The notes below the pieces were generated by a model that worked only from the letters and a program-made list of their open reading frames with translations, had not been told where the DNA came from and did no database searches. A program made the position numbers and the translations under genes. Of a DNA stretch of 64,000 bases, positions 1-64,000 are shown piece after piece; the first letter of the stretch is position 1; each line of letters opens with the position of its first letter. Source of the DNA: Lentisphaera araneosa HTCC2155 (GTDB lineage: Bacteria > Verrucomicrobiota > Lentisphaeria > Lentisphaerales > Lentisphaeraceae). The stretch covers positions 186,001 to 250,000 of the forward strand of contig NZ_ABCK01000007.1 in the NCBI RefSeq assembly GCF_000170755.1, given 5' to 3'.

Positions 1-430
1 TTTTGAGCTCAATCAAAGTGTAGAGGTATGTGAATGTAATTCCAATCATTAAATAATTACATAAACTTGCAGCAAGTTTGTTATAAATTGAGCTTTCAAA
101 TTTAAATATTTCACGAGTTATTATAAAAATATAAAAGGTATAAAATAGAGATCCAGATATAAGAAGAATTTCAGGAGAATAATAAACATGGTTAGAGTGT
201 GCCCAATAAGATATGACTGCTGGGAAACTGAGGACAAGCGAAATCAGTAAGTAGTGTTTGTCTTTTCTACAAGTATAAATGGCAGTGCCAAGAATACATG
301 AGAAAGCTACACTAGATAAAAATTCACATCCAGGTATATCCGCCGCTTTAAATGGGGTCAATAAGAGGAAGATGGCTAAACTCGATAATAACCAAATATA
401 TTTGTTTTCTGTGTATATTTTTTTATCCAT
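1..430 (-). CDS. Multi-pass membrane protein, N-terminal part (ion-channel-like?)
   Basis: An open minus-strand frame starts at the ATG at 430-428 and runs off the left edge, giving about 143 residues (MDKKIYTENKYIWLLSS...). Four hydrophobic stretches suggest membrane helices, with a charged Cys-Arg-Lys-Asp-Lys turn after the second. The last visible part (YLMIGITFTYLYTLIEL) resembles the helix before the selectivity filter in small bacterial two-TM potassium channel proteins, but the filter lies outside the window. Membrane location is well supported; the channel idea is a guess. It is divergent from mnmC, with about 137 bp between the two starts. Confidence 0.6.
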   Translation of the reverse strand, partial: MDKKIYTENKYIWLLSSLAIFLLLTPFKAADIPGCEFLSSVAFSCILGTAIYTCRKDKHYLLISLVLSFPAVISYWAHSNHVYYSPEILLISGSLFYTFYIFIITREIFKFESSIYNKLAASLCNYLMIGITFTYLYTLIELK

Positions 431-567
431 GATTCGAATTTATCTTTGTATTGTTAAGCCTCAAGCACGACGCTGTAAAATTTTGAAGAAACTTAGTAAT
501 TAATTTCGAGAGGAAAAAAGGCTCAAAGGGCATAGATTCGTGAGATTGGTTAATTGAAGGATAATAA

Positions 568-2472
568 ATGAGCACTGATGAAAACTCGTGGAGCTTTACT
601 GAAGATGGTACTCTCTATTCTAAAAAGTTTGAAGATACCTATTTCATGGAGGGTTGTGGTTTAGAGGAAAGTCGCGAGATCTTCGTACAAGGCAATCGCA
701 TTGCGGGACGTCTCGAGCAAGAAAATCAGCTCGTAATTGGCGAGACGGGCTTTGGTACAGGACTCAATTTCTTGGCGGCTTGGGATACGTGGAGAAAATC
801 TTCGCAGACTTGCCGACTCATTTTTTTTACTTGTGAACTTTATCCTCTCGAGCAAGAACTTCAGCGTCAGGCCTTGGGGCCTTATGATGAACTTGCTGAG
901 CTCGCCAAAACTCTTTTAGAACGCTTGCCAAAAGCCAAGCAAGGATTTCATCTCATTGACTTTGAAGAAGGGCAAGTTCAGCTCTTACTCATGTTTGGTG
1001 ATGTGAAAGAAACTTTCTCTGAGTGCTCTCTCCGAGCGGATGCTTGGTTCTTAGATGGTTTTGCCCCTTCGGGCAATCCCGAAATGTGGAACGATGATGT
1101 CTTTCGACTCTTGGCAAATCATTCTCGAGAGGGAACCACACTGGCGACTTTTACGGCGGCGGGTTTTGTGCGCCGAGGACTCATGCAAGCAGGTTTTGCC
1201 ATGGAGAAAGTCCCTGGTTTCGCTGGTAAGCGTCATCGTTTGAACGGGAAGTTTGAGCCCGGAACGCGACGCTTCGCCAAATTGGAGCTGCCTTGGTATG
1301 TACTTAAGCAGCAGGTACCCCAACTGGAACCCTTGATTATTGGTGCGGGAATTGCGGGTACAAGCTTAGCGAGAGAGTTTTCAAAAAAGGGGATTGCCAG
1401 TCAAATTCTCGATCTTTCTAGCCAAGTGGCTCAGGGGGCTTCGGGGAATCGTCGAGGCATGATTATGCCACTTTTTACTCAGCATGGCAATCATCAGGAA
1501 ATGCTCACGGTATGTGGCGCGGAATATAGCTTAAGGCTTTTACAAGATCTTGGAATTGAATCAGAGCCTCACGTTTACGAATTGGATGACAAGTGCGAAA
1601 ATAGCCAGCTTTACGAGAATGCCGAAAAGCGTCATGGAAGTGCTTATGTACATGGAGAGGAAAAATTTCCCTTTGCCAAGCAAGCCCTTTATATGCAGCA
1701 GTCAGCGGTCATCAATCCAGTAGAAGTTTGTGAGGCTTTTTTGCGTGATTCGCAAGCACAGCTTATTCAAGCAGATGTGGTCGATATACAAAGAGAAGGT
1801 GAAGTTTGGCAAGTTGAGCTCGCCGATGGGCAGAACTTATCCACCGATACGCTCATTATTGCTGCAGGTACAAAGACGAGAGCTTTAATAGAAAAAATTT
1901 ATGGCGAATCAATCCTCAATCTTTCCAGCCTTCGAGGCCAAGTCGCCCATATTAAGGGGGAGGAATTATCGGCTTTTACGGATCTACCCAATATGTATGG
2001 AGAGAAATATTTGCTCAGAGATGGTGAGGACTTTCTCTTGGGGGCGACTTATCAAGAAGATGATGAAGACCCGAATTTACGTGCAAATGATTTTGCGGAA
2101 CTCGCAAAAGCACTCAAAGATTTACTTCCCGATTTAGAGGGGGAGCTCGAACTCACAGAAGGAAGGACGGCGTTTCGTTGTAAATCCAAAGATTATTTAC
2201 CGGTCGTAGGGCCGATGCCGGACTTAGAATATTTTCGAGAGACTTATGGCGGTAATAAGCGTACGCATGCCGCATCACGTTTGCCAGAAGCGGAGTATAT
2301 GCCAGGGCTCTTTGTAGCGAGTGGCTTTGGCTCCCGAGGTTTCACTACGGCGCCGCTCTGCGCTAGAATGTTAGTGGAAGAAATTATTCATGGGCACAGC
2401 TTTTTTCCAAATGATTTTCGACGTCACCTCCATCCCGCCAAGTTCACTATTCGTGAACTTAGACGAAGTTAA
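568..2472 (+). CDS. mnmC: Bifunctional tRNA mnm5s2U34 synthesis enzyme MnmC
   Basis: This is the 634-aa two-domain enzyme for the last steps of wobble-uridine 34 modification. The C-terminal FAD domain removes the carboxymethyl group of cmnm5U and the N-terminal SAM domain methylates the product. The SAM site is visible as GETGFGTGLNF (about residues 58-68), followed by DAWFLDGFAP and NPEMW, typical of this methyltransferase. The FAD dinucleotide fold begins with PLIIGAGIAGTSLA near residue 256, and the C-terminus carries a GSRGFTTAPLCA segment typical of DadA-like oxidases. Length matches the family (about 650 aa). A GAAGGA-like ribosome site lies just before the ATG. It appears monocistronic; the next gene is convergent. 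Confidence 0.95.
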   Translation: MSTDENSWSFTEDGTLYSKKFEDTYFMEGCGLEESREIFVQGNRIAGRLEQENQLVIGETGFGTGLNFLAAWDTWRKSSQTCRLIFFTCELYPLEQELQRQALGPYDELAELAKTLLERLPKAKQGFHLIDFEEGQVQLLLMFGDVKETFSECSLRADAWFLDGFAPSGNPEMWNDDVFRLLANHSREGTTLATFTAAGFVRRGLMQAGFAMEKVPGFAGKRHRLNGKFEPGTRRFAKLELPWYVLKQQVPQLEPLIIGAGIAGTSLAREFSKKGIASQILDLSSQVAQGASGNRRGMIMPLFTQHGNHQEMLTVCGAEYSLRLLQDLGIESEPHVYELDDKCENSQLYENAEKRHGSAYVHGEEKFPFAKQALYMQQSAVINPVEVCEAFLRDSQAQLIQADVVDIQREGEVWQVELADGQNLSTDTLIIAAGTKTRALIEKIYGESILNLSSLRGQVAHIKGEELSAFTDLPNMYGEKYLLRDGEDFLLGATYQEDDEDPNLRANDFAELAKALKDLLPDLEGELELTEGRTAFRCKSKDYLPVVGPMPDLEYFRETYGGNKRTHAASRLPEAEYMPGLFVASGFGSRGFTTAPLCARMLVEEIIHGHSFFPNDFRRHLHPAKFTIRELRRS

Positions 2473-2499
2473 AAGGTGCTAGGTCTAAAGTCTAAGGAT

Positions 2500-3447
2500 T
2501 TATTGATCGCTCAGGAAACTTGTGTTGTAAACTTTATGAAGATCTGTTGGGATTGCTTTGAGTACACCGCATTCATGTAATTGCTTGGCAAGGGTATTCC
2601 AACGTTCGGGAGTCATTTGACCAAAGGGGTCCGCACTCATCATTCCGGGAAGTAATTCGGCACTGCGCTGAAGTGTCGTGCCCAGTTCTGGATTTTTTTC
2701 GATGATAACTTTATTAGCTGAGCTAGGGTTCTTGAGGTAGGCGATCCAAGCTTTTTGCGTGGCTTGGACCATGGCCTTCACCAATTCCGGGTTCGTATTA
2801 ATAAGTTCTTCACGACAGATGAGTACGGAGGCGTAGGGGTTGTAGCCTAAGTCAGCTAATGAAAGCGTTTTAATGTCAAAGCCTTTGTCGCGGATGATGA
2901 GCGGTTCGCTATTGATGTAACCCTGCATAATACTTTGAAAGTCGCCGAGGAAGAGTGCTTGGCTATAAGCGACTGTTTGATTTTTTTTAATTTCTGGATG
3001 TTTATGTACGAGGTATTTATAAAAAGGTTTAGTATCGTTGACGATAAGGCGGTTGGCTTTTGCGATGTCCGCAAAGGTTTCGAGGGGCTCATTCTGATGA
3101 GCAATAAGGCAGCGAGGTGAAGTTTGATAGGGAGCGAGTAAGCCGACAACTTTCAAACCATTTTCTCTGACAGCTAAAATTTTATCGGCATTGGCAATGC
3201 CGAACTCAAACCGTCCGATGGCCACTTCAGTTTCTACGGGATTCCCAGGGCCACCACTGACAATTTCTACATCGAGTCCAGCTTGTTTATAAATTCCCGA
3301 TTGCACGCCGTGAAAGTAGCCGCCGTGCTCGGCTTCGGGAAACCAGTTGAGTTTAAGTTTGATTTTTGCTTGACCAGTTTCAGCGGGCTTTTCTTCTTGG
3401 CAAGAGAAGAGCAGTAATGAAGCGAGGATGAATACGAGTTTTTTCAT
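2500..3447 (-). CDS. ABC transporter substrate-binding lipoprotein, NMT1/ThiY-like
   Basis: This 315-aa protein has a lipoprotein signal (MKKLVFILASLLLFSC, probable acylated Cys16). An NMT1/THI5-type periplasmic binding domain follows, recognisable from KLNWFPEAEHGGYFHGVQSG and a GGPGNPVE segment. Relatives bind pyrimidine precursors of thiamine, riboflavin or sulfonates; the sequence alone does not fix the ligand, though the tryptophan-phenylalanine-proline opening is closest to ThiY-type proteins. Its start overlaps the permease stop by 4 bp, so it is the third gene of a three-gene importer operon. No TPP or FMN riboswitch was recognised upstream of the operon, so assignment to thiamine precursor uptake stays tentative. 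Confidence 0.85.
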   Translation of the reverse strand: MKKLVFILASLLLFSCQEEKPAETGQAKIKLKLNWFPEAEHGGYFHGVQSGIYKQAGLDVEIVSGGPGNPVETEVAIGRFEFGIANADKILAVRENGLKVVGLLAPYQTSPRCLIAHQNEPLETFADIAKANRLIVNDTKPFYKYLVHKHPEIKKNQTVAYSQALFLGDFQSIMQGYINSEPLIIRDKGFDIKTLSLADLGYNPYASVLICREELINTNPELVKAMVQATQKAWIAYLKNPSSANKVIIEKNPELGTTLQRSAELLPGMMSADPFGQMTPERWNTLAKQLHECGVLKAIPTDLHKVYNTSFLSDQ

Positions 3448-4208
3448 GTGGATTTCCTATCGAAATGAGCGCGTTTAAGAATAAAGTTTCCGAGGCTAGA
3501 GACAGCAATAAAAATTAACCAGCCTAAAAAAGCGGCACAAAAACTGCTAGCGAAGAGGTAGGGGTAGTTGGCGTTTTGTTGATTGCTTTGGATCAAATAA
3601 GCTAAGCCACGAGATTCGCCACTGAGCCCAGTGAAGTATTCACCGACAATGGAACCGACCACGGCTAAGCCTGCCGAAGTCTTGGCACCCGTCACTAAAT
3701 TAGGAATGGCAGAAGGGATACGGATTTTTATCATGATATCCCATTTGCGGGCTTTGTAGAATTTCATCAAAGAAAGAAGTTGAGTATCAATACGAGTTAA
3801 GCCAGTCGTCACGGTGGTGATAATTGGAAAAAGTGAGACAATGAAAGCAATCAGGATCATCGATTGGGTGCCAGCACCAAACCACAGGATGAAAATCGGG
3901 GCAATCGCCACGATGGGGACAGATTGCAGAAAAATGGCGTAGGGGTAAAGACTATTTTCGATAAGTTTTGACTGAGACATGCAAAAAGAAATGAGTGAAC
4001 CCCCAATTAGCGAAAGTAAAAAACCGCAAATGGCGATCAAGCCGCTATTGAGGCTTGCTTTGAGGAGTTCGCTTTTATACTCAATACAGGTTTTTACGAT
4101 GGTAATTGGAAAGGGTAAGATGAAGGGATTGATACTGAAAAGGTGAATCACTGCTTCCCAAGTTAGAAGCAAGAGAATGAAAAAACTTAAGGGAGCGAAT
4201 TTCTTCAT
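3444..4208 (-). CDS. ABC transporter permease (ThiX/SsuC-like)
   Basis: This 254-aa inner-membrane permease belongs to the BPD_transp_1 family. About six hydrophobic helices are visible. The EAA loop that docks on the ATPase lies around residues 150-180 (KARKWDIMIKIRIPSAIPNLVTG), where the pattern of an alanine or basic pair, then glycine and proline, fits SsuC/TauC/ThiX proteins. It overlaps the ATPase gene upstream and the binding-protein gene downstream by 4 bp each, so the three are probably translationally coupled. The substrate is inferred only from the NMT1-type binding protein. Confidence 0.88.
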   Translation of the reverse strand: MKKFAPLSFFILLLLTWEAVIHLFSINPFILPFPITIVKTCIEYKSELLKASLNSGLIAICGFLLSLIGGSLISFCMSQSKLIENSLYPYAIFLQSVPIVAIAPIFILWFGAGTQSMILIAFIVSLFPIITTVTTGLTRIDTQLLSLMKFYKARKWDIMIKIRIPSAIPNLVTGAKTSAGLAVVGSIVGEYFTGLSGESRGLAYLIQSNQQNANYPYLFASSFCAAFLGWLIFIAVSSLGNFILKRAHFDRKST

Positions 4209-4936
4209 GATTCACAACCTTGCAGAGCCGAACGGAGCTCATTGAGCTTTTGATGAAATTCAGCTTCTTGGAAAAAATCACTGGTCCTCGGGTGGCTTTT
4301 CTCAATGCTAATTTCTTTGGAGATCTGCCCCTTTTGATTCATAACTAAGACTTTATCGCTCATAAATACTGCTTCATTTAAATTGTGAGTGACGAGGATG
4401 ATGGTGGAAGGACTTTTGTGGTGGATCTCTTGAATCTCTAAATTGAGGCTTTCGCGCGTCATTTCATCCAAAGCACCAAAGGGTTCATCGAGAAAGATGA
4501 GCTGAGGTTGAGTGATGAGGGCTCTTGCAAGCGAGGCGCGCATGCGCATGCCTCCTGAGAGTTCATGAGGGAATTTTTTGCGATGTTCGCTAAGTTTTGT
4601 GAGCTTGAGGACATTGGCGAGGCGTTCTTCTTGGTTATGACTTGCCAAGGGAGTGATCTCGAGAGGTAAAAGAATGTTATCTTCCAGGCGTCGCCAATCG
4701 AGCAGTAGGGGGTCTTGAAACACGAAGCTACGTGATGCACCAAGGTTATCGTCGATATCAACGGAACCAGAATCCAGCGTCTCTAAATCAGCCAACAAAC
4801 GCAAGAGGGTGGATTTGCCACAGCCCGAGGGGCCAATGATCGCCACGATTTGCTCGCTAGCAATCTCGAAATTCACATCATTGATAATCGCCATATCCCC
4901 AAAAGCCTTGGAGACATTTTTTACCTTTACACTCAT
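4205..4936 (-). CDS. ABC transporter ATPase (ThiZ/SsuB-like)
   Basis: This 243-aa ATP-binding subunit has all the usual motifs: Walker A GPSGCGKST (about 35-43), Q-loop FVFQDPLLLDW, signature LSGGMRMRASLARAL, Walker B LIFLDEPFGALDE and the switch histidine in LVTHNLNEAV. The FQDPLLLDW and GMRMRASLARAL forms are typical of the taurine/nitrate/sulfonate/HMP importer group. It is first in the minus-strand importer operon and starts 338 bp from the divergent transketolase gene. It energises uptake of whatever the NMT1-like lipoprotein binds. Confidence 0.9.
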   Translation of the reverse strand: MSVKVKNVSKAFGDMAIINDVNFEIASEQIVAIIGPSGCGKSTLLRLLADLETLDSGSVDIDDNLGASRSFVFQDPLLLDWRRLEDNILLPLEITPLASHNQEERLANVLKLTKLSEHRKKFPHELSGGMRMRASLARALITQPQLIFLDEPFGALDEMTRESLNLEIQEIHHKSPSTIILVTHNLNEAVFMSDKVLVMNQKGQISKEISIEKSHPRTSDFFQEAEFHQKLNELRSALQGCES

Positions 4937-5274
4937 AAGTTACTCAAAATTGTTTGCTAAACTTAACTCTTAGGGTTCGGCATGCAACATCAATTAACAA
5001 TTAGACGAGATGAAAAATACCTTTAATTGTGAAGGAATGGTCGAAGAATAGCATGAGACCTTAGGGTCTTATTATAGGCTATGTTGCTCAGCGAGCATAT
5101 TAGGCAAATGTTTGTATTTTTCCGTCAAGTTTTTGATAAAATATGAACTTATCATCATAGGAATTTTAAACTTTGTCTTAAAGTTTTCAGAAGTGCTTGA
5201 AATTTATGGGCTAAACGCAATATATAAGCGTGTAAAAAACTTTAACATAAATTATAACACGGGAATCATTTGAA
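4937..5274. other. Divergent intergenic region between importer operon and tkt
   Basis: This 338-bp AT-rich stretch has no convincing ORF. It should contain promoters for both the minus-strand ABC operon and transketolase. Two small hairpins are visible on the tkt side: AGACC-TTAG-GGTCT near 5061 and TGCTC-AGC-GAGCA near 5084. They could be leader structures, but they match no riboswitch class I know. No TPP riboswitch core was seen on the importer side. Confidence 0.4.
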
Positions 5275-7248
5275 ATGAGCCAAGAAAAATTGCAAGAGCT
5301 TTCTGATCACATCGCTGTACTAAGTGCAGAAGGTGTACAAGCTGCTAATTCCGGTCACCCGGGTATGCCAATGGGATGTTCTGACATCGGTAGCATACTT
5401 TGGAGCAAACACTTAAAACACAATCCTGCAGATTCAAACTGGTTCAATCGCGACCGTTTCGTTTTGTCAGCAGGTCACGGTTCAATGTTCATCTACTCAC
5501 TTCTGCACCTCTTCGGTTACGATGTAAGTACTGATGATCTCAAAAATTTCCGTCAGCTCGGCGCAAAAACTCCTGGTCACCCAGAGTTTGGTCATACAGA
5601 TGGAGTAGAGACAACTACTGGCCCACTCGGTGCTGGTATCTCTAACGCAGTGGGTATGGCTCTTGCAGCGAAAATCCAAGGCGAAAAATTCAATACAGCA
5701 GAACACACAGTGGTTGACTCAAATATTTACACTGTATGTGGTGATGGTTGCTTAATGGAAGGTGTGGCGTCTGAAGCTGCATCAACTGCGGGTCACCTTG
5801 GTCTCGATAATCTCGTTCTTATTTACGATTCAAACAGCATCACGATTGAAGGATCTACTGATCTTGCTTTCACTGAAGATGTGGGCATGCGTTTCCGTGC
5901 TTATGGTTGGGAAGTGATCGAATGTAATGGTAACGATCTTGATGCCGTTGATTCTGCATTAACTCTCGCGAAAAAATCTGACAAGCCAGTTATCATCATT
6001 GCGACAACGATCATTGGTAAAGGTTCACCTACTAAAGCGGGTACTCACAAAGTACACGGCGCTCCACTCGGTGCAGAAGAAGTAACGGCTTTCCGTGAAA
6101 CTCTTCTCGGCGGCGAAGCTTTTGATGTCAGCGATTCAGTCAAAGCTTTCTGCGCAGAAACTGCTGCAGCAGGTGCTGAAGCTCAAAAAGCTTGGGAAGC
6201 TGAGTTTGCAGCTTGGTCACAAGCGAATCCTGAACTCCGTAAAGAGTGGGACGTTTACCAAAACCACGAACTCCCTGCAGAATTCTCTTTCCCTGAGTTC
6301 CCTGTTGGCGAAAAAGTAGCTTCACGTAAATCTTCACACGCAGTCCTCAACTCTCTTGCAGAGCAAGTGCCTTTCCTCCTCGGTGGATCAGCTGACCTCG
6401 ACTGCTCAAACTTAACTCGCCTCGATGCTGAGGGTGACATCAACACTGGTAAGTTTGATGGCCGCAACCTTCACTTCGGTGTTCGTGAGCATGGTATGGG
6501 TGGTATTGTTAACGGTATGATCAACTTCGGTGGCATGCGCGTTTACTGCTCAACTTTCCTCGTATTCTCTGACTACATGCGTCCGACTATCCGTCTTGCT
6601 GCATTGATGAAGACTCCTGCGATCTACGTATTCACACACGATTCTTTCTTCGTTGGTGAAGATGGTCCAACTCACCAGCCTGTTGAGCACAAAGCCGCTC
6701 TCGAATGTATTCCTGGTCTTACGGTTCTCCGTCCTGCTGATGCCAACGAAGTTAAAGCAGCTTGGGAAGTGGCAATCAGAAAGACTGATGGTCCTACGGC
6801 ACTTCTTATGTCTCGTCAAAACCTCACGACACTCGCTGAGACAGTTGACAACGACGTGGCTAAAGGCGCTTACGTGGCTAAAGCTGAAAGTGGTGATTCT
6901 ATTGATCTCATCCTCATGGCTTCTGGTTCAGAAGTTGAACTTGCCGTTGCTGCAGCTAAGAACCTCGAAGCTGAAGGTAAATCAGTTCGCGTTGTCTCTA
7001 TGCCTTCTTCTACTCTTTTCGAAGAGCAGAGTGCAGAGTACAAAGAAAGCGTACTTCCAGGCGCAGTAAGCAGTCGTTTTGCGATTGATTACGGTTCTTC
7101 TATCAGCTGGTACCGCTACATCGGTCTTCAAGGTGCAAGTCACTGCCTTGATCGCTTTGGTGAATGTGGTCCTGGTGGAACAGTTGCAGAGCACTTCGGC
7201 TACACGACAGATGCTCTAACGGCAGAAGTTCGCGACTACCTCGCATAA
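5275..7248 (+). CDS. tkt: Transketolase
   Basis: This 657-aa cytosolic ThDP enzyme of the pentose phosphate pathway and Calvin-type carbon rearrangements moves two-carbon ketol units between sugar phosphates. Motifs visible: N-terminal SGHPGMPMG, HGSMFIYSLLHL, GPLGAGISNAVGMA, the ThDP/Mg site GDGCLMEGV...N, and in the pyrimidine domain FVGEDGPTHQPVEH. The C-terminal domain ends with a GPGGTVAEHFG segment. Length is standard. Codon use looks more biased (many GCT/GGT/CTC codons) than in neighbours, as expected for a highly expressed gene. A strong intrinsic terminator follows. Confidence 0.97.
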   Translation: MSQEKLQELSDHIAVLSAEGVQAANSGHPGMPMGCSDIGSILWSKHLKHNPADSNWFNRDRFVLSAGHGSMFIYSLLHLFGYDVSTDDLKNFRQLGAKTPGHPEFGHTDGVETTTGPLGAGISNAVGMALAAKIQGEKFNTAEHTVVDSNIYTVCGDGCLMEGVASEAASTAGHLGLDNLVLIYDSNSITIEGSTDLAFTEDVGMRFRAYGWEVIECNGNDLDAVDSALTLAKKSDKPVIIIATTIIGKGSPTKAGTHKVHGAPLGAEEVTAFRETLLGGEAFDVSDSVKAFCAETAAAGAEAQKAWEAEFAAWSQANPELRKEWDVYQNHELPAEFSFPEFPVGEKVASRKSSHAVLNSLAEQVPFLLGGSADLDCSNLTRLDAEGDINTGKFDGRNLHFGVREHGMGGIVNGMINFGGMRVYCSTFLVFSDYMRPTIRLAALMKTPAIYVFTHDSFFVGEDGPTHQPVEHKAALECIPGLTVLRPADANEVKAAWEVAIRKTDGPTALLMSRQNLTTLAETVDNDVAKGAYVAKAESGDSIDLILMASGSEVELAVAAAKNLEAEGKSVRVVSMPSSTLFEEQSAEYKESVLPGAVSSRFAIDYGSSISWYRYIGLQGASHCLDRFGECGPGGTVAEHFGYTTDALTAEVRDYLA

Positions 7249-7276
7249 GAATTTCTACCACACTTTAAAAAGTGTT

Positions 7277-7306
7277 AAAAAGGTCGGCTTTTCAGCCGGC
7301 CTTTTT
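7277..7306 (+). terminator. Intrinsic terminator of tkt
   Basis: A GC-rich hairpin sits 30 bp after the tkt stop. GGTCGGC (7282-7288) pairs with GCCGGCC (7295-7301) around a 6-nt loop, flanked by five A residues upstream and TTTTT downstream. This is a textbook Rho-independent terminator and could act in both directions. Confidence 0.93.
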
Positions 7307-7394
7307 CTATTTTTAGAGCTTCCGATGTGGAATAAATGGCGACATCAGCTTTATTATCAAAAAATTATTAAAGTCTAACAGGAACTCTATATAT

Positions 7395-9032
7395 ATGAGC
7401 TATCACGCTGATACCGTTCACGGTGAATCCATTCGCATTACGGGCCATATTCCCGAAGATAAACCTTGCTTTGTTATTTCGTGTAACCGAGGTGAAATTG
7501 CCGCAGATACGCTGCGCGCAGCCAAAGAAATCATGAACCCCCACGTGCTTACGGCAACGCTTCACACTGCGGGTGATGGGCAGTATCCTTACGTTGAGCA
7601 ATCTGAGTACCACATTTGCATTGGTCCAGATACCTTCTCTCCAGAACAAGTGGCTGCGGGTCGCGCAAAAACTCCTTACATGGATATTCCTACACTGCTC
7701 ACGGCTTGTGGTATTGTTCGCAAAATTGGTGAAGATCTTTTCGGTAAAGATGGTTTCAAAATTGGTATCCACCCAGGTTATGGTATGCTCTCGGAAGAGC
7801 CTGAGTTCGCTAAAGCTGTCGTCGACGAGGGTTACATCTTCATTGGTCCTGGTGAATTCACCATGTCGATGATGGGCCCAAAAGATAATGCACGTGATTT
7901 AGCGATGAAATCCGGTCTCCAGGTTGTTCCAGGCGCTGGTGATATTCACACTATTGAAGATGCTCAAAAAGCTCACCAACAAATTATTGCTGATAATCCT
8001 GAACTCGCCGATCGTCGTTTCCGTCTTAAAGCCGTTGCAGGCGGTGGTGGCCGTGGTCAGATCGTTTTCCAAGGTGCAGATGATTTGCCAGCAAAATTTG
8101 AAGAAGTACAGAATGTTTCTTACGCACTCGGTTGGCCTTCACACTTTGTGATGGAACTCAATATTGAAGTTTCTCGTCACTACGAAATTCAACTTTTCAA
8201 AGACCTCACTTTTTATGGTCGCGAATGTACTCTGATGCGTTCTTCGCAAAAAGAAATCGAAGAATTCCTTGCACCAGAAAGTCTAATGGATACGGATCCT
8301 GTCGCGGCAAAAGAGTTAGAGAAAATGATCCAAGCAGCACCTAAACTCTCTGAGCTTTGTGGCCTCGATTCAGTTTCTACTCTTGAATGTATCTACGACG
8401 AAGAGTCTCAAAACCTTTACTTCCTTGAGATGAATACACGTATTCAGGTGGAGCACCCCGTATCAAATCTTGCCACTGGTGTTGATTTGCTAAGATCGCA
8501 AATTCTCTACGCATTTGGTGCACCCATTACTCTCAAGCAGGAAGACATCGAATTCCGCGGTCATTCAATTGAGGCACGTATCACAAATCTTGATCCCTAT
8601 AGTGAATCTTATGGTCCCATGGGCGGTAAAACGATTGAACGTTACTTACCTCCAAAACGTACGGATCGCATGCGTCACTATGGCTACGTTAATAGCGGCA
8701 ATACTCTTACGAGTTTTGACCCGATGTTTGCTAAATTAGTGGGTCGTGGTCACGATCGTCAAGAAGCCATTGAAGCACTCTTCCGTGCCTTATCTGAGTT
8801 CATTGTCGATGGGCCAGCTTTCCGTCACAATATTCCACATCAGCTTTTTGTTATTTGTCACCCGAAGTTTTTAGCACGTGAATACAATTCTGAGACAATG
8901 ACAGAAATCCGTCAGCTCTTCCTCGAGAAGTTTGTTCCATTCTTTGATGATAAGTTTGGCAAAGAAAATCGCTATAATTCGCCGATTGTTGCGGATGCAG
9001 TGAACCTTTTCTACGGACAGCACTTTCACTAA
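7395..9032 (+). CDS. Biotin carboxylase (AccC-like), no partner subunits nearby
   Basis: This 545-aa ATP-grasp biotin carboxylase would carboxylate biotin on a carrier protein using ATP and bicarbonate. It shows an N-terminal biotin-carboxylase domain with IHPGYGMLSE, the glycine-rich ATP lid KAVAGGGGRGQ (about 214-224), ECTLMRSSQKEIEE, and the metal/bicarbonate motif FLEMNTRIQVEHPVSN. It is about 90 residues longer than E. coli AccC (449 aa), with extra sequence at the N-terminus and in the C-terminal domain. No carboxyltransferase or biotin-carrier gene lies beside it, so it may serve acetyl-CoA, propionyl-CoA or pyruvate carboxylation with subunits elsewhere. The kinase gene follows after 3 bp. 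Confidence 0.85.
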   Translation: MSYHADTVHGESIRITGHIPEDKPCFVISCNRGEIAADTLRAAKEIMNPHVLTATLHTAGDGQYPYVEQSEYHICIGPDTFSPEQVAAGRAKTPYMDIPTLLTACGIVRKIGEDLFGKDGFKIGIHPGYGMLSEEPEFAKAVVDEGYIFIGPGEFTMSMMGPKDNARDLAMKSGLQVVPGAGDIHTIEDAQKAHQQIIADNPELADRRFRLKAVAGGGGRGQIVFQGADDLPAKFEEVQNVSYALGWPSHFVMELNIEVSRHYEIQLFKDLTFYGRECTLMRSSQKEIEEFLAPESLMDTDPVAAKELEKMIQAAPKLSELCGLDSVSTLECIYDEESQNLYFLEMNTRIQVEHPVSNLATGVDLLRSQILYAFGAPITLKQEDIEFRGHSIEARITNLDPYSESYGPMGGKTIERYLPPKRTDRMRHYGYVNSGNTLTSFDPMFAKLVGRGHDRQEAIEALFRALSEFIVDGPAFRHNIPHQLFVICHPKFLAREYNSETMTEIRQLFLEKFVPFFDDKFGKENRYNSPIVADAVNLFYGQHFH

Positions 9033-9035
9033 GAC

Positions 9036-10091
9036 GTGGCAGCTGCTCAACGTCAAATAGGTCCCTATAAAATCGTCGGACGCCCTTTGGGCTCCGGTGG
9101 TATGGCCACTGTCTATCGAGTTGAAGATAGCAATGGCCAACACGCTGCACTTAAAGTCCTCCATGCTCATCTTAATCGTGAGCGCAAAATTGTTGAGCGC
9201 TTTAAACAAGAATTTGCCATTGGTAAGAAAATGGCGAGATTCAATAATTTCGTCAATATGCATTCACTGGAGAAAGTGGATAACTCTTGGTGTATCCTCA
9301 TGCAACTCGTTGAGGGCAAGACCTTAGAGCACCGCCTGCTCGAAGTCCCTCAAGCCATTGCGGTGGTCGCAAGTTTAGCCAATGCTTTGAATAGTTTTCA
9401 CAGCAAGGGGCTTATTCACCGCGATTTAAAACCCGAAAATATTATTTTGAGTCAGTCTGGTGATCTTAAAATTATGGATTACGGCATTACGCGTGAACTC
9501 TCTAATAACATGACTCGTACGGGAACGGCGATGGGAACTTTGCTCTACATGGCGCCCGAACAACTCGAAGCGAAGAAGAATTTAGATCACCGTGCCGATA
9601 TCTTTTCTCTTGGAGTTATCTTTTATCGCCTGCTCACCAAGCGCGATCCTCATGGCTTGGGAAACAAGGCGGAATACGTCCATGTGATGGAGAGCCGTCT
9701 CAAGAAAAAAGTCCGCAAAGTGCCAGGGCTTGATGACGATCAGTTAACTTCCTTACTCAACAGTATGCTTGCTGTTGATCCAGATGAGCGCCCCAAAGAT
9801 TGTCAGGCTCTGCTCAGAGAACTCAAAAAATTACCTCAAGCTCCCAGCAATATCAAAAAGATTTTATCTTCCTTAACTAAGGATAAGGCTAAGGCGCCGA
9901 CAAAAAAGAGTAAAGTTGCAGAGAAAGTGGATAAAACGATTCAGCGTCCAGTGACTAAGAACGAGCGTAAAAAAGTCCCTGCGGGCTTTATCATGATGAT
10001 CTTTGTTTTATTTGTCCTCACCTTTGCCGGGCTTTATTTTTTTGGCCCTCCGCAATTTCGCGATGAGCTACAAAAAATAGTTTCAGGATAA
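9036..10091 (+). CDS. Canonical Ser/Thr protein kinase with C-terminal membrane anchor
   Basis: This 351-aa Hanks-type kinase has glycine loop GSGGMATVYRV, beta-3 lysine in AALKVL, catalytic HRDLKPENI, DYG in place of DFG, and APEQ. The kinase domain spans roughly residues 8-265. A Lys-rich linker and one hydrophobic helix (about 318-338, FIMMIFVLFVLTFAGLYFF) follow, with only a short external tail and no PASTA or sensor domain. The start is a GTG only 3 bp after the biotin carboxylase stop; the next ATG lies inside the glycine loop, so the GTG is preferred, although no strong ribosome site is visible. It is probably co-transcribed with the upstream gene. Confidence 0.9.
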   Translation: MAAAQRQIGPYKIVGRPLGSGGMATVYRVEDSNGQHAALKVLHAHLNRERKIVERFKQEFAIGKKMARFNNFVNMHSLEKVDNSWCILMQLVEGKTLEHRLLEVPQAIAVVASLANALNSFHSKGLIHRDLKPENIILSQSGDLKIMDYGITRELSNNMTRTGTAMGTLLYMAPEQLEAKKNLDHRADIFSLGVIFYRLLTKRDPHGLGNKAEYVHVMESRLKKKVRKVPGLDDDQLTSLLNSMLAVDPDERPKDCQALLRELKKLPQAPSNIKKILSSLTKDKAKAPTKKSKVAEKVDKTIQRPVTKNERKKVPAGFIMMIFVLFVLTFAGLYFFGPPQFRDELQKIVSG

Positions 10092-10191
10092 AGCGATTTT
10101 CCTCGATCTTTTTCGAAGCACTGAATTGATTAAATAAGTCTCGAAAGTTACAATGAAGCAGACCTAAACTATTAGTGAGAAAGCTTCCCCA

Positions 10192-11454
10192 ATGCCATCC
10201 CCGAAAACGCCTGTGATTTGTGCCCTCGATTTGGGCTCCATGAATATACGCGTCATTTTGGCCGAAGTGATTGATGGGGAACCACGTTTACTCGCGTGTG
10301 CGAGGCGGCCCTCACTCAAAATTAAAAATGGTGATATCCAGGTTGTACAAGTTGTGGGCGAGCAATTGCTCTTGGCCCTGCAGCACGCCGAAGAACTCGC
10401 TCATGGTGCGACTGCCGATCACGTTTATGTAAGTATTTCTGGTAGTGGTCTACATACGGATTTAGCGAATGCCAATGTTTATATTTCCGATGCGGAAGGC
10501 GTGGTGACCGCCGAAGCAATGCGCGAACTTCAGCATCTCTTAAGCGATCATAAAATCCCGGTCAATCGCGAATTACTCTGCGTTGATGTCTGTAAATATT
10601 TTATTGATAATCAAAAAGAAGTTCTCAATCCAACCGATCAGGTTGCCGTCGCCCTTTCGTGTGATGGAGTGCTCGTGAGTGCCGACCAAAATTATGTGGG
10701 TGGTGTGCGTCGTTTGATTAAGGAAAATCTTGGTCGCGAAATTATGCGTCTCTTACCAAGCAGTCGTGTCTTGCCCCATGCGTTTCAAAATACTCTTGAT
10801 CCCGATCGCGGCACACTCTGCCTAAACTTGGGTTACGGAACTTTAGATTACTCGGTGTACAAAGGCAATGAGCAGTATCTCAATACTCTGCCGATTGGTT
10901 TAGATCATATCTGCATGGATTTGGGGGAATGCTTTGATTTACATTCCAAAGAATCTGAAAAACTTCTCAAGGCTTATATAGAAGTCTATGGCTCTTTACC
11001 CGAAGGTGAAGATGGTATGATTGAACTTAAAGGCCTGCCAGGAACGGAACCCCGTCGCGTTTCTCTGCAATCCGTAGAAACTGTGGTCATTGCTCGACTT
11101 CGCGAGATGCTCGAACTCGTTTGGCACGATATCTGTCATGCAAAGAAGAATAGTGCGGTGAGCGCCGTCTTGATGACGGGTGGCGGAGCTCGTCTCAAAG
11201 TTATCGAACGTTTGGTTCCAGAGGTGATGAGTTTACATCTAAGTAAGCCACATTATGAGCCTCAGCATATCTTGCCTGATATGAGAGATGAAATCGACTT
11301 GTGGTCCAATTGCCTCGGCACACTTATTCTCGGTGCACGAGATTATCAAGTGAGCCTCGAGGGTGGCCGCATGCCCATTACGAGTCAGTTCACCGCTGAA
11401 TTTCGCCGTATCGGTGGCTTAGTCAAAGACGTTTTTTCCCATATTAAGTGGTAG
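10192..11454 (+). CDS. ftsA: FtsA-like cell division ATPase
   Basis: This 420-aa actin-fold protein resembles FtsA, the membrane tether of FtsZ. The phosphate-1 motif is in CALDLGSMNIRVILAE, phosphate-2 in LCLNLGYGTLDYSVY and the adenosine motif in VLMTGGGARLKVIERL. It ends with an amphipathic segment (FRRIGGLVKDVFSHIKW) suited to the FtsA membrane-targeting helix. Unlike the usual dcw order it is not followed by ftsZ; a repeat and an insertion sequence lie downstream. The preceding gene is a membrane kinase with 100 bp between. The family assignment is good; whether it is the main division FtsA cannot be told here. Confidence 0.85.
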   Translation: MPSPKTPVICALDLGSMNIRVILAEVIDGEPRLLACARRPSLKIKNGDIQVVQVVGEQLLLALQHAEELAHGATADHVYVSISGSGLHTDLANANVYISDAEGVVTAEAMRELQHLLSDHKIPVNRELLCVDVCKYFIDNQKEVLNPTDQVAVALSCDGVLVSADQNYVGGVRRLIKENLGREIMRLLPSSRVLPHAFQNTLDPDRGTLCLNLGYGTLDYSVYKGNEQYLNTLPIGLDHICMDLGECFDLHSKESEKLLKAYIEVYGSLPEGEDGMIELKGLPGTEPRRVSLQSVETVVIARLREMLELVWHDICHAKKNSAVSAVLMTGGGARLKVIERLVPEVMSLHLSKPHYEPQHILPDMRDEIDLWSNCLGTLILGARDYQVSLEGGRMPITSQFTAEFRRIGGLVKDVFSHIKW

Positions 11455-11476
11455 GAAAAAATTCTCAGCTTTCAGC

Positions 11477-11534
11477 TCTCGCTAAGGCACTGAGCAGCTA
11501 AGTTTTTTGTCTGAGTTAATCTTGCGAATCTGTG
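11477..11534 (+). repeat. Dispersed repeat, copy upstream of the insertion sequence
   Basis: This 58-bp segment (starting TCTCGCTAAGGC, containing AGTTAATCTTG) recurs without gaps at 13331-13388, with 51 of 58 positions identical by direct comparison. It resembles shorter TCTCGC...GACGCCAAGACGC-type segments elsewhere in the window (minus strand near 11619-11651, and 26081-26108). Confidence 0.8.
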
Positions 11535-11741
11535 TATGGATTAGTGCGTTCAGTGTGGATTCCACAAGCATTTTCTCAAAAAATTTAAGCCTCATGCAAA
11601 ATACTATATTATTATCTATCACTTGGCGTCTTTCCGTCTTGGCGAGAAATATTATTTACCATAAACCACATTTTTTTAAAATATATCCCAATGATTTCTG
11701 AGTACTCTTGGTCCATGTAAATTAAAAATTTGCTCTCGCTA

Positions 11742-13332
11742 GATGCACTCCGACATTCTACGCAGCAACTTGAAGTTCGATTTGAGATAATAACTGGTAG
11801 AGTCTCTCCAAGTTGAACCCTATAGTGCTTATGAGCGTTTCCTGTCGAACTCTCTTTAAGCCACAAACGGTAAACCTCTCAAGATTGTGATAGTTCTTCA
11901 TCTTTGAAATCCCCGCTTCAGAGATTGAGCGGATGTTTCTCGCCAGCTGATAGTTTTCACTTTCATAAATTTCTTCTCCCAGAAGCTTCTTGCCCTTTGA
12001 ACCGCTGATACTGACTAATTCCACTCCCTGTTCTATGGCGTAATCCAAATTCGTTGCAGAGCTATATCCATCATCAACACTGACCATCATAGCGGATTCT
12101 CCAGTCATTTTTTTATTTTCCACAAGGCAATCTGCAAAGACTTTACTGTCACTGGTATTTCCAGATTCCAAAATGAAAGAAGTCAGAAAACCATTGGCAC
12201 TAAAAGCAAAGTTTGGACGATAACCAAAAACTGTTTCACGACCGCCTTTTTTGATAAAGGCAGCGTCGTCATCACTCATACTGTAAATTTTTCTTGCCGT
12301 CTTGGCATCGTAGTCCTCAGGAGCCATCTTAAAGCGGTGCTCAACCATCAAAACTTTATCAATAAAGCGAGAAAAATCTTCATCAAGCATCGAGGACTTT
12401 ATACTGCTACAGTGCTGTTTGATTTTAGGTAGAACCTTTTCCAGGCGTGTTATAAATTTTCGACACCTCGGCAAAAGTTCTTGTGTATAAGACTTATACC
12501 TCATTTTCTTGGCTCCTTTCTTCCCTTTAAACATCGAAATCACAAAATCCAATTTACTCATATCATCACAGTAATTCTGTAGACGTTTGAGAGGGATTCC
12601 TCTACGTTCAAGGCAAGGGAGCTTATCATGTACTTTCTGAATATTTTTCATAACTTTACAACTAAGGTTCTTCAGTAATGCACTATCAACCGGCCAGGAC
12701 GAATCGGCTTTGATGGCTGTGGAATCAATGATTACTGCTGAGAAATCATCTAAGTCACATGCTTTGACACAGTTCAAAATAGCTTGATGAAAAAGTGTAA
12801 GGGTATGTTCAGAAAGTGCAGAAATCTGTTCATGAATCGTATTGCGTGAAGGGAACTTCCCGATGCCTAGGCGCCCGATAAATTGATGTAATGAACTGTT
12901 CTCACATAACATGCTATAGCCGCGTTCCCCGTAACAATTATTATAAAAGTGACGGGCTATGAACAAGGCAACCACTAATTCCGCTGGTGGATGCTTTTTG
13001 GTATTGCCATTTTTAAATTCGCGATTTTTAGTAGCGGCCCTATCCATACTCAACTGGAATTGATCACTCTCAATCGCTTTTCGGATCCCTTCAAATTCAG
13101 GAAGAAGTATGATTTCCCCCGCAATCTTCAGCGGACCGCTTAAAATTCCTGCCGTTTGTTGTAGTTCCCCGATGAAATATTCGGAAAAAAGAGTATCGTT
13201 CATGATGAATTCCGCCTGCTATTTGTTTTTGTAAAAAACTACAATATAGCATTTTAGGCGGAATTTTTTACAAATAAATACATTTTAAAGCTATTATTTA
13301 TGAGCCTCTTGAATGAACTGTCGGAGTGCATC
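11742..13332 (-). mobile_element. Complete insertion sequence with 14-15 bp terminal inverted repeats
   Basis: The ends are GATGCACTCCGACA at 11742-11755 and its exact reverse complement at 13319-13332. Both sides are flanked by TCGCTA (11736-11741 and 13333-13338), consistent with a 6-bp target duplication; equally, 15-bp ends with a 4-bp CGCT duplication. The element is about 1.59 kb, carries one intact transposase gene on the minus strand, and inserted into a copy of the dispersed repeat also present at 11477. Intact ends and gene suggest recent transposition. Confidence 0.92.
11758..13203 (-). CDS. DDE transposase of the insertion sequence
   Basis: This 481-aa transposase fills almost the whole element. 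Candidate catalytic residues are Asp in VIIDSTAIKADSS, Asp in MMVSVDDGYSS, and Glu in the C-terminal block SISEAGISKMKNYHNLERF, followed by GLKRVRQETLISTIGFNLERL. This C-terminal pattern matches IS4/IS5-like DDE enzymes of the ISNCY/IS1182 type, but I cannot fix the family without a search. It is full length with no internal stop. The start sits about 116 bp inside the right terminal repeat, leaving room for a promoter. Confidence 0.9.
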   Translation of the reverse strand: MNDTLFSEYFIGELQQTAGILSGPLKIAGEIILLPEFEGIRKAIESDQFQLSMDRAATKNREFKNGNTKKHPPAELVVALFIARHFYNNCYGERGYSMLCENSSLHQFIGRLGIGKFPSRNTIHEQISALSEHTLTLFHQAILNCVKACDLDDFSAVIIDSTAIKADSSWPVDSALLKNLSCKVMKNIQKVHDKLPCLERRGIPLKRLQNYCDDMSKLDFVISMFKGKKGAKKMRYKSYTQELLPRCRKFITRLEKVLPKIKQHCSSIKSSMLDEDFSRFIDKVLMVEHRFKMAPEDYDAKTARKIYSMSDDDAAFIKKGGRETVFGYRPNFAFSANGFLTSFILESGNTSDSKVFADCLVENKKMTGESAMMVSVDDGYSSATNLDYAIEQGVELVSISGSKGKKLLGEEIYESENYQLARNIRSISEAGISKMKNYHNLERFTVCGLKRVRQETLISTIGFNLERLYQLLSQIELQVAA

Positions 13333-13388
13333 TCGCTAAGGCGCCAAGAAGCTAAGTTTTTTATCTGAGTTAATCTTGTGAACCTGTG
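13331..13388 (+). repeat. Dispersed repeat, copy cut at its left edge by the insertion sequence
   Basis: This is the second copy of the 58-bp repeat at 11477-11534. Its TCGCTA start coincides with the insertion-sequence target duplication, so the element landed at the beginning of this repeat copy. The rest of 13389-13517 shows no gene. Confidence 0.8.
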
Positions 13389-13517
13389 GATAACTTTTTT
13401 ATTCACACGATAAATCGTGACTACGAACCTTAAGTGCTGCAGCGAATGAAATGAAAGATCTGCTAACTGCCACATGAAACTTATCGTCTTACTTCAATAT
13501 AGAAAGAGAGTTTTTTA

Positions 13518-15779
13518 TTAAAATAGATCTTGCTGATTGAGGACGGCGGCTTTCCACGAAAAATCATAATGCTGAGAGAGTGTTTTGACAATGGGGCTAA
13601 TTTGCTTGTCGATGTAGTGCTGATAGTCAATGGTTGAAGTGATCTGTGATTGCGGTTGAGGACCTTCCTGCGTCATGAGATAGAAGACAATACGCGGGCT
13701 AGTTTTCAGTAAACGTGCGGCTTTTACATGGGGCGGGGTAGTGCGTGTGTAGGACTCAAGTGGCTTTGTTAACCTCTTTCTATAAGTCAGTAAATGGTCG
13801 AGAGACCCTTGATTCAAATCATTTATCAGTTCTTGGATAAATGTTTCGATTGAGTCGGCACTTTCTTGATTAAAAATCTTCTCGAGTAAATCACTTTGTA
13901 GCTGACGAGCGAGTTCTGTCCAATCCCTGCGCACGGCTTCGAGTCCCACAATTTCTAATTCATTTCCTTTCGGGGTGGATTTGAGTGCGGCATAACTTTT
14001 TGCTCGTCCTTTGCTATCGTCTCCTCTCATGGAGGGCTGAAAAAAAGTCGGGTAAAACTTCTCAAATTCTAAGTCGAGACAAGACTCGATGCCAAAATCA
14101 TTTTTGAGGTGCTGAGCAAGTTTTTGGTTGATTTGATGATGCAAGTCACTGCCAATTTTTTGAGCTTCATCGAAACTGAGTTCTTGGCTTATGCCTAAAT
14201 CAACAAAGAGTGAATCCGTATCGCCGTAGAGCACCTTATGATTCATGTCTTCGAGTAAACTCCGAACCCAACGCAATAAGTAGTGACTCGTCTGAGAAAC
14301 AGATGAAACAACGGGCCCTTGAGCAAAGCGGCACCCTGAAGTTCCCAAGACCCCAAAGAAGGAGTTCATGAGGATCTTACAAACAAAAGATGCCAGTTCG
14401 TCGCCATCATCTTTAGCTGCTTGGCGACTCGCAAAAAAGCGCTCTAGAGTTTGAGGCAAAATGGAGTGTTGACGTTGAAAGCTGACTCCGTTGGGTAAGC
14501 GGATCAGGCAATCGGATGGACCTTCATTTTTTAGGATTTTTTGTGCTTGAGCATAAGCTAAAGGGTCGATATTAAAGCTACGAATAATCGAGGGGTAGAG
14601 ACTCTTGAAATCAAAGACAAAAATATTTTTATGAATTCCCGCATGGGGTTTCATCACTAAGCCACCAGGGTGGGAATCACGTAGTGAGCGATCCACTCCC
14701 AGCGTGGGGGCGAGGTAATTTTTTTTATGGAGTTCCATGATATAGAGGTACTCGAAACTCGCAATACTTCCCCAACAGCGCTCAAGGCTGAGTCCAGTGA
14801 GTAAGCTTCGTCTTAAACTCAAGTCGACGAGATTTTTCGTCTTTACTAATTGGGCTAAAAGATGTGCTCGTTGAGCACTATGGTAGGCTTGCGGTGAAGG
14901 AAAGTCTTCATTTAAAACTTCCGGAATGATGCACTCGGGAGTGGGCTCTTCGTAACGTTCCCAAGTATGGTTCATGAGTTCCTTGATATCGAGTAACTGA
15001 CGTCCTTGAATGACGCTGAGTTCACGTCCACGGTACTGACGATCGAGAAACCATTGACCCTTGCGACTCCGCCCTAAATCAAAACTTATGCCATGGAATT
15101 TAAAGCGCTCTTGAAGTGGTAGAAAGACTTTTTCTTGAACCTCCCAGGCACAGATAACATCGGGATCTATCTGTAGCAGTGATGCTTTGAAATTTATGAG
15201 TAGAGTATATTCATCTTCACTTGCATCATGTCGTTTTTCATCGGACTGATCTAGATGAGATAATGAATACGCTGTAAGGATTTTGTCATTAAAGATAAGG
15301 TCAAGAATAACAGTGCTAAGAGTTAGCTTGGCGTCTGAGGGATTGAGTTGAGGGTTTGTATAAATGCGGTCAACACCATGACCTTTAGTCCAAGTTCCTG
15401 AGATCTGGCAGCTACTGCGAACCCCTTGTTCCATGAGGTACTGAAGATCAACTTTGATATCGGCCTCATACGTACGAATCTTTTGCTTTTTGAGTTTGTG
15501 TGCCAGCTCGTCTAATCGGCGTTTGTCAGGCGATGCAATGCGCCAACTGGCTTCATCATCCATGCAACGGCGTGAAGATTCTTTTAAATGAAATTGAGTC
15601 CCAGAGATGAGTGGCCGCACTTTTTCTAAGTCACTCGAACGAATGTGAAAAAAAGGTGAGAAGCGCGAATCAATGAGGCCAAAACTTTCACCATTTTGCA
15701 ATTTTCCAATCAAGTAGATCATACAACGCCCTTTGTGGAAGCGAGAGAAGCTGTGGATGATGTAGGCAGGGCTGGACAT
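13518..15779 (-). CDS. polB: Family B DNA polymerase (Pol II-like) with degenerate exonuclease domain
   Basis: This 753-aa protein aligns by eye with E. coli DNA polymerase II over its full length, ending in the QQDLF tail (QLGLF in E. coli). Polymerase motif A is DFKSLYPSIIRSFNIDP, motif B is near KILMNSFFGVLGT and motif C is YGDTDSLFV, so polymerase activity is expected. The three 3'-5' exonuclease motifs are lost. ExoI D-I-E reads D160-L-I; ExoII N-x3-F-D reads E213...V218; ExoIII Y-x3-D reads Y299...Q303. Pol II normally acts in replication restart and translesion synthesis; this one is predicted not to proofread. It stands alone. Confidence 0.92.
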   Translation of the reverse strand: MSSPAYIIHSFSRFHKGRCMIYLIGKLQNGESFGLIDSRFSPFFHIRSSDLEKVRPLISGTQFHLKESSRRCMDDEASWRIASPDKRRLDELAHKLKKQKIRTYEADIKVDLQYLMEQGVRSSCQISGTWTKGHGVDRIYTNPQLNPSDAKLTLSTVILDLIFNDKILTAYSLSHLDQSDEKRHDASEDEYTLLINFKASLLQIDPDVICAWEVQEKVFLPLQERFKFHGISFDLGRSRKGQWFLDRQYRGRELSVIQGRQLLDIKELMNHTWERYEEPTPECIIPEVLNEDFPSPQAYHSAQRAHLLAQLVKTKNLVDLSLRRSLLTGLSLERCWGSIASFEYLYIMELHKKNYLAPTLGVDRSLRDSHPGGLVMKPHAGIHKNIFVFDFKSLYPSIIRSFNIDPLAYAQAQKILKNEGPSDCLIRLPNGVSFQRQHSILPQTLERFFASRQAAKDDGDELASFVCKILMNSFFGVLGTSGCRFAQGPVVSSVSQTSHYLLRWVRSLLEDMNHKVLYGDTDSLFVDLGISQELSFDEAQKIGSDLHHQINQKLAQHLKNDFGIESCLDLEFEKFYPTFFQPSMRGDDSKGRAKSYAALKSTPKGNELEIVGLEAVRRDWTELARQLQSDLLEKIFNQESADSIETFIQELINDLNQGSLDHLLTYRKRLTKPLESYTRTTPPHVKAARLLKTSPRIVFYLMTQEGPQPQSQITSTIDYQHYIDKQISPIVKTLSQHYDFSWKAAVLNQQDLF

Positions 15780-15941
15780 ATGGACTCATTGAGGGTTAAT
15801 CAAGAAGCTTACTCTTCACTCGCACTTTGGTCAATACAGAAAAGAGAGCAGATCCTATTTGCTGAAGAAATCTGACAAAGTGTTAGCTAGCAAGGTATTT
15901 ATTCAGCTGTGAGGGAGCTGCAATAAAGTTTTATATTTGTA

Positions 15942-15967
15942 AACTATAGTTAATAAGACTATAGTTT
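15942..15967 (+). promoter_or_regulatory. Paired ACTATAGTT operator-like repeats upstream of the toxin-antitoxin pair
   Basis: A palindromic AACTATAGTT at 15942-15951 is followed by a second ACTATAGTT at 15958-15966, about 40 bp before the toxin start. Paired palindromes at this spot commonly bind HTH antitoxins for autorepression. The role is inferred. Confidence 0.55.
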
Positions 15968-15999
15968 TAATGATCAGCTAATGGTATTGGAGATTTGTT

Positions 16000-16380
16000 G
16001 TGAGGGTAATTTTAACTAAATCAGTAAAAAAGTGGCTTGATAAAGAAAAGAATGTAAGGAATGCAAACATAATCGCGGCAGCGGAAGAAGTGGTCTTAGG
16101 AAGTTTTGAAGCAAATCTTGGTGGAAACCTTTATAAAAAGAGAATCTCGAATAGTACAAATAAAGGGAAGTCGAGTGGATCTCGGTTGATCGTAGCCTTC
16201 AAGCATGGAGATCGTTTCTTTGTGTTGCATGTCTTCAACAAGAATGAAAGCGAAAATATAAGTAGTAAAGAAAAAGCAATTTTGATACAAAGAGCCAAAC
16301 AATATTTTCAGTTAGATGAAGAACAGTTGAGCAAGGCGATGAAGGCCAAAGTTTTATTTGAAATTAAAAAGGATAATTAA
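16000..16380 (+). CDS. RelE-family toxin of a type II toxin-antitoxin pair
   Basis: This small basic protein of 126 aa (MRVILTKSVKKWLDKEKN...) has the layout of RelE/HigB-like ribosome-dependent mRNA endonucleases (PF06296-type): a short beta start, helical region, then KSSGSRLIVAFKHGDRFFVLHVFNKNE and a basic helix. The start is GTG with GGAG about 8 nt upstream. The HTH antitoxin gene follows 2 bp after the stop. Toxin-first order is typical of higBA-like modules. No truncation is visible. Confidence 0.82.
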   Translation: MRVILTKSVKKWLDKEKNVRNANIIAAAEEVVLGSFEANLGGNLYKKRISNSTNKGKSSGSRLIVAFKHGDRFFVLHVFNKNESENISSKEKAILIQRAKQYFQLDEEQLSKAMKAKVLFEIKKDN

Positions 16381-16382
16381 AA

Positions 16383-16700
16383 ATGAGTCGGATAGCAAAA
16401 GAAGCTATGGTAGAAACGCAAGCTCTATATGATTTAGGTCTTGTGCCTCAAAGTGATTATGAGAAAATGATGAAACTCACTGCACGCGATGTGAAAATCC
16501 CAGAGCCTGTAAAATTCACCCCAAGCAAAATCATTCAGCTTAGGAAAAGTCTTCGTGTTTCACAACAAGTATTTGCCAATGTAGTGGGCGTTACATCTGG
16601 TACAGTGAGCAAATGGGAACGGGGGGAGAGTCAGCCAGAAAAAGTAGCTTGTCGTTTTCTTAAGGTTTTAGAAAAAGAAGGTATGGAAGCTATTAAGTAG
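16383..16700 (+). CDS. HigA-like HTH antitoxin
   Basis: This 105-aa protein has a helix-turn-helix of the Xre/MqsA type at about residues 50-95 (LRKSLRVSQQVFANVVGVTSGTVSKWERGE). Its N-terminal part likely wraps the toxin. It should neutralise the RelE-like protein encoded just upstream and repress the operon at the ACTATAGTT repeats. Its stop abuts the convergent lipoprotein gene with no gap. Confidence 0.85.
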   Translation: MSRIAKEAMVETQALYDLGLVPQSDYEKMMKLTARDVKIPEPVKFTPSKIIQLRKSLRVSQQVFANVVGVTSGTVSKWERGESQPEKVACRFLKVLEKEGMEAIK

Positions 16701-16994
16701 TCATTTTACTTCTTGAAGCTTTTCGCCGTAGAGGGATTTCAGTCGATCAATGGCTTCTTGGGGGTTCTTCTCGACTAATTTTAAACAGGGTTGGCAGCAG
16801 ACGTAAATTCTCTGACCCTTGTATTCCACAAATTTAAAAGGATCAATGGGCGTGCCTTTGTAGGGGCAGGTTTCTTGGGGTTTGAGTTGCTCGGGCAGTA
16901 TGACTTTAACTTCAGATTTTTGGGCTACTGGTTTAGTTCTGGCACAGGAAATGAATAGTGAAATAAAGAAGGTGGCGAGCAGTGATTTTTTCAT
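16701..16994 (-). CDS. Small Cys-rich lipoprotein, YHS/TRASH-like metal-binding motif
   Basis: The 97-aa reading starts at the ATG at 16994 (a longer frame upstream overlaps creC and is rejected). The signal ends in FISLFISC, so it is probably acylated at the cysteine. The mature part carries CPYKGTPID and KFVEYKGQRIYVCCQPCLKLVEKNP, a cysteine arrangement like the heavy-metal-associated YHS/TRASH-type domains of copper-handling and efflux proteins. It follows creC after 1 bp and is likely the last gene of the creBC unit. Metal binding is an inference. Confidence 0.7.
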   Translation of the reverse strand: MKKSLLATFFISLFISCARTKPVAQKSEVKVILPEQLKPQETCPYKGTPIDPFKFVEYKGQRIYVCCQPCLKLVEKNPQEAIDRLKSLYGEKLQEVK

Positions 16995-16995
16995 G

Positions 16996-18450
16996 TTAAC
17001 GACTGATGGGGAGCGCAATTCGTATTTGAGTACCTTGGTTCTCACCATTGGAGTGTATGGAGATTTGACCATGATGATAGGTGATAATTTCACGCACGAT
17101 GGCGAGACCGAGGCCTGAGCTTTTACGCCCATTATTGGGGCGTGGTAGAGAGTAGAAGCGATCAAAAATTTTATCTATCGCATAATCGGGGATGCCTTGT
17201 CCCGAGTCGGTTATAGTGAGTTCGAATTGGTGGGCATTTTTGGTGGCGCTGATCTCGATGATACTTTGTTCGGGAGAAAATTCGACCGCATTTTTGATAA
17301 GGTTATTGAGGGCGACTTGCAGTAAAAATTCATTAGCGGCAACAGGTGCTTTAGAAATGGTGTTGCGGTAGCGAAATTGATGCTGAGGATAACGCTCTCG
17401 ACTTTCCCTAAGGATATGTTGAGCTAAAGCACAAAGGTCCAAATTATTCATTTCCATGTTTTGAGCATGATTTTCGAGACGGCTCAAAAAGAGTATGTTC
17501 TCTATCATTTTATTCATGCGAGTCGTTTCTTTACGCAGGTTTGTACAGAGTTGAGCCGCTTGTTCGGGCGTGGCCTCGTCAAGAAGTTCGAGGGCACCAT
17601 GCATGGCGGCAAGAGGACTCTTGAGCTCATGGCTGAGCGTTTGCATATAGCTTTCCACATAGGCGGTACCATCGAGTTTTTTGAGCATTTCTTCCATGGT
17701 GTTGGCAAGGATTTTAATTTCACCATAGGGAGTGGAAGGTAGGAGGGGACGTTGGCCATTGCCGATTTCTTCGGCGTAATCAGTGAGGCTCTCAATGGGG
17801 CTAACAATGCGTCGGGTAAAGTAAAAGCATAAGAGGATTAAAAGAGCAAGAGTGAGAAAGGCGGTGCGGACAATTTTTTTGCGAGCCAGATTGAGGTAGA
17901 GGCTCAGGCGTTTGACGGGTTTAACGTAGGTGATCGTGCCAGCAATTGTTTGATTTTCATCATAGACAGGAAGACTGACGTGAAGCACTGAAGTGGAGGG
18001 GTCGTCTTTGTCTGAGCGCGTCGAGCGGGCGCCATAATCTCCAGCAAGAGCTAAAGTGACATTGCGCCAGTGATTATAGGATACGCCTTTTTCCTTGGGT
18101 GAGCCACTATGGTAAAGAATCATCCCGTCCTTATCAGTGAGGTAGATCTGGGTATCGCTCCCCCATTTTTCGATGGCATAGATTTGAGCCTTGGGGGTAT
18201 GATTTGGAGTGAGAGAATGTTGCTCAAATACTTGAGAGATTTTTTGTATGGCCATGGGGTCATCTTCATTGCGTGACACATAAATGAGTGCGCGCAGGGT
18301 AAAAACCTGATCATACATGAGCTCCTCGCTTGCTTCTAAATAATGACGTCGAGAATCACTATTCAGAGAGTCGGTGAAGAGGTAGATAGCTAGGGCAGAA
18401 ATGACGCCAAAAGTAAGAATGATTCGTTGCTTTATGGTGAGGCGAGTCAT
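16996..18450 (-). CDS. creC: Sensor histidine kinase CreC-like
   Basis: This 484-aa inner-membrane sensor has an N-terminal helix (about 10-28), a periplasmic domain of about 150 residues, a second helix (about 195-213) and a HAMP-like linker. The H-box YVESYMQTLSHELKSPLAA follows, close to the CreC signature. Downstream are N-box NNLIKNAVEFSP, G1 ITDSGQGIP, F-box FDRFYSL and G2 SSGLGLAIVREI, so the kinase core is intact. CreC with CreB controls creD and metabolic or envelope genes in proteobacteria. Its start overlaps the creB stop by 4 bp (in the corrected creB frame). The gene is intact even though creB is frameshifted. Confidence 0.9.
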   Translation of the reverse strand: MTRLTIKQRIILTFGVISALAIYLFTDSLNSDSRRHYLEASEELMYDQVFTLRALIYVSRNEDDPMAIQKISQVFEQHSLTPNHTPKAQIYAIEKWGSDTQIYLTDKDGMILYHSGSPKEKGVSYNHWRNVTLALAGDYGARSTRSDKDDPSTSVLHVSLPVYDENQTIAGTITYVKPVKRLSLYLNLARKKIVRTAFLTLALLILLCFYFTRRIVSPIESLTDYAEEIGNGQRPLLPSTPYGEIKILANTMEEMLKKLDGTAYVESYMQTLSHELKSPLAAMHGALELLDEATPEQAAQLCTNLRKETTRMNKMIENILFLSRLENHAQNMEMNNLDLCALAQHILRESRERYPQHQFRYRNTISKAPVAANEFLLQVALNNLIKNAVEFSPEQSIIEISATKNAHQFELTITDSGQGIPDYAIDKIFDRFYSLPRPNNGRKSSGLGLAIVREIITYHHGQISIHSNGENQGTQIRIALPISR

Positions 18451-19131
18451 TCAGGATCCTCAAGCGAGTAACCGAAGCCACGGTGGGTGATGATGAGGTC
18501 TTTGCCAATGGTTTTTTTGAGTTTGGCACGCAGGCTTTTGACGTGGGCATCGACAGTGCGTTCCATGGCGGAGTTGGGGTCTTGCCAAGCACGTTCTAAT
18601 AATTGACGACGGCTGAAAACACGACCAGGCTGAGATGCAAGAGCTTCGATTAAATGAAATTCGTGAGCGGATAAAGTGAGCTTTTTGGTCTTCGTAAGAA
18701 GCTGAGAAAGTATTTGAATCAACCTTTAATTTTCCTTCGGCTTGCTTGGGGCTCTCGATTTCGAATGAATTTTGCGTTCTGCGCAAAACACTCTTGATTC
18801 GAGCGGAGAGTTCACGAGGACTAAAGGGCTTGGTGACATAATCATCGGCACCGATCTCGAGACCGACAATGCGGTCGACTTCGTCAGAACGAGCAGTGAG
18901 CATGATGACGGGGATATTTTGCGATGCGCGCAATTTACGACAAAAATCAAAGCCATTTCCATCTGGTAGGCCAATGTCGAGAATGATGAGGTTAATCGTA
19001 TTTTCGGCTAAGTACTCATCAGCTTGAGCGAGTGTGGAGGCCCAACGGTGTTGAAAGCCTTCGAGGTCGAGTGCCATGCGAATATTATCGGCAATGGATG
19101 GTTCATCTTCAACAATGAGAATTTTTGGCAT
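18447..19131 (-). pseudogene. creB: Response regulator CreB-like, interrupted by a +1-type frameshift
   Basis: The first frame encodes a full receiver domain (KILIVEDE, LIILDIGLP with the phospho-acceptor Asp, VTKPFSPREL) and runs into nonsense after SYEDQK. The winged-helix DNA-binding domain (KLTLSAHEFHLIEALAS ... HRGFGYSLEDPE) is encoded in another frame. Removing one A from the run at 18682-18686 (TTTTT on the plus strand) joins EDQK to LTLSAHEF and gives a regulator of normal length whose stop overlaps creC by 4 bp. So the ancestral gene was intact. The lesion may be a real mutation or a base-calling error in the homopolymer. A TAGGAGG ribosome site precedes the start. Confidence 0.88.
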
Positions 19132-19168
19132 AATGGGGGGCCTCCTAGTTTAGAAAAAATACTGGTTT

Positions 19169-19202
19169 AAAAAAAATTACCAAGTTCAAGTTACTTGAAC
19201 TT
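19169..19202 (-). terminator. Probable intrinsic terminator between exosortase operon and creBC
   Basis: AAGTTCAAG (19182-19190) pairs with CTTGAACTT (19194-19202) around a 3-nt loop. On the minus strand this 9-bp stem is followed closely by a run of eight T residues (A run 19169-19176 on plus). It is AT-rich but well formed, and would end the creD-exosortase transcript and separate it from creB. Confidence 0.65.
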
Positions 19203-19326
19203 AATGAGTGCTTTGCATATTTTTATTCCGAAATCTCCCGTCCGCCTGGTCAAGGATTGGCAAATCCTTGCTAGGGGAGCTCGAGGGGAAGGATTCCTCT
19301 CGTGAACTTGCATGACTCCCCCACCT

Positions 19327-19836
19327 TTATTCCCCCTCCTTATTTTTTTGGATTTTCGTGATCGAGAGCCAGGGCCCACGGGTTTGTTTGAATAAGGCTT
19401 TCCAATACCAAGAGGAAGCATCGCTAATTGTTTTATGATCTTGGTCAATAATGATTTCAGATACGAGCAAGTGTTTGCCCTTCCACTCCGCATTAAATTG
19501 TGACCAAAGTCGAGAGCGAGAATCTTTGAAAAGGGGAAGGAAGCTGATTTTTGCGCCATTAGATTTGAGGCAGACCGAGGCAGAATGAAACTTCCGGCTG
19601 GGGCGAGTGACTTGACGTAGGATGTATTCATTTTCTCCATCGTGAAAGCGCGCGACTTTCCCAGGGAAATGTTTGAGAAAGACTTTTTCCTGCTCGCCCA
19701 TGGCTAAGGGCTGCAGTTTTTTTCCTTCGAGTTCTTGGGGCCAAGTGACATTTTCTACCGAGATTGCGGGTGCAGGCTTATGCAATACACTGAGCAGTGC
19801 AATAAAGATCGTCGCACTAAGATAGAGCTTTTGCAT
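19327..19836 (-). CDS. Small exported protein of the exosortase operon
   Basis: The ATG at 19836 is chosen because an AAGGATCT-like ribosome site precedes it and it begins a signal peptide (MQKLYLSATIFIALLSVLHKPAPA). The 169-aa product overlaps the exosortase end by 20 bp. The mature part is basic with several Trp residues, including SSWYWKALFKQTRGPW near the C-terminus. Its position and size recall EpsI-like exosortase accessory proteins (DUF3485), but similarity is too weak to name it. It is the last gene before the terminator. Confidence 0.65.
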   Translation of the reverse strand: MQKLYLSATIFIALLSVLHKPAPAISVENVTWPQELEGKKLQPLAMGEQEKVFLKHFPGKVARFHDGENEYILRQVTRPSRKFHSASVCLKSNGAKISFLPLFKDSRSRLWSQFNAEWKGKHLLVSEIIIDQDHKTISDASSWYWKALFKQTRGPWLSITKIQKNKEGE

Positions 19837-20593
19837 TTGAGATCCTTTTTTGAATGAGTAATAAGCTGAAAGCAAAGAGGGCAAAAACGAACAAACCCAC
19901 CGCATTATGAGTAAATTCGGGCAATTGCAAAGGAGTGTTTTCCAAATAAAACAGGGTGGTATTACGAATAACATTGGCGAGAAATATGACGCCGAAACCC
20001 ATGGTAAAAAACTTAAAGAACTGCAGCGTGCTGAGTTTTTCGTAAAGGGCAATGATACTGATCAACAATAAGCCCGCCCATAACATATTGATTCCACTAC
20101 AGGGGGCATCGACCACGGTTTGACGACCTTGCCATTCCAAAACAGTGCCGTGTGCATAGACATTAATACCACCAACTTTCAGTAAGATTGCAGAGGCTTG
20201 TGTGGCCAATAAGCGCAGGGGGTAACCAAAGAAGAACTGTAAACTCGACATGATGGGCAGGCTTAAAACTAAAAGAGAAAAGGATGGCCAAAACCAAGCT
20301 TTTTGAAAGCTCAAAGAAATGAATAAGTTAAGGTTGATGATGAGAATGAAAGCTAAGGCAATTGGTGGTAAGCCAGAGAACAGGGTGATGAGAGCGAGAA
20401 AGTTTAAAATCAGACTCCATTTGACTTGGTGAGCGGTAACTATCTCTAGTTTTTTTTCTTTTGAGATGAAAAGGATTAAGATGGCTAAGGCAAAGAGGCA
20501 GTGACCATCGCTTTCTTTGAAACGATAGAATAACCACGCTAAACTCGGCCAATTGGCGAGCAGGCAAAGGCCGATGGCGTGTGAGTACTTCAT
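19817..20593 (-). CDS. Exosortase (XrtN-like, probably dedicated to the VIT protein)
   Basis: This 258-aa polytopic membrane transpeptidase has about eight helices. The exosortase/archaeosortase catalytic triad is visible: Cys in VVDAPCSGINMLWAG, Arg in FLANVIRNTTLFY and His in EFTHNAVGLFVF. Exosortases cut PEP-CTERM-type tails and transfer the protein to a surface or lipid carrier. The gene directly upstream, overlapping by 4 bp, encodes a protein with just such a tail, so a one-enzyme/one-substrate pair is likely. This arrangement resembles the XrtN/VIT-domain systems; the subfamily is inferred from context only. Confidence 0.88.
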   Translation of the reverse strand: MKYSHAIGLCLLANWPSLAWLFYRFKESDGHCLFALAILILFISKEKKLEIVTAHQVKWSLILNFLALITLFSGLPPIALAFILIINLNLFISLSFQKAWFWPSFSLLVLSLPIMSSLQFFFGYPLRLLATQASAILLKVGGINVYAHGTVLEWQGRQTVVDAPCSGINMLWAGLLLISIIALYEKLSTLQFFKFFTMGFGVIFLANVIRNTTLFYLENTPLQLPEFTHNAVGLFVFALFAFSLLLIQKRISNAKALS

Positions 20594-23187
20594 GCGCGAG
20601 AGGGCTCCAATTTTTGCTTGTTCTTAAAGTGATAATAGAGGAGAAGTAGGCTGAGGATAATAATGAGCGCCCAAGTTTCGGGTTCAGGCACAGTGGGGAC
20701 AGTACTTGGATCCACCGCCTCGAGGCCTGCAGCATCGTATTGCGCTTGAGTTTCTAATACAACGGCGCCAGAAAGAGGGGTGACGAGTTGGTAGAGGGCG
20801 GCTTTATTCGCCATTTCATCATGGTCACTGCGATCTGAAAAATAGGACTGATTAACTTCATCTGAAACCATGAGTCGGCAGAGGTGAGAGTTCGCTTGGG
20901 GCGCTGTTTTTGGGTAAGACTCGGCATCGATAAATTGGCGCTCAAACACAGGCCATTCACTCGGGTTGAGCATTAATTCAAAGAGGGCAATGAGTTCAGC
21001 GCGATTACTCGCCGCTAAATTAGAGTAATGCGGTGAGCTTTTGATTTCTTGAATCACTTTATTGGCGCCTTCATTGAATTGGAAATTGCGAATGGGCACA
21101 AGGCCCCGACGTTTTTGGTATTGATTCAGTTTGCTACTTGAGCTGAGTTCATAGGGTTGCGGCCCGTGGAGCCAGATAATGGAGCTTTCCTGATCGGTGA
21201 GTTCGATAAGCTGATTGAGCGCATGCAAATTATCGTAGCCTCCCTCGAAACTATAATCGTCGAAATCTGAGTAGCGATTGACTTTAATGAGTTCATCTGA
21301 GGCAATATAGATTTGGAAATTGGGGTTCGTAATAAGTTTTTTAAGCGTGGGTGCCAGAGCTTGTTTTTCTTTGGCTAAGCTGGTCGAGCCATCAATGAGC
21401 ACGAAGAATTTTTGACGTTTAAAAGGTGAGCCATAGCGAATTTTTGAGGTGATTAATTTTTGCTCATCATGGAGGTCTCGGCCCCAGAACTCATTGAGAT
21501 CGGTGCGAGGCAATTCAGCACGAAAGCTTTGAGTCATATCTTGATGAAGCAGCGATCCACGTAGTGAATGACTTGTCGCGGACAGCTCAATTTTTAAGCT
21601 TTTGAGTGCGGGTTTCGCAAATTTTTGTTTAGATTCAAGCCAAATATCATGTTTTAAACTAGGACTTCGGTAGTAGTTGGAAGCGAGGATTTGTGGAGGA
21701 TAAAAGTAAGCCTTGCTTTTGTCTTGACTCAAAGGCATGGGGCTGCTTATACCAATACGAATTTTCATACGTTTTTGTGGAAGTACTGGGAAGCATTGAA
21801 CGAAGATACGGTTTTTTGCACTCCAAGTCACGAGCACGGGGTCACGATTTTGACGAACAATATTCTTGTAAGCACTTTTAACTTTGGAAGTTTTGGCAAA
21901 GGCGGCTTCGCGCTCTTCGCCATTCACCCAAAGGGTGAGGCGACTGACGACAGCTTGGTCGGGAAGGAGGATTTTCATGCGAGCTTCGCGATTTTGAAAT
22001 TGATGACTGTTTTCAAATTGCATGACCCATTCGCTATAGGCAATAGCTGGATCGGCATCGAGTTTACTATCGAATTGTGAACTGACAAGTAGGAGGTCTT
22101 CCTGCTTATCTCCAATTTCTTGGTCACCGATATCGGAGTCCCACGTCCAACGACGACGCGAGTTACGGTTAAGTTCTGAGTCAAAGATGGAATGAGTAGT
22201 GATTTTATGGGGAATTTTCCCCGTGACTCGAAAATAGAGTTGGTTGAGTTTTTTATGAGGAACGTGATTATTGATAGGGAGATCTCCGACCGCAGCCGTA
22301 CCAGAACCAAAGCCACGTTGAGATTTTTTGAGAATGTGTTGGCTCGAACCCCAAGAACGAATGAATGAAGCAGCCACGGCCTTTGATCTCGGATCACTGC
22401 CTTTTAGGTATTGACTAATTCCGTACTCAGTCAGAGCACTTGGCATTTTATTGAGAATTAATAATGAGAAAAGGATAATGACGGCCGTAAATGAATGCTT
22501 GAAACGAGATGCTTTGATTTCATGGGCCAGGTAATAACGTTTGCGCAAACAGAAGACACCCGAGAAGCCAAAGAGCGGGGAAAGGCTGAGGAAACCAGCG
22601 CCCATAAGCAGAATGCCGAGTGCACTCAGGGGTGAGAGTGGAGCAAAATAAAGGCAGTAATAAAATGAGGCGGCAATAGCGGCGTTTTGGAGAAGAAGTA
22701 TTTTTGGATTGTAGACTTTATTACGCTTTAGTTGGAAATAGGTGATTAAATTACTGAATGGTGGAAAGGCGCATAAAATGAGGTGAAGAAAGTCGGGAAG
22801 GGGATCAAAAAAACTTTGGGTAAATGGACGGTAGAGCAATTCTATGATGATGGCTGCAAAGGGAAGTAAAATGGTAAAGAACATGTAGTAAAAAGTCGTG
22901 CCAGAACTGAAGTCATTTGAACCGACCGTGTTTAATGCAGCTTTTTGTTCCGCGTACTTGAGCTCACCGGATTTGATGTCTAAGCTTAGGGCTTTGGGAC
23001 GCTGAACTTTCTCTAACGCGATTTCCAAATTGTTGAGTGTGATCTCAGATTCCCAACCCACAAGTAAATCATAGATAATGTTGCGCAATTCATCTTTGCG
23101 CTCTTGGTTGCGGCAGAGTTCGTGGGACTCAATAAATTGCTCGAGTCTTTCCTGGGCTTCAGGACTTAATGTTTGTGAATTTTTCAT
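20590..23187 (-). CDS. VIT/VWA-domain protein with PEP-CTERM-like sorting tail
   Basis: This 865-aa protein begins with a cytoplasmic helical region and about six membrane helices (roughly 100-260). It then has a VIT domain (EARMKILLPDQAVVSRLTLW ... RIFVQCFPVLPQKRMKI) and a short VWA-like strand KFFVLIDGSTSLAK. It ends with PEPETWALIIILSLLLLYYH followed by basic residues, a good PEP-CTERM tripartite tail (motif, helix, positive end). It is presumably the substrate of the exosortase gene that overlaps its stop. Multi-helix plus VIT plus sorting tail is the layout of XrtN-system VIT proteins. Function of the processed protein is unknown. Confidence 0.85.
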   Translation of the reverse strand: MKNSQTLSPEAQERLEQFIESHELCRNQERKDELRNIIYDLLVGWESEITLNNLEIALEKVQRPKALSLDIKSGELKYAEQKAALNTVGSNDFSSGTTFYYMFFTILLPFAAIIIELLYRPFTQSFFDPLPDFLHLILCAFPPFSNLITYFQLKRNKVYNPKILLLQNAAIAASFYYCLYFAPLSPLSALGILLMGAGFLSLSPLFGFSGVFCLRKRYYLAHEIKASRFKHSFTAVIILFSLLILNKMPSALTEYGISQYLKGSDPRSKAVAASFIRSWGSSQHILKKSQRGFGSGTAAVGDLPINNHVPHKKLNQLYFRVTGKIPHKITTHSIFDSELNRNSRRRWTWDSDIGDQEIGDKQEDLLLVSSQFDSKLDADPAIAYSEWVMQFENSHQFQNREARMKILLPDQAVVSRLTLWVNGEEREAAFAKTSKVKSAYKNIVRQNRDPVLVTWSAKNRIFVQCFPVLPQKRMKIRIGISSPMPLSQDKSKAYFYPPQILASNYYRSPSLKHDIWLESKQKFAKPALKSLKIELSATSHSLRGSLLHQDMTQSFRAELPRTDLNEFWGRDLHDEQKLITSKIRYGSPFKRQKFFVLIDGSTSLAKEKQALAPTLKKLITNPNFQIYIASDELIKVNRYSDFDDYSFEGGYDNLHALNQLIELTDQESSIIWLHGPQPYELSSSSKLNQYQKRRGLVPIRNFQFNEGANKVIQEIKSSPHYSNLAASNRAELIALFELMLNPSEWPVFERQFIDAESYPKTAPQANSHLCRLMVSDEVNQSYFSDRSDHDEMANKAALYQLVTPLSGAVVLETQAQYDAAGLEAVDPSTVPTVPEPETWALIIILSLLLLYYHFKNKQKLEPSRA

Positions 23188-24497
23188 GCTTCGACCTCCA
23201 CAGCTTTATAGGAATTGAGATCCCTTGTGAAGTACATGACAATGCCGAGGGTAATAATTAGGCCTAGACTTCCCATGAGCAGTGCATAATCTTCCAGTTG
23301 AATCGTCCCAAAGAGATAGGCATAGAGTCCTCCAGTCGTGAGCGTGATACTGAGAGCATTTTTCCAGCTTTTGAGCAAGCTTAAGGAGTAGAGACTAATC
23401 ATTAAGGTGGAAATGAGTGAGGCAATTAAATAAGCCAGATTAAAACCGAGGTGCTCTGAAACGGAGAGTAAAAGTAAGTAGAACATCATCGAGGCAAAAC
23501 CCACGAGGATATATTGCAAAGGATGAATATTGATTTGGCCGAGACGTTCGCAAATGAAGATGGCGGCAAAAGTAAAGCATAAGAAGAGTAGGGTATATTT
23601 GACTAGGCGGTGAACCTGACTATAACTCCCATTAAATTGAATGAGTCGCACACTGCAAAGTTCTGAACTCGGACTTTGTTCTTGGTCAAACCAAGAGCTG
23701 ACAAAAGTGCGTTGAAGATCGTGGACTTCCCATTGAGCATTAAAACCTGTATCATTGATTTGGTAAGTGTCAGGAAGGTACTTGCCTTCAAAACCGGGGT
23801 GGGGCCATGATGATTGGAGTTGCACGAGTGTTTTGCGGCCACTTGGACTCAAGCTGATTTCTTGGCTCCCATTAAATTGCAGCTTAGTTGACATGCTTAA
23901 TAAGACTTGCTCGGAATCCATTTGAATGGGGAAATGAAAACCCGAAGACAAGCCATTACTGATGGGGATGCCTTGAAGAGCGTTTATTTTTTCTTTGCCG
24001 ACCTCGAGTGTGATGCTTCGGCTCAGCCCCTTGAGGTCACTGATGCCAAAACTGAGAATCGCTTTTTCATAATCTAAGTTCTTGCTTGTGGGCAAGTCTT
24101 TTAAAGATCGCAAATCAAAAGAAAAATCGTAATTCATTTCTCCTTTGTAGACAATAGTTTTGAAGATAGACTTTTTGCGTTCTTCTGGCTTGAGTTGTCC
24201 CTGAATATTGAGTTCTTCGGGATGAAGGTGAATGAGTTTAGGGCCCGTATCTGAATTGAAAGGAATCGATAAGATGGGACCATAGATGTTTTGTGACCCG
24301 CCCCATTTCTGGTGGATCTGGTTGAGGACTTCTGCACTGCGTTGTTCACGCTCAGCAATGAGCTCCAAAATAAGTGATTTGGGAATGGTGAGCAGTGAAA
24401 TAATGATTGCGATCATCGCAATTTTTAGCATTAATGAATCTTTTAAGAAATTTAAGATTTTGGGGATAGGACTTGTGTACTTGTATTCATCACTCAT
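23184..24497 (-). CDS. creD: Inner membrane protein CreD
   Basis: This 437-aa reading starts at the ATG at 24497, which has GAGAGA upstream; an ATG at 24512 would add five residues but lacks a ribosome site. One helix lies near the N-terminus (about 25-47), followed by a large periplasmic domain. A cluster of about five or six helices begins with LVKYTLLFLCFTFAAIFICE. The order and the segment IHPLQYILVGFASMMFYLLLLSVSEHLGF are characteristic of CreD, an envelope-integrity protein controlled by CreBC. It is first in the exosortase operon, overlaps the VIT gene by 4 bp, and has cre-tag repeats upstream. Confidence 0.9.
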   Translation of the reverse strand: MSDEYKYTSPIPKILNFLKDSLMLKIAMIAIIISLLTIPKSLILELIAEREQRSAEVLNQIHQKWGGSQNIYGPILSIPFNSDTGPKLIHLHPEELNIQGQLKPEERKKSIFKTIVYKGEMNYDFSFDLRSLKDLPTSKNLDYEKAILSFGISDLKGLSRSITLEVGKEKINALQGIPISNGLSSGFHFPIQMDSEQVLLSMSTKLQFNGSQEISLSPSGRKTLVQLQSSWPHPGFEGKYLPDTYQINDTGFNAQWEVHDLQRTFVSSWFDQEQSPSSELCSVRLIQFNGSYSQVHRLVKYTLLFLCFTFAAIFICERLGQINIHPLQYILVGFASMMFYLLLLSVSEHLGFNLAYLIASLISTLMISLYSLSLLKSWKNALSITLTTGGLYAYLFGTIQLEDYALLMGSLGLIITLGIVMYFTRDLNSYKAVEVEA

Positions 24498-24512
24498 GGC
24501 TTTCTCTCTCAT

Positions 24513-24848
24513 TGTTGTTAGCTTAGGATTACTAAAAGGGAGAAATATGAAATTGATGTGAATCGTATGTGAAGTCTGTGAAAACTCGAGGAAATTTCAT
24601 AGTTCTATAAGAGGAGAGGATTACCACAGAATGCACCGAGAACACAGAGTTAAGCTTAGAAAGCTGAATTATAAATCTGTAAGTAGGACTTAGGGCTGGG
24701 ATGAATATCAGTTCTTAATCGACCTTACAGAGTCCTCACTAATTCTCCGTGAACTCAGTGTTCTCAGTAGTGTAAATATAATTCTTCTACTATCTTAAAA
24801 TCAAAATCATTGCTTAATAAGCTATCTACAATTAAATGAGAGAGAATT
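24513..24848. other. creD/ychJ divergent intergenic region with inverted 'cacagag' repeats
   Basis: Besides the cre-tag array this region holds an imperfect inverted pair: ACCACAGAATGCACCGAG-type sequence at 24623-24649 and its degenerate reverse complement at 24745-24773 (CTCCGTGAACTCAGTG...). Such accession-rich 'CACAGAG' segments recur in many bacterial genomes as intergenic repeats. No ORF was seen. Confidence 0.5.
24547..24582 (-). promoter_or_regulatory. CreB-binding 'cre tag' repeats upstream of creD
   Basis: Read on the minus strand, TTCAC occurs at 24582-24578, 24573-24569 and 24562-24558, with TTCAT at 24551-24547. The central pair is TTCAC-N6-TTCAC, exactly the published E. coli cre tag, and the 11-bp period continues to TTCAT. 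The array lies 35-85 bp before the creD start, where an activator would bind. Confidence 0.82.
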
Positions 24849-25229
24849 ATGTGTCCCTGCGGATCGAAGAAAGAGTATATGAATTGTTGTGGGGTTTATC
24901 ACGGCGGAGTTTTTCCGGAAACGGCGGAACAATTGATGCGTTCACGTTACTGTGCCTTTGTAAAACAAAATGTGGATTACCTCTTGCGAACTCAGCATCA
25001 GAATTTATCTGGCCCCAATGATCGTCAGGAGATACTGGAAACTTTTCAGGCTTGCCAATGGTTAGAACTCAAAGTTCTTTCTAAAAACAAAGGCGAAAAG
25101 CAGGATTCTGAGGGCGAAGTTGAATTCCTTGCGACTTACGCAAATGAAGGCCAAATTTTTGAACATCGCGAAAAATCACATTTCAAAAAAATGGGCCCTC
25201 AATGGCTCTACCACTCGATAATCGAGTGA
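24849..25229 (+). CDS. ychJ: YchJ-family SEC-C motif protein
   Basis: This 126-aa protein starts with the zinc-binding motif CPCGSKKEYMNCCG, followed by EQLMRSRYCAFVKQNVDYLLRT and a cystatin/NTF2-like fold segment ending in WLYHSIIE. This is the UPF0225/YchJ pattern, although the C-terminal second SEC-C motif seen in longer relatives is absent. Function of YchJ is not established. It stands alone, with a weak GAGAGAA ribosome site. Confidence 0.85.
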   Translation: MCPCGSKKEYMNCCGVYHGGVFPETAEQLMRSRYCAFVKQNVDYLLRTQHQNLSGPNDRQEILETFQACQWLELKVLSKNKGEKQDSEGEVEFLATYANEGQIFEHREKSHFKKMGPQWLYHSIIE

Positions 25230-25293
25230 ACTAGATCGTTTGCGATCATCGCAAAGGATTTAAAATGAAGCATTTGCAATCTCAGATGTTTTG

Positions 25294-25315
25294 TGTTATT
25301 ATTTATGTAATAACA
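25294..25315 (+). promoter_or_regulatory. Inverted repeat operator of the AbrB/Doc pair
   Basis: TGTTATTA (25294-25301) and TAATAACA (25308-25315) form a perfect 8-bp inverted repeat with a 6-bp spacer, 14 bp before the antitoxin start. Position and symmetry fit autorepression by the AbrB-type antitoxin. Confidence 0.65.
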
Positions 25316-25329
25316 TGAGAGGTTTATAA

Positions 25330-25557
25330 ATGACGACAAGTTTGAAATTAAGAAAAGTAGGGAACTCTACAGGTATGGTCTTCCCTAAAGAAGTTTTGCA
25401 GCGCCTTCGTGTAGAAAATGGTGATGAACTCTTTTTGATTGAAACGCAAAACGGAATCGAGCTCAGTCCCTATGACCCAGACTTTGGACAAGAAATGGAT
25501 TTGGCAGACAAAATTATGAAAAAGCGTCGTAACGTCCTTAAGAAGCTTGGTGAATGA
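25330..25557 (+). CDS. AbrB/SpoVT-type antitoxin
   Basis: This 75-aa swapped-hairpin DNA-binding protein is of the AbrB/MazE class (SLKLRKVGNSTGMVFPKEVLQRLRVENGDELFLIE). The VGNSTGMVFPKEVL core is the family signature. The C-terminal helix-rich tail (LADKIMKKRRNVLKKLGE) would bind the toxin. It overlaps the Doc gene by 4 bp, so translation is coupled. The antitoxin should both neutralise Doc and repress the promoter at the TGTTATTA inverted repeat. Confidence 0.9.
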   Translation: MTTSLKLRKVGNSTGMVFPKEVLQRLRVENGDELFLIETQNGIELSPYDPDFGQEMDLADKIMKKRRNVLKKLGE

Positions 25558-25943
25558 TTGAGCCAAAGTGGTTAAGTGAACGCTTAGTTTTATACATTCA
25601 TCAAGAACAATTGCTTGAGCATGGTGGTTTACCTGGAATTCGTGATAAAGGGATGTTTCTATCAGCGTTAAATAAGGCTAAAAACCTTTTTTTGTACGAG
25701 ACTCCCACTATCCCGCAATTAGCAGCCGTTTATGCAATTGGTTTTTGTAAAAACCATCCATTTGTTGATGGGAATAAACGCGTTGCTTTAGTTCTCTGCG
25801 AATATTTTTTAGAGTCCAATAATTTTTACTTAAGCGCTAGTGATGAAGATGTCTATACGGTGTTTATGGAATTAGCCTCTAGCAAGATTTCAGACGACGT
25901 TTTTTCAGCATGGCTTAGCGAGAATACTCAAGAAATAAACTGA
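25554..25943 (+). CDS. doc: Doc (death-on-curing) Fic-fold toxin
   Basis: This 129-aa toxin carries the Doc/Fic motif HPFVDGNKRVAL, compared with HPFxDANKR in P1 Doc. That points to phosphorylation of EF-Tu by the Doc-type Fic fold. The N-terminal LYIHQEQLLEHGGLPGIRDKGMFLSAL is also typical of Doc. Here the partner is an AbrB-type rather than Phd-type antitoxin, an arrangement known in other genomes. It appears intact. Confidence 0.9.
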   Translation: MIEPKWLSERLVLYIHQEQLLEHGGLPGIRDKGMFLSALNKAKNLFLYETPTIPQLAAVYAIGFCKNHPFVDGNKRVALVLCEYFLESNNFYLSASDEDVYTVFMELASSKISDDVFSAWLSENTQEIN

Positions 25944-26080
25944 CGATCAAGAATTATGATTCTACCACTACAATTGTAGAATGAGCTTATTTAGTTGAAG
26001 ATCAGCGACTCAAATAGGATGGTTGAGTTAATTTTAGGGTTTTGCTTTATGCCTCTTCGCAGCATTTTCAGAGATTAGTA

Positions 26081-26108
26081 TTTCTCGCCGAGACGCCAAG
26101 ACGCGGAG
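26081..26108 (+). repeat. Short dispersed repeat (TCTCGCC...GACGCCAAGACGC)
   Basis: This 28-bp intergenic segment has a regular CG-centred period (GAGACGCCAAGACGCGGAG). It is related by eye to the starts of the repeats at 11477 and 13331, to the minus strand of 11619-11651, and to the CACGCAGAGCCGCGAAG segments near 56.7 and 60.5-60.9 kb. The surrounding 25944-26230 region has no gene. Confidence 0.55.
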
Positions 26109-26230
26109 TTTATCATCCTTTTTTGATCAAATGGTTCCAAGATGTTAAGTTGTCTAGAATTAGGGAAAAATTTCTGCCTATCAGGTGATTTTAGAGTGGA
26201 AAGTATTAATCAATTGTGTATGTCTTAATA

Positions 26231-26668
26231 TTATTTACCTAGTGAGTCGTCGGTTTTAGCTTCGAGTTTTTCCTCACGACGTTCTTCTTTATTTTCGAGC
26301 CAGCGTTCACGACGTTCTTCCTTAGTGAGGCGATCTCGGCCGTCTTTGTCTTTTATACCTGTTTGAGCAGTGGCCATTTTTTCTTGGCCAGTCATGTTTT
26401 TAGCTTCTTTAACAATTGTTTGCTTATCGGTTTTTTCGCAATTCTTTTCTTTCGTAGCTTTTTCGTTTGTCGTTTTTTCAGAGGACTTCTCTTTAGTAGT
26501 TTTTTCTTTGCTCGATTTTTCTTTCGAAGAAGATTTTTTGCTATTGGTCGATTTAGTGCTTACGCTCGATTTTTTACTGCTGCCACCCTTTTTGCCGCCG
26601 CCTTTTTTCCCGGCACTGAGGTTAAAAGTGAGTCCAAAAATAATCAGTAAGATAATAAATTTTTTCAT
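26231..26668 (-). CDS. Exported Lys/Ser/Glu-rich low-complexity protein
   Basis: This 145-aa protein has a clear signal peptide (MKKFIILLIIFGLTFNLSAG) followed by a GKKGGGKKGGSSKK start and a long run of SSKEKSSKEKTTKEKSSEKTT-like repeats, then a charged helix rich in Glu and Arg (RERWLENKEERREEKLEAK). I do not recognise a family. It is probably disordered and secreted or surface-bound. The signal peptide, the consistent bias and the lone position support a real gene. Confidence 0.65.
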   Translation of the reverse strand: MKKFIILLIIFGLTFNLSAGKKGGGKKGGSSKKSSVSTKSTNSKKSSSKEKSSKEKTTKEKSSEKTTNEKATKEKNCEKTDKQTIVKEAKNMTGQEKMATAQTGIKDKDGRDRLTKEERRERWLENKEERREEKLEAKTDDSLGK

Positions 26669-26949
26669 GTGTGAATCCCGTATTTTGTTTAATCTTACAA
26701 ACTAAATCGCAGCAAAGAAAGGCTTTCTTTCACGATACGGGAAAAAAAGTTCTCAGATGTCTCCTCTAATCGTTACGAGTTTATCCCAAGTCATCGATAA
26801 AAATTCTTAATTGAATAACAATGAATCACATAAGCCTTGCTTCTGTGAAGATTGTGAGAAAAAGAAGTGAAAAGCAATGATCAGCTTTTGCACATTGCCT
26901 TATTGAGTATGAGATTGAAATATTCAAACAAATTGCAGGAGAGCTGAGG

Positions 26950-28329
26950 ATGAGTCCGGAAGAGCAATGGAAAAATTATTTTCGCAAACTACGTCGCCAA
27001 GTTAATCTTGGGTGGTTTTTACAAAGTTTTGAGCCCTTATTTTTAGGGTGCCTCATAGTGCTTACGGCAATAAATGTTTTCGTGAGAACCTATCGTGCAG
27101 ACTTGCTGAGTGAATCACCTTTTTTAATTGAAGGAGCCTTACTGGGACTGTTGATTTTTTCATTGCTGTATAGTTATCAAAAAGCCCATAAAAAGTTTTT
27201 TCGAGAAGAAGAAATTATTGTTCGTTATGATGAGAAGTATCATTATAATTGTCGCCTTCTTAAAGCCTATCAAGGAGATCAATCTTGGCCTGAACTTCCC
27301 GATCGTTTACCGGGAAATTTCATTCTTGAATGGAAGCGTAATAGTTCTTTTTTCTTGTTTGGGCTTCTACTAGTAGTGGCCTTGTATTGGGTGCCATTAA
27401 AAGCGGAAGCTCTTCCCGTAAAAGTACAAAAGCCGATTGCGTGGACTGAGCTAGAACAGCGCTTGGAAGAAATGAGTGAAGATGACAGTCTGGACAAAAA
27501 GCAAGTAGATGAGTTTAAAAAGAAACTCGAAGAACTTCAAAAACAAGATAAAAAAGACTGGTTTTCGCAAAGTAACCTCGAGGCCTCCAATTCTCTATTA
27601 GACACACTAAATGCGGCACATGATGAACATGGCGATAAGATGGATGAAGCGGCTCAAATGCTTCAAGAGATGGAGGCACTCAAAGACTTAATGACGGAAA
27701 TGGATGCTGGAAATTTGGAGCTGAGTGATGAAATGCGACAGAAATTACAGGATAAATTGAAAGAAATAGATGCTGATTGGCAGAAAAACATGAGTCAGAT
27801 GGCGGCCCAGTTACTGAAGATGAGACCTGAGCTCATGGAAAAATTAAAAAAGCTTAAGCCGGGTGATTATGCAAGAAGCAATGGAGCCCTAGATGAGAAA
27901 GACCTAGAAGAGTGTTTAAAGCGTTTGGAGAAGCAGGGTAAGTGTAAAAAGTGTGGTGGCAAAGGATGTGAAAAGGGAGAAGGTGAGGGAGAAGGTCAAT
28001 GTGAAAACGGTGGATGTAGTGCAGGCCTTGCTCTTCTTAACGGCGGAGCTGGAGTCAGTCGTGGAGGAGGTCCCGGAGGAGAAATTTTTCGAGATAGAGA
28101 GTCTGATAAGCACAATACTGAAATTGAGCTTGTTCAAGGAGAGCAAAGTGCAATGGAAGGTTCAACTCTACTAGGAACAAGTAAAGCTGAGCACGAACTA
28201 GATAAAAATAAGTATAAATCTGGCCAGCTAAGTGATGGCACAAAGCATACGGGCCAAGGTGGTGAAGCCGTGTGGAAAGAACATTTATTACCAGAGGAAC
28301 AAAAACTGTTGAGGAGTATCAAACCATGA
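26950..28329 (+). CDS. Membrane-anchored coiled-coil protein heading the MoxR/VWA operon
   Basis: This 459-aa protein has helices at about 25-45, 60-77 and 135-155, then a long Glu/Lys-rich predicted coiled coil (about 170-310). A Cys/Gly cluster (CKKCGGKGCEKGEGEGEGQC ending in CENGGC) follows at about 336-360, before a Gly-rich tail. The coiled coil resembles the DUF4175-like or methanol-dehydrogenase-region membrane proteins near moxR genes, but no named family is certain. The CxxC-type cluster may bind zinc. It overlaps moxR by 4 bp and is likely the first gene of the operon; GAGAGCTGAGG upstream provides a ribosome site. Confidence 0.75.
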   Translation: MSPEEQWKNYFRKLRRQVNLGWFLQSFEPLFLGCLIVLTAINVFVRTYRADLLSESPFLIEGALLGLLIFSLLYSYQKAHKKFFREEEIIVRYDEKYHYNCRLLKAYQGDQSWPELPDRLPGNFILEWKRNSSFFLFGLLLVVALYWVPLKAEALPVKVQKPIAWTELEQRLEEMSEDDSLDKKQVDEFKKKLEELQKQDKKDWFSQSNLEASNSLLDTLNAAHDEHGDKMDEAAQMLQEMEALKDLMTEMDAGNLELSDEMRQKLQDKLKEIDADWQKNMSQMAAQLLKMRPELMEKLKKLKPGDYARSNGALDEKDLEECLKRLEKQGKCKKCGGKGCEKGEGEGEGQCENGGCSAGLALLNGGAGVSRGGGPGGEIFRDRESDKHNTEIELVQGEQSAMEGSTLLGTSKAEHELDKNKYKSGQLSDGTKHTGQGGEAVWKEHLLPEEQKLLRSIKP

Positions 28330-29339
28330 GTGAATTTTTAAAGAGTGAAGAAGCTGCATATGTTGCGGAGACCGCAAATAAATTAAAGACTTGTTTGAAT
28401 CAGGTTTTATTTGGTCAAGAAGAGTTGGTGGACTTGGTGTGTACGGGGCTCTTTGCAAGAGGCCACCTATTATTAGAGGGCTTGCCGGGCTTGGGTAAAA
28501 CGGAACTCATTAAAGGTTTGTCGAAGGCCTTGGGCTTAGATTTTAAACGTATTCAGTTTACTCCGGACTTATTGCCTGGGGACATTAGTGGGAACCCACT
28601 GATTCAGGAAAGAGATGGGGAAAAAGAATTTGTCTTTCAAGCAGGACCTATTTTCGGAAATTTGATTCTTGCGGATGAGATTAACCGAGCGTCACCTAAA
28701 ACGCAATCAGCGATGTTGGAGGCTATGCAAGAAAAGAGTGTCACTGTAGCGGGGCAGAGTCATGAGCTGCCCGATCCCTTTTTTGTTTTGGCGACTCAGA
28801 ATCCAATTGAACTTGAAGGGACTTACGCTTTGCCAGAGGCTCAGCTTGACCGGTTTTTGTTTAAATTGGATGTCCATCATGCACCGGCGGATGTTCTAGA
28901 ACGCATTGTCTTATCTCGTGAGCTTGGAGAAAGCCCCAAAGTTGAGCAAGTATTAAGTCGTGATGAACTACAAAAGATGATTTCCTTGGTGAAAAAAGTT
29001 CATATTCCTCAACAGGTGGCGCAAATGATTGCCCAGTTGGTTAATTCGACTCAAGCAGGACAGTCGGAGCTCAGTGAACACATTAAGTTTGGCGCCGGAC
29101 CAAGAGCGGCGATAGCCCTCGCAGCGGCGTGTAAAGCAAGGGCCTTGATTCAGGGACGGGTTCATACTGGTTTCGAAGATGTACGCGATTTAGCTTTGCC
29201 GGTCTTGAGGCATAGAATTATCCTGGATTATCGGGCTAGAATTGCGGGTCAGACTTCAGATTCAATTGTCAAAGGGCTTTTGGCGGAGCTCAAAATTATA
29301 GATAAGCCAGTACCGGCAACAGTGAAGGAAGAAAGTTAA
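28326..29339 (+). CDS. MoxR-family AAA+ ATPase
   Basis: The start is set at the ATG at 28326, which overlaps the previous stop as ATGA; an upstream in-frame start is less plausible. The 337-aa ATPase shows Walker A GLPGLGKTELIKGL, FTPDLLPGDISGNPL, Walker B LILADEINRASPKTQSAMLEAMQE and the sensor segment VLATQNPIELEGTYALPEAQLDRF, all characteristic of MoxR. MoxR proteins act as chaperones with VWA/DUF58 partners in envelope maturation and stress tolerance; those partners follow in this operon. Confidence 0.95.
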   Translation: MSEFLKSEEAAYVAETANKLKTCLNQVLFGQEELVDLVCTGLFARGHLLLEGLPGLGKTELIKGLSKALGLDFKRIQFTPDLLPGDISGNPLIQERDGEKEFVFQAGPIFGNLILADEINRASPKTQSAMLEAMQEKSVTVAGQSHELPDPFFVLATQNPIELEGTYALPEAQLDRFLFKLDVHHAPADVLERIVLSRELGESPKVEQVLSRDELQKMISLVKKVHIPQQVAQMIAQLVNSTQAGQSELSEHIKFGAGPRAAIALAAACKARALIQGRVHTGFEDVRDLALPVLRHRIILDYRARIAGQTSDSIVKGLLAELKIIDKPVPATVKEES

Positions 29340-31009
29340 TGCGTTTTTTAGTCCTTTTCTTTTGTCTAAGCTCTTATGTCTTTGGTCAGGGCTTTCAGAC
29401 CTATAGCACTGAAATAGGATCGGGAATACAAATTTCTTATCGAACACTTTTTCAATCCGCCTCATTAGATCGTCCTGGGGCGCGTGTCCCGATGCAAGTT
29501 AAGATCAGTAATAAGACGGATGAAACACTTAGTTGGGGTTTTAAAGCTTATGATGGGTGGGGGAATATTGCGGACTCTGAGTTCAATACGAGTTTTACTG
29601 TAGAGTCTAATGCCGTACGAACTTTCACTTTAAATCTCCCTTATAATAACATGGATGACTACCATACATTTTACTCGCCATCCTTTAAAATTAGTGGTCC
29701 GGGGGTTGATGTTTTTTCTAATATTCGACCTTTTGGTGAGCAAATGACGTCGGGTAAAATGTGTACTCAGAAGGCCTATAAAAAAATTCAATTATATTCA
29801 GAAAAAGAACGCAAAGGAAAAAAGAGCCAGTCATCTGGATCAAGAGCTTATATGCTCGATTACGAGTATACGTATTTTGAGATTCAGAATTTGAGCGTTA
29901 ATTGGCAATCTTACTCAGGTATAAGTGAAATTATGATGACTGCCGCAGAATTTCAGTCGCTGCAGGAAGAAATAAAATCAGCTTTGCGGGATTGGGTAGT
30001 GAGTGGTGGTTTTTTGATTTTGGTTGACCCGGCCAACGACTTAGCTCGTATCAAATCTCAGAGCTATTTTCATAAGCAAGAAACTCCAGGCTTAGGAGCG
30101 GTACGCTTTTTGGATAAGGGGAAAAGACCGGACTCCTTGAAAAGTGGGAAGCGTCGATTGGCAGAGAATTTTTTTAATTTAGAAAAAAAGAATTTTGTCA
30201 AAGAGATTTCAGAGCCGAAGGCAAGTTTTATTTTTTTCACCATCCTACTTATTGTGTTTCTCGTTTTACTTATTCCGGTCAATTTCCTTGTCTTTACCAA
30301 GAAGAATCGTTTAAAGCTTTTGGTGACGACCCCCTTGATTTCTCTGGGAGCGAGTATTGTCTTTTTCATTGTTATCATATTGAGCGATGGATTTGGAGGC
30401 ACGGGTGTAAAAAGTACTTTGTTATACTTATGTCCAGAGTTGAAGCGATGCAGTATTTATCAGTCACAGGTTTCTAGAACGGGTATTATGACTAGCAAAA
30501 ATTTTGATATTCAGAACGATTTACTTATCGATGCTTATTCACTGACTCGTGAACGCTGGGATGATAGTAGTTACCCAATGAAAGCAAAAATAGTTTTTAA
30601 TGACACAAGTGTTGGCGGAGATCTTTTCAATAGCCGAACGAGACGCTTTGTAGATATACGGCATGTCAAATCTACACAGGCCGCAGTGGAACTCATAGCT
30701 GGTGATAAGATCCAATTACGTTCTTCGTTTCAGTCAACCATCAAAAAAATCTACGTCAAAAATGCGGATAATAAAATCTGGATGGCTGAGAATCTAGTCC
30801 CTGGAGAAGCGGTGACGGCTAAAGAAATCAGTGTCATTGATGATAGTGAAGTTATAGAGAAATTACAGAGTTTGATGAAAAATGAGTCCTTCGGCTTTCT
30901 TGCCGTCCTTAGTGAAGCAGGCGAATTTGATATACCGACGCATAATTCAATTGATTGGCAGGAACACAGGGTCTATGCCGCTGGGATCCTAAAGGAGGTG
31001 ACGCAATGA
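29339..31009 (+). CDS. Exported membrane protein of the MoxR operon
   Basis: This 556-aa protein has a signal peptide (MRFLVLFFCLSSYVFG) and an extracytoplasmic beta-rich domain with several aromatic strands. A conserved-looking ALRDWVVSGGFLILVDP segment near residue 210 resembles the GATase-like domains of VWA-operon proteins. Two helices follow (about 297-317 and 330-352), then a second soluble domain. I do not recognise a named family. Start and previous stop share one base (TAATG), and it overlaps the ABC ATPase gene by 4 bp, so its product probably works with the exporter and MoxR complex. Confidence 0.7.
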   Translation: MRFLVLFFCLSSYVFGQGFQTYSTEIGSGIQISYRTLFQSASLDRPGARVPMQVKISNKTDETLSWGFKAYDGWGNIADSEFNTSFTVESNAVRTFTLNLPYNNMDDYHTFYSPSFKISGPGVDVFSNIRPFGEQMTSGKMCTQKAYKKIQLYSEKERKGKKSQSSGSRAYMLDYEYTYFEIQNLSVNWQSYSGISEIMMTAAEFQSLQEEIKSALRDWVVSGGFLILVDPANDLARIKSQSYFHKQETPGLGAVRFLDKGKRPDSLKSGKRRLAENFFNLEKKNFVKEISEPKASFIFFTILLIVFLVLLIPVNFLVFTKKNRLKLLVTTPLISLGASIVFFIVIILSDGFGGTGVKSTLLYLCPELKRCSIYQSQVSRTGIMTSKNFDIQNDLLIDAYSLTRERWDDSSYPMKAKIVFNDTSVGGDLFNSRTRRFVDIRHVKSTQAAVELIAGDKIQLRSSFQSTIKKIYVKNADNKIWMAENLVPGEAVTAKEISVIDDSEVIEKLQSLMKNESFGFLAVLSEAGEFDIPTHNSIDWQEHRVYAAGILKEVTQ

Positions 31010-31965
31010 GTCAAGTGATGATTTCTGTGCGAGGTCTCAAGCGAAGCTTTGGGAAATTGGAAGCAGTCAAAGATGTATCGTTCGATATTCAGCGCGGACA
31101 AGTCGTGGGGTTTATTGGTGCGAATGGTGCAGGGAAGACGACGACCATGCGTATGATTGCCACCCTTGAGACTCCTGATGCTGGAGAGGTACATATATGC
31201 GGGGAAGATGCCATAGATGATCCCAATGCCGTTCGATCTAAGATTGGTTGGGTGCCTGATGAATTTGGGCGCTATCAAAATATGACAATTTATGAGTACC
31301 TAGATTTTTTTGCTAGAGCTTTTGATTATCGGGATCAAGAAAGGCTTAACCGCATTCAGGAAGTGATGGATTTTACTGGAGTGACGGATCTGAAAGATCG
31401 TTTTATTGATAAGCTCTCCAAAGGGCAGGGGCAGCGAGTATGCCTAGGGCGAGCCTTATTGCATGACCCAGAAGTCTTACTCATGGATGAGCCTGCTGCG
31501 GGTTTGGATCCTAAAGCCCGAATGGAGCTTAAGAGCCTTATCCGAATTTTAGCGGAAGAGGGGAAAACGATTTTCATTTCTTCACATATTTTATCGGAGC
31601 TCTCCGAGATATGCGATACAATGATTTTTTTGGAGCAAGGTCAGGTCTTGCATCATGGGGGAGCCGAAGAACTGAAGCGAGGAGCCAAGGAGGGAGTTTG
31701 CATCAAAGTGAAGGTTTTAAATGATTCTAAGGTACTGGAGGAATGGGTTGAAATGAACCCGGGTGTCCGCCTCTTAGATTTAAATAACAAGGGGGGGCGG
31801 CTCATTTTTGATGAAGGTTCAGATGAACTTGTTGCTGAGACATTAAAACGAATGATCAATGAAGGACTTCAGGTCATAGAATTTAACCGAGAGGAAAAAA
31901 CACTTGAATCAGCCTTTGTGGACTTGCTGAATCAAGCTGAAGATAAGGAGCTGTTGACACCATGA
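31006..31965 (+). CDS. ABC-2 type exporter ATPase
   Basis: This 319-aa ATPase starts at the ATG at 31006, preceded by AAGGAGG and overlapping the previous stop. Walker A is GANGAGKTTTMRM, signature LSKGQGQRVCLGRALLHDP, Walker B VLLMDEPAAGLDPKA, with His switch ISSHILSELSEIC. Such ATPases (CcmA/NatA type) pair with ABC-2 permeases, here encoded next. ABC exporters of this kind are often found in MoxR/DUF58 or gliding-type operons; the cargo is unknown. The C-terminal 90 residues form the usual extra domain of exporter ATPases. Confidence 0.92.
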   Translation: MSQVMISVRGLKRSFGKLEAVKDVSFDIQRGQVVGFIGANGAGKTTTMRMIATLETPDAGEVHICGEDAIDDPNAVRSKIGWVPDEFGRYQNMTIYEYLDFFARAFDYRDQERLNRIQEVMDFTGVTDLKDRFIDKLSKGQGQRVCLGRALLHDPEVLLMDEPAAGLDPKARMELKSLIRILAEEGKTIFISSHILSELSEICDTMIFLEQGQVLHHGGAEELKRGAKEGVCIKVKVLNDSKVLEEWVEMNPGVRLLDLNNKGGRLIFDEGSDELVAETLKRMINEGLQVIEFNREEKTLESAFVDLLNQAEDKELLTP

Positions 31966-33584
31966 TAAGAGAGATGATCAAAAACCCTAATCCCATCTTG
32001 TATAAGGAACTAGTCCAAGGCATGAGGGCAAAAGCCTTTATTGGTATTTTTATTATCACACAAATTGTTATGGTTGTAGCAACGATGGCAATTGTAGGCT
32101 CCGAAGGAGGTTCTTCTAATCGCAGTGAAGAGTTTACGGCTATTTTCTGGGGAGCCATTGCGATTCCCTTTGTTATTTTTCAACCCCTACTGGCGATCGA
32201 AAGTATTAACTCAGAAGTTAAGCTAAAAACCCTTGAGATGCTTTACCTAAGCCGTTTGTCCGCAAGGCGGATTATTTTGGGCAAGTTCTATTCCCACATG
32301 TTACAGACCTTAATGATTGCGTGTACTATTTTACCCTATGTTGTTCTGCGTTATTTTGCCGGTGGTGTCAACCTCTTGATTGAGTGTAGTACTTTTGTAT
32401 CCATCGTTTTAATTTCGGCCTTGGGAACTGCTTTGAGTGTAAGTACCAGTGCTTTCTCCGTTCGAAATCCTCGGTCTCATCGAGCTCGTATTTTAATACT
32501 GTTTATTGTCTTTGTCTTTGGTTCTACTACTGGCTTGGGAGGCTTTACCGCTTTCATGCGTTTTGGAGGAGGAGGGGGAGTCAATTGGATGGATTTTGCG
32601 ACATTTATTCTAATGATGCCCTTTGTAATTTATCAGGTGCTTTCTCTTGGTATGAGCCAAGTGGCACCAAACTCCGAGAATAATTTATTTTTAAAGAGGA
32701 TGAACTGTTTTGCGGTTTTATTGATTTATCTTATCTGCAGATACTTTTGTGATAGCGTATTACCACTGTTTCCCGTAATGTTTTGCTTTTTAATGTCGGC
32801 TCTTGAGGGCGTGTTTAGCGGCGATGCCAATTTTCGTAGTAGCTATGTACCTGTTAAAAAATATTCTCGTATAGGACTTTTGGTGGCACCCAATCGTTAT
32901 GCCTACTTTAATTGGTTTAATTTTGCGGTGTTGATTTCAGTTTTATTGATGATTCTTGAAATTGCTAATGATGATCTTGGCGGCAGAGAGAAAGGCATGC
33001 TCATTGTTGTGCCTTTGATAGTGACCTTGTGTTATCTTGTGCAGCTACAGCTCGCGCAAAAAGAAGTTTGTTCTAGAGTCAACAATTTTTTTGTCATTGG
33101 TTTCGTACCTTTCTTACTCTTTTTGGGGATAGCTTTCAATGATTCCTTGGATAATGTTTTACACAATGATGCCTATGAAATTTTTACCATTTGCTATATT
33201 TTTTATGCCAATATTATGATCTCCTATGGTTTAGCGATACAAATTTCTCGCTGGAAAAAAGAGAAGCTCAATACAATACATGTCGTGATGGCTACCGCAG
33301 GCTTAGTTATAGTAGGAACTATAACGATGATTTTAAAATCGGTGCTTATCCGTCGTTGGGAAGATTTTCCTGCGCTCTTTCCAATTGAACTCTTCCCGGT
33401 CATGTTGGATAATAAGGGCGTGGAAGGTATGGCACTGGCTTCGATAATACATTTACAGTTATTCTTAAGTCTTTTGGCTTTGCATTTTATGTCTTCTGAA
33501 TCAGCCCAGAAATTCTTTCAATTGAGTGCTAAAAAGAAAGAATCGAATCAAGAGAACGATCAAGTCCTTGTCGAAGAAGCTTAA
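31962..33584 (+). CDS. ABC-2 type permease
   Basis: This 540-aa protein has about twelve hydrophobic segments and no large soluble domain except a Glu-rich tail (SAKKKESNQENDQVLVEEA). The N-terminal NPILYKELVQGMRAKAF is the typical opening of ABC-2 permease proteins, followed by a helix and the segment LEMLYLSRLSARRIILGKFYSHML that likely couples to the ATPase. It overlaps the ATPase gene by 4 bp and shares one base with the DUF58 gene downstream. It forms the membrane part of the exporter. Confidence 0.85.
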   Translation: MIREMIKNPNPILYKELVQGMRAKAFIGIFIITQIVMVVATMAIVGSEGGSSNRSEEFTAIFWGAIAIPFVIFQPLLAIESINSEVKLKTLEMLYLSRLSARRIILGKFYSHMLQTLMIACTILPYVVLRYFAGGVNLLIECSTFVSIVLISALGTALSVSTSAFSVRNPRSHRARILILFIVFVFGSTTGLGGFTAFMRFGGGGGVNWMDFATFILMMPFVIYQVLSLGMSQVAPNSENNLFLKRMNCFAVLLIYLICRYFCDSVLPLFPVMFCFLMSALEGVFSGDANFRSSYVPVKKYSRIGLLVAPNRYAYFNWFNFAVLISVLLMILEIANDDLGGREKGMLIVVPLIVTLCYLVQLQLAQKEVCSRVNNFFVIGFVPFLLFLGIAFNDSLDNVLHNDAYEIFTICYIFYANIMISYGLAIQISRWKKEKLNTIHVVMATAGLVIVGTITMILKSVLIRRWEDFPALFPIELFPVMLDNKGVEGMALASIIHLQLFLSLLALHFMSSESAQKFFQLSAKKKESNQENDQVLVEEA

Positions 33585-34459
33585 TGATTTACCCAATGAA
33601 AGAGAATCTCGCTGCCATAGCTGAGGCGGCGCATGTTTTAAGCGAACGCTTTAGTTTGCCTTTTAAAAAGCGGAATTGGAGTGGGCAAGGTGGCAATATG
33701 CGGGGGAAGTCAGCAGGTAACTCGATAGACTTTCGCGAACACCGCGAATATCAATTTGGGGATGATCCGAGGCATATTAACTGGCAGGCTTATGCACGAA
33801 GTGGTGATTATATCATTAAGCTGTATGAAGAGGAAGTTAGCCCTGTAGTGGATATACTGATAGATCTTTCTAATTCAATGATTCTTAGCGCGGATAAATT
33901 ATTTCTAAGTCAATTGTTATTGGGTTTTGCGATGAAAAGCTGTGAGAAACATGGTGCATCGTATAAAGTGTGGGGCTTGCAGGGTGATCAAACTAGAATG
34001 TATAGCAGGGAGGAATGTGAATCCGGAATGCTTCCATTTGAGGGGCAGAGCCCCAACTTAAGTGATTCCTTGGAGAAAGTAGAATTGCGCCGCGGTTCCC
34101 TCACGCTCCTCATTTCTGATCTTCTTTATCCCCAGGATCCCATAGAAGTGTTCAAGTCACTCCAACGAGGTGGCAACCGTCTCTTGATTTATGCTCCCGG
34201 AGATCTAGAAGAATTTGCTCCGGATTGGAATGGGGATATTGACTTTATTGATGTAGAGCAAGGTGGCCTAAAACCCGCATTTATCGATGAAGAATGCCTC
34301 CAAGATTATCATAGAGCTTATGAGCAGCATTTTCAGCTTTGGCGTGAAATGAGCCGAAAAAATGCAGCCGGAATGGAGTGCTTTTTGAGCAACACGAGTT
34401 TAAGTCGGCAATTCGAAGGTCAGCCTTTGGCTAATGCATCTGTGGAGCTTTGTGTATGA
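33584..34459 (+). CDS. DUF58 domain protein
   Basis: This 291-aa protein carries the DUF58 core, with GSAGNSIDFREHREY-like pattern (KSAGNSIDFREHREYQFGDDPRHINWQAYARSGDYIIKLYEEE), which is diagnostic. It is followed by a VWA-like fold opening VDILIDLSNSM, with Asp-x-Ser-x-Ser as in a metal-binding MIDAS. DUF58 proteins are partners of MoxR ATPases. It starts at the ATG at 33584, where the upstream stop and this start share one base, and overlaps the next gene by 4 bp. Confidence 0.93.
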   Translation: MIYPMKENLAAIAEAAHVLSERFSLPFKKRNWSGQGGNMRGKSAGNSIDFREHREYQFGDDPRHINWQAYARSGDYIIKLYEEEVSPVVDILIDLSNSMILSADKLFLSQLLLGFAMKSCEKHGASYKVWGLQGDQTRMYSREECESGMLPFEGQSPNLSDSLEKVELRRGSLTLLISDLLYPQDPIEVFKSLQRGGNRLLIYAPGDLEEFAPDWNGDIDFIDVEQGGLKPAFIDEECLQDYHRAYEQHFQLWREMSRKNAAGMECFLSNTSLSRQFEGQPLANASVELCV

Positions 34460-36192
34460 ATTGGCTCAATCCCCTAGGTTTATTAGCTTTGTTAAGTATT
34501 CCCATTATCATTTATATTCACATGCTGCAACGGAAGTCAAAAAAACGACGTGTAAGTACGCTATTTTTGCTTAATAGTGAAAAAATAGAAAAGAAAGCTG
34601 GAAGTCGTTTAGAGAAGCTCCGCAACTCAAAACTCCTGTGGTTGAACTTGTTAGTGGCCGTACTCATGACACTGCTGCTTTTGCAGTTACGAAAAGTACA
34701 AGAACAAAAGGTTTTGAAAGTCGTAGTTGTCGTAGATGCTAGCGCTTCGATGTCAGCTTTTTGGGAGAAAGGTTCAAAAGACTTAGCAAATGAGCTGACA
34801 AAATTAGCGGGAAAAACTAAATATATTGATATAAAAATCATCAGCTCATCAATTGATGAGGCAAGTATTTATTCGGGTGCTCTTGTGGGAGAGGCTTCAG
34901 CAGCTTTGGCGTCATTTTCTCCTTCTAGGAGTGGTCATGATTTAGGGCCCGCCCTAAGACGGGCCAGTTCTTTACTCGATGATAAAGGCATGCTGATTCT
35001 TTGCTCAGATAGGCCACATGACTTATCAGAGGACGTGATGCAATACCTGATTGGCGAAGCTATTCCAAATATAGGCTTTACTGGTTTTCAGGCACAAGCA
35101 AATGGCAAATGGCAAGCCGTTATTAAGAATCATGGACGACAAGCGGCACAAGTGAAATGGGCTGTGGGCATTCCGGGGAATGAAAAACTTGTCGAGCAAA
35201 GCGTGTCACTCCAGGCAGGAGAGTTACGCCAGTTGAGAGGGGAGTTTCCGCCTACAAATGACAAAATGATCCTGTCTTTACCTGAGGATCGTTTCGCTCC
35301 TGATAATCGTCTGTATGCAGCACGCCCCTTAAGCAAAAAAATGAATCTCGAGATTAAGGGCTTTGATGATAAAAATGAATTACAGCTCTTGGGGATTTTA
35401 AATCGTTTTGACAGAGTCTCCTTTAAAGATACCCCAGCTAATTTTGCCATCGCACAATTAAGTAAGCTTGATGACCTGGGAACGCAAGCTGGCTTTTACT
35501 TTCTACCTGGGCCTTATGAATGGGGAGAAGAAAATTTGACGGCTTTTAATTCTCCTATGATTGAAGGACTCAATTGGCAGGGGATTCCCTTCGCTCTTGC
35601 ACCCAAGAGTGCCATTCCACAGGGCTTCTATCCACTGATAAAATCGGGTAAAAATGATTTACTGCTCATGAGAGAGACGGCTTTAGGGCCACAGTTCATT
35701 TGTTGTTTTAACCTTAATGATCCAGCTGTCATCAAATCCCCTGCAATGATTGTTCTCATGTATCGGGCCATTCAAAAAGCTCGCGAATTTCACTTGGCTT
35801 ATAATCGTAAAAATTTTGAGAGTGATAATGAGTTTTATGACTATTCTTTAGCGAGGAAAAAGTTGAAAGTCAGTGGTGTGACAAAGCCAGGAGTGGGTCT
35901 ATTTAGAACGGCGGAGAAAAGTGGTTTTTTCTCTATACTTATTGAGGATGGAGAAAAGCAGAAGCTAATGATGGAAGGGGGTGTTTTTTATGCCGATGCC
36001 GCAGAGGGTGATTTTCTTATGTCGGAAAGTCGAAATGATATAGATCTGGAGAAAGCGGAAATTGTCACCATATGGCAGGAGCGAAGTTTTTTACAGAGTT
36101 TTTGGATCTTGCTTCTTATTCTAATACTTATCTATGGGTGGTACGTTTTTGATAAGCGGCAGGGTATGATTCAAAAGGCAGGAAAAAGATGA
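34456..36192 (+). CDS. BatA-like membrane protein with VWA domain
   Basis: The start is taken as the ATG at 34456, overlapping the DUF58 stop as ATGA. The 578-aa protein begins with a BatA N-terminal domain (LNPLGLLALLSIPIIIYIHMLQRKSKKRRVSTLFLL), a second helix (about 62-80) and a VWA opening KVVVVVDASASMSAFWEKGS with DxSxS. It ends with a membrane helix (SFWILLLILILIYGWYVF) and a short basic tail. It is likely an envelope complex component together with the next VWA protein. Confidence 0.85.
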   Translation: MNWLNPLGLLALLSIPIIIYIHMLQRKSKKRRVSTLFLLNSEKIEKKAGSRLEKLRNSKLLWLNLLVAVLMTLLLLQLRKVQEQKVLKVVVVVDASASMSAFWEKGSKDLANELTKLAGKTKYIDIKIISSSIDEASIYSGALVGEASAALASFSPSRSGHDLGPALRRASSLLDDKGMLILCSDRPHDLSEDVMQYLIGEAIPNIGFTGFQAQANGKWQAVIKNHGRQAAQVKWAVGIPGNEKLVEQSVSLQAGELRQLRGEFPPTNDKMILSLPEDRFAPDNRLYAARPLSKKMNLEIKGFDDKNELQLLGILNRFDRVSFKDTPANFAIAQLSKLDDLGTQAGFYFLPGPYEWGEENLTAFNSPMIEGLNWQGIPFALAPKSAIPQGFYPLIKSGKNDLLLMRETALGPQFICCFNLNDPAVIKSPAMIVLMYRAIQKAREFHLAYNRKNFESDNEFYDYSLARKKLKVSGVTKPGVGLFRTAEKSGFFSILIEDGEKQKLMMEGGVFYADAAEGDFLMSESRNDIDLEKAEIVTIWQERSFLQSFWILLLILILIYGWYVFDKRQGMIQKAGKR

Positions 36193-38861
36193 TTTTGTTG
36201 AGTCCTCAATGGTTGGTCCTTATTCCAGCGATCCTTGTGTTCAGCTGGTTTTTCTTGAGACCCCTTATATTTAAATTTTTACGCCTCTGTATTTTATTAC
36301 TCCTCTTGTTTTGTCTTTCGGAACCTCATTTTAATCAGACCGAAAAAGGAATGGATTTGTATGTCTTAGTGGATCGATCCGATTCTGCTGAGTCATATCT
36401 AGAGAAAAAAATCGGTGAATGGGAAGAGTTGATTAAGTCAGAAAAGGGTAGGCATGACCGGATTTTTTACCTAGATTATGGTCGCGACATTTTGCCTCGT
36501 ATGAAGCAAAATGAACGTGAGCTTATCAATGGTTCAGAGACCTTGACTGGCCAAGCTATTTTTAAGGCCCTTAGTTTAACTCAAACGGACCGTCACTCGA
36601 AGCTATTGGTTTTGAGTGATGGTTTTGGGACAGATTCTCTAGATGGCTTGGTAAATAAATTGCAAAAGCAGGGCATTTCTCTGGATTACCGCTTAATTCA
36701 TTACTCACGAGATAAAGATATTCAAGTGCAATCTCTAAGCCTCCCTGAAAGAGTTATGCCAGGTGAAAAGTTTGTCATTGAGGCTCGCTTTGTAGGAGTC
36801 TCCGATCAGAAATTTAATTACACCTTATTGAGGGATGATCAAGAAGTAGATCGCGGTACATTAGATTTAATTAGAGGCAGGGCTTCCCTAAGAAAAAGTG
36901 ATGTACTTCGAAGTGGGGGCTTTCACAAATATGAACTTAGAATTTCCTCGCCGGATGATCAATTTGCCGGGAATAATCGTGCCGAAACACTGATTGAAGT
37001 GAAAGGAGGCCCTCGAGTTATTCTTTTGAGTACGTATAAAAATGATCCATTTGTTGAGGTCCTGCGTCGGCAGGGCTTTGATGTGAAGATTTTTAATGAA
37101 TTTCGCAAACTCAATGAGGCAACTTTAGCGGGCGCAAAACTTTTGATTTTTAATAATGTTCCCGCATGGGAATTGCCGGATGGCTTTTTAGAAGATGTTC
37201 GCTTCTTTACCAAGGAGCAAGGCGGTGGCCTGATAATGGCGGGAGGACAATTCTCTTTTGGCATGGGAGGGTACTTCAAATCCCCGATAGATGAAGTTTT
37301 ACCAGTCTCAATGGAACTTAAAAATGAACATCGAAAGTTACGCAGCAATCTATCTATTGTAATGGATAGGTCAGGCAGTATGGGGATGACAGTTAAAGGC
37401 GGGAAAACTAAGATGGAGTTGGCTAATGAGGGTGCAGCTCAAACTATCGAGCTTTTAGGTGCAATGGACTCGGTTTCAGTGATTGCTGTAGATACAGAGG
37501 CGCATGCCATCGTTCCTCAGACGGTTTTAAAAGATGCCCCCGAAATTGCTTCTCAAGCCCGACGTGTTAAAAGTCAGGGCGGAGGTATTTATGTTTATAC
37601 TGGCTTGGAAGAATCTTGGCGCCAACTAGAAGGACGAGAAGGACAAAAGCATGTCATTTTATTTTCAGATTCTAATGACTCGGAGGAGCCGGGACGTTAT
37701 AAAGAGCTCTTGGCTGATATGAAAGATGAAGGCATGACTGTGAGTGTCATTGCCTTAGGGGAGAGAACAGATGTGGATTCACCATTTTTGATTGACATAG
37801 CTAATCGCGGACGCGGACGGATATTTTTTACTGATGACCCCTTGAGTCTCCCCTCAATATTTGCGCAAGAGACTGTAACTGTGGCGCGTTCAGCTTTCCT
37901 TAAGGAGGTCACTGCCACAAAATCAAATCGGGAATGGTCCAAAATTGCTTCTGGTAACTGGCAGTGGCCGGGACAGGTTGATGCCTACAATTTGAGTTAC
38001 CTTAAAGAAGGAGCGTCAAAGACTTTGCAAACAGAGGATTATTATAAGGCACCTCTCGTGAGTTGGTGGAAGGTGGGGGCAGGCCGTAGTGTGGCCTTGA
38101 GTTTCCCAACGGCGGGGCAGTACTCAGATTTATTGCGAAAGTGGCCTCAGTATGGTGACTTCTTACAAACCTTGACGCGTTGGACCGCTAAACCGGACGT
38201 TCCTTCGGGTTTAAGCCTCAGATATAAAAAACAAGGTAGCTCAGTGGATATACAATTTCATTACAGTCATAAGTGGGCAGATAGATTCAGTAGAGAAATG
38301 CCAAGTCTCCATATTAAATCAAGTCTTGAAAGTGAAATGCGAGAATTGACTTGGAGACGTCTACTTCCGGGAGTTTTCAGTACACGTTTAGATCTAAGTT
38401 CAGGCGAGCAAGTGAGTGGAGTTATTCGAGCAGGGGAACACGCCATCCCCTTTGGTCCTTTGCGTTCTGATCGCGATGCTGAGTGGCGCTTCGATCCCAG
38501 CGGACCAGATCAGTTACGCATGCTGAGTGAAATGAGTGGTGGCCGTGAAGTCGCTCAATTGACTGAAGTGTGGAACAGTAAACCTACGCGTCGCTTGAGA
38601 GATATTACACCGTACTTTTTAACTTTGGCACTCATACTTTTTCTCTATGAACTTTATCAATCTAGAACGGGATTTCGTTTTAGAAAAAGTCGAGTCAGTG
38701 AAGCTTCTATCTCAGTTCTTGTGGACGACTTGGATTTTGCTACCAGTAAAGACGAAAGCGTAGCGGAAGTTAAGTCGGAAGAAGCTATAGATAAGGAAGA
38801 AGCTGATGAGAAAAATACGGCTGAACAAAGAAGGTCGCGCTTTGATCGTGCCAAGCTTTAG
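36189..38861 (+). CDS. Large membrane VWA protein with GATase-like domain
   Basis: This 890-aa protein has two N-terminal helices, a first VWA-like region (MDLYVLVDRSDSAESY), and a beta-sandwich. A glutamine-amidotransferase-like domain follows near 290-375 (VILLSTYKNDPFVEVLRRQG ... EQGGGLIMAGGQFSFGMGGY). A complete VWA domain begins SIVMDRSGSMGMTVKG with MIDAS DxSxS. A C-terminal helix (about 800-820) and an acidic/basic tail complete it. The pattern matches large VWA/GATase proteins at the end of MoxR operons. It overlaps the previous gene by 4 bp and closes the operon. Confidence 0.88.
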   Translation: MILLSPQWLVLIPAILVFSWFFLRPLIFKFLRLCILLLLLFCLSEPHFNQTEKGMDLYVLVDRSDSAESYLEKKIGEWEELIKSEKGRHDRIFYLDYGRDILPRMKQNERELINGSETLTGQAIFKALSLTQTDRHSKLLVLSDGFGTDSLDGLVNKLQKQGISLDYRLIHYSRDKDIQVQSLSLPERVMPGEKFVIEARFVGVSDQKFNYTLLRDDQEVDRGTLDLIRGRASLRKSDVLRSGGFHKYELRISSPDDQFAGNNRAETLIEVKGGPRVILLSTYKNDPFVEVLRRQGFDVKIFNEFRKLNEATLAGAKLLIFNNVPAWELPDGFLEDVRFFTKEQGGGLIMAGGQFSFGMGGYFKSPIDEVLPVSMELKNEHRKLRSNLSIVMDRSGSMGMTVKGGKTKMELANEGAAQTIELLGAMDSVSVIAVDTEAHAIVPQTVLKDAPEIASQARRVKSQGGGIYVYTGLEESWRQLEGREGQKHVILFSDSNDSEEPGRYKELLADMKDEGMTVSVIALGERTDVDSPFLIDIANRGRGRIFFTDDPLSLPSIFAQETVTVARSAFLKEVTATKSNREWSKIASGNWQWPGQVDAYNLSYLKEGASKTLQTEDYYKAPLVSWWKVGAGRSVALSFPTAGQYSDLLRKWPQYGDFLQTLTRWTAKPDVPSGLSLRYKKQGSSVDIQFHYSHKWADRFSREMPSLHIKSSLESEMRELTWRRLLPGVFSTRLDLSSGEQVSGVIRAGEHAIPFGPLRSDRDAEWRFDPSGPDQLRMLSEMSGGREVAQLTEVWNSKPTRRLRDITPYFLTLALILFLYELYQSRTGFRFRKSRVSEASISVLVDDLDFATSKDESVAEVKSEEAIDKEEADEKNTAEQRRSRFDRAKL

Positions 38862-38891
38862 TATGCCAACTTATCTAGCTAGGTTCCATAG

Positions 38892-38911
38892 ATAAATGAG
38901 TCTTCATTTAT
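38892..38911. terminator. AT-rich hairpin between convergent genes
   Basis: ATAAATGA (38892-38899) and TCATTTAT (38904-38911) form a perfect 8-bp stem with a 4-nt loop between the VWA gene and the convergent ribD stop. It is probably a weak terminator; there is no long T run. Confidence 0.45.
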
Positions 38912-39932
38912 AAACCGGTTTGGCGGTTACGAGAAAATCTTTTCCGCAGGGGGTGATTTGCATGTTTTCGAGTTCAATGGCTTCATCGAGGCCAAGGGGA
39001 TTGAGGCCACTGACGGAAGAACGGCTATCTTCGCCACCTAAGATTTTGGGGGCAATGAAGAATTGGATTTCATCGACGATTTGAGCTTTGAGGGCTGCGG
39101 AGGCTAGAAAGCCACCACCCTCTAGAAGTAGGGAAGTGATTTCTTCTCCACCCAGCTGACTTAAAAAGTATTGCCATTCATTTTTGCTTTGGGCACGGCA
39201 ATATGTGGCGCCGCCCTCTTGCGTGAAGGCTTTGAAGTTTTGGTCAAGATCGGAGCGTGACCAAATGTAGCGCTTGGGATGACGAGGGTTTTCGATTTCA
39301 CGTACATTGAGTGATGGATTGTCTTGGCGTAGGGTTTCACTACCCACCATAATGGCGTCGCAACCCTGGCGAAGTTTTTGCACTTCATGGCGGGCTTCGG
39401 CACCAGTGATCCACTGTGATTGCCCACTTTCAGTAGCGATTTTACCATCGAGGGTTTGAGCCATTTTGAGAATGACATAAGGTTTTTGTTCATCGATCCA
39501 CTTAAAGAAAAAACGATTGATAGCAAGGCATTCTTCTTCGAGAATGGGGCCTTCGATTTCGACCCCAGCTTGAAGCAAGTAGTTGAAACCGCGACCCGCG
39601 TGCTCAGGGTTGCTATCAGTGCATCCATAAACAACTTTTGCGATGCCCGCATCCATAATCCATTCAGTACAGGGTTCAGTGCGACCGTAAGTGCAGCAAG
39701 GTTCGAGGGTGACGTAAATTGTCGAGCCATAGAGATCGTCTTCACGGCCAGCTTCTTTGGCATTCGTTATCGCGTCTTTTTCCGCATGATGAGTTCCCGC
39801 TTTCTTGTGCCAACCATCGGCAATGACTTCCCCATCTTTGACAATGACGGCCCCCACATGGGGGTTCGGAGAAGTATGGCCCCAAGCTTTCAGGGCATTA
39901 TCAATTGCGCGTTGCATCCACTTTTCGTGCAT
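38904..39932 (-). CDS. ribD: Bifunctional riboflavin deaminase/reductase RibD
   Basis: This 342-aa enzyme of riboflavin synthesis has an N-terminal cytidine-deaminase-like domain with zinc ligands HAEKDAI and EPCCTYGRTEPCTEW, which deaminates the pyrimidine intermediate. The C-terminal domain is a DHFR-like reductase (PYVILKMAQTLDGKIATESGQSQWITG ... DAIMVGSETLRQDNPSLNVR). Length is standard. No other rib genes adjoin and no FMN riboswitch was seen upstream. It is divergent from the cysteine desulfurase gene. Confidence 0.96.
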   Translation of the reverse strand: MHEKWMQRAIDNALKAWGHTSPNPHVGAVIVKDGEVIADGWHKKAGTHHAEKDAITNAKEAGREDDLYGSTIYVTLEPCCTYGRTEPCTEWIMDAGIAKVVYGCTDSNPEHAGRGFNYLLQAGVEIEGPILEEECLAINRFFFKWIDEQKPYVILKMAQTLDGKIATESGQSQWITGAEARHEVQKLRQGCDAIMVGSETLRQDNPSLNVREIENPRHPKRYIWSRSDLDQNFKAFTQEGGATYCRAQSKNEWQYFLSQLGGEEITSLLLEGGGFLASAALKAQIVDEIQFFIAPKILGGEDSRSSVSGLNPLGLDEAIELENMQITPCGKDFLVTAKPVYK

Positions 39933-40020
39933 GGGAATTCCTTTGTGATCTGAGTTTGGCCTTGCGTGGCAATGAACTACGCATAAGTTAAAGGGATTTT
40001 AAAACTTAGAAAGTGGAAAA

Positions 40021-41145
40021 ATGATGATTTACCTCGATAACAATGCCACCACACCTTTGGATCCGCGTGTAAAAGCCCGCATGCAGCCTTTTTTGGAGGA
40101 GGAATTTGGTAATGCGGCAAGTAATCATGCCTTTGGTTGGAAAGCCAAAGATGCAGTGACCTGGGCGCGAGGTAAACTTTCTTCTTTACTCAATGTGAAA
40201 ATTGATGAAATTACTTTTACTTCTGGAGCGACGGAAAGTAATCACATGGTGATTCAGGGCGTGGTCTTGCATTGCTTGCTGCGTGGTGAAATTGATCAAT
40301 GCCATCTCATTACTTCCAATGTTGAGCATAAATGTGTCTTGGGTGCATTTGAGCGCGCGCGTCAACTAGGCGCCGAAATTACGATTTTAGCAGCGGATAA
40401 AGATGGACGAATTAGCCCCGAACAAATCTCTGAAGCCTTGCGTCCCGAAACCCGTTTAGTGAGTTTAATGTATGCCAATAATGAGCTGGGGACGCTGAAT
40501 CCAATTGCTGAAATCGCTAGCTTATGTCGCGAGAATTCGGTTCTCTTTCATACGGATGCGGCCCAAGCAGTGGGTAAAATTGATATGGAATTAGAGAATG
40601 TGGATTTCCTTTCTTTATCAGCACATAAATTTTATGGGCCTAAGGGCGTGGGAGCACTTTATTGTTGCCCAAGAGCTTTATCCAAGTTAGAGGTCCTTTG
40701 CCCGGGTGGGGGTCAAGAAAATGGCCTGCGTTCGGGGACACTCAATATTTCCGGAATTGTGGGTATGGGCGCAGCTGCGGAGATCGCAAAAAATAAATCT
40801 CACCGCAAAGAAATTGAGGAATTAACGACTTATCTGCTTAGCGGTATTCGCAAAGTCTATCCAAAAGTGCAAGTCAATGGCTCAGAGGAACATCGTTTGC
40901 CGGGTAATTTGAACCTCACTTTTCCAGATGTGGATACCGACGATTTAGAAATGGCGCTTGATATGGTGGCTTACTCAAATAGTTCAGCTTGTAGTGCAGG
41001 GCAAAAGAAGGGGAGCTATGTTCTCGAAGCTATTGGTCTCAGTGAAGCTGACCGCAAACGTAGCCTGCGTTTTGGCCTTGGATTATTTAGCACAAAAGAA
41101 GAAATCGATAAAGTGATTCGAGCTCTTGAAGATTTAAGTGAGTAA
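40021..41145 (+). CDS. Cysteine desulfurase (NifS/IscS family)
   Basis: This 374-aa PLP enzyme releases sulfur from cysteine for Fe-S cluster or thionucleoside synthesis. Visible are the N-terminal YLDNNATTPLDPRV, the cofactor segment SGATESNH, HTDAAQAVGK, the lysine Schiff-base motif LSAHKFYGPKGVGALY, and the active cysteine in SSACSAGQKKGSYVL. The latter form, with a short loop, is closer to group I (NifS/IscS) than SufS. No iscU or nifU is adjacent. A TTAGAAAGTGGAAAA segment precedes the start; an ATGATG gives two possible start codons. Confidence 0.93.
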   Translation: MMIYLDNNATTPLDPRVKARMQPFLEEEFGNAASNHAFGWKAKDAVTWARGKLSSLLNVKIDEITFTSGATESNHMVIQGVVLHCLLRGEIDQCHLITSNVEHKCVLGAFERARQLGAEITILAADKDGRISPEQISEALRPETRLVSLMYANNELGTLNPIAEIASLCRENSVLFHTDAAQAVGKIDMELENVDFLSLSAHKFYGPKGVGALYCCPRALSKLEVLCPGGGQENGLRSGTLNISGIVGMGAAAEIAKNKSHRKEIEELTTYLLSGIRKVYPKVQVNGSEEHRLPGNLNLTFPDVDTDDLEMALDMVAYSNSSACSAGQKKGSYVLEAIGLSEADRKRSLRFGLGLFSTKEEIDKVIRALEDLSE

Positions 41146-41225
41146 ATTTAATCACGCTTAATTATTGATTTTCCTGTCCGACTTTTTGAATCCTCGAAGT
41201 AATGAGCTTTTAAAAAGGAAAAATT

Positions 41226-41726
41226 ATGAAAGCCTTACTCTCAACCTTGATTCTCTTTATGAGTTTGAATAGCTTTGCCGAAATGAGTTCCACTGACCTA
41301 GTGAAATTGCAGCGTAAAATTTATAAAATGAATTGGGCTGAAACGGAATTGATGGCGAATGCAGACATCCGACAAATGAAGAATAAAGTTCAATATAGTC
41401 GTAAACAACTTCTACAGGAAGTAATTCAAGACGACCGTGAACTGGAGTCGATGTACGAAGACTGTGCTCAAGCCTATAAAGCTCTCCAAAATGATTCGTC
41501 CAATGGGAAAAAGCAGGAGCTTTACTTGACGAAATGCTTAGAAATTAATGCCTACATGATACTCAAAACAAAAGCTGAAAAACAGCACGAGAAAGTCTAT
41601 GGGAAGTGGAGTGACTTGGCGACTGAACTTGAATTCGCGCAGTATGAATTACACAAAGTTCTTGAGGCAAAAAAGGCTGCTCAGTTCAAAGCTTTGATAA
41701 CACAACTCCAAGAACAGAGAGAATAA
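41226..41726 (+). CDS. Exported helical protein of unknown function
   Basis: This 166-aa protein has a signal peptide (MKALLSTLILFMSLNSFAEM) and then an almost purely helical, charged sequence with two cysteines (ESMYEDCAQAY and LYLTKCLEINAY) that could form a disulphide. I do not recognise a family. AAAAAGGAAAAATT supplies a ribosome site. A degenerate version of the cluster promoter (TGTCCGAC-N13-GAAGTAA, 41175-41202) lies 24 bp before the start, so it may belong weakly to the same regulon. Confidence 0.6.
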   Translation: MKALLSTLILFMSLNSFAEMSSTDLVKLQRKIYKMNWAETELMANADIRQMKNKVQYSRKQLLQEVIQDDRELESMYEDCAQAYKALQNDSSNGKKQELYLTKCLEINAYMILKTKAEKQHEKVYGKWSDLATELEFAQYELHKVLEAKKAAQFKALITQLQEQRE

Positions 41727-41756
41727 AAAAAAATTGTAAATTTTAGTAATCTGTGT

Positions 41757-41784
41757 GTCAACTACTCTTCTTTAGAGGACCTTT
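41757..41784 (+). promoter_or_regulatory. Cluster promoter element 1 (pseudopilin 41820)
   Basis: TGTCAACT at 41757-41764, 13-bp spacer, GGACCTT at 41778-41784. It matches the shared TGTCAAYT-N13-GGNCATT pattern found before ten units of this cluster. The second element starts 42 bp before the ATG. Confidence 0.78.
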
Positions 41785-41819
41785 ACTTAATATATTCATT
41801 TAAAAAATTAGGTCCTAAA

Positions 41820-42557
41820 ATGAAGAAATTCACTCTTATAGAATTGTTAGTTGTCGTAGCTATTATTGGCATCTTGGCAAGTTTACTTATGCCCGCTTTA
41901 GGTAAAGCTAGAAAAAATGCCAAAATGCTTTCCTGTAAAAATTCCATACGATCAGTGAATACCGCCATGATTATGTTTTCCGGAGACAATGATCAGGTTA
42001 TTTCACATAGCTATGGTTCACCTAGTTCCAGTAATTGGTGGGTCTTAGATTATGCTTTAGGGATCGATACTTACTTAGGGGGCGGAGTTGACCCCGATAC
42101 ACATAATGCTTGGCAGTTTAATAATGGAAATCCATCTGATGCTTGGTTTGGCTGTCCAACAACGACAGATGAAACAAATAAAACTGCCTATGATGTGGAT
42201 TATGGCATGCCTTCAAAAAATGGGCCTCATGTAACGACCTACAATGGTTACAAAAGAACGGCCCTAGAAAAACCTTCGTCTTCAATGATTTTAGCAGATT
42301 CTATATGGAATATGACAACTGGAGGTAGAGGTCGCTCCGTTTTTTACCAGGAAGGCAGTTACGATAAAACAAGTGGCTTAGAGAATGCTAATTTCAAACA
42401 TGGCGATACTAAAGCCAATTATGCTTTTTTTGATGGTCATGTGGAGAGTTTTCGCTGGTTGCCGCAACAGATTTTTGTAGATAACTATCAGCACGATTTG
42501 TTTCAGCTTCAAACCAACTCGGACTTTCATCCCACTGCTGTTACTTATGACCCATAA
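41820..42557 (+). CDS. Pseudopilin-like protein with H-X9-DG motif
   Basis: This 245-aa protein starts with a three-residue leader (MKK) before [16 protein letters not shown], the type IV/II prepilin signal and hydrophobic helix. The residue before Phe is Lys, not the usual Gly. The soluble part ends with FKHGDTKANYAFFDGHVESF, the H-X9-DG motif typical of PVC pseudopilin-like families (DUF1559 relatives). Function is unknown; it is likely inner-membrane or periplasmic. It begins the fucan-type cluster and has its own cluster promoter. Confidence 0.88.
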   Translation: MKKFTLIELLVVVAIIGILASLLMPALGKARKNAKMLSCKNSIRSVNTAMIMFSGDNDQVISHSYGSPSSSNWWVLDYALGIDTYLGGGVDPDTHNAWQFNNGNPSDAWFGCPTTTDETNKTAYDVDYGMPSKNGPHVTTYNGYKRTALEKPSSSMILADSIWNMTTGGRGRSVFYQEGSYDKTSGLENANFKHGDTKANYAFFDGHVESFRWLPQQIFVDNYQHDLFQLQTNSDFHPTAVTYDP

Positions 42558-42584
42558 ACAAAGTTCATGAAATTTTAACAAAGC

Positions 42585-42612
42585 TGTCATCTAGCTGATT
42601 TACGCGGACATT
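42585..42612 (+). promoter_or_regulatory. Cluster promoter element 2 (pseudopilin 42646)
   Basis: TGTCATCT at 42585-42592, 13-bp spacer, GGACATT at 42606-42612, 40 bp before the ATG. One mismatch from TGTCAAYT. Confidence 0.78.
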
Positions 42613-42645
42613 CTCACTTTAAAGTAAATGAATTTTAAGGTTTGA

Positions 42646-43290
42646 ATGATGAAAAAGTTTTCTTTAATTGAGTTATTAGTTGTCGTGGCGATCATTGGGA
42701 TATTGGGTAGCTTGTTATTGCCTACTTTGGGTAAAGCACGCAAAAAATCGAAGCAGGCCGTCTGTCTCTCCAATATGAAGCAAATTGGGAGTGCCGAATT
42801 TATGTATCAGGACGATAATGATCAGTACCATTTAGTGAGAGATAATGAGGTTTACACTCAGTACAATGGTTGGCAGTTCCTCTTAGCGCCCTATGTCAAT
42901 AATGATGGGACTACAGCACAAGAAGTGCAATCCTCTGGCGTCTTTGCATGTCCTTCGAGTCAGCTTAACTTTAACAACGAATGGCAGAATGGTGGGATAG
43001 GGTACAATACCAATATGGGCTCAATTCAAAAATCAATTCAGATAGCGGTTAATGCGGTGGAAGTCCCCGTGGAGACTATCTTAACTGCAGATGGAGATGA
43101 AGCAGGTGGAGCAGTTCATTTAGATAATCAAATCTTTCAGCCTGGAAGTCCCCATGGTGAGCCAGGAGCGCGTCATAATGGAGGAGTTAATACTCTTTTG
43201 GCTGACGGACATGCCCAGTGGTATAGTAAAGTGCAGTTAATGGCCGGTAAAAATGGCAATCAAGATTACTACTACATGCCCACTAAGTAG
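42646..43290 (+). CDS. Pseudopilin-like protein with H-X9-DG motif
   Basis: This 214-aa protein has the leader MMKK followed by [16 protein letters not shown], again with Lys before Phe. The mature domain contains a MYQDDNDQYHL segment typical of this group, a CPSSQL cysteine motif, and ARHNGGVNTLLADGHAQWY, the H-X9-DG motif. It has its own promoter although it directly follows the first pseudopilin, so the two are separate transcription units. It is convergent with the kinase gene at 43318. Confidence 0.88.
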   Translation: MMKKFSLIELLVVVAIIGILGSLLLPTLGKARKKSKQAVCLSNMKQIGSAEFMYQDDNDQYHLVRDNEVYTQYNGWQFLLAPYVNNDGTTAQEVQSSGVFACPSSQLNFNNEWQNGGIGYNTNMGSIQKSIQIAVNAVEVPVETILTADGDEAGGAVHLDNQIFQPGSPHGEPGARHNGGVNTLLADGHAQWYSKVQLMAGKNGNQDYYYMPTK

Positions 43291-43317
43291 TGCAGTTAAG
43301 TATTAATTACTTAAGGT

Positions 43318-45486
43318 TTAGTAAAAAATAATTTCGCAATTGAGCCCAAGGTTTTTTATATACTTGGGGCTATAGAGTAGGTCTTTGAGATAGAGCTTGG
43401 TTAAATTTTCACAGCTTTGAAGAGGCTTGAGGTCAGTCCAATGTTTATTGAGGTAAAGCGTTTCAATAGAGCTATTTTTTAAGAAGGTCACATTTGAGAC
43501 TTGGGTGTTTCTCACATCGACTTCTTGGATAGTCTTTGTATTGATTTTTAAGATCTCCACGACTCGAGATCCATTTAATATCAGCCTTTTAAGGGGAGTG
43601 TTTTCTACAGGTGAGATATCGACACAGGGTGTATTACTTAAATCAAGACTCACTAATGGCAAGTTATGCAAAGGCTTGATATGACCAAAAGTTTTATTGT
43701 TGGCTAGGGAGAGGTGGTATTCACCATCAATTAATTGCAGATCAAAATGGGAGTGGTTTAAGGATTCGTCATGGAGCATTTTTTTAGCTAATTCAAATCG
43801 ATCTTCTAAGGGATAGCTTTGAGTGATGGAATACAATAAGTTATTGTTGAGGTTTTTTCGTAAGTGATTTGGAGTACGGCTCAGTTGTTGGATTAAACGA
43901 TGAAGCTCAGCAATGGGGGCTTGTTGTACTGAGTACTTTTGGCTGAACTCGATAAGCCATTGGTATTTTTCTTGGTTTTTGAGTTTGGAAAAGAGAGTGT
44001 TTGCCTTTGAAAAATCAAGAGCTCCAAAAGACGTGTAGGCTGCTAGGAGGATGATACTATTGTCCTTCGGGTCGAGATTATAGAGCAGCTGAGAAAGAAT
44101 TCGAGCTTGCTTAAAATCATCTTTGCTCTGAAAACGACTAATCATTATTCGCAGTTGGGGGAAGGTCGCTTGTTGTAAGGCGAGTCGCTCATTTTTTTCT
44201 TCTTGCAAATCGAAGAGCAGTTGGCGGGCTTCTGCTTCTGAACTTTGTAATTGCTTATGAGCTGTTTTTAGTCGGGCTTCAGATTCGGTTGATAGAACAA
44301 GAGCTTCATTGGTTAAAACTTGCTCATGCTTGAGTCTGACCAGAAAAAACAAAATGGTAGCGATAAAGCTCACAAAAATGATTGAGCCTAAGATAAATTG
44401 TTTTTTGTATCTCTTGAGCATGAGAGAAATTAAAGTTCCAAAGCCCGCCTCTTGTGCGCGAGTCGCAAAACCTTGTTGGTAGTTGCGAATATCTTCGGCC
44501 AGTTTTTCCGCACTCGCATAGCGATCTATAGCTTCGAGTGCCATGGCTTTCATTACGACGGCATTGAGCCCTGGAGGTACGGGGTGAGTCAAGTTTAATT
44601 CAAGTGGTGATGGGAAAAGGCCCGCAAGAGTATTGTTGATAACTTGATCAAGTGAAGCCCCTGTGAGGGGTTTTCGTAGAGTCAAGATGTTGTAAAGAAG
44701 GGCGCCTAAACCATAGATATCAGTTTCAGCGCTTCTTTTTTGATTTTGGGGATCCACTTGTTCGGGCGCCATGAAGCCAGGAGTGCCTTTGATCTTGCCA
44801 TCTAAACTTTGTTCGACTTCATATTTTAATTCGGAATCACTTAAGTTCGCATTTTCTTCCTGAGACATTTCTCTGGCTAAACCCCAGTCACAAAGCAGGA
44901 CGGCACCAAATTGATCGACTTGAATATTGGCGGGCTTTATGTCCAAATGTAAGATGCCCTTAGAGTGGGCATAGGCAACGGCATCACATATTTTTAGGAA
45001 AATTTCGAGCAAGCGATCTCGGGTGTAATACTCAGAAATTTGAGGGTCTTTATTATTGAGGAGCTCAATGATCTCTTCTAAATTTTTCCCGCCTGAGAGC
45101 TTCATGGTGAAAAAGGGGGCGCCTTCTTCGTTCGCATCTAAATCGTAAACGGGAACGATATTCGGATGCTCCAAGCGAGCCATGATACGGGCTTCATTAA
45201 TAAAGTTACTAATGACTTCGTGGCGAGACTTATTTTTGAGTTCGGCCTTAGCTACAGGGCGTCGAAACAGTTTGTCATATGCAGAAGAAATTTTCTTCAT
45301 TCCCCCTGAGGCGATATCATCTTTCTGCTCATAACGGGGCTCGTCATCCATGATTTCGAGAACATCGGAGGGTAACTCATCTTGGTCATTGCCGCTCATG
45401 ACGAGGTCATAGAGGGCTTCGGAACCTTGATCTAATCGGTGAAGAGAATCGGAGTCGAGGCGGTCTTTTTTAGCTGAGTTGTTCAT
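43318..45486 (-). CDS. Membrane Ser/Thr kinase with WNK-like lysine swap, sigma-factor partner
   Basis: This 722-aa protein has a kinase domain (about 55-345), one membrane helix (about 363-385), a coiled coil, and an extracytoplasmic region ending in leucine-rich-like repeats (LVSLDLSNTP, LKRLILNGS, IETLYLNKHW). The glycine loop reads ASGGMKKISSAYD with Lys64 in place of the third glycine. The normal beta-3 lysine position (VAKAEL) is Ala81. The catalytic loop is HLDIKPAN (HRD arginine replaced by Leu), and DFG is DWG, followed by GTPGFMAPEQ. Catalytic Asp residues remain. It overlaps the upstream sigma-factor gene by 17 bp, so it probably controls it. Confidence 0.85.
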   Translation of the reverse strand: MNNSAKKDRLDSDSLHRLDQGSEALYDLVMSGNDQDELPSDVLEIMDDEPRYEQKDDIASGGMKKISSAYDKLFRRPVAKAELKNKSRHEVISNFINEARIMARLEHPNIVPVYDLDANEEGAPFFTMKLSGGKNLEEIIELLNNKDPQISEYYTRDRLLEIFLKICDAVAYAHSKGILHLDIKPANIQVDQFGAVLLCDWGLAREMSQEENANLSDSELKYEVEQSLDGKIKGTPGFMAPEQVDPQNQKRSAETDIYGLGALLYNILTLRKPLTGASLDQVINNTLAGLFPSPLELNLTHPVPPGLNAVVMKAMALEAIDRYASAEKLAEDIRNYQQGFATRAQEAGFGTLISLMLKRYKKQFILGSIIFVSFIATILFFLVRLKHEQVLTNEALVLSTESEARLKTAHKQLQSSEAEARQLLFDLQEEKNERLALQQATFPQLRIMISRFQSKDDFKQARILSQLLYNLDPKDNSIILLAAYTSFGALDFSKANTLFSKLKNQEKYQWLIEFSQKYSVQQAPIAELHRLIQQLSRTPNHLRKNLNNNLLYSITQSYPLEDRFELAKKMLHDESLNHSHFDLQLIDGEYHLSLANNKTFGHIKPLHNLPLVSLDLSNTPCVDISPVENTPLKRLILNGSRVVEILKINTKTIQEVDVRNTQVSNVTFLKNSSIETLYLNKHWTDLKPLQSCENLTKLYLKDLLYSPKYIKNLGLNCEIIFY

Positions 45487-46060
45487 CGAGACGCCTGATT
45501 TCCGTACTCAGTTTTTCGAGAACTCTTTTGCGGAGGACAAATGCACTATTGCGTTTGAGTTCGAGTGTTTCGCAGACATCATCAACTGATTTTCCCTGGC
45601 AGAAGAGCTCGAAGCATTCGATTGCTTTGCCTTCAAAGTTGGGGCGAATATTATTGAGAGCTAGGTCCGTAACGTGTTTTTTCCAGTCGGACTCCATTTG
45701 CTCATAAATGAGTGGAGAATCATTTTCAGTTATGTCTTCTTCAGCGGCTTTACTCAATTTCTTGGAATAGCGAATTTCGCCACGAAAATAATTTCGGCAG
45801 ATATTTAAAATCACATTATTCATCCAGGTGCGGAAGCGGCATTCCATGGGGCGGTACTCAAATTCGGGGAGTTTATCCCAAAGCACTAGCAATACTTTTT
45901 GGCTCACGTCTTGGACATCATCGTATTTGACACCCTTGCGGGAAATGACGGTGTGAATGTAGTTTTCATAAAATCGCACAAAGTCTTCCCATGAGTGTTG
46001 GTCATGGGAATTTTTGATCTTGGCGATCAGCGTTTCTCGTGTGCTGTAATCAGGTTTCAT
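45470..46060 (-). CDS. ECF-type sigma-70 family factor paired with the kinase
   Basis: This 196-aa sigma factor has region 2 (DVQDVSQKVLLVLWDKLPEFEY then FRTWMNNVILNICRNYFR) and region 4 helix-turn-helix (FELFCQGKSVDDVCETLELKRNSAFVLRKRVLEKL), with no region 1 or 3, so it is ECF-like. It has a close paralogue at 59593-60183 with the same kinase arrangement. It is divergent from the GH29 gene, and its candidate promoter overlaps that gene's cluster promoter. The embedded position makes it a candidate reader of the TGTCAAYT-N13-GGNCATT element. Confidence 0.9.
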   Translation of the reverse strand: MKPDYSTRETLIAKIKNSHDQHSWEDFVRFYENYIHTVISRKGVKYDDVQDVSQKVLLVLWDKLPEFEYRPMECRFRTWMNNVILNICRNYFRGEIRYSKKLSKAAEEDITENDSPLIYEQMESDWKKHVTDLALNNIRPNFEGKAIECFELFCQGKSVDDVCETLELKRNSAFVLRKRVLEKLSTEIRRLDEQLS

Positions 46061-46065
46061 AAAAA

Positions 46066-46094
46066 AACATATTTTGTCGTAGCGATGCTGTCAA
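46066..46094 (-). promoter_or_regulatory. Candidate sigma-70-type promoter of the sigma/kinase operon
   Basis: On the minus strand TTGACA (46094-46089) is followed by a 17-bp spacer and TATGTT (46071-46066). The -35 box is the reverse complement of the TGTCAA of cluster promoter 3, so the two divergent promoters share bases. The predicted start would be close to the ATG at 46060, implying a very short or absent leader; no ribosome site is visible. Confidence 0.5.
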
Positions 46095-46116
46095 CTCGCA
46101 AGGGGAAAAAGACATT
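46089..46116 (+). promoter_or_regulatory. Cluster promoter element 3 (GH29 gene 46148)
   Basis: TGTCAACT at 46089-46096, 13-bp spacer, AGACATT at 46110-46116, 38 bp before the ATG. Confidence 0.75.
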
Positions 46117-46147
46117 GCCTTCAAAAGAGTTTAACAAACGAGGTTAC

Positions 46148-47911
46148 ATGAAAAAATTATTATTGACGGCGACGGCACTTTTAGCGCTTTCCGCAACAGC
46201 GAAAGAATTTGATAAAGATGCGAGTCTGGGGTCTTATAAACCCAAATGGATTGGTGAAGTTCCCAAGGGTTACGAGAAATATATCCATGCCTCAGAAGAG
46301 GATATGCAGTGGTGGAAGGATGCTAAGTTTGGTGTTTTTGTTCATTGGGATCCATCATGCCTTTCAAAAGCCGAGATCAGCTGGAACCGTCACGGTGAAC
46401 GTCCAGGGCACTCTTATAATCCAAAGGGGATTCCACGAGAGGAATACGACACGAATTACAAAAATTTTAACCCAGTTAATTTTGATGCCGATGAATGGGT
46501 GACAATGGTTAAAAATGCCGGCGCTAAATATATAGTTTTCACATCAAAACACCATGGTGGTTTCTCTATGTGGGACACTCAATACAGTGACTATGATATT
46601 ATGAATACGCCATTTAAGCGTGATATCTGTGGTGAGCTCGCGGCCGCTTGTCAGAAGCAGGGCATCAAGATTATGTGGTACTTCTCTCAGCCCGACTGGA
46701 AACATCCCGATTATTGGACAGAAAATCATGATAAATTCATTCAGCATGTACACAATCAACTCGAAGAGTTAACGACCAAGTATGGTCGCATCGATGGCAT
46801 TTGGTTCGATGGGCTCGGCAAAAATGGCGGTACTTGGGATACTCCGAAGCTACTCAAAAAACTTCGCGAAGCGACTCCAGGCATAGTCGTCAATAATCGT
46901 ATGCACAGTCGTAAAGATAACTGGGGAGATTTTGATACACCAGAGCAGCAAGTCGGTGCCTACCGTGTGGATTATCCTTGGGAAAGTTGCATTTCCATGG
47001 GTGGCGGAAACTGGTCGTGGCTCGGTCGCAATTATGCCGTGCTTTCCTACAGAACTTCACTGCGTACGCTGATTAGCTGTGCGGGTGGAGGGGGAAATCT
47101 GCTACTTAATACGGGGCCTCGTCCCGATGGTAAAATCAATCCTCCGGAAGCTGCGAATTACCTCAAGATGGGTGAGTGGTTGAAGCAGTATGGGGAAAGT
47201 GTGTATGCCACACAAGGTGGACCTTATATGCCAGGTCCTTGGGGTGTGAGCACGCATAAAGACAAAACGGTCTATTTACATGTGATGCAGGATTTAAATC
47301 ATCAGGCTTTAGTATTACCAAGTCTGCCCCATAGCGTAGAGGCAGCCGAAATGTTGACTGGCGGCGAAGTTGAGTTTAAGCAGATGAATGGTCAGTTGGT
47401 GCTCAATTTAAAAGGTGAGCTAGGGACTTCAGTGAGCAAAGTGGTTAAGTTGACTTTGAGTGGAAAGATCCCAGCTCTTAAAGGCATTAAAACAGCTCCT
47501 GAACATTCTTTGAGTCATGACGCCGAAGTTAAAGCTTCTAGTGAAAACAACGGCAAATATGCTGCGGGTAATTTGGTTGGTAAGGGCAATAGCCACTTTA
47601 AAGCAGGTGCTCACCACAAGTCGGCTTGGGCACCTAGGCATAGCGATAAGAAGCCATGGGTCGAAATTGATTTGGGGCAAGATAAACTGATCTCAGAAGT
47701 CTTAATCACCGAGTACAAGAGTCAGTGTCGTGAATTTATTCTTACGGCAAAGAAGAATAATGGCGAAGAAGTGGAACTTCACCGCGGCAGCTACCTCGAA
47801 GAGTTTTCCTCTAAATTTGAGCCCTTTAAAGCTCGCTATCTCAAGCTTCAGGTTCTTAAGTATGAACATGGAAGTGTTCAGGTAAAGAAATTTGATATTT
47901 ACGGGAAATAA
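46148..47911 (+). CDS. GH29 alpha-L-fucosidase with C-terminal discoidin domain
   Basis: The 587-aa product starts at 46148, where a signal peptide begins (MKKLLLTATALLALSATA); an upstream in-frame start would run through the promoter. The GH29 barrel shows WWKDAKFGVFVHWDPS, GAKYIVFTSKHHGGFSMWDT, and the nucleophile Asp in GIWFDGLG, with SCAGGGGNLLLNTGPRPDG later. The last 140 residues resemble an F5/8 (CBM32-like) domain (PWVEIDLGQDKLISEVLITEY). It probably removes fucose from sulfated fucan fragments in the periplasm. A sulfatase gene follows after 3 bp, in one operon. Confidence 0.93.
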   Translation: MKKLLLTATALLALSATAKEFDKDASLGSYKPKWIGEVPKGYEKYIHASEEDMQWWKDAKFGVFVHWDPSCLSKAEISWNRHGERPGHSYNPKGIPREEYDTNYKNFNPVNFDADEWVTMVKNAGAKYIVFTSKHHGGFSMWDTQYSDYDIMNTPFKRDICGELAAACQKQGIKIMWYFSQPDWKHPDYWTENHDKFIQHVHNQLEELTTKYGRIDGIWFDGLGKNGGTWDTPKLLKKLREATPGIVVNNRMHSRKDNWGDFDTPEQQVGAYRVDYPWESCISMGGGNWSWLGRNYAVLSYRTSLRTLISCAGGGGNLLLNTGPRPDGKINPPEAANYLKMGEWLKQYGESVYATQGGPYMPGPWGVSTHKDKTVYLHVMQDLNHQALVLPSLPHSVEAAEMLTGGEVEFKQMNGQLVLNLKGELGTSVSKVVKLTLSGKIPALKGIKTAPEHSLSHDAEVKASSENNGKYAAGNLVGKGNSHFKAGAHHKSAWAPRHSDKKPWVEIDLGQDKLISEVLITEYKSQCREFILTAKKNNGEEVELHRGSYLEEFSSKFEPFKARYLKLQVLKYEHGSVQVKKFDIYGK

Positions 47912-47914
47912 TTG

Positions 47915-49333
47915 ATGAAGATCTATTTTATTTTAAGCTGCTTATGTTTCACACTCTTTGGTGCGCAAAAGCCAAATATTATTTTGATCCTTGCAGATGA
48001 CTTGGGTGGAGCTGGACTGGGCTGTTATGGCAATGAATTTTTTGGGACTCCGAATATCGATGCCTTGGCGGCCAAAAGTATGCGTTTTGATAATGCTTAC
48101 TCGGGATCGACGGTTTGTGCACCATCACGCGCTTGTTTGATGAGCGGTCAGTATGTGGGACGTCACAAAATTACTTGGGTGAGTCAATTTCAAAGAGATT
48201 ACATTAAAAAGAAGCGAGGGCCGAACCTCAATGGCTTTCGCCTTCTCCAGCCCGTTCACCCCTATCACATGCCGGAAGGTACCATTACTCTTGGCCAAGC
48301 TTTTAAGGATGCGGGATACGCAACGGCAATGTTTGGTAAGTGGCATTTGGGGCACCGTCCCCAAGATCAACCCGATAAAATGGGTTTTGATGAATACCTA
48401 ACGTTTCAGGGGATGAAGCATTTTGCTCCCTACACTTTGCCCAACAAAGTTCAGCATGGAGAGAAAGTTTATTTAACGGATCTCACTTGCGATAAAGCCA
48501 TTGATTTTATGGAACGCAAAGTCGCAGCAGAAAAGCCATTTTTTCTCTATTACCCCGACTTCCTCGTACACGCCCCTATGGAAGCTAAACAAGCGATGAT
48601 TCAGTACTTCGAGAAAAAGACCATCGGTCAACATCATAAGAGTGTGATTGGCGCTGCCATGACGAAACACTTGGATGATACCGTGGGACGTTTGGTTAAG
48701 AAAGTTGATGAGCTTGGAATTGCTGAAAATACGATCATTATTTTTACTTCCGACAATGGCGGTCTTGGCTATAAATCGGATGGCGGTTATGGGGATAAAG
48801 GAACGAGCAATTACCCTTATCGCTCGGCGAAGAGTAGTCATTACGAAGGCGGTTCTCGCGTGCCATTGATTTTTCATTGGCCTGGTGTCACTGAAGCAAA
48901 TTCCTTGAGCCATGAAGTGGTGAGTGGTATTGATATTTATCCCACTCTCTTAAAGATTGCGCAAGTCGCAAAACCTCAAGAACAGATTCTTGATGGCATT
49001 GATTTTAGTTCGATACTCAAAAATCCGAAGCAGAAACTTCCGGCTCGCGACCTCTTTCACTATCAACCGATCTATAATCACAAGGTGTTTGGCGATGCTT
49101 CGGTATCGCTTCGTCGGGGTGACATGAAGTACATTTACTATTTTGTTGAGGAGAACTTTGAGCTCTTTAATTTAAAAGATGATGTGTCGCAAAAAAAGGA
49201 CTTGTCCGCCGATTACCCCGAACTCTGTGAAGAACTTAAAAAGGCTTGCTTCAAACATTTGGATGAGACGGATGCCCTACGCATGACGCTGAATCCTGAT
49301 TATGATCCTAAACTCAAAGTTCAATTTAAATAA
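47915..49333 (+). CDS. S1-family sulfatase, cysteine type
   Basis: The ATG at 47915 (3 bp after the fucosidase stop) begins a signal peptide (MKIYFILSCLCFTLFGA). The 472-aa enzyme has metal-site PNIILILADDLGGAGLGCYG, the formylglycine motif CAPSRACLMSG (C-x-P-S-R), GKWHLGH, and FTSDNGGLGY with further metal ligands. An FGE enzyme elsewhere must convert the cysteine. It likely desulfates fucan oligosaccharides together with the upstream GH29 enzyme. The S1 subfamily cannot be fixed by eye. Confidence 0.92.
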   Translation: MKIYFILSCLCFTLFGAQKPNIILILADDLGGAGLGCYGNEFFGTPNIDALAAKSMRFDNAYSGSTVCAPSRACLMSGQYVGRHKITWVSQFQRDYIKKKRGPNLNGFRLLQPVHPYHMPEGTITLGQAFKDAGYATAMFGKWHLGHRPQDQPDKMGFDEYLTFQGMKHFAPYTLPNKVQHGEKVYLTDLTCDKAIDFMERKVAAEKPFFLYYPDFLVHAPMEAKQAMIQYFEKKTIGQHHKSVIGAAMTKHLDDTVGRLVKKVDELGIAENTIIIFTSDNGGLGYKSDGGYGDKGTSNYPYRSAKSSHYEGGSRVPLIFHWPGVTEANSLSHEVVSGIDIYPTLLKIAQVAKPQEQILDGIDFSSILKNPKQKLPARDLFHYQPIYNHKVFGDASVSLRRGDMKYIYYFVEENFELFNLKDDVSQKKDLSADYPELCEELKKACFKHLDETDALRMTLNPDYDPKLKVQFK

Positions 49334-49384
49334 TTATTCTTGGTAGGGTGTTTTAAGTTTTATATAGAAAAAATTGTATTAGTA

Positions 49385-49412
49385 TGTCAACTGCAGGTTC
49401 TCGACGAACATT
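49385..49412 (+). promoter_or_regulatory. Cluster promoter element 4 (broken pseudopilin 49435)
   Basis: TGTCAACT at 49385-49392, 13-bp spacer, GAACATT at 49406-49412, 29 bp before the ATG at 49435. An ATG lying inside this element is therefore unlikely to be a true start. Confidence 0.72.
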
Positions 49413-49434
49413 CATCATGAAAACAGGAGCATTT

Positions 49435-50121
49435 ATGAAACGTTTTACTTTGATCGAATTGTTGGTCGTTGTGGCCATCATTGGCATACTTGCCTCACTA
49501 CTTTTACCAACTTTGAGTAAGGCAAGAAAGCAGGCGAAAGCGGTGACTTGTACCAATAATCTCAAGCAGCTTGGCTTCAGGATGTATATCTAAACTGATG
49601 ATAACGATAGCTACTTGCCTTTTAATGGAGATGGCGGCTGGGGTACTGAAGGCAATAGTTGGGATGACTTGATTTCAACAAGACTCACTGATGATGAAAA
49701 GGCGATGCACCCGCTGCCAGCAGATAATGCCAATGGACTTGCTGAAGAAATTTATGTTTGTGCCTCAGATACCCGCAGTGTGGCGGACAATACTTTGAGT
49801 GCAGGAATGAAAAGATCCTACGCCATGAATGGCGGTTTTGCCATTAAACAAGGACCTAATTTAACAGGGATATCAACGGTTGATGGCTACTCGGTTCAAA
49901 TTTCTGAAGTGGATAACAGCGCAGGAATTATCATGATTGGTGAACGTTTTAATAAGGGGAATACTCGAGGTCGTGGGCAGAGTACTTCATTGGGCTGGCA
50001 AGAGAGTCATTTAGGTGATTCCGTACATGTAAGAGAGGGGGTGTTTCAGTTTGTCTATGTTGATGGTCATACAGGAAATATACCTGGGGCTTTCTTTATG
50101 AATTTTCAGGATTTTAGATGA
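49435..50121 (+). pseudogene. Pseudopilin-like gene interrupted by an in-frame TAA
   Basis: AGGAG lies before the ATG at 49435, which opens [19 protein letters not shown]. Frame and homology continue past a TAA at 49591-49593: RMYI-stop-TDDNDSYLPFNGDGGWG, where intact relatives read MYQDDNDQY or MYQDDADGL. The rest ends in VYVDGHTG as in the H-X9-DG group. A single C-to-T change from CAA would explain it; a sequencing error or stop readthrough is possible. The downstream sulfatase overlaps the end by 4 bp and would still be transcribed. Confidence 0.85.
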
Positions 50122-51632
50122 AGTTTTTTCTCTGTTTCTTTTTCTTATTCAGTTTAAATGCAGAACAAAGACCTAATTTCATTTTTCTTTTAGCCGATGA
50201 TCGTCGTGCCGATGCGATGAGCTGCGCGGGTGACCCTATCATAAAAACGCCTCATTTAGATTCTTTAGCTGCGGATGGTCAGCGCTTTAGTCATGCCTAT
50301 ACGGCAGCGCCGATTTGTAAGCCGAGCCGAGTGTGTTTTTTTCTTGGTCAGCATCAAAGAACTCATGGCGTGGGTTTTGCCACAAGTAAAAAAATGGATG
50401 AGCAACAATGGAGCAATAGTTATCCAGAATTGCTCCGCAATGCGGGTTACTACACAGGATTTATCGGTAAATTTGGTGTTGACTCCTACACCTTTAAAGG
50501 TCAAGCTGATGAGAAGTTCGATTTCTGGCGGGCTCATGATGGCTGGTCGAAATTTTTCCCAAAGCAACGAGAAAATACCCAAGTCTATAAAAAATATCAA
50601 TCTGATATAATTACCGAAATTATGGGCGAATGCATCTCGGAGTTTTTTGATTCTCGCGATCAAGATAAACCTTTTTGTCTTTCAGTGAGTTTCTCGGCTC
50701 CCCATGCTTCGACTTCGACTTCCATGGTGCAAGATGGTGGCTGGTTTATGGATAAAGCCGCGAATAATAACCCAAAATTGAAGGGGCATGCGATTTACGA
50801 CAAAATGTATCGCGATGTAAAGTGGCTAAAAGCCGCGATCAAAAATGCTGAAGCCGCTCAACATATTCCCTTAAATGTGATGAACTCAGAACACGGGCGC
50901 AAGAAAGTTTATGCTTATTCCTATCGTCAAGAGAGTTTTGAGGAATATAACATCCGCTACGCTCAGCTGATTAGTGGAGTTGATCATCAAGTGGGCCTTT
51001 TGAGGCAACGCTTACAAAAAGAAGGTCTCAATAAAAATACCATTATTATTTACAGTAGTGATAATGGCTTGCTCCGAGGGGATTACGGCATGGGAGGCAA
51101 AGGCCTGATCTATGATGCGACCGCAAAAATCCCTTTTATAGTTTACAACCCTTTACTGCCTGAATCGCGTGCGGGGATTGTCAATGAATCACTGCTTATT
51201 AGTATTGATCTAGCGGCCACCTTGCTGGATTATGCGGGGGTCGCAAAACCTAAGTCAATACAGGGTGAATCCTTTAAAGGTATTTTAGAGGGTCAATCAA
51301 CAGGCCGAGAACAAGTCTTGTTGGAAAGTTTATTTACCCTGCGTGGCAACCCTATGGCTGAAGGTCTACGCAAAGGTCGCTGGAAATACGTTCGCTTTTT
51401 TCGAATGGAGGCTCATACAGAACTTTTGCAGGAAACGCGCGAGCGCTATGATTTTCGCTATGATATGAAGGCGATTGATTTTGCGAGCCCCGCAATTTAT
51501 GAACAGCTTTTTGATGTGGAAAAGGATCCTAGTGAAGTCAAAAACCTCGCCACGAACCCTGAATACCAAAGTGTTTTACAGGAGATGAGGAAACTTAATA
51601 AAGAAGAATCCACTCAATTGAGTCATGAATAA
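50118..51632 (+). CDS. S1-family sulfatase, cysteine type
   Basis: This 504-aa exported enzyme (signal MKFFLCFFFLFSLNA) has RPNFIFLLADDRRADAMSCAG, the formylglycine motif CKPSRVCFFLG, GKFGVDSYTF, and the metal-site YSSDNGLLRGDYG. The DDRRAD form and the long substrate loop set it apart from the other two sulfatases, suggesting a different S1 subfamily (perhaps acting on another linkage or position). It overlaps the interrupted pseudopilin gene by 4 bp, so its translation may depend on that gene. Confidence 0.9.
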   Translation: MKFFLCFFFLFSLNAEQRPNFIFLLADDRRADAMSCAGDPIIKTPHLDSLAADGQRFSHAYTAAPICKPSRVCFFLGQHQRTHGVGFATSKKMDEQQWSNSYPELLRNAGYYTGFIGKFGVDSYTFKGQADEKFDFWRAHDGWSKFFPKQRENTQVYKKYQSDIITEIMGECISEFFDSRDQDKPFCLSVSFSAPHASTSTSMVQDGGWFMDKAANNNPKLKGHAIYDKMYRDVKWLKAAIKNAEAAQHIPLNVMNSEHGRKKVYAYSYRQESFEEYNIRYAQLISGVDHQVGLLRQRLQKEGLNKNTIIIYSSDNGLLRGDYGMGGKGLIYDATAKIPFIVYNPLLPESRAGIVNESLLISIDLAATLLDYAGVAKPKSIQGESFKGILEGQSTGREQVLLESLFTLRGNPMAEGLRKGRWKYVRFFRMEAHTELLQETRERYDFRYDMKAIDFASPAIYEQLFDVEKDPSEVKNLATNPEYQSVLQEMRKLNKEESTQLSHE

Positions 51633-51642
51633 CTTGAGTGCG

Positions 51643-51670
51643 TGTCAATTTTATAGAGTGTCTGGAAGTT
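51643..51670 (+). promoter_or_regulatory. Cluster promoter element 5 (sulfatase 51706)
   Basis: TGTCAATT at 51643-51650, 13-bp spacer, GGAAGTT at 51664-51670, 42 bp before the ATG. Confidence 0.75.
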
Positions 51671-51705
51671 AATAATCCAAGAGTTAAATTAAAGAGAGCC
51701 TCCCG

Positions 51706-53241
51706 ATGAATAAAAAATTATTGTCAATTTTTACCCTGTTTTCCTTTATCAGTTTAGCTGATAAACCCAATATCGTTTATATCCTTGCCGATGACATGGG
51801 CATAGGCGATATTTCGGGCTTAAATACCCAGTCGAAAATCAGAACTCCTCAACTCGATAGTCTGATTAATAATGGCATGACTTTCACTGATGCTCATACG
51901 GCCTCAGCAGTTTGTACTCCAACGCGCTACGGTTTACTCACGGGTCGTTACCCCTGGCGTTCAGAACTGAAAGACGGCGTTACTAATGGTTATTCCAAGG
52001 CGCTCATTTCCGAGAGTTTAGATACAGTTCCAAAATTGCTTAAGCGAGCAGGTTATAATACCGCAATGGTAGGCAAGTGGCACTTGGGTTTTAACTGGAC
52101 TTTCAAAGAGGGGGCCAAAGCCGTCTATGATTTAAAGCCCGATAGTCGTGAACTTGAAGACCAAGTGGATTACACTAAACCTTTTACTGGAGGCCCCGTC
52201 GACTGCGGTTTTGATTATTTTTATGGCATGGTGGCTTCGCCGGGAATGCCTCCCTACACCTATCTCGAAAATAGAAACGTAACGGTTCAACCGACTGAGA
52301 GACAGGAATGGTTTGGGCCACGCCCCAAGTTCCCAGGTGGGAAGAAAATGGATTTTGAACGCAAGGCTCAGATGTTGCGTCCAGGTTATAAGGCACCAGG
52401 TTTTGAATCAAATCAAGTGATGCTCACTTACACCGAAAAAGCGGTGGACTACATTGATAAGTATAGCTCTGAAAAGCCTTTCTTTTTATATGTTCCCTAT
52501 GCCTCACCGCATACGCCCATTTTTCCACGCAAGCCATTTTTGGGCACAAGTCAGACGGGCATTTATGGTGACTTTGTCGAGGAGTTGGACTGGAGTGTGG
52601 GACAAATTATTAAGGCTCTCAAGGATTCAGGGGAAATCGAAAATACCCTGATCATTTTTACGGCGGATAATGGCTATGCCCAAGCGGGCTTCCCCCAAGA
52701 GCACATCGATAAGTATAAGCATGAACCAAGTCGTGAACTCAATGGTCGCAAAGCTTCCTTGTTGGAAGGAGGTCACCGCGTGCCTTTTATTGCGCATTGG
52801 CCAAAAATCATTAAACAAAAGTCTCAATGTAGTACAGCCGTTAGCCTCAATGACCTTTATGCGACTTGCGCAAAAATGACAGGAATCAAAACGGACCTTA
52901 ATCAAGGAGTTGATAGTTATAATATGCTGGATTTGCTCAAAGGTGGAGAGCTTTATGAACGCCCCAATATGATTTATGCGGATTACTCGGGTAAGTTTGC
53001 GGTTCGCAAAGGTGACTGGAAGTTGATCCTCAACCCTAATCCAAAGATGCGAGCTTTGTACAATTTAAAAAATGACCTCTCAGAAAAAACTAATCAATAC
53101 ACGAATCCCGAGTTCAAATCAGTGCTTGATGAGCTCATGAAAACGATCACTCAAGTTGTGCAGAACGGCCGTACGACGAATGGCAAAGTTTTAAAAAATG
53201 ATGGTCCCGAAAAATGGCAGCAGCTTTACTGGATTAAATAG
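51706..53241 (+). CDS. S1-family arylsulfatase-like enzyme
   Basis: This 511-aa exported sulfatase (signal MNKKLLSIFTLFSFISLA) shows PNIVYILADDMGIGDISGLN, the formylglycine motif CTPTRYGLLTGRYPWR (C-x-P-T-R, as in arylsulfatase A-like enzymes), GKWHLGF, and FTADNGYAQAG. The H-T-P substrate loop is in YASPHTPIFPRKPF. It is a monocistronic unit with its own cluster promoter. It may remove sulfate from fucose or galactose in algal or animal polysaccharides. Confidence 0.92.
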   Translation: MNKKLLSIFTLFSFISLADKPNIVYILADDMGIGDISGLNTQSKIRTPQLDSLINNGMTFTDAHTASAVCTPTRYGLLTGRYPWRSELKDGVTNGYSKALISESLDTVPKLLKRAGYNTAMVGKWHLGFNWTFKEGAKAVYDLKPDSRELEDQVDYTKPFTGGPVDCGFDYFYGMVASPGMPPYTYLENRNVTVQPTERQEWFGPRPKFPGGKKMDFERKAQMLRPGYKAPGFESNQVMLTYTEKAVDYIDKYSSEKPFFLYVPYASPHTPIFPRKPFLGTSQTGIYGDFVEELDWSVGQIIKALKDSGEIENTLIIFTADNGYAQAGFPQEHIDKYKHEPSRELNGRKASLLEGGHRVPFIAHWPKIIKQKSQCSTAVSLNDLYATCAKMTGIKTDLNQGVDSYNMLDLLKGGELYERPNMIYADYSGKFAVRKGDWKLILNPNPKMRALYNLKNDLSEKTNQYTNPEFKSVLDELMKTITQVVQNGRTTNGKVLKNDGPEKWQQLYWIK

Positions 53242-53260
53242 TCAAAAACTTAGTGTGAGC

Positions 53261-53288
53261 TGTCAATTAAAGGTCTTTTCCGGTAGTT
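53261..53288 (+). promoter_or_regulatory. Cluster promoter element 6 (GH29 gene 53319)
   Basis: TGTCAATT at 53261-53268, 13-bp spacer, GGTAGTT at 53282-53288, 37 bp before the ATG. Confidence 0.78.
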
Positions 53289-53318
53289 AATTTATTAAAG
53301 AAATTAACTAGGAAAATT

Positions 53319-55088
53319 ATGTTTACAAAATCATTTATCGCTCTCAGTTTATTAGCTGTATCAAGTTTAGCCTCACAAATTCCCGCACCAAAAGCCGAGC
53401 GTCCGAGTGATGCTCAAGCCTTTTTAAAGAAGCAAGGTAAAGATGCCGAGCTCTTTGTTGGCAATGAAAACAAGCGTCAATGGTGGGTAGATTCTCGCTT
53501 TGGCGTTTTCATGCACTGGAATCCTTCCTCTATTGAAGGGACGTCGATTAGTTGGGGGCGCGGTGGTCTAAGGCCTCATCATAGTTCAAAAGAGAATAAG
53601 AAAGGTGTTCCCGCTGAGCGTTATGATAATCTCTATAAAGAGTTTAATCCGGTGAAATTTGATGCCGATGCTTGGATCAAAATGGTCAAAGAGTCTGGTG
53701 CGAAATACTTTGTCTTCACCTCAAAGCACCACGATGGTTTTTGTATGTTTGAAACCAAGCATACAGATTACAATATCATGAATACTCCCTTTAAGCGCGA
53801 TATATGTAAAGAGCTGGCAGAGGCCTGTGAGAAGTATGGGATTAAACTCTTTTTCTATTACTCGCAGCCCGACTGGAACCATGCGGATTATAAAAAGAAA
53901 GATTTAACTGACTACAACAAGTTTTTGCATGCCCAAATTGCGGAGCTTTTGGATTATCCTGCTTTGGCAGGCATTTGGTGGGATGGCTTGGGCAAGCATA
54001 TCGACAATTGGAATGGCACTGAATTAGTTAAAATGATTAAAGCGAAAAGACCCGATATTCTTATGAATCCCCGCTTTGCAACGCGCAAATGGCGCTTTGG
54101 TGATTACGACACCCCCGAGCAAGAAATCGGTGGTTTTCAGATTGACCGTCCCTGGGAAACTTGCCTGACAATGGGGCAGAAATGGTCTCACGTTCACAAT
54201 ACCAAGCAGGTGTTGCCTTTCGAAGTCTGCATGCGTTCGCTTATTCGCTGTGCGGGTGGTGACGGTAACCTACTTCTCAATGTGGGGCCAACGCCCGAAG
54301 GAACAATTCGTCAGGTTGAACAGGACAACTACCGCCGCATGGGTCAATGGCTCAAAAAGTATGGCGAGAGTATCTACGCGACACGTGGTGGTCCTTATAA
54401 GCCGGCGCACTGGGGCATGTCCACTCGGACCGAAAAAGCCATTTATCTTCACGTGCTTCAGCACTGGCCAGATGGTGTTTTAGAAATTGCCGACCCCGGC
54501 CTCAAAGTATTGAAGGCCGAAGCCCTCACTGGTGGCGATTTGCGCTTTTCGCAAAAAGATGGCAAGCTCATTCTGAATTTAGATGCTTCCAGTCATGATC
54601 CGGCCAATACCCTGATTAAACTCACTACGGAAGGGAGTCCTCTAACTCTTGAAGTTATTGAAGCGGAGCAAACAGGTAAAGCACTAAATCGCCAAGCAGG
54701 GGTTACAATTACACCTTCCAGTGAGAGTGATCGTGGACCAGCTTCAGTTCTCATTAAAGGTGGCAAGGAATTTGTTTCTGGAGCTCATCACCGCAAAGCC
54801 TGGACTGGACTACATTCCGATAAGAAGCCCTTTCTGGAAATTGACTTAGGTTCAATTAAGATTTTCTCAAAAGTGGCTATCGAAGAACGCATGGCCTGGA
54901 CTGATATGTGCCGTGGCTTCTTCCTAGAGTATCAGGCGCCAGATGGCAGCTGGAAAGAAATCACCAAGGGTGATTACCTCGGTTACTTCACTGTGGATTT
55001 TAAACCGGTAACAGCACAAAAAGTACGCGTACGTTTTGTCAATCACGAACGCCCAACCGCAGTCATGAGTTTTGATATTTTTGAATAA
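53319..55088 (+). CDS. GH29 alpha-L-fucosidase with C-terminal discoidin domain
   Basis: This 589-aa exported enzyme (signal MFTKSFIALSLLAVSSLAS) parallels the GH29 gene at 46148. It shows WWVDSRFGVFMHWNPSS, GAKYFVFTSKHHDGFCMFET, the nucleophile Asp in GIWWDGLG, and CAGGDGNLLLNVGPTPEG. A C-terminal F5/8-type domain includes PFLEIDLGSIKIFSKVAIEER. The two GH29 paralogues differ in the metal-free loop regions and probably in linkage preference. It has its own cluster promoter and no partner downstream in the same unit. Confidence 0.93.
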   Translation: MFTKSFIALSLLAVSSLASQIPAPKAERPSDAQAFLKKQGKDAELFVGNENKRQWWVDSRFGVFMHWNPSSIEGTSISWGRGGLRPHHSSKENKKGVPAERYDNLYKEFNPVKFDADAWIKMVKESGAKYFVFTSKHHDGFCMFETKHTDYNIMNTPFKRDICKELAEACEKYGIKLFFYYSQPDWNHADYKKKDLTDYNKFLHAQIAELLDYPALAGIWWDGLGKHIDNWNGTELVKMIKAKRPDILMNPRFATRKWRFGDYDTPEQEIGGFQIDRPWETCLTMGQKWSHVHNTKQVLPFEVCMRSLIRCAGGDGNLLLNVGPTPEGTIRQVEQDNYRRMGQWLKKYGESIYATRGGPYKPAHWGMSTRTEKAIYLHVLQHWPDGVLEIADPGLKVLKAEALTGGDLRFSQKDGKLILNLDASSHDPANTLIKLTTEGSPLTLEVIEAEQTGKALNRQAGVTITPSSESDRGPASVLIKGGKEFVSGAHHRKAWTGLHSDKKPFLEIDLGSIKIFSKVAIEERMAWTDMCRGFFLEYQAPDGSWKEITKGDYLGYFTVDFKPVTAQKVRVRFVNHERPTAVMSFDIFE

Positions 55089-55099
55089 ATAACTTTTTA

Positions 55100-55127
55100 T
55101 GTCACCTTTGATTTTCTGTCCTGTTTT
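55100..55127 (+). promoter_or_regulatory. Cluster promoter element 7 (pseudopilin 55159)
   Basis: TGTCACCT at 55100-55107, 13-bp spacer, CTGTTTT at 55121-55127, 38 bp before the ATG. The second half is the weakest match among the ten. Confidence 0.55.
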
Positions 55128-55158
55128 CTAAATATTAAGAAAGTAAGGCGTAGTCAAA

Positions 55159-55929
55159 ATGAAAAAGAAAAATTTTACTCTGATCGAGATCCTCGTTGTT
55201 GTAGCTATTATTGGTATTTTGGTATCTTTACTGATGCCAGCTTTAAGTAAAGCAAGGGAAACAGCACGGACGGCACAGTGCGCTAATAATATCAAGCAGC
55301 ACATGACGGCTTCTATGATGTTCTTGGGAGATAATGACCATGAGTTTTGGCCTCGCCGAGCTTATAATACTAAGAATGAAGATCCTGCGGAAGGTGGAAC
55401 ACCACGGACTTGGGATCGTTACAGTTCTAGTATCTTTTATGATACTCACGATTTAGACGCTGCTCGACATGCTCCGGGAAGTAAATCTTGGGGTTCATAT
55501 AAAGTCAGTATTTGGGATTACCTCCCATCTGATGAAGTACAAATGTGCCCGAGTCATGATCATGTGGATGCGGATGATAAGCATCGATATCAGTATTCCT
55601 ATGGTTTTTCTGGGGCTTATGATGGCGTAAAGTTGAGTTCTTTTATCCCATCAGCGTCAGAATTGGGAACGATAACAGATATTGATTATACAACTCACGT
55701 GGAAGTCATTGCACGAGCGGGTCAGATATATGCACGGCACAACGCCAAGCTCAATATCGCATTCTTGGATGGCCATGTGGAAGGAATGAATGCCTTGCCT
55801 TTTTATGATATGAGTGCCCAATGGAACATTCTCGGATATTCCGAGCCAAGTAATGGAGTGCAAACCGGGGGTAACACAGGAACTAAGAGTTCTTGGAGTG
55901 ATAAATATGGTGATCCAGTTATTGAGTAA
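55159..55929 (+). CDS. Pseudopilin-like protein with H-X9-DG motif
   Basis: This 256-aa protein has leader MKKKN before [16 protein letters not shown], with Asn before Phe rather than Gly. The mature domain contains [24 protein letters not shown], and near the end [19 protein letters not shown], the H-X9-DG motif. It is transcribed alone from its own cluster promoter. Its role is unknown; association with fucosidases suggests a part in handling polysaccharide outside the inner membrane. Confidence 0.88.
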
Positions 55930-56037
55930 GGCTTAGATTTTTAACGGAGTTTATACATTTCTAAAAATGGCAAGATACCTTTGCCCAACCTCGGTGGGCA
56001 GGTAAACTCTAAAAACGCAATCATTTTTGTGCCTAGC

Positions 56038-56065
56038 TGTTAATTGCGATACTTAAGCGGTCATA
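56038..56065 (+). promoter_or_regulatory. Cluster promoter element 8 (hydrolase remnant 56103)
   Basis: TGTTAATT at 56038-56045, 13-bp spacer, GGTCATA at 56059-56065, 44 bp before the ATG. The promoter is kept although the gene is decayed. Confidence 0.72.
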
Positions 56066-56102
56066 AATTAAGTAGACTTCATCAATTAATGGGATCACCA
56101 CT

Positions 56103-56843
56103 ATGCGCCTTTTATCAATACTTTTATTCACTTTCTGCCTTTCTGTTTCAGCAGAGGAAATTAAAACGAGTCAGTGGAAGGGCTTTGAACGACACGACTT
56201 TAAATTTGAGAATAGAAAAGCTCATGTGGTAGTGCCCAAGAAAGCGATGGAGGGTAAACCCTGGGTTTGGCGGGCGAAGCAAAATCCTGAGAAAGTCAAT
56301 GCGATCTACGCCGAAGCTCCCGTGTGCGACATTAAATCTTGGCCAGGAGGCAAAGGCAAAGGTGTTGGCGCAAAGGCTCAGTGGACCCAGTCGCAAAAGG
56401 TTTATGAAATGGATGAGGCAGGACTGATGGCTTGGAAGGGGAATCCTATTGATGATATTGCGCTACTCGCAAAAGCCGGTGTGCCACTCTTTTTTGTGAC
56501 TCACAAGGATGACATGATTGTGCCTAATGCAGAAAATACGGATGTTCTTGTAAATAAATACCGTGAAGCTGGCGGTGAAGCTCAAGTTCATGTGCATACA
56601 GGTGAGTCGAAGTCTAAAGGTCACCACTTTAAAATTGAAAAAGTCGACGAAGCGGTCGAGTTCATTCTTAAGAATTCCAAAAAAGAGGGGAACTCACGCA
56701 GAGCCGCGAAGATCGCAAGGAAAAGAAGTCATCAGTTCGCTACGCTTGCAGATCGTTCGCAAGCTTACTGCAGATCGGCCTTCGGCCCACAGGAAAGGGA
56801 AAAGTTATCAGCAATCCGTTGGCAGATTACCATACTTCTATAA
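56103..56843 (+). pseudogene. Internally deleted alpha/beta hydrolase with repeat-derived C-terminus
   Basis: The frame is open for 246 codons: signal peptide (MRLLSILLFTFCLSVSA), then WKGFERHDFKFENRKAHVVVP. KPWVWRA is joined directly to QNPEKVNAIYAEAPVCDIKSWPGG. In intact relatives known to me, KPWVWRA is followed by about 90 residues including a G-x-S-R-G-G nucleophile elbow before the NPEKV segment. That block is missing here in frame, so the enzyme cannot be active. After FILKNSKK the translation enters the dispersed repeat at 56692, so the true C-terminus is also altered. The later His segment (SKGHHFKIE) remains. Confidence 0.75.
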
Positions 56844-56940
56844 TTTTCCTCGACGAGGGAAAATGTGATTAGCCTGGGGTGACTGAAAGGAACCCCAGAA
56901 AAAGGTTTCGTAAACAAAAAGCGTCCTCGACGAGGGCGAA
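56692..56940 (+). repeat. Palindrome-rich dispersed repeat, copy A
   Basis: It begins with a CTCACGCAGAGCCGCGAAG segment, then a block (56728-56788) shared with 60314-60374. The hairpin CTGGGG...CCCCAG and the perfect palindrome CCTCGACGAGG occur at about 56849 and 56928. It overlaps the end of the hydrolase remnant and lies before the convergent methyltransferase stop. Confidence 0.75.
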
Positions 56941-56952
56941 CTATGATGGAGC

Positions 56953-57441
56953 TTAACTTTCCTGTTGCGGTAAATTACCGCCTAGTTTTGCGACGCGATC
57001 ATACATCAGGATTGAACCGGCGACGGCGACGTTGAGACTGAAATAACCTGGAAGTTTCACAATGCCATGACAACGCTTTAGAACCTTTGGAGCGAGCCCT
57101 GCTTGTTCGTTGCCGAGTAAGTAGCAAGCTTGGTCGGGGTGTTCGTAGTCGGCAATGTCTATAGCATCTTCAGTGAGTTCGACAGCAATTATCCGCGTGG
57201 CCGTGGGTTGATTATCGTAAAAATCATCAAAGTTTTTGTAGTGGTAGAGGGGGATCTTTTTCCAAGTATGAGTGACATCACTCATTTGTTTTTTGTACTT
57301 CTTGTCGATAGTGAAAATATAGCTGGCTCCCATGATGTAGGCACTGCGCCAGAGTGTACCAATGTTGAGGCCGTTGACATTATTCATGATGCCGATGCCA
57401 AAGAAGCCTTGGTTTTTATATTTGTGTGATTTAACTGCCAT
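56953..57441 (-). CDS. SpoU/TrmH-family RNA methyltransferase
   Basis: This 162-aa SPOUT-fold enzyme is predicted to 2'-O-methylate RNA. Motif 1 is NNVNGLNIGTLWRSAYIMGA, motif 2 CYLLGNEQAGLAPKVLKRC and motif 3 KLPGYFSLNVAVAGSILMYDR. The catalytic Arg (in LWRSA) and the Asn of SLNV are present. The short length fits the smaller TrmH-type proteins lacking an N-terminal extension. It starts 11 bp inside the end of the kinase gene and may be co-transcribed with it. Confidence 0.9.
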   Translation of the reverse strand: MAVKSHKYKNQGFFGIGIMNNVNGLNIGTLWRSAYIMGASYIFTIDKKYKKQMSDVTHTWKKIPLYHYKNFDDFYDNQPTATRIIAVELTEDAIDIADYEHPDQACYLLGNEQAGLAPKVLKRCHGIVKLPGYFSLNVAVAGSILMYDRVAKLGGNLPQQES

Positions 57442-59593
57442 GATCGTAGTAAGTGATTTTGATTTTCTTGTTGAGCTTGTCGAGTTCCTTTTGAAGGTAG
57501 ACCCCGCTGGGGAGAGTAAGTTCCCTTAAAGTTTTCATATGATTGAAACGATGGATGCCGGAACAAAATTCGTTGATGGTGAGTTTTTTCAGTGGGTACT
57601 GATAGATGGCTTCGTAATCACTAATTTTTGTTCCTTTGATATTTAATTCCTCTACAGGAATATCCCAGGCTTTATTCAAACTATTCACCGGAGTGTGGGC
57701 AATATTGAGTTTTTTGAGTGGGTAGGTCCAAAGAATAGTGAGGTCACGAAAATTTGTGTAGCTCATATCGAGTTCAGAGATTTTCCAATGGCGAATTTCT
57801 TCGTAAGGTGAGCAGCGAGTACCGTTTAAGGAAAGCTGGTAGGAACCATCATCCAGTTGCTGCAGATTAAAGTTGAATTGCTTACTTTTATTGCGGCGCT
57901 TCATAGAGGATTTAGCATATTGAATACAGTCGTCCATACTGAACTTATGACGGGTACTGGAGTTAATGTGCCAAGCGATATAATGCTTATCAGCATTAAA
58001 AGAACCTGAAAGTAGGCTATTGGTGAATTGGAGTTGTTCTTCCCAAGTATATTTTTTGCTATGACCATGCGGTGTTAAAAAATCAGTATAGGCCTGCTTG
58101 ATCCACTGAGTGTCTTTTGGACCTTTGTACTGCTTAATATAATCGCGAGTTTTCGTCATTTGAAATGCGCCTAATTCCATTAAGGCGGCATGATAGAGTG
58201 CATCTTGATGACGAGGATTGAGCTGAAGAACAAGGCGAATGGTTTCGGTCGCACTCAGATAATTCTTCGCTTTTCGAAAAGGCACAAAAGCTTTATCCAT
58301 GAGTTCTTTTGCCGCTTGAACCTTGAGGCTTGAACTGAACTTTTTTTCGGCCTGAAGAGCCTGTACGAGGGAGAGAGCTTTAGTCTCGGCATTTTCGGCT
58401 TCGCTTTGGGCTTTTAATGCCCTGTTCTCTGACTCATGGGATTTATTAGCCATGGCCTCAGCATGAGCTTGCGCAGATTCAGCCAAGTGTTTTTCGTTTC
58501 GCAGTTGATGAATAAAAAAGCTCGTTAGAATTAAGGTGCCAAAGAGGGCGACGGCGCTGAGTATAAAGGGCAGTTTATTGCGAATGATTAAGAGCTTAAT
58601 TTCTTTAAAAAATCCAGCGTCTTCTGCGGACGTCGCAAAACCCTGTAAGAAAGAACGCACATCATCGGATAATTGTTTAACTGTGGGGTAGCGTTCAGAG
58701 GCTTTGTTTTTCATGGCCTTTAAAACAACTGCGTCAAGTGCGAGGGGGATCTCGTGCTGTTTGGTTCTTTTATTGGGGGCAATTAAATCGCCATTTTCAG
58801 TTTGCTTGAGCAATTCTTCTAGGTTTGAGCCATTAAAGGGTTTCTCATAAGTGAGCAGGAAGTAGAGTAAGCCACCTAAACAAAAAACGTCGGTCTTCTG
58901 GCTGCGGGAGCCAAAGCGTCGGCTGATTTGCTCGGGCGCCATATAACCTGGAGTTCCTTTGATCTTATTATTGTAACTTAGATTCAAGTCTTTCGGGACC
59001 ATTTCTTGTGTGGAAAGGTCTTCAGAGAGGGTATCATTATCACTGAGATCGCGCGCTAAGCCCCAATCACAGACGAGGACCTGACCGAAATCATCGACTT
59101 GGATATTAGAAGGTTTTAAATCCAAGTGCAGGATGTTTTTGGAATGGGCAAAAGAAATCGCATCACAGACTTTGAGAAAAATCTCTAAGCGATCATTTAA
59201 GGATAAAAATTCTTACTGTTTTTCTGATTTTTTGATGAGATCATAGAGGTTGCAGCCACTGAGCTTTTTCATGGTGAAAAAGACCTGTCCCTTTTCGACT
59301 CCAATATCGTAAAGTGGGATGATGTTGGGGTGCTCAAGCTTGGCTGAAATGCGAACTTCGCTAATGAAATTATCAACTTTCGTTTCGTCGCTTAGAGGAT
59401 AGGCGCGTGCCAGTTCGCGATCGGTAAATGAGTCAAAGGAACTGACAATTTTTTTCATGCCACCCGAGCCGATTTCCTCTCCGTCTTGGTAGCGCTTTTC
59501 GGCGTGACTTATTTTATCTAAGAGTTGGTCAGATTCGTCGTTGAAAGCCTGATCAAAAGCTTGAGTCATGAAGTCTTCGTTAAAGTCTTGCAT
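57431..59593 (-). pseudogene. Second membrane Ser/Thr kinase, interrupted by an in-frame TAA
   Basis: The gene reads in one frame except for a TAA at 59215-59213: KKSEKQ-stop-EFLSLNDRLEIFLKVC continues without shift into HLDLKPSN. It is a paralogue of the kinase at 43318, with GSGGMKKIVSSFD (Lys47 in the glycine loop), RELARAYPL (Ala64 at the beta-3 lysine place), DWG, and GTPGYMAPEQ. One helix (about 245-265 of the full product), a coiled coil, and leucine-rich-like C-terminal repeats (LKKLNIAHTPV, VEELNIKGTK) follow. Alternative start codons after the stop would lack the ATP-binding lobe. The end overlaps the methyltransferase gene by 11 bp. Confidence 0.82.
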
Positions 59594-60183
59594 TAGCCGA
59601 GTTCATCATCTAGAAAACGAATTTCACGATTGAGGCGTTTGAGAACGCGTTGACGATAGACGTGAACGCTATTCTTTTGCAGTTCGAGTTCTCCACTAAT
59701 TTCTTCGACATTTTTGCCTTCACTAAAGAGCATGAAAACTTGACGGTAGGAGTCAGATAGGTCCGGCTCAATGCGTTCCCAGGCGAGGGTGAAGATATGT
59801 TTTTTCCATTCGGCTTCTTCGATGTCTTCGGACTTAGATTCACTTTCTCCTTCAAGAGCCCCTTGTTCACTCGCTTTTTGAATTTTGTTTTGATAACGCT
59901 TATTGGTGCGAAAATGACCGAGGCATTGATGCTTAGTCACGGTGTAGATCCAATTGCGAAATTTGCCTTGTCCAGGCACATATTCAAAGCGCGGCAGGCT
60001 CTTCCAAATTTCGATAAGAGATTTTTGGACGAGATCATCGCGATCCGATTCCTGAACTCCCATGCGAATCATGATGCTATAAAGGTAGGCTTTATACAAA
60101 TCAGTAAATTCTTCCCAGGACTGCTCGTTGTGCTGTTCCCGGATTTTTGCGATGAGAGTTTGTCTAGTGTTATATTTATCCAT
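59593..60183 (-). CDS. ECF-type sigma factor, paralogue of 45470-46060
   Basis: This 196-aa sigma factor has the same length as its paralogue. Region 2 is DDLVQKSLIEIWKSLPRFEY then FRNWIYTVTKHQCLGHFR; region 4 is FMLFSEGKNVEEISGELELQKNSVHVYRQRVLKRL. Its stop and the kinase start share one base (TAATG), so the sigma/kinase pair is one module. The kinase partner is interrupted, so this sigma factor may now be unregulated or inactive. It is a second candidate for reading the cluster promoters. Confidence 0.9.
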   Translation of the reverse strand: MDKYNTRQTLIAKIREQHNEQSWEEFTDLYKAYLYSIMIRMGVQESDRDDLVQKSLIEIWKSLPRFEYVPGQGKFRNWIYTVTKHQCLGHFRTNKRYQNKIQKASEQGALEGESESKSEDIEEAEWKKHIFTLAWERIEPDLSDSYRQVFMLFSEGKNVEEISGELELQKNSVHVYRQRVLKRLNREIRFLDDELG

Positions 60184-60313
60184 AATCCAAAATATGTCTT
60201 TGAGTTAGCTAAGGTTAACACTTTGTCAGAGGAAAAACAAAGAGACTTCGTCCTTTTTCCGTCAAGTCTTAGGCTTAACAGGGAAAGGAATTTGGTTCTG
60301 AACTTATATCAAA

Positions 60314-60611
60314 GTCATCAGTCCGCTGCGCTTGCAGATCGTTCGCAAGCTCACTGCAGATCGGCCTTCGGCCTGCAGATAAAAGCTGGGAGCCCCGCAT
60401 TCCATGCGGAAGTATATTTTTTCTGAGAAATCTGTGGATGTATTTTAAATTATGAAGCCTCACGCAGAGTCGCTGGGACGCAGGGGGGGGAAGTTGTCAG
60501 ATTACCATGCTTTATTCTCCCTAGAAGAGGGGGGATATCATTAGCTTGGGGTGCCTGAAAGGAACCCCAGGAAAAAATTTCGTAAATAACAGCGTCCTCG
60601 ACGAGGGCGAA
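60314..60611 (+). repeat. Palindrome-rich dispersed repeat, copy B
   Basis: It shares the block GTCATCAGTYCGCT...GGCCTTCGGCC with copy A. It then has a CTCACGCAGAGTCGC segment, the hairpin around GGGGTGCCTGAAAGGAACCCC, and CCTCGACGAGG (60598-60608). A 41-bp stretch (60522-60562) is identical to 60748-60788 in copy C. Confidence 0.8.
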
Positions 60612-60748
60612 TAATTGGCCGTCTTCGACGACCCGAAATTGATTACATTGCGGTCTCCGGGTTTGGACTTCGTCCTACACCACGGAGCTAATCAAATCCA
60701 GCACCTTCGGAGCTAAAAATCATAAGAACTCGCAATTGAGGCTTCAAT

Positions 60749-60897
60749 AGAAGAGGGGGGATATCATTAGCTTGGGGTGCCTGAAAGGCGATTCAGAGTT
60801 TTTACTCTGTGAAAATCTGAGAAATCTGTGGATGTATTTAAATTATAAAGCCTCACGCAGAGCCGCGAAGTTCGCAGGGGGAAAAGTTGTCAGATCG
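60749..60897 (+). repeat. Palindrome-rich dispersed repeat, copy C
   Basis: It begins with the stretch identical to part of copy B. It then continues with AAATCTGTGGATGTATTT and CTCACGCAGAGCCGCGAAG blocks, both also found in copy B but in a different order. The rearranged order suggests modular or tandem growth. Confidence 0.75.
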
Positions 60898-60934
60898 ACC
60901 TTCAGCCATCAGTACGGATTTTTTTTTGCTTTTG

Positions 60935-60962
60935 AGTCAACTCTCGTTTCTGACCGGTCCTA
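60935..60962 (+). promoter_or_regulatory. Cluster promoter element 9 (pseudopilin 60999)
   Basis: AGTCAACT at 60935-60942, 13-bp spacer, GGTCCTA at 60956-60962, 43 bp before the ATG at 60999. Confidence 0.72.
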
Positions 60963-60998
60963 AGTGAGTATATCTTAGTTAAATTTCGGGTGAACTCA

Positions 60999-61649
60999 AT
61001 GAAGAAAAAATTTACTTTAATAGAACTTTTAGTCGTGGTGGCCATCATTGGCATTTTGGCATCGCTCTTATTGCCAGCTTTGGGGAGTGCAAGAAAAAAG
61101 AGTCAGAGTGCTGTTTGTAAAAGCAACACGAAGCAGCTGGGTACGACCATGTTTATGTATCAGGATGATGCCGATGGACTCTTTGTGCATTATCAGGGGA
61201 TGGAAAGCGCTTGGCATACATGGAAATGGCAATTAGCTCAGTATGTCAATAATACCGATAACTCAACTTGGTGGGATCATCAGTACACAAATATTTTTGC
61301 TTGTCCGGAATATATAGACCAGCAAAACAGTCGACAAGGAATTGCCTATAGTTCAATTGAATTAGGAGGCGCGCCTTTTGGTGGAACAACGCGTCCAGCG
61401 AAATTGTCAGAGGTGACTAAGGCCACAGATACATTGATGCTCGGAGATTCGACCACTGATTATACCTACGTCGATAATATGTTACTCCCACCCTACAACC
61501 CTTGGACGATTAATAACGTAAGTCTCGGGAGACATGACTTTAAAAGCAACATCCAATGGGTCGACGGGCATGTGTCTAGTGAATCGCAAGCTTCATTATT
61601 ATCGGGCGGTAACGGCAACATAACATATTCTTGGTTGGTAGAAAAATAA
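60999..61649 (+). CDS. Pseudopilin-like protein with H-X9-DG-type ending
   Basis: The ATG at 60999 is preferred over a GTG nine bases earlier. The 216-aa protein has leader MKKK then [16 protein letters not shown], followed by KSNTKQLGTTMFMYQDDADGLFV. It ends with GRHDFKSNIQWVDGHVSS, the H-X9-DG motif. It belongs to the same group as 42646-43290, with the shared MFMYQDD segment. It has its own cluster promoter and precedes the GH95-like unit. Confidence 0.87.
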   Translation: MKKKFTLIELLVVVAIIGILASLLLPALGSARKKSQSAVCKSNTKQLGTTMFMYQDDADGLFVHYQGMESAWHTWKWQLAQYVNNTDNSTWWDHQYTNIFACPEYIDQQNSRQGIAYSSIELGGAPFGGTTRPAKLSEVTKATDTLMLGDSTTDYTYVDNMLLPPYNPWTINNVSLGRHDFKSNIQWVDGHVSSESQASLLSGGNGNITYSWLVEK

Positions 61650-61673
61650 TTTCGCTAAAAAAATCTCAAAGCT

Positions 61674-61701
61674 AATCAACTCTCCTTAGGGGGTGGCAAT
61701 T
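61674..61701 (+). promoter_or_regulatory. Cluster promoter element 10 (GH95-like gene 61735)
   Basis: AATCAACT at 61674-61681, 13-bp spacer, GGCAATT at 61695-61701, 40 bp before the ATG. Confidence 0.7.
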
Positions 61702-61734
61702 ATTCACTAGAGAATAATTTAATTGAGAATAAAC

Positions 61735-64000
61735 ATGAAATACCTTTTAACGAGCCTGCTTTTATTGACCTTTAACCTATTTGGGGGTGACGCAAATTTT
61801 GATATGAAGTGGGACAAAGTTCCTAGTTCCTATGTGGAGGGAGCCATTCTCGGCAATGGCGAGCAGGGAACCATGATTTGGGCCCGCCCCGAAGAAAGCC
61901 TCCATTTTGATATTGGCGATACGCGAATTTATGATGAGGGAGGACGTCTTCCCATCGGTAAATTCATTCTAGAAACCAAGTCGCAACGCGAGTCATTTCA
62001 AATGACCTTAGCCATGCAGACCGCCGAAGCTCAAGGGGCTGTTAAAACATCGTTAGGAGCAGTGAAATTCAAAGCAATTTCCGTATCGGGCCAGAATCTC
62101 AATTTAGTAAAATTCACTCTTGCGGGCGATGAGCAAATTAGCATTAAACATTTTGCCATTCCCGGCATCACCACTTCTAAGCTCAGAAATGGTATCAAAG
62201 ATATCAGTGGTGCACCGACTCACACAATCAGTGATTATAGTAATCCCAAATGGGCGCAAGGAATTGCTAAAACAGTTGAGAAATATAAGCCTGGGGCAGA
62301 AGTCCTCAATGATTCCAATGGAGTGCAGTCTCGCCTTGTTCCACTCAAAAAGGGCAAAGCTTATTCATTGACTTGGCAACTAAAGAAGCTTTCCGAAAAA
62401 AAATACCTTTTAGCTTGGCGCACGGATTACACGCGTGAAAATTTAAAGGCTAAAGCTCAGAAAGTTTGGGCAGGAAAAAATGCCCAAGCCTTATCACAAT
62501 CATTAGAGAAATCTTATGAAGATTACTTTGTGGATCACGCAAAGTGGTGGAAGAATTATTCTCAACGTTCCAATATTTCCCTGCCTGATAAGAAACTCGA
62601 AGCTTATTACAAATGGCAGCTCTACAAAGTCGCCTCCGCAACGCGTCAAGGCAAGCTTCCCATCGACCTCATGGGGCCCTGGTTTCGAGCAACCAATTGG
62701 CCGAAGATCTGGGCGAACCTCAATGTTCAGCTCACTTACCTTCCCATGGCCGTTGCTAACCAAGGGTCGATTGGCGACACACTCTTTCAATTCATCGATA
62801 ATAATCCACAAATCTTTATTCAGCCTGCAGGTAAATACAAGAGTGATTCGGCAACTCATGCCCGTGCGATTAGTCCTTATGAGCCAGGGGGATTCAGTTG
62901 GGAATACGGCAATTTTCTTTGGACCCTACATAATTATTGGCATTTCCTCAGAGTTTATCCCGACGATAAAAGAACTGTAGAGAAGTTTTATCCCATGCTC
63001 AAGCGCGGCATTAATTTTGTTCTTCATCACTGTCGCACAGATGAGCAAGGCTTTATTCATACGCCCAAAGATATCTCGCCAGAATATGAGATGAATCGAG
63101 TTTTTCCTAAAGAAGAAGACACAACGTATAACTTAGAATTCTTGCGTTGGGCACTGCGAACTGCTGTACATATTAATCACAAATTTCAGCTCAATGATGC
63201 CGATGGTGAACGTTACGAGAAAGTGGTAGAAAAACTTGTTCAGCCCCATCTCGATAAAGAAACGGGCATTATGATCGCTAATGGAGTGAAGCTGGAAAAA
63301 GCACACCGTCACTACTCACACCTTGTGGGGCTCTATCCTCTCAAGCAAATGCGTTTAGATGAGCCCAATAAATTTGCTTTAGCTAAAAAATCTGTTGATT
63401 ACTGGATCAATCTACCCATTCTGAATAATTGGAGTTATAAAGGTTATAGTCGCACAGGTGCAGCCTCGATGTATTCCATGCTTGGCGATGGTGATGAAGC
63501 CTATAAGCAAATGCAAATCTTGCTCGATACTTATGGCTCGGCTAACACCATGTATATCGAGTCTGGACCAGTGATTGAGACGCCGATTTCGGCCGCTGCA
63601 TCCATTCACGAAATGCTTTTTCAAGCTTGGTCACATGACTTCAACAAAGATCACATCAAGCTCTTCACGGGAATCCCCAAGGCTTGGAAAGATGTGAGTT
63701 TCAAAGACCTCAAAGCCGAAGGGGGCTACACCCTTAGCGCACTTCGCGAAAACGGAGCTGTGAAGAGCTTTCAGATAAAAGCCTCTACAGAGCGTTTTCT
63801 CATCGTCAACCCTGGACTAAGTCAAGCATTCTCTTTGCAGAGTTCTGTAAGAGGTGAAATCAAAAGCCTTCAAGAAAAAGGTCAGCACATCTTAAAACTC
63901 AAAAGCAAAGCCGGTGAGACTCTCACTTACGGCGACAGCTCTGAGCTAGGAAAATCAGTCCTCGGCAACAAAGGTGAAAGCTCTTATCACTTTGGCCTGA
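61735..64000 (+). CDS. GH95-like exported glycosidase, open at the right edge
   Basis: The frame runs from the ATG at 61735 without a stop to the window end (755 codons). A signal peptide (MKYLLTSLLLLTFNLFGG) is followed by the GH95 N-terminal pattern (EGAILGNGEQGTMIWARPEESLHFDIGD). The alpha/alpha-barrel part has WANLNVQLTYLPMAVAN, DISPEYEMN (candidate acid Glu) and HRHYSHLVGLYPL, a strong GH95 signature. GH95 enzymes are inverting 1,2-alpha-L-fucosidases or L-galactosidases. Sequence departs from the classic fucosidases in several loops, so substrate is uncertain. It fits the fucan-type cluster and has its own promoter. Confidence 0.88.
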   Translation, partial: MKYLLTSLLLLTFNLFGGDANFDMKWDKVPSSYVEGAILGNGEQGTMIWARPEESLHFDIGDTRIYDEGGRLPIGKFILETKSQRESFQMTLAMQTAEAQGAVKTSLGAVKFKAISVSGQNLNLVKFTLAGDEQISIKHFAIPGITTSKLRNGIKDISGAPTHTISDYSNPKWAQGIAKTVEKYKPGAEVLNDSNGVQSRLVPLKKGKAYSLTWQLKKLSEKKYLLAWRTDYTRENLKAKAQKVWAGKNAQALSQSLEKSYEDYFVDHAKWWKNYSQRSNISLPDKKLEAYYKWQLYKVASATRQGKLPIDLMGPWFRATNWPKIWANLNVQLTYLPMAVANQGSIGDTLFQFIDNNPQIFIQPAGKYKSDSATHARAISPYEPGGFSWEYGNFLWTLHNYWHFLRVYPDDKRTVEKFYPMLKRGINFVLHHCRTDEQGFIHTPKDISPEYEMNRVFPKEEDTTYNLEFLRWALRTAVHINHKFQLNDADGERYEKVVEKLVQPHLDKETGIMIANGVKLEKAHRHYSHLVGLYPLKQMRLDEPNKFALAKKSVDYWINLPILNNWSYKGYSRTGAASMYSMLGDGDEAYKQMQILLDTYGSANTMYIESGPVIETPISAAASIHEMLFQAWSHDFNKDHIKLFTGIPKAWKDVSFKDLKAEGGYTLSALRENGAVKSFQIKASTERFLIVNPGLSQAFSLQSSVRGEIKSLQEKGQHILKLKSKAGETLTYGDSSELGKSVLGNKGESSYHFGL

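Follow-up and report, generated by a model that had tools for sequence, protein, structure and literature searches.

Work on the two-component system CreBC and on CreD has been carried out mainly in a few gammaproteobacteria. TTCAC is published as the site of CreB and its counterpart BlrA (PMC4689548, PMC3660660), and the literature places the cre tag, TTCAC-N6-TTCAC, in gammaproteobacteria (PMC4689548, PMC3660660, PMC3962086). An exact copy of this tag lies ahead of creD and of VIT-domain and exosortase genes in a 64,000-nucleotide stretch (the window) of the Lentisphaera araneosa HTCC2155 genome. This raises the question of whether CreB recognition extends beyond the proteobacteria, as the initial annotation proposed, and whether exosortase modules are among the targets of CreB. 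In a literature search that covered few subscription papers, no paper turned up that treats CreBC alongside exosortases or describes a verrucomicrobial cre tag.

The array upstream of creD and the genes behind it

On the minus strand, the sequence from 24582 to 24547, ahead of creD, is TTCAC-AGAC-TTCAC-ATACGA-TTCAC-ATCAAT-TTCAT. The spacers are N4, N6 and N6; boxes 2 to 4 follow an 11-bp period, the additional TTCAC lies four bases past them, and the coordinates and spacing first reported for this array are borne out by direct reading. The array lies 50-85 bp ahead of the creD start codon, which was placed at ATG 24497 (MSDEY) by comparison with relatives, the longest open reading frame beginning at 24512. 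The window thus carries both the core of the cre/blr tag (TTCACnnnnnnTTCAC), the target of E. coli CreB and Aeromonas BlrA, and its position upstream of creD, and here too creBC lies in the locus. The candidate -10 element (Table 1) is the identical hexamer in the identical place in two sister genomes, G001 and G002. An imperfect palindrome of 171 bp occupies 24620-24790, between the array and ychJ; a full copy of it occurs nowhere else in the genome, and the element is not a dispersed repeat.

Table 1. Predicted promoter elements and genes of the creD operon, with positions in the window.
Feature	Position	Strand	Remarks
CreB box 1 (predicted), TTCAC	24578..24582	-	9 bp before box 2; register common to G001, G002, G003, G005
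CreB box 2 (predicted), TTCAC	24569..24573	-	
CreB box 3 (predicted), TTCAC	24558..24562	-	forms with box 2 an exact copy of the published cre tag, TTCAC-N6-TTCAC
CreB box 4 (predicted), TTCAT	24547..24551	-	last box of the array
Candidate -10 element, TTTAGT	24531..24536	-	begins at +15, counted from the first base of box 4
creD	23184..24497	-	NF008712, 422 bits (cut-off 275); PF06123
VIT-domain protein, XrtN-system-like	20590..23187	-	PF08487; TIGR04477, 152 bits (below cut-off 250); overlaps creD
Exosortase, XrtQ-like	19817..20593	-	PF09721; NF012182, 149 bits (below cut-off 270); overlaps VIT gene
Exosortase accessory protein	19327..19836	-	start ATG 19836; NF033770 positions 286-452
creB, split by frameshift	18447..19131	-	single-base frameshift near A5 run
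creC sensor kinase	16996..18450	-	NF008312, 438 bits (above cut-off 356)

Behind the array, creD is followed on the minus strand by genes for the VIT-domain protein, the XrtQ-like exosortase and the accessory protein, and then by creB and creC. Overlaps of 4 to 20 bases join creD to the VIT gene, the VIT gene to the exosortase gene, the exosortase gene to the accessory gene and creB to creC, and the sole gap in the series is the 195 bp (19132-19326) between the accessory gene and creB. The whole operon is preserved in G001 and G002. The VIT-domain protein ends in a PEP-CTERM-like tail, VPEPETWALIIILSLLLLYYHFKNK, and would be sorted by its own exosortase. Both proteins score below the curated cut-offs for the XrtN-system VIT protein and for exosortase Q, respectively, and the exosortase is therefore named XrtQ-like only; the match of the accessory protein is to the C-terminal portion of exosortase T. 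An element of the CCTGGTCAAGG...CTCGAGGGG type, at 19190-19330 between the genes for the accessory protein and CreB, looks like a dispersed repeat and resembles stretches upstream of creD in the two sister genomes (L024, L027).

A single VIT-domain target encoded beside its own sorting enzyme is likewise found in the XrtN/VIT and MSEP-CTERM single-target exosortase systems and in the proteobacterial dedicated sortase system (TIGR03785/03787/03788), the models of which also include a dedicated two-component pair. In contrast to these, the enzyme here is an exosortase that resembles XrtQ but scores under the curated subfamily cut-offs, and the role of the two-component system falls to CreBC, for which a DNA site is defined.

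As sequenced, creB of the window is interrupted by a single-base frameshift at a run of five A, at about 18681-18690, and CreB may for this reason be non-functional in the source strain. In G001 and G002 creB is one open frame, and the CreB proteins of these two genomes and of a further relative, G005, pass the curated CreB cut-off (NF008296). With the gene in two frames here and intact in the sister species, the promoter might be a relic, functional in those species and unregulated in this strain. We regard this as unlikely, as the four boxes fit the pattern without a mismatch, the C-terminal DNA-binding domain can still be read uninterrupted in one frame, and an indel at an A5 run in a draft of 81 contigs may be either a real mutation or, plausibly, a sequencing error.

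Conservation of the array and its association with CreC

One copy of TTCAC-N6-TTCAC was seen in the window against 0.16 expected per shuffled window. Over the whole source genome (6,023,180 bases in 81 contigs), however, this two-box form is not enriched, with 18 matches, mostly inside genes, against 24 for the reversed control; the corresponding figures are 25 and 16 in G002, and 25 and 12 in G001. Being at chance frequency in the source genome, the two-box form is weak evidence alone, and its genome-wide count was dropped from the argument. A site conserved between the source genome and G002 (L002/L167) proved to lie inside a coding gene and was likewise rejected.

The full four-box pattern (spacers 4, 6 and 6) behaves differently from the two-box form, and of the initial concern that the motif might be frequent at random only the two-box part stands. 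The source genome, G001 and G002 each have a single mismatch-free copy, located at creD in every case, and G003 and G005 have copies with one mismatch, located at creD or its leading gene. All five CreC-bearing family members examined, drawn from three genera, share the box register 0, 9, 20, 31, with spacers that have diverged. As creBC and creD are on different contigs in G003, this conservation is not an operon effect. That the two boxes of the window match the tag by chance, as their background frequency in the genome would allow, is scarcely credible given the uniqueness of the four-box pattern, the kept register and a fixed distance to the -10 element (see below).

Arrays of this kind accompany CreC. 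At 62 CreC loci from Verrucomicrobiota, E. coli and, with one locus each, Spirochaetes, Fibrobacteres and Desulfuromonadales, 57 three-box arrays were found against 0-2 in Markov shuffles, a count in which loci within one family are not independent; with permuted boxes the median count was 0 once shifted versions of the repeat itself were set aside. An array is present at 22 of 24 creD loci with an adjacent CreC but at 3 of 86 without one (Fisher p 8e-18, with the same dependence within families). One of the two exceptions with CreC is E. coli, where creD is preceded by TTCAC-N6-TTCAC-N5-TTCAA, the third box being at N5, and CATAGT begins 15 nt after the start of that box. Among 60 relatives, six have CreC and 18 have CreD, and no array is present at the creD loci, 13 in number, that come from class relatives lacking CreC. 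Many CreC loci have no array at the threshold used, and none was found in G241, which has creD-creB-creC.

Outside Verrucomicrobiota, arrays were found in metagenome-assembled genomes of Spirochaetes (four boxes), Fibrobacteria (five boxes) and Desulfuromonadales. The arrays differ from the cre/blr tag in this distribution, in having usually 3-5 boxes, with the first box at 9 bp in Lentisphaeraceae, and in the inclusion of VIT-exosortase operons downstream. On the protein side, the recognition helix RTxDxHxK[T/S]xRAK is nearly invariant, its R, T, D, H, K and R being the same in all 58 CreB sequences compared, which include E. coli CreB and the C-terminal piece from the window. As judged by these sequence comparisons, the TTCAC boxes before creD are very probably a binding site of CreB conserved far outside the proteobacteria, in agreement with the initial annotation.

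Promoter geometry and the predicted action of CreB

In an alignment of 40 distinct arrays on their last box, with positions counted from its start, 89 percent had Y at +15, 80 percent had A at +16 and 95 percent had T at +20. The hexamer YAnnnT begins at exactly +15 in 28 of the 40 arrays, as against 0-4 at each other offset from 5 to 39. TTTAGT at +15 in the window has four of the six bases of TATAAT and departs from strict YAnnnT, as do G001 and G002. Across the arrays, the boxes stand at a fixed short distance before the -10 element, as in class II promoters of the PhoB type, and this constant distance suggests that the array replaces the -35 element in class II activation. Pho boxes are 11-bp direct repeats, and in PhoB class II promoters they likewise end just upstream of -10; here, in contrast, the box is TTCAY rather than the pho-box core, and the predicted regulator is CreB.

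The shared 11-bp geometry, together with PhoB being the second-best family model for the Lentisphaeraceae CreB proteins, could indicate that another OmpR/PhoB-type regulator, such as PhoB, reads the array and that CreBC is merely nearby. This is very improbable, since the arrays track CreC across genomes even at sites unlinked to creBC, creD loci without CreC have no arrays, and the site published for CreB/BlrA is TTCAC (PMC4689548, PMC3660660). Repression by CreB, to which the overlap of the boxes with the -35 position might point, is also improbable, as CreB activates creD in both E. coli and P. aeruginosa (PMC4689548), and a constant, one-sided distance to -10 would reflect the need of an activator to touch sigma.

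We therefore favour the reading, with a probability of about 0.85 and from sequence evidence, that the array serves as the CreB-dependent promoter for an operon creD-VIT protein-exosortase-accessory-creB-creC, the genes of which would be co-transcribed. Phosphorylated CreB would bind head-to-tail, each TTCAY box being taken by one winged helix and the boxes following one another at intervals of one helical turn (11 bp) along the same face of the DNA. The last boxes would cover the -35 region, the final one starting 15 nt before -10, and CreB would replace or assist the -35 contact with sigma in the manner of PhoB. In Lentisphaeraceae the first box is set 9 rather than 11 bp upstream, and it probably accommodates one more subunit. 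As creB and creC appear last in the operon, their own expression would be under positive autoregulation, but an internal promoter in the gap before creB could uncouple creBC from the array.

In one verrucomicrobial family (L249-L258), the creD start codon lies about 7 nt after the -10 element, and the creD mRNA is likely leaderless there. An orthologous TTCAC-N6-TTCAC with YAnnnT at +15 (L013:1501-1532 and L165; G000:C14:46007 in the source genome and G002:C2:685383) precedes a SIMPL-domain (PF04402) gene; it is a plausible promoter and possibly a second CreB target in Lentisphaera, and the two-box sites located in G001 do not include it. In G005, a second array (L063; G005:C204:28953-28988) has the same 9-11-11 register with one mismatch and CATAGT at +15, and precedes genes for a membrane protein of 162 aa and a protein resembling L,D-transpeptidases.

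VIT-exosortase operons and the history of CreBC

Among 388 genomes of the phylum, 58 of which have CreC, a search for three boxes followed by -10 gave 71 matches against 3 for the reversed control. Matches were found in 37 of the 58 CreC-positive genomes but in only 10 of the 330 without CreC (p 1e-27). Independently of the motif, the XrtQ-like exosortase occurs in 15 of the 388 genomes, every one of which has CreC (p 8e-14; 11 of 11 genera, p 2e-9). An array stands ahead of the VIT-exosortase operon in all of these except G234, in many cases far from creBC.

Arrays unlinked to creBC precede genes for VIT proteins and then exosortases in G173, G114, G259, G256, G240 and G103, and creD in G089 and G383. 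Near creBC, they lie before VIT-exosortase operons (G089, G120), before creBC-VIT-exosortase (G238), before a gene for an MSEP-CTERM VIT protein (G192) and before creD-VIT (G092, G248). Unlinked arrays also precede a gene pair encoding a secreted protein of ~560 aa without a Pfam or NCBIfam match and then a divergent CreD-like protein; this pair recurs behind arrays at L206, L208, L210, L217, L227, L346, L347, L351 and L352. The arrays found directly before VIT-exosortase operons even where creBC is elsewhere support the proposal that exosortase and VIT genes are CreB targets. Very probably, this is a conserved type of CreB promoter with a defined architecture, predicted to control VIT-exosortase modules in Verrucomicrobiota as well.

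In a tree of CreC, the root of which is arbitrary, the Lentisphaeraceae join another member of their own class inside Verrucomicrobiota, and E. coli is placed elsewhere. The tree gives no support to a recent transfer of creBC from proteobacteria and favours an old presence in the phylum. With Lentisphaera CreC nested in Verrucomicrobiota rather than beside E. coli, the suggestion that CreB recognition is ancient is likely correct, but an old horizontal transfer is also compatible with the tree. We suggest, tentatively and at less than even odds, that CreBC in Verrucomicrobiota and Lentisphaera may chiefly be a dedicated regulator of an envelope module consisting of CreD, a VIT (often VIT-VWA) surface protein and a private exosortase, that this would be the old function, and that enterobacterial CreBC-CreD would be a reduced remnant.

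The same DNA site and fixed architecture in other phyla define the CreB promoter much more sharply, as 3-5 boxes with -10 at 15 nt, and CreB regulons become predictable from a simple pattern. As far as the searched literature goes, this is the first regulator-to-promoter prediction for single-target VIT-exosortase systems, which it links to CreD.

Other genes also stand behind promoters of this type. One lies before a MoxR ATPase operon in G336 (L367, G336:C15), and a similar MoxR operon, at 26950-36192 of the window, adjoins the cre operon. In two genomes of one family, three boxes with -10 lie directly before YceI-family genes (L355, L377).
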